Below, piece by piece: positions 1-10,426 of a stretch of 10,426 nt of DNA. Both the position numbers and the translations under genes were made by a program. Numbering within the stretch: the stretch's first letter is position 1; every line of letters begins with the position of its first letter. The stretch is taken from NCBI GenBank assembly GCA_017616575.1, contig JAFZXW010000157.1, forward strand, positions 1 to 10,426. The letters are read 5' to 3'. Source of the stretch: Candidatus Methanomethylophilaceae archaeon. Its GTDB lineage: Archaea; Thermoplasmatota; Thermoplasmata; Methanomassiliicoccales; Methanomethylophilaceae. A model generated the notes under the pieces. That model was not told the origin of the DNA and searched no databases. It worked only from the letters and a program-made list of their open reading frames with translations.

Positions 1-1
1 C

Positions 2-2416
2 GTGAACCCGGAAGACGCTCTGGTCTACGACATCGGAGCGAAGAACGGCGGCAAGCCGGTGCAGCCGAACAGCAGGGTGGAGGTGAAGGTCCCGGTGTCG
101 TTCTCCGAGGACGTGCAGGTATATTCCATCAAGAACGGCGCAGTCACGAAGCTGGATTCCTCGGTTTCCGGAGGCAAAGTCGTCTTCAGGACCAACTCGC
201 TTTCAACGTTCGTCATCGGAACAAAGCCCACACCTCAGCATTCCCTGTCAGTCAACACTGAGAGCACGAGGGTCTCCGTCGACGGAGGCGCGTCCGTGGT
301 GTCCTATTCCGGTAGCTTCGCGGAAGGGACCAAGGTCGTCTTAGTGGCGCAGCCTGACGACGGCTACACTTTCACCGGTTATTACATCGGCGGGAGCCTG
401 TTGTCCAGCGAGCCCAGGCTGGAGTACTCCGTAACGTCCGATGCCTCCATAAGGGCGGTGTCGGAGCCTGCGAAGTACCAGGTCAGGCTCTCGGGGGACG
501 ACTGCGCCATATACGTGAACGGAAGGAACGTCGGAGGGAGCTTCGACGAGAGGCTGGAGATCGGGACCCACGTCCAGGCCAACGCGGTCGCCCTCGAGGG
601 GTACACCGTGTCCGGATGGAGCGGTACTTTCCAGTCCAAGGACTCGGTATGCGACTTCTTCGTGAACGGGGACGTCGACGTCAAAGCCGTCACCGAGGCC
701 GCGGTTAACGGCACCGTGAAGGTCACCGTTAAGCTGGTCCTTTCCGGGCCCGCCGCGGACGATTACGGAAGCATATTCGTCGGCTCCAAAGAGGTCGGCA
801 CGACGTATATCGTCACCTTGGAGACCGAAGGCGCCCCGGCGACCGTATCCGTTTTGATACCATCCGGATACCTGTTCGACGGATGGATGTACGAGGGGAT
901 GACGTACCAGTCCAAGAGCCTGGCCATCAAGGCGGGGTCGGACGACATGGAGGTCGTGGGCATGGTCGTGTCCGCGCCGTCCCATATGATGCGGGTCGTG
1001 GCCGAAGGCGGCACCGTGTACATGGACGGGGAGGCGACGGACCGCATGGAGGTCAAGGAAGGGGTCTCCGTGATCCTGTCCCAGGTTCCTGAGGACGGGT
1101 ACAGGTTCGTCGGATGGTTCGTCGGGGACGGCTGCGTCTCCACTTCCGAGCACTACAACGCCATCATGGGGACCTCCGACGTCACTTATGAGGCCAGATA
1201 CTCCAAGACAGTCTACGACGTAGACCTGACGGCCATCAACGCCACCTTGGTGGTGGACGGCGTCAGCTGCGGCGGCTCCTATCAGGGAACGGTCCCGGAA
1301 GGAGGGGAGATGGTCTTCGAGGCGGTCCCCGCCGAGGGGTTCGTGTTCGACAGTTGGATCCTGAACGGAGAGCTGTATTCCAAGTCCAAGATCACGGTGA
1401 AGGGCGTCTCGTCCGACATCGTGGCGACGGCCAAGGCCGTGCCTGCGCCGATGTGCTCCATCGCCGTCTCCATAAACGACGGGACGATCGAGTACGGCGG
1501 CGAGGACGTCGGCGCCCACGCGGTGATCGAGGTCCGCGAGGGCCAGAGCGTGACCCTGAAGGCCAAGCCCGACTACGGGTACGCGTTCAGGTACTGGGTC
1601 AGCGGCGACAGGGTCCTCTCGTCGAAGGCGGAGTACACCTTCTCCGCCCCCGGGGACATGTCGGTCTCCGCAGTGGTGGAGAGCACCCTGAGGGACGTCA
1701 CGGTCAAGGCGGCGAACGGCGGGCTCATCATAAACAGCGTGAACGTCGGCTCCGAGTACAGGACCAAGCTGTACCTGGGCGAGGACCTGGTCGTCAACGC
1801 AGCGCCCGGCCCCGGATACACGTTCTCCAGATGGGACGTCAACGGGAAGATATACGGCGCGGAGTACCAGTCCCTCAGGATCGTCATGGGATCCTCGGAC
1901 ATACTGGCCGTGGCCGAGATGGCCCCGATGGAGGACTCCACCCTCCAGGTCGTCGTCCTGAACGGCACGGTCAGGGTGAACGGCGAGGACTGTGGAAGTT
2001 CTTACTCGGCGGTGGCCTCGGCGGGGGAGGAGTACACCCTCGTCGCGGTCCCCGACAACGGATATTCCTTCGACCATTGGATCATAGACCGCGATACCAG
2101 CGACTATCAGCAGATAACAGTGACTATGGGCACCGATCACGTCAACGTCAGCGCCGTCATGAAGAAGAACGATGTCCACAGGCTGACCGTCTCCATACAG
2201 AACGGAAAGCTGTACCTGGACGAAGTCGACAAGGGTTCAAAGATTGACGTTTACGTCGAGGACAAGCAGATTGTCAAGATCAAAGCCACTCCCGATGCCG
2301 GATACGCCTTGGCAGGATGGTACGAGGGCTCCGAGGCAGTCTATTTCGGGACGGAGTACGAGCTCCAGATCGAGGGCGACGTCGACCTCGTCGTTAAGAC
2401 CCTGCCGTCTCCTTGA
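2..2416 (+). CDS. InlB-like tandem-repeat surface protein, 5'-partial
   Basis: This is the C-terminal part of a large secreted or cell-surface protein. The frame is open at the left edge, so the GTG at base 2 is probably an internal Val and the true start lies upstream. 804 residues are visible. Residues 1-73 are beta-rich and end in a Leu-Ser-Thr-Phe-Val-Ile stretch, typical of the end of an extracellular beta domain. From about residue 80 to the end come nine repeats of about 75-90 residues, each with a Gly-Tyr/Phe-x-Phe-x-x-Trp core, resembling the Listeria-Bacteroides/InlB B-repeat and 'bacterial repeat' families. The protein stops right after the ninth repeat, with no visible C-terminal membrane helix, sorting motif or PGF-like signal, so any anchor or signal peptide must be N-terminal. 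Likely role (inference): adhesion or protein binding at the cell surface, as often proposed for gut methanogens. It ends in TGA and is followed by a terminator. Function is not determinable from sequence alone. Confidence 0.88.
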   Translation: MNPEDALVYDIGAKNGGKPVQPNSRVEVKVPVSFSEDVQVYSIKNGAVTKLDSSVSGGKVVFRTNSLSTFVIGTKPTPQHSLSVNTESTRVSVDGGASVVSYSGSFAEGTKVVLVAQPDDGYTFTGYYIGGSLLSSEPRLEYSVTSDASIRAVSEPAKYQVRLSGDDCAIYVNGRNVGGSFDERLEIGTHVQANAVALEGYTVSGWSGTFQSKDSVCDFFVNGDVDVKAVTEAAVNGTVKVTVKLVLSGPAADDYGSIFVGSKEVGTTYIVTLETEGAPATVSVLIPSGYLFDGWMYEGMTYQSKSLAIKAGSDDMEVVGMVVSAPSHMMRVVAEGGTVYMDGEATDRMEVKEGVSVILSQVPEDGYRFVGWFVGDGCVSTSEHYNAIMGTSDVTYEARYSKTVYDVDLTAINATLVVDGVSCGGSYQGTVPEGGEMVFEAVPAEGFVFDSWILNGELYSKSKITVKGVSSDIVATAKAVPAPMCSIAVSINDGTIEYGGEDVGAHAVIEVREGQSVTLKAKPDYGYAFRYWVSGDRVLSSKAEYTFSAPGDMSVSAVVESTLRDVTVKAANGGLIINSVNVGSEYRTKLYLGEDLVVNAAPGPGYTFSRWDVNGKIYGAEYQSLRIVMGSSDILAVAEMAPMEDSTLQVVVLNGTVRVNGEDCGSSYSAVASAGEEYTLVAVPDNGYSFDHWIIDRDTSDYQQITVTMGTDHVNVSAVMKKNDVHRLTVSIQNGKLYLDEVDKGSKIDVYVEDKQIVKIKATPDAGYALAGWYEGSEAVYFGTEYELQIEGDVDLVVKTLPSP
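239..2407 (+). repeat. Nine tandem InlB-like protein repeats
   Basis: Approximate residue limits within the visible protein are 80-157, 158-235, 237-326, 328-401, 404-481, 485-561, 563-643, 645-722 and 724-802. The Gly of the Gly-Tyr(Phe) core falls at residues 121, 200, 289, 366, 446, 526, 605, 687 and 767, and the following Trp at 206, 295, 372, 452, 532, 611, 693 and 773. Repeat 1 has Tyr127 where the others have Trp, and repeat 5 has Phe instead of Tyr after the Gly. The repeats are diverged at DNA level, so this is an old array, not a recent tandem duplication. Confidence 0.82.
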
Positions 2417-2424
2417 AACCATTG

Positions 2425-2452
2425 GGGGTCCCCTCCAGGGGGCCCCTTTTTT
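2425..2452 (+). terminator. Hairpin plus T-run terminator
   Basis: Bases 2425-2433 pair with 2438-2446 in a 9-bp stem (eight G-C pairs and one T-G wobble) around a 4-base TCCA loop. The hairpin is followed at once by six T residues at 2447-2452. It starts 9 bases after the TGA of the repeat protein, so it should end that transcript and insulate the citrate synthase promoter directly downstream. Archaea terminate mainly on T-runs; the hairpin may add to this. Confidence 0.78.
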
Positions 2453-2459
2453 CGGACTG

Positions 2460-2467
2460 TTAAAATA
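2460..2467 (+). promoter_or_regulatory. TATA box of the citrate synthase gene
   Basis: The sequence TTAAAATA is an A/T-rich island in a G+C-rich context, just after the terminator and about 63-70 bases before the chosen citrate synthase start. An archaeal transcription start about 25 bases downstream would fall near 2490 and leave a leader of about 40 bases. Motif match only; there is no experimental support. Confidence 0.5.
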
Positions 2468-2529
2468 TCCATTGCTTCTAACCCCTGGACAAGACCCTCC
2501 GCTTCTCGGCGGGCCGCCGGGTGTCGACG

Positions 2530-3879
2530 ATGAACAGCGACTACAAGAACTACATCGAGAAGAAGTGCGAACTCTGCATCAAGAGCGACGTCTTCTCCCC
2601 CGACCTTTATGCCAAATACGATGTCAAGAAGGGATTGCGCGACTCCAACGGCAACGGGGTCGTGGTCGGGCTCACCCACGTGTCCCAGGTCGACGGCTCC
2701 AGGAAGGAGAACGGTGTCAAGGTCCAGTGCCAGGGGAAGCTCTGCTACCGCGGATACGACATCAAGGACATCTGCGACGGGTTCGTCAATAAGAGGTTCG
2801 GGTTCGAGGAGGTCGTCTACCTGCTGCTGTTCGGGTCGCTTCCCAACGTCTCCGAGCTGGAGGAGTTCAAAAGCTACCTTTCGAGCGAGCGCAAGCTTCC
2901 GGTCACGTTCACCAGGGACGTCATCATGAACGCCGCCAGCAAGGACATCATGAACTCCATCACCAGGAGCGTCCTTTTCCTGGCGTCCTACGACAAGAAG
3001 GCGATGGACAACTCCCTCCCGAACGTCATGAGGCAGTGCATATACCTCATCAGCGTGTTCCCGATGCTCACCGTCTACAGCTACCACGCGTACAACCATT
3101 ATCTGAACGACGAGAGCATGTACATCCACAGGCCCGACCCCAGGCTGTCCACCGCCGAGAACATCCTGAGGATGCTCAGGCCGGACAAGTCCTATACTTA
3201 TCTGGAGGCCACCGTCCTCGACCTCGCCCTCGTCCTGCACATGGAGCATGGAGGGGGAAATAATTCCACCTTCACCACCAGGGTCACGACCTCCAGCGGG
3301 TCCGACACCTACGCCGTCGTCGCGGCCGCCATGTCCTCCCTGAAGGGTCCCAAGCACGGCGGCGCCAACCTGAAGGTCATGGACATGATGGACGACATCA
3401 GGAAGCACGTGTCCGACATCGGCGACGAGAAGGAGATACGCAGGTACCTGGCCCGCATCCTGGACAAGAAGGCATTCGACCATCAGGGCCTCATATACGG
3501 CATGGGCCACGCCATATACACCCTCTCCGACCCCAGGGCGGAGGTGTTCAGGTCTTTCGTGGGGAAGCTGGCCGTGGAGAAGCAGAGGCAGGCCGACTTC
3601 GGCATGTACAGCATCATCGAGAAGATAGCGCCCGAGATGATCATGTCCAGGAAAGGCACCACCGGCGTCTGCGCCAACGTGGACTTCTACAGCGGCCTGG
3701 TCTACGACATGCTGGACATCCCTAGGGAGCTGTACACGCCCTTATTCGCCATCGCGAGGATCGTCGGCTGGAGCGCCCATCGCATGGAGGAGCTCATAAC
3801 GTCCAACAAGATCCTCCGCCCGGCCTACATCAACATGATGGAGGAGAGGGAGTATGTGGACCTTGACGGAAGGCCCTGA
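2530..3879 (+). CDS. gltA: Citrate (Si)-synthase, clostridial-type
   Basis: Condenses oxaloacetate with acetyl-CoA to citrate in the cytoplasm. In methanogens this would feed an incomplete oxidative branch toward 2-oxoglutarate and glutamate. The protein has 449 residues, close to the clostridial branch of the family. Catalytic landmarks are present: His240 in HGGGNNSTF, His276 in KHGGAN, His327 in GMGHAIY, Arg336 in SDPRA, Asp385 in NVDFYSG and Arg410 in ARIVGW. The GMGHAIYTLSDPR wording replaces the GFGHRVYK form of E. coli-type enzymes and matches, from memory, Firmicutes and Bacteroidetes citrate synthases. The start at ATG 2530 is preferred because GGGTG (2519-2523) sits 6 bases upstream; an in-frame GTG at 2521 would add three residues. 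The upstream terminator and TATA box suggest its own transcript. A 2-methylcitrate synthase cannot be fully excluded, but no propionate genes are nearby. Confidence 0.92.
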   Translation: MNSDYKNYIEKKCELCIKSDVFSPDLYAKYDVKKGLRDSNGNGVVVGLTHVSQVDGSRKENGVKVQCQGKLCYRGYDIKDICDGFVNKRFGFEEVVYLLLFGSLPNVSELEEFKSYLSSERKLPVTFTRDVIMNAASKDIMNSITRSVLFLASYDKKAMDNSLPNVMRQCIYLISVFPMLTVYSYHAYNHYLNDESMYIHRPDPRLSTAENILRMLRPDKSYTYLEATVLDLALVLHMEHGGGNNSTFTTRVTTSSGSDTYAVVAAAMSSLKGPKHGGANLKVMDMMDDIRKHVSDIGDEKEIRRYLARILDKKAFDHQGLIYGMGHAIYTLSDPRAEVFRSFVGKLAVEKQRQADFGMYSIIEKIAPEMIMSRKGTTGVCANVDFYSGLVYDMLDIPRELYTPLFAIARIVGWSAHRMEELITSNKILRPAYINMMEEREYVDLDGRP

Positions 3880-3887
3880 ACATCATC

Positions 3888-3894
3888 GTTAAGG
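3888..3894 (+). promoter_or_regulatory. Possible weak TATA element of the YbjN-like gene
   Basis: GTTAAGG starts 30 bases before the ATG at 3918, nearly the same distance as the GTTAAATC element before mptD. No Shine-Dalgarno sequence is visible before 3918, so a leaderless transcript is possible. The match is weak, and cotranscription with the citrate synthase gene 38 bases upstream is an equal alternative. Confidence 0.25.
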
Positions 3895-3917
3895 ACTACC
3901 AGCATATACGTCTGGAT

Positions 3918-4376
3918 ATGTTCGGCCGGCCAAGTCGCTCAGCGGTGTTGAGGAACGTCGAGCGGGCGCTGAAAGACTCCCAGCTCAAATACGACGTCAA
4001 GGACGATGGGAACATATTCCTCGGCGCCATGGGGGACGACCTCCCGATAAACATGGCCATCATCGCTGACGACGGCAACCTCACCCTGAACATCTACTGC
4101 TTCCTGATGTTCGAGATCCCGGACTCGTTCAAGGATAAGATGATCGGCGAGCTGAACACCGTCAACAACACGATCAACAATGGCAGCTTCTTCATGACCG
4201 ACGATGAGTCCAGGATATGCTTCAAGATCGTCCAGAGCTATTACGACCATGTCCCTTCACCGAAGATGATCCAGAACCTGGTCATGATCGCTTTCAAGAC
4301 CGTCGATGTGAACGACGGCAAGCTCAAGAACCTGATCCCGGCCGGAGTCCTGAGGAAGGACGTCATGTACAACTGA
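3918..4376 (+). CDS. YbjN-domain-like small protein
   Basis: A 152-residue soluble protein with no signal peptide or membrane segment. The pattern is an N-terminal helix (about 8-22), beta strands of the type 'gnIFLGAMGDDLPINMAII' and 'NLTLNIYCFLMFEIP' (about 33-70), a helix with an Asn-rich turn (about 76-92), then a strand pair ending in 'RICFKIVQSY' and a C-terminal helix. This order resembles the YbjN / type III secretion chaperone-like fold, whose members are thought to bind other proteins; the cellular role of archaeal members is not known. ATG 3918 is the only plausible start: the frame is open back to a TGA at 3864, but no ATG, GTG or TTG precedes 3918. No Shine-Dalgarno is visible. 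It lies 38 bases after the citrate synthase stop on the same strand. Family assignment is moderate; function is unknown. Confidence 0.7.
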   Translation: MFGRPSRSAVLRNVERALKDSQLKYDVKDDGNIFLGAMGDDLPINMAIIADDGNLTLNIYCFLMFEIPDSFKDKMIGELNTVNNTINNGSFFMTDDESRICFKIVQSYYDHVPSPKMIQNLVMIAFKTVDVNDGKLKNLIPAGVLRKDVMYN

Positions 4377-4755
4377 CCGCTGTTCGTGACGCCCTTCGGT
4401 GCCGCGGCCTAAAATGAACGTGTGTCCAGATTTCTTGCGGACCCCGTGATTTAGCAGGGGCGGTCACATGCAATCCGTATAAGATAAGCATTAAATACGG
4501 CGGAAATCTCTCTTCTATCTGCGATTCACGGAACACCGTATTGGAGTCCGGCTTCTTCTTAGAGGTCATCCAACTCCCTGTGGCGGTTGTTATCATGCAG
4601 CCGCAACAGAAAGGGAGTCAGAGGGATGACCAGGTTCAATCCAATCATCGTGTCCGCGTTGTCTGTCCGTTCGATGCCGTCGATGCAGTCAGGGTCCTCT
4701 CCGTTTTCCAAGTCTGCCGAAGCTGCAGTGCTCTCGCATTTCGGAGTGTGGATTC
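4377..4755. other. 379-base intergenic region and leader
   Basis: No convincing gene is seen here. The left part (4377-4475) has no T-run terminator and no tRNA-like fold that I could find. A TATA box lies at 4490-4497. From the predicted transcription start near 4520 to the ATG at 4756 there would be a leader of about 235 bases, long for an archaeon. Short open frames exist (for example ATG 4626 to TGA 4790, 54 codons, with GGGAG at 4613-4617), but their composition is not protein-like and they overlap the next gene. The only translation signal that clearly belongs to a gene is GGAGTG at 4743-4748, seven bases before ATG 4756. Confidence 0.55.
4490..4497 (+). promoter_or_regulatory. TATA box upstream of the propeller-GTPase unit
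   Basis: ATTAAATA sits in the only A/T-rich part of the intergenic region. It is oriented toward the propeller gene 259 bases downstream. A second A/T-rich stretch (GTATAAGATAAG) lies just upstream at 4477-4488. Predicted start of transcription is near 4515-4525. Confidence 0.5.
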
Positions 4756-7053
4756 ATGGAAAAGGAATCGATAACAGAGCTGATGCTTGACCCTGATTCG
4801 TTCTATGGCGCCGTTTCCGAGGCGCTGGACAGATTCAAGGAGCCGGACCTGCAGAACGTCGAGTTTCTTGCTGTAGTCTCTTCGGTGGATTTCGCAATGA
4901 AGCACTACAGGACGCTCGCCGATGGGAAGCCGCTGGCAGAGAGGCTGTCGGAGCTATGCAGGGCGCACGGGTTCATCTCCCAGCCGGAGGTCTCCGGCCA
5001 CCCTCAGTTCTCCGCCCATGATTTGGTCATTTCTCCCAAAGGGGACCTTTGCGCCTGCATGGATTACAGGACGGTGACCATACTGGTCGCCGGCGAGATG
5101 AGACCGATCGTGTCTATAAGGATTGATCTGCTGGACGAGCATTTTCTGGACGAGTGGCGCTATCGGCTCGGCGGCTATCTGTCGTTCCCGGATTCGGAGA
5201 CCCTGAATATCGGCCGCATGTCCTGGTCCATCAGGAACTGGAAGAAAGTCCCTTTGGCGTCCGATAATTTCGACAGGGGTCGGTTAGAGAACGTGCCCCG
5301 CGGGTGGGAGGCCGTCCTCCTGTCCGCCAACGGCGACGTCCAGCTCCAGACCAGGGAGCGCGGAGGCATGTTCGGGCGTCGCGAGTACGGAATGCTGTCC
5401 CATTCTGACATGTCCTTCAAGAAGTACGAATGGCCTGAGATAACGGCCGAGGACGTCCGTGCCGCCGCCGTGTCCAACGGCAGGGCAGTGATTTTGGCGG
5501 GGGGCAGGCTGACGTCGTACAGGATCTCGAAGGACGTCCTCAGGAGGAGCCGCACGGCGGTCGTCGAGGACAGGGTCTCCGACGGCATAGTGGTCTCGTC
5601 GAACGACGGGAGGTACATGGTGGTCTCGAACGGGCTGAAGGACGACGACGGATCGGAGAGGGCGCTTCTCAGGATGATGGACGCCTCCACGGGGTCCATG
5701 GTCCGCTACAACCTCAAAGGGACGGAAGGACAGCTGTACAGCAGCCCGAGCATGCGTATGAACGAACGCCTCAGATGCGTCACCTACGGAGGCGGGAGGT
5801 ACGTGGCGCTGGAGGACGACAGCGGCAGGATAGAGGCATGGAACGTCAGCACCGGAGCGAACTATCCGAAGAACGAGGAGAGATGCCTGAAAGGGCGTAT
5901 ACTTGCTCACGGGGAGGATTCTGTCACGGTGGCGCACTGTCCGGACGGGATCGTATGCACCGGCATCCGGGACTACGACCTGCTTCTCCGCCCGTCCGGG
6001 GAGGAGAGGGCCGTCAACGTCCCCTTCGCCCCCGTCTAGGGATATCTCGCCGAGCCGCACGACGCCGACGGCGGGATCGCAATAGACTACAGGCGCGGAG
6101 AGGAGAGGTTCGGGAAAGGGTATTTCACCGGAGCCTCCAGAGAGTCCTACGGCAGCCCCAGGGACGCGACGTGCGTGCCTTCCGGATGCGAGAGGTTCGT
6201 CCCTCTTGAAGAACGCGGGGCCTTCGTCATTCCCACAGGCGATTCCACGATAGTTCTGGACAGGTTCGACTTTCCTCATCTTTATCCTGAGTCTATGGTG
6301 CCTCCCCCCATGGTGTCCAGAACCCCGCTGGAGGACGGCGCTAAGCTGCTCAGGATAAAGAAGAGGAAGGTCGGCTGGGCAAGGACCAAAGTCATCCTGG
6401 CCACGCTGCACCTAGGCATGGCCGAGGATGCGGCCGAGACCGTCATCGAAGTGCCTTTCACCTACGAGGAGGAGCCTCCAGACGCCCATCCAGACCTGGG
6501 GTCCGCCCTGAAGGAGATCGAGATATTCCGTTCCGGGGACAGATACCTGATGTGGGGGACGTGCAGGTTCTCGGGCGAGGGCCAGGGGGCCGTCTGCGGC
6601 AAGAGGATGTTCGTGCTCGAGGACGGCCGTTTCAAGGTCACTGACAGAGAGGTGGTCTCGTTCATGTCCTGCGGAGGCTCCGCAGCAAAGGTCGTCTACC
6701 GCAAGGGGCTCTTCGTACTGACGGTTGAAGGGACTGACGGCGTCATGGAGAGGCCTTTAGGCCAGTGTGATAGCATCCCGTTCGTGAGGAGCTTCGACGG
6801 ATCTTCCTGTTTGGTGGACGGTATAGAGTATAAAATCGGAGAAGGCGGCATCGTTCCAGCCGGTCGGAGGTACGGCAGCCGCCGGGAGATGTCCAGCAGG
6901 AGCTTCTTGTACAGCGGTGACGAGGAGCACCGCCGCCTGTTCGCCGACGTATCCACCGGGGAATACATGGTGCACAAGGCCGGAAGCCTGTTCATAGCCA
7001 CGGAGAGCTCTAGGACGACAATCGACGAATCCGAAGAGAGTGATACACAGTGA
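4756..7053 (+). CDS. Beta-propeller-like protein with in-frame UAG (probable Pyl428)
   Basis: Read through the TAG at 6037-6039, this is a 765-residue protein. I do not recognise a named family. Residues 1-80 are helical and acidic. From about 86 on there are repeated blade-like units of the WD40/PQQ style, for example 'HDLVISPKGDLCACMDYRTV' (88-107), 'IVVSSNDGRYMVVSNG' (about 278-293) and 'RYVALEDDSGRIEAWNVSTG' (about 347-366). Blade-like strands continue after the UAG to about residue 740. There is no signal peptide or membrane helix. The start is set by GGAGTG at 4743-4748, seven bases before the ATG. After the UAG the same frame stays open for 337 codons and its TGA overlaps the GTG start of the next gene by four bases, which argues that the downstream half is translated with the upstream half. 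Likely role (inference): a cytoplasmic protein-interaction platform for the membrane GTPase. A stop-split pseudogene or sequencing error is the main alternative. Confidence 0.74.
6037..6039 (+). other. In-frame UAG, candidate pyrrolysine codon
   Basis: Codon 428 of the propeller-like gene, in the context Val-UAG-Gly. The frame is open on both sides (427 codons before, 337 after) with similar composition. A conventional restart would have to use GTG 6175, 135 bases downstream, leaving in-frame coding-like sequence 6040-6174 unexplained. Reading as pyrrolysine is inferred from the likely lineage; pylT and pylSBCD are not in this window. Confidence 0.65.
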
Positions 7054-8459
7054 ATAGTCTGAACTCGGCGGTCTGGAATCTTGCTTTCTTCATTCCGCTC
7101 GTCCCAGCCTGCCTGGCTGCATACGCCTTCTTCGGGTTCCTGCTGTCTTTTTTCCCATTAAAGGCCATCACCTTCTTATTTGACGATATAGAGCCGTTTA
7201 AGGCCGTCCCCGCAATAATCGGCTGCTTCGGGTTTCTCGTTGTTTGTTTCACCCCTTTGGGTAGAGACTTTGGCATGGTGCAAAACATCCCCGAGTCGAA
7301 GACATACCCTGTGCCGTTCATTGGGTTCAGCGAGATGTGGGAGAGCCTGGCGTCTGAGTTCAAAAGCCTCGCATATTATCTGCTCTTGTACAGTTTCTTG
7401 TTATTCCCCATAACCTTCCCCATCCTCGTAGTGACCGTCGTTGCAACGGTGCTGCTGTTCCCATATTTAGCGCTCGTCGACGCGGCCTACTACGTCGTCA
7501 TGGCCGTGGCGAAGGCCGTGGACAAGCGGCAGTACAGAACCAACACGAAGCGCCTCGTCTGTCCCGAGTGCGGAAGGGCCTCCGGCCGCCCGTTCTACGA
7601 TGTCGGCACCAGCGCCATCGAGGGGTTGCGTCCGAGCAAGAACGGCATATTCTCGGTGGAGATGGAGACGGCGTCATTTCCTTGCTTCGGGTCCAAGGGG
7701 GGCAGGAAGGGGCTCGTCCAGTCGTGTCCTCTGTGCTCTTCTGTGCTTGAGACGGCGGAAGGCAAGCCTTTCGTCTTGTCTGTCGCCGGGGCGCCGTCCT
7801 CCGGGAAGACCAGCTTCGTCCACTCCGTCACGGGAAGGCTCGTATCCACCTCCGGGAACGGCAAGGCCGACAAGGCAGGCCTATACCACGCATGGGAGGG
7901 GGCCGAACTCGCGGCGTACCGCGCCGGAACATGCGACCCCACGCCTGCATCTTTTCAGAAGCCGCATGTCGTGAAGCTGGAATCCGGCAGGCTGACCACA
8001 TGCAGGCTTCTGTACATGTACGACATCGGGGGCGCGTTCTTCACCGGGCAGATTGAGACCGACATGCAGCCCCAGTACGCGTTCAGCGACGCCTTGGCGT
8101 TTGTCCTGGACCCTACGTGCGACAGGCCCGCGGACGCCGCCCTGGACGCCTACAGGGTGTTCGTTGGAAGGTACCGCCAGTTCAACAGGATGGACGCGTC
8201 TATGAGGATCGACGTCCCGCTGGCCATAGTTGTGACGCACGCGGACGTCCCCGGGCCGCTGAGCTGGCTGTCCGGATCGGAGCTCAGGGACAGGATGGCA
8301 GACATAGGCTACTTCAACCTGGTGAACTCCGCGGAGAGGGACTTCCGCAGGGTGTCGTTCTTCTCCTGCGACGCGAGAAAGGAGTGCAAGGAGACAGGGG
8401 ATGCCGTGAAGAGGCTTTGCGAGGACGCCGGCGAGGATATCGGACAATTCTTCAGCTGA
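7050..8459 (+). CDS. Membrane-anchored zinc-ribbon GTPase (double-GTPase 2-like)
   Basis: A 469-residue protein in three parts. Residues 1-155 are strongly hydrophobic, with about four membrane helices (near 8-38, 50-70, and two between 108 and 152). A zinc-ribbon-like module follows with C171-x2-C174 and C226-x2-C229. The C-terminal half is a P-loop GTPase: Walker A G247-APSS-GKTS (Lys253, Thr254), a G3-like D325-IGG, a hydrophobic strand with 'FVLDPT', and a G4-like T396-HAD399 in place of NKxD. Motif wording and architecture resemble the 'double-GTPase 2' (DO-GTPase2) group that Aravind and colleagues linked to conflict and signalling systems; that assignment is from memory and moderate. 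The soluble domain should face the cytoplasm. The GTG start at 7050 overlaps the upstream TGA by four bases, with GAGAG at 7036-7040 as ribosome binding site, so it is translationally coupled to the propeller gene. It ends in TGA 67 bases before mptD. Confidence 0.84.
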   Translation: MNSLNSAVWNLAFFIPLVPACLAAYAFFGFLLSFFPLKAITFLFDDIEPFKAVPAIIGCFGFLVVCFTPLGRDFGMVQNIPESKTYPVPFIGFSEMWESLASEFKSLAYYLLLYSFLLFPITFPILVVTVVATVLLFPYLALVDAAYYVVMAVAKAVDKRQYRTNTKRLVCPECGRASGRPFYDVGTSAIEGLRPSKNGIFSVEMETASFPCFGSKGGRKGLVQSCPLCSSVLETAEGKPFVLSVAGAPSSGKTSFVHSVTGRLVSTSGNGKADKAGLYHAWEGAELAAYRAGTCDPTPASFQKPHVVKLESGRLTTCRLLYMYDIGGAFFTGQIETDMQPQYAFSDALAFVLDPTCDRPADAALDAYRVFVGRYRQFNRMDASMRIDVPLAIVVTHADVPGPLSWLSGSELRDRMADIGYFNLVNSAERDFRRVSFFSCDARKECKETGDAVKRLCEDAGEDIGQFFS

Positions 8460-8495
8460 ACAATGCCGAGGCTGATTCGATCATCGGCGGGTAGT

Positions 8496-8503
8496 GTTAA
8501 ATC
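8496..8503 (+). promoter_or_regulatory. TATA box of mptD (leaderless transcript)
   Basis: GTTAAATC starts 31 bases before the mptD ATG at 8527. With archaeal spacing of about 25 bases, transcription would begin at or next to the ATG. No Shine-Dalgarno sequence is present in the C/T-rich stretch just before the ATG. Both facts fit a leaderless mRNA. Confidence 0.5.
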
Positions 8504-8526
8504 TTCCACGGGCCATTCTCCCTCTC

Positions 8527-8910
8527 ATGATAGACAGGGAGCAGGTTGCGGCATCCAGGTTCAACTGCAGCGAGCGCGAGAGGGCGATTTTCGAGGCCGG
8601 AGTGAAGATGGCCACCATATACCACCAGTTCGTCGGCACTCCCGTGAACGCGAACACCGTCTAGGGGCTCGAGAGGGCCATATCCGAAGCCATATGCGTT
8701 CAGCCTTACACCTATTCCGCCACGGTCCGCATCGACATGTCTGTATTCCCGGAGGACAAGGACAAATACTCCTACATCTCCTTGAGCGGGGACATGATCG
8801 ACGCGAGGGTAAGGATAAGGATCGGCTCCTGCGAGGTGACCGCGGAGATGCGCTATGACGAGATCCTGAAATACCCTCTGATGTACGTCGCATCGGTCAG
8901 AGAGCTCTGA
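8527..8910 (+). CDS. mptD: Archaeal dihydroneopterin aldolase MptD, in-frame UAG
   Basis: Cleaves 7,8-dihydroneopterin to 6-hydroxymethyl-7,8-dihydropterin and glycolaldehyde in pterin (tetrahydromethanopterin or folate-type) synthesis. Reading TAG 8662-8664 as an amino acid gives 127 residues, the usual family size. Family signatures lie on both sides of the UAG: CSERERAIFEAG (14-25) and HQFVGTPV (33-40) before it; VQPY (58-61), YSYISLSGDMIDARV (81-95) and YPLMY (116-120) after it. The Glu23-to-Gln59 spacing of 36 equals that of the catalytic Glu25 and Gln61 that I recall for M. jannaschii MJ1585, so the UAG fills one normal residue position (46). Under the standard code only a 45-residue N-terminal piece would be made, and the downstream piece would have to start at ATG 8737 without Gln59. 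No Shine-Dalgarno; probably leaderless. It ends in TGA. A recent nonsense mutation is the main alternative. Confidence 0.85.
8662..8664 (+). other. In-frame UAG, candidate pyrrolysine codon 46 of mptD
   Basis: The UAG sits between the conserved HQFVGTPV segment and the helix carrying VQPY, in the context Val-UAG-Gly, without any length change relative to the family as I remember it. Conserved sequence in the same frame on both sides shows this is one gene. Pyrrolysine insertion is the expected reading in Methanomassiliicoccales. Confidence 0.78.
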
Positions 8911-8935
8911 GATCGCCGTTTGCACTAGGCTGTCC

Positions 8936-8950
8936 AGCTGTGGCACAGCT
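8936..8950. promoter_or_regulatory. 15-base palindrome on the THEP1 promoter, possible operator
   Basis: A perfect inverted repeat with arms AGCTGTG and CACAGCT around one central G. Its right end overlaps the first bases of the TATA box (8949-8956) and covers where the BRE element would lie. The one-base centre makes an RNA hairpin with full arms impossible and no T-run follows, so a dimeric repressor site fits better than a terminator. Confidence 0.4.
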
Positions 8951-8956
8951 TAAATA
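8949..8956 (+). promoter_or_regulatory. TATA box of the THEP1-trm1 operon
   Basis: CTTAAATA lies 52-59 bases before the chosen ATG at 9008. Transcription would begin near 8976-8982. This makes the in-frame ATG at 8957, which touches the TATA box, an unlikely translation start. Confidence 0.55.
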
Positions 8957-8993
8957 ATGCGCTGGCCATACGGTATACTCGCTCTACGTTCTA

Positions 8994-9000
8994 GAGGGTG
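8994..9000 (+). promoter_or_regulatory. Ribosome binding site deciding the THEP1 start
   Basis: GAGGGTG lies seven bases before ATG 9008 and is close to the archaeal GGAGGTG consensus. It selects 9008 over the upstream in-frame ATG at 8957. Confidence 0.6.
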
Positions 9001-9007
9001 CGTCAAG

Positions 9008-9655
9008 ATGGTCTCCGATATAAAGATTGGAATAACCGGACTGCCCGGTTCGGACAAGACGTACGCCTTGCTTCGTATAATAGAGATGCTCCGCGAGGAA
9101 GGCATAGTCCTCGGGGGGATGATAAACGAGCCCGTCGACGAGGAGCGGCCTCATTCCTCCGAGGAGAGGAAGGAGTCCACGAGGGAGGCCGTCCACAGAT
9201 CCCCGGTCAGGGGCAAGCGCCGCGCCGGGTTCACGGTCAGGGACCTCATGACCGGCGAGAAGGTCCAGTTCGCCAGCACCGAAATCGAGAGCAAGGTCAT
9301 GGTCGGCAGGATCGGCGTCGACCTGACCAAGTTCGAGGAGGTCGGGGTCAAGGCCATCAGGAACGCCTGCAGGAAGGCGGAGGAGGGCCAGGAGCCTGAC
9401 TTCGAGGAGTGCGACATCATAGTCATCGACGAGGTCGGCAAGATGGAGGTCGAGAGCGAGGCCTTCGTCGAGGCTGTGAAGGAGGCGCTGGACGCCGACA
9501 AGCCCATGATAATAACCCTCCACAAGAAGTCGAGGAACCCTCTTCTCCAAGACATCAGGCGCAGGGACGACGTCCGCATCCTCGAGGTCACCCCTGCCAA
9601 CAGGAACATCCTGCCTTTCAAGGTCGTGCGCCTTCTCAACGGTGAGAACGTTTGA
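9008..9655 (+). CDS. THEP1-like nucleoside-triphosphatase with variant P-loop
   Basis: A 215-residue P-loop protein of the THEP1 group, which hydrolyses nucleoside triphosphates in vitro and whose physiological role is unclear. Walker A is at residues 11-18 but reads GLPGS-Asp16-Lys17-Thr18: the glycine before the Lys is replaced by Asp. Walker B is well kept as IIVIDEVGKMEVES (137-150), with Asp141, Glu142 and the family's Gly-Lys-Met-Glu. Residues 76-84 (TVRDLMTGE) match the second-strand pattern of the family. Residues 41-73 form a charged insertion rich in Glu, Arg and Ser, which explains the extra length over the usual 175-190 residues. The start is ATG 9008, set by GAGGGTG and the TATA position. 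It overlaps trm1 by four bases (TTGA), so the two are probably cotranscribed and coupled. The Asp16 change could weaken phosphate binding. Family confident; activity uncertain. Confidence 0.85.
   Translation: MVSDIKIGITGLPGSDKTYALLRIIEMLREEGIVLGGMINEPVDEERPHSSEERKESTREAVHRSPVRGKRRAGFTVRDLMTGEKVQFASTEIESKVMVGRIGVDLTKFEEVGVKAIRNACRKAEEGQEPDFEECDIIVIDEVGKMEVESEAFVEAVKEALDADKPMIITLHKKSRNPLLQDIRRRDDVRILEVTPANRNILPFKVVRLLNGENV
9641..9646 (+). promoter_or_regulatory. Ribosome binding site of trm1
   Basis: GGTGAG lies five bases before the TTG at 9652, inside the last codons of the upstream gene. It supports the TTG start. Confidence 0.55.
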
Positions 9656-10426
9656 TCCCGCCAGGAGTCCTCATCAGAGAGGGGTCCACCGACATCCTCG
9701 TGCCGTCGGACCATTCCGTCCACGGCCCCGGTTCTATCAAAGGCTCGGTCTTCTTCAACGAGCAGATGGCCTTCAACCGCGACGTCAGCGTGATGTTATT
9801 GCGCGCGCTGGGACGCGGGCTCTCGGTCGCCGATGCCATGGCGGCCACGGGATCAAGGTCGGTGAGGATAGCCAACGAGGTTCCTGGCACTGTCGTCGTG
9901 GCCAACGACATAAGCCCGGATGCCGTCTCCTACATCGACGCGAACATCGACTTGAACGCCCTTTCGAACTGCGTCAGCTCGAACAGGAACATGCATTCAC
10001 TCTTCGCTGAGGAGACCTTCGACTACGTGGACCTCGATCCTTTCGGGTCTCCGGTGCCGTTCGTGCAGTCCGCCATACGCGGATGCCGTCGGAAAGGAGT
10101 ATTGGCCGTCACCGCCACCGACACCGCCCCGCTGGCCGGCGCCCATGCGGTCAAATGCAGGCGCAGGTACCAGTCCGAGCCGGTCAGGGGGTACATGTGC
10201 CACGAGGGCGGACTCAGGATACTCATGTGCTCCTTGGCGAGGGAGCTGGCCAAGTTCGACAGGGGCATGAGGCCGCTGCTCTCGTTCTACGCCGACCATT
10301 ACTTCAGGACCTACATTCAAATAGAGGAGGGTGCCGTCGCCGCGGATTCCGCCCTCTCCAAGCTCGGATACATGGAGTACGACATGGAGACCTTGGAGCG
10401 CTCCGTGTCGTCCGAGAAGGACGCAA
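9652..10426 (+). CDS. trm1: tRNA (guanine26-N2) dimethyltransferase Trm1, 3'-partial
   Basis: Uses S-adenosylmethionine to make N2,N2-dimethylguanosine at position 26 of tRNAs, stabilising the hinge between the D and anticodon arms. The visible 258 residues are roughly two thirds of the usual 370-390. Motifs in order: FFNEQMAFNRD (34-44), AdoMet motif I DAMAATGSRSVRIA (61-74), the acidic loop AND (84-86), catalytic DLDPFGSP (127-134) and ATDTAPLAG (155-163). In the last motif Ala162 stands where I recall Cys in many relatives. The start is TTG 9652, which overlaps the upstream TGA (TTGA) and has GGTGAG five bases before it. No in-frame ATG or GTG exists until Val15 (GTG), which would cut into the conserved N-terminus. 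The frame is open through the right edge of the window. Confidence 0.93.
   Translation, partial: MIPPGVLIREGSTDILVPSDHSVHGPGSIKGSVFFNEQMAFNRDVSVMLLRALGRGLSVADAMAATGSRSVRIANEVPGTVVVANDISPDAVSYIDANIDLNALSNCVSSNRNMHSLFAEETFDYVDLDPFGSPVPFVQSAIRGCRRKGVLAVTATDTAPLAGAHAVKCRRRYQSEPVRGYMCHEGGLRILMCSLARELAKFDRGMRPLLSFYADHYFRTYIQIEEGAVAADSALSKLGYMEYDMETLERSVSSEKDA

Follow-up and report, generated by a model that had tools for sequence, protein, structure and literature searches.

In the methylamine methyltransferases MtmB, MtbB and MttB, the UAG site is conserved and the pyrrolysine (Pyl) residue is catalytic. Kivenson et al. (Science 2025) reportedly found that Methanomassiliicoccales and other lineages use UAG generally to encode Pyl and have numerous Pyl proteins outside the methyltransferases, and are said to describe an archaeal code in which all TAG codons are sense. 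Pyl has also been described in Thg1 (tRNA-His guanylyltransferase) of Methanosarcina acetivorans (Heinemann 2009, as described in PMC2933860), and a title in the reference list of PMC2933860 ascribes it to neutral evolution. For Candidatus Methanomethylophilus alvus, Borrel 2014 predicted 16 non-methyltransferase Pyl proteins, some of them highly conserved, and proposed that, where Pyl is decoded constantly, mutation to TAG amounts to a missense change and that such proteins may make the Pyl cassette essential (PMC4153887). Here we describe an in-frame UAG in the pterin gene mptD of a related archaeon, where very probably the gene is intact and the codon is read as pyrrolysine.

The window analyzed is the whole 10,426-nucleotide stretch (positions 1 to 10,426, forward strand) of contig JAFZXW010000157.1 from a Candidatus Methanomethylophilaceae archaeon (assembly GCA_017616575.1). 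Its genome, labeled G000, is a draft metagenome-assembled genome (MAG) of 247 contigs that is 61% complete. The mptD gene (dihydroneopterin aldolase family, PF04038) lies at 8527-8910 on the plus strand and has 127 codons when the UAG is counted. Translation of the window gives 45 codons in all from the ATG start, the TAG at 8662-8664 (codon 46), 81 further codons and the stop TGA at 8908-8910. The preliminary description placed both sides of the TAG in one MptD frame of 127 residues, and a single PF04038 match across the TAG confirmed this. With the TAG read as a residue, the profile spans residues 15-121 (profile positions 1-107 of 108, E 4.9e-39) and scores 133.6 bits against a curated cut-off of 25; no NCBIfam model matched the protein in the profile scan. 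The G000 protein agrees with a 34-row alignment in each of its 30 invariant columns, among them Glu23 and Gln59, which we take to be the catalytic residues, and alignments with relatives showed no indels near the UAG. The length of the downstream frame is no evidence in itself, because 81 open codons past a stop have a chance of ~10% in random sequence of the same composition. As judged from sequence, the evidence for an intact mptD is the homology together with the same TAG in a second genome. Solved structures among the sequence relatives are 2IEC, 2I52 and 2OGF. An AlphaFold2 model, computed with Lys at position 46 and the 34-row alignment, had a mean pLDDT of 92.4 and matched these three structures with TM (query) values of 0.78-0.84 (E 1e-11 to 4e-10). 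In this model a helix is predicted at 45-57, with residue 46 as its second position, which corrects the preliminary placement in a loop before a helix.

The second genome, RGIG6046 (label G001), is a sheep-omasum MAG of a Candidatus Methanomethylophilaceae archaeon, 91% complete, and is the nearest relative of G000. A search of the genomes found mptD in 133 of 147 members of the order, with one match each, and a TAG inside the gene only in G000 and RGIG6046. The two MptD proteins are 84% identical and have the TAG in the identical codon. Among their 127 codon pairs, 75 are identical and 52 differ, 33 synonymously and 19 non-synonymously. The dN/dS ratio (Nei-Gojobori) is 0.14 before the TAG (dS 0.83) and 0.12 after it (dS 0.69), so both sides are under purifying selection. 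The shared TAG probably has one origin, not two. Among the matches listed from public protein predictions, the best full-length relative of MptD is 74% identical, as would be expected if standard-code gene callers truncate the members of this clade.

A codon alignment of 30 mptD loci, taken from 93 genomes with a match, showed codon 46 as a sense codon in the other 28 loci (13 Glu, 4 Asp, 3 Ser, 2 Pro, 2 Gln, 2 Lys, 1 Ala and 1 Thr). Ten different residues occupy position 46 among the 120 relatives listed of 652 (Glu 48, Ala 21, Gly 14, Ser 11, Asp 9, Pro 5, Lys 5, Gln 4, Thr 2 and Arg 1), and several positions between residues 42 and 68 are as variable. Because of this range of residues, a pyrrolysine at position 46 is probably tolerated rather than functional, which agrees with the earlier suggestion; tolerance rather than catalysis would also follow from UAG 46 being one of many in-gene UAGs. 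A selected role for Pyl46, in catalysis, in a substrate channel or in regulation by the Pyl supply, could be argued from the retention of the TAG in two species at a dS of ~0.7. Given the ten residues accepted at the site and the many unrelated genes that also contain UAG, we regard such a role as unlikely.

The residue at position 46 is deduced from the codon, which leaves some room for a canonical amino acid, inserted by another suppressor tRNA or by near-cognate readthrough. The pyrrolysine genes make this quite unlikely. Contig C80 of G000 encodes pylC, pylD and a pylB truncated by the contig end, and all three exceed their curated cut-offs. Of the genes that were to be sought according to the preliminary description, pylT and pylSBCD, these three were thus present, whereas pylS and pylT went undetected in G000, an assembly that is 61% complete and in which pylB runs off the contig end. 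A DNA search of G000 with the RGIG6046 tRNA-Pyl also found nothing, which says little given how incomplete the assembly is. Both genes are present in RGIG6046: pylS is above the cut-off and is next to pylB, and a tRNA-Pyl gene (anticodon CTA) is located ~200 bases from pylS. As pylS adjoins pylB there, the pylS of G000 may sit just past the contig end. Across the 31 genomes of the genus, PylS and PylB each scored above the cut-off in 27, and each of the 31, G000 included, has at least one copy of mtmB with a single in-frame TAG. With pyl genes present, a second species carrying the UAG and purifying selection on both sides of it, the proposal that the UAG acts as one amino acid is well supported.

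No PYLIS-like hairpin was detected after the mptD UAG (fold z +1.54 in the window and +0.77 in RGIG6046). Such a hairpin is not required for UAG decoding, and Pyl-tRNA competes with the release factor at UAG, as reviewed in PMC9499178. Pyl-tRNA would most likely read UAG 46 in this way, without a special hairpin and in competition with the release factor. The archaeal release factor aRF1 was not found in G000 (61% complete). Its stop-codon-loop motif reads NIRS in RGIG6046 (L145) and G005 (L157) and NIKS in the 24 other genus members covering the site. Among 120 database matches listed of 3574, 106 read NIKS, 2 NIRS and 1 NIKT; a loose pattern missed 11, and the 8 of these that are listed read NIKS. 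The NIRS motif was considered as a cause of weakened UAG termination and dropped, because Lys63Arg, according to PMC5681627, alone among the changes seen there preserves the efficiency of termination, and because internal TAGs are at least as frequent in G017, whose aRF1 reads NIKS, as in the NIRS genomes. The motif is therefore not used as an argument here.

Three further explanations for the in-frame TAG of mptD were considered, and each is made improbable by the TAG codon shared with RGIG6046 and by dN/dS values of 0.12-0.14 on both sides of it. An in-frame TAG is what a nonsense mutation in a pseudogene would look like. Neither the low downstream ratio at its dS, nor the retention of all invariant columns, nor the same TAG in a second species would be expected of a dead gene. 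The preliminary description had named a second intact mptD as evidence against its reading, and none was found in either G000 (61% complete) or RGIG6046 (91% complete). A pseudogene is accordingly very improbable. The same grade applies to synthesis as two polypeptides, a first fragment of 45 residues and a second one from re-initiation downstream. Candidate internal starts are an ATG at codon 71 in the window sequence and a GTG at codon 58 in RGIG6046. However, codon 71 is no start codon in RGIG6046, GTG 58 is absent from G000, where no ATG, GTG or TTG occurs between codon 46 and Gln59, and the TAG falls at the start of one predicted helix (45-57). A sequencing or assembly error is a negligible explanation for the mptD TAG, even for a draft MAG in many contigs, as another MAG has the TAG at 84% protein identity; for TAGs seen in one genome, such as that of aIF2-alpha, an error would be less improbable.

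The mptD gene is not the only TAG-bearing gene of the window. A gene of 765 codons with no Pfam match, at 4756-7053 on the plus strand, is interrupted in frame by a TAG at 6037-6039 (codon 428), of which the preliminary description made no mention. Its protein relatives in RGIG6046 (80% identity) and G026 (78%) both have TAG at the codon-428 site; the G026 relative has an additional TGA near its end, and three shorter matches (two in G026 and one in G009) stop short of codon 428. Between G000 and RGIG6046, dN/dS is 0.20 before this TAG and 0.44 after it, so that constraint downstream of the TAG is weaker than in mptD. The fold z downstream of this TAG is -1.11. In 5 of 10 relatives' loci a YbjN-like gene lies ~10-50 bases upstream of mptD, and the other 5 have no YbjN match. 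In the window, the YbjN-like gene is at 3918-4376 and is separated from mptD by 4.1 kb (4377-8526), which hold two genes of no assigned function, at 4756-7053 and 7050-8459. These look like an inserted pair; the RGIG6046 counterpart of the 4756-7053 gene is on a different contig from mptD. Positions 1-2416 are the last part of a long ORF, of which 804 codons fall within the window; by eye it reads as a repeat-rich surface protein.

Read-through proteins of G000 and RGIG6046 (n = 17; codons numbered from the open-frame start, except for mptD) were scanned for families. A family match runs over the TAG in 7 of the 17, MptD among them, and no TAG-spanning match was shown in the other 10. TAG codons were assigned in this way to aIF2-alpha (L115, codon 98; TAG at L115:3094-3096 in G000; basis NF003064) and archaeal UMP kinase (L086, codon 120; basis TIGR02076). 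The family match also crosses the TAG in the exonuclease VII large subunit (L108, codon 328), LarC2 (L097, codon 418) and an ABC exporter (L237, codon 464). The list further includes a B12-binding corrinoid protein (L259:2419-3102 in G000, codon 180), where the TAG is inside an incomplete domain match (2-75 of 121); this contig also bears mtmB. The UAG site of aIF2-alpha is Lys in 7 of 7 aligned relatives, and its TAG occurs in G000 only, in none of the 25 other genus genomes covering the site (28 with a match). A search for aIF2-alpha in RGIG6046 gave no match. The UMP kinase site is Thr, Glu or Val in five aligned relatives; among the genus matches only RGIG6046 has the TAG, and G000 has no full-length match. 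No match to the RGIG6046 LarC was found in G000. RNA polymerase A'' (RGIG6046, L236) was rejected as a TAG-bearing essential gene, since its family match begins after the TAG. A very long repeat protein of RGIG6046 (L095:12432-19998; LRR_5 and Flg_new repeats) has two in-frame TAGs.

Sense use of TAG was assessed in stretches of five genomes (214, 487, 128, 208 and 300 kb). Coding ORFs were picked by a six-frame codon model, an earlier model having been set aside as confounded by antisense ORFs. Same-frame coding beyond the stop was scored, and the rate at TGA and TAA served as the yardstick for in-frame neighbors and model errors. Coding continued past 35 of 69 TAG ends, compared with 60 of 908 TGA or TAA ends (p 3e-20). 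By genome, the TAG counts were 8/17 in G000, 14/32 in G001, 2/2 in G005, 9/14 in G017 and 2/4 in G013; the corresponding TGA plus TAA counts were 10/122, 24/309, 3/85, 6/147 and 17/245. Five contigs were in the sample on account of a known TAG or pyl gene; with these left out, the figures were 30/61 and 56/868 (p 2e-17), and for G000 alone without picked contigs 4/12 and 9/107. These p values take ORFs as independent, and the genomes share genes. The count of 35 includes some neighbors, because L239:1526-5536, rejected as one read-through gene, is likely two genes in frame (a Sel1 protein followed by a Tsr3-like protein).

No coding was detected beyond the other 34 TAG ends, in part owing to short tails. 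Nine TAG-ended proteins of this kind were scanned; in L238 and L091 nearly all of the family profile is matched ahead of the TAG, and the other seven were uninformative. Another candidate for a natural end, the TAG in the BtuC-like permease L120:6518-7480 (G000), was dropped, as the family profiles are short of ~35 positions there. It is followed by 21 more codons and a TGA, and could be an internal UAG or the end of a shorter protein. By these profile matches, some TAGs apparently sit at natural gene ends. For this reason we claim frequent sense use of UAG and not an all-sense code, and a truncated MptD product could also be made.

From these data, we consider it highly probable that tRNA-Pyl (CUA) decodes UAG 46 of an intact mptD as pyrrolysine and that the product is an enzyme of 127 residues, in which the pyrrolysine is tolerated and not catalytic. 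A single origin of the UAG is probable, in the common ancestor of G000 and RGIG6046 and at a residue-permissive site; the codon may have stayed because decoding in the lineage is efficient. If Pyl decoding is constant, mutation to TAG would be a missense change, and the making of MptD and several other housekeeping proteins would now depend on the pyl system. Of wider interest than the single codon is this possible reliance of housekeeping genes in a rumen clade on decoded UAG. It is about as likely as not that the clade is an obligate 22-amino-acid organism, with UAG mainly sense and Pyl having drifted into enough essential proteins (MptD, UMP kinase and aIF2-alpha) for pyl to be essential regardless of methylamines. 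Decoding of UAG in essential genes would keep the cell from shutting down the pyl cassette in times of methylamine scarcity. Pyrrolysine would then be a housekeeping amino acid instead of a catabolic specialty, and the pyl pathway would be a potential vulnerability of rumen methanogens. Standard annotation cuts UAG-bearing genes such as mptD.

Compared with the described systems, mptD shares with MtmB, MtbB and MttB an in-frame UAG that would be decoded with the pyl genes, as would the one TAG in the mtmB of G000. The UAG site is conserved in the methyltransferases, whereas position 46 of MptD is variable among the 120 relatives listed. In contrast to the code in which, according to reports of Kivenson et al., all TAG codons are sense, TAG is still found at apparent natural gene ends in our five-genome sample. 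Ca. M. alvus belongs to the same order as G000, and Borrel 2014 applied the same reasoning from in-frame TAG in non-methyltransferase genes (PMC4153887). Table 7 of that paper names no MptD, aIF2-alpha or UMP kinase, and several of its entries are given as "hypothetical protein" (PMC4153887). TAG makes up 1.6% of stops in Borrel 2014 (PMC4153887), compared with 12.2% of ORF ends in G000 and 9.4% in RGIG6046 by our codon model, which counts internal TAGs. With UAG inside many genes of the lineage and the 16 Pyl proteins predicted by Borrel 2014 (PMC4153887), the earlier view that mptD would be an unusual site for pyrrolysine is weakened. The best experimental parallel is Thg1 (PMC2933860), whose Pyl is described there from M. 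acetivorans only; the UAG of MptD, known from genes alone, is in a pterin aldolase and in two species. The UAG in MptD is probably one more instance of a known phenomenon, the presence of Pyl in non-methyltransferase proteins.
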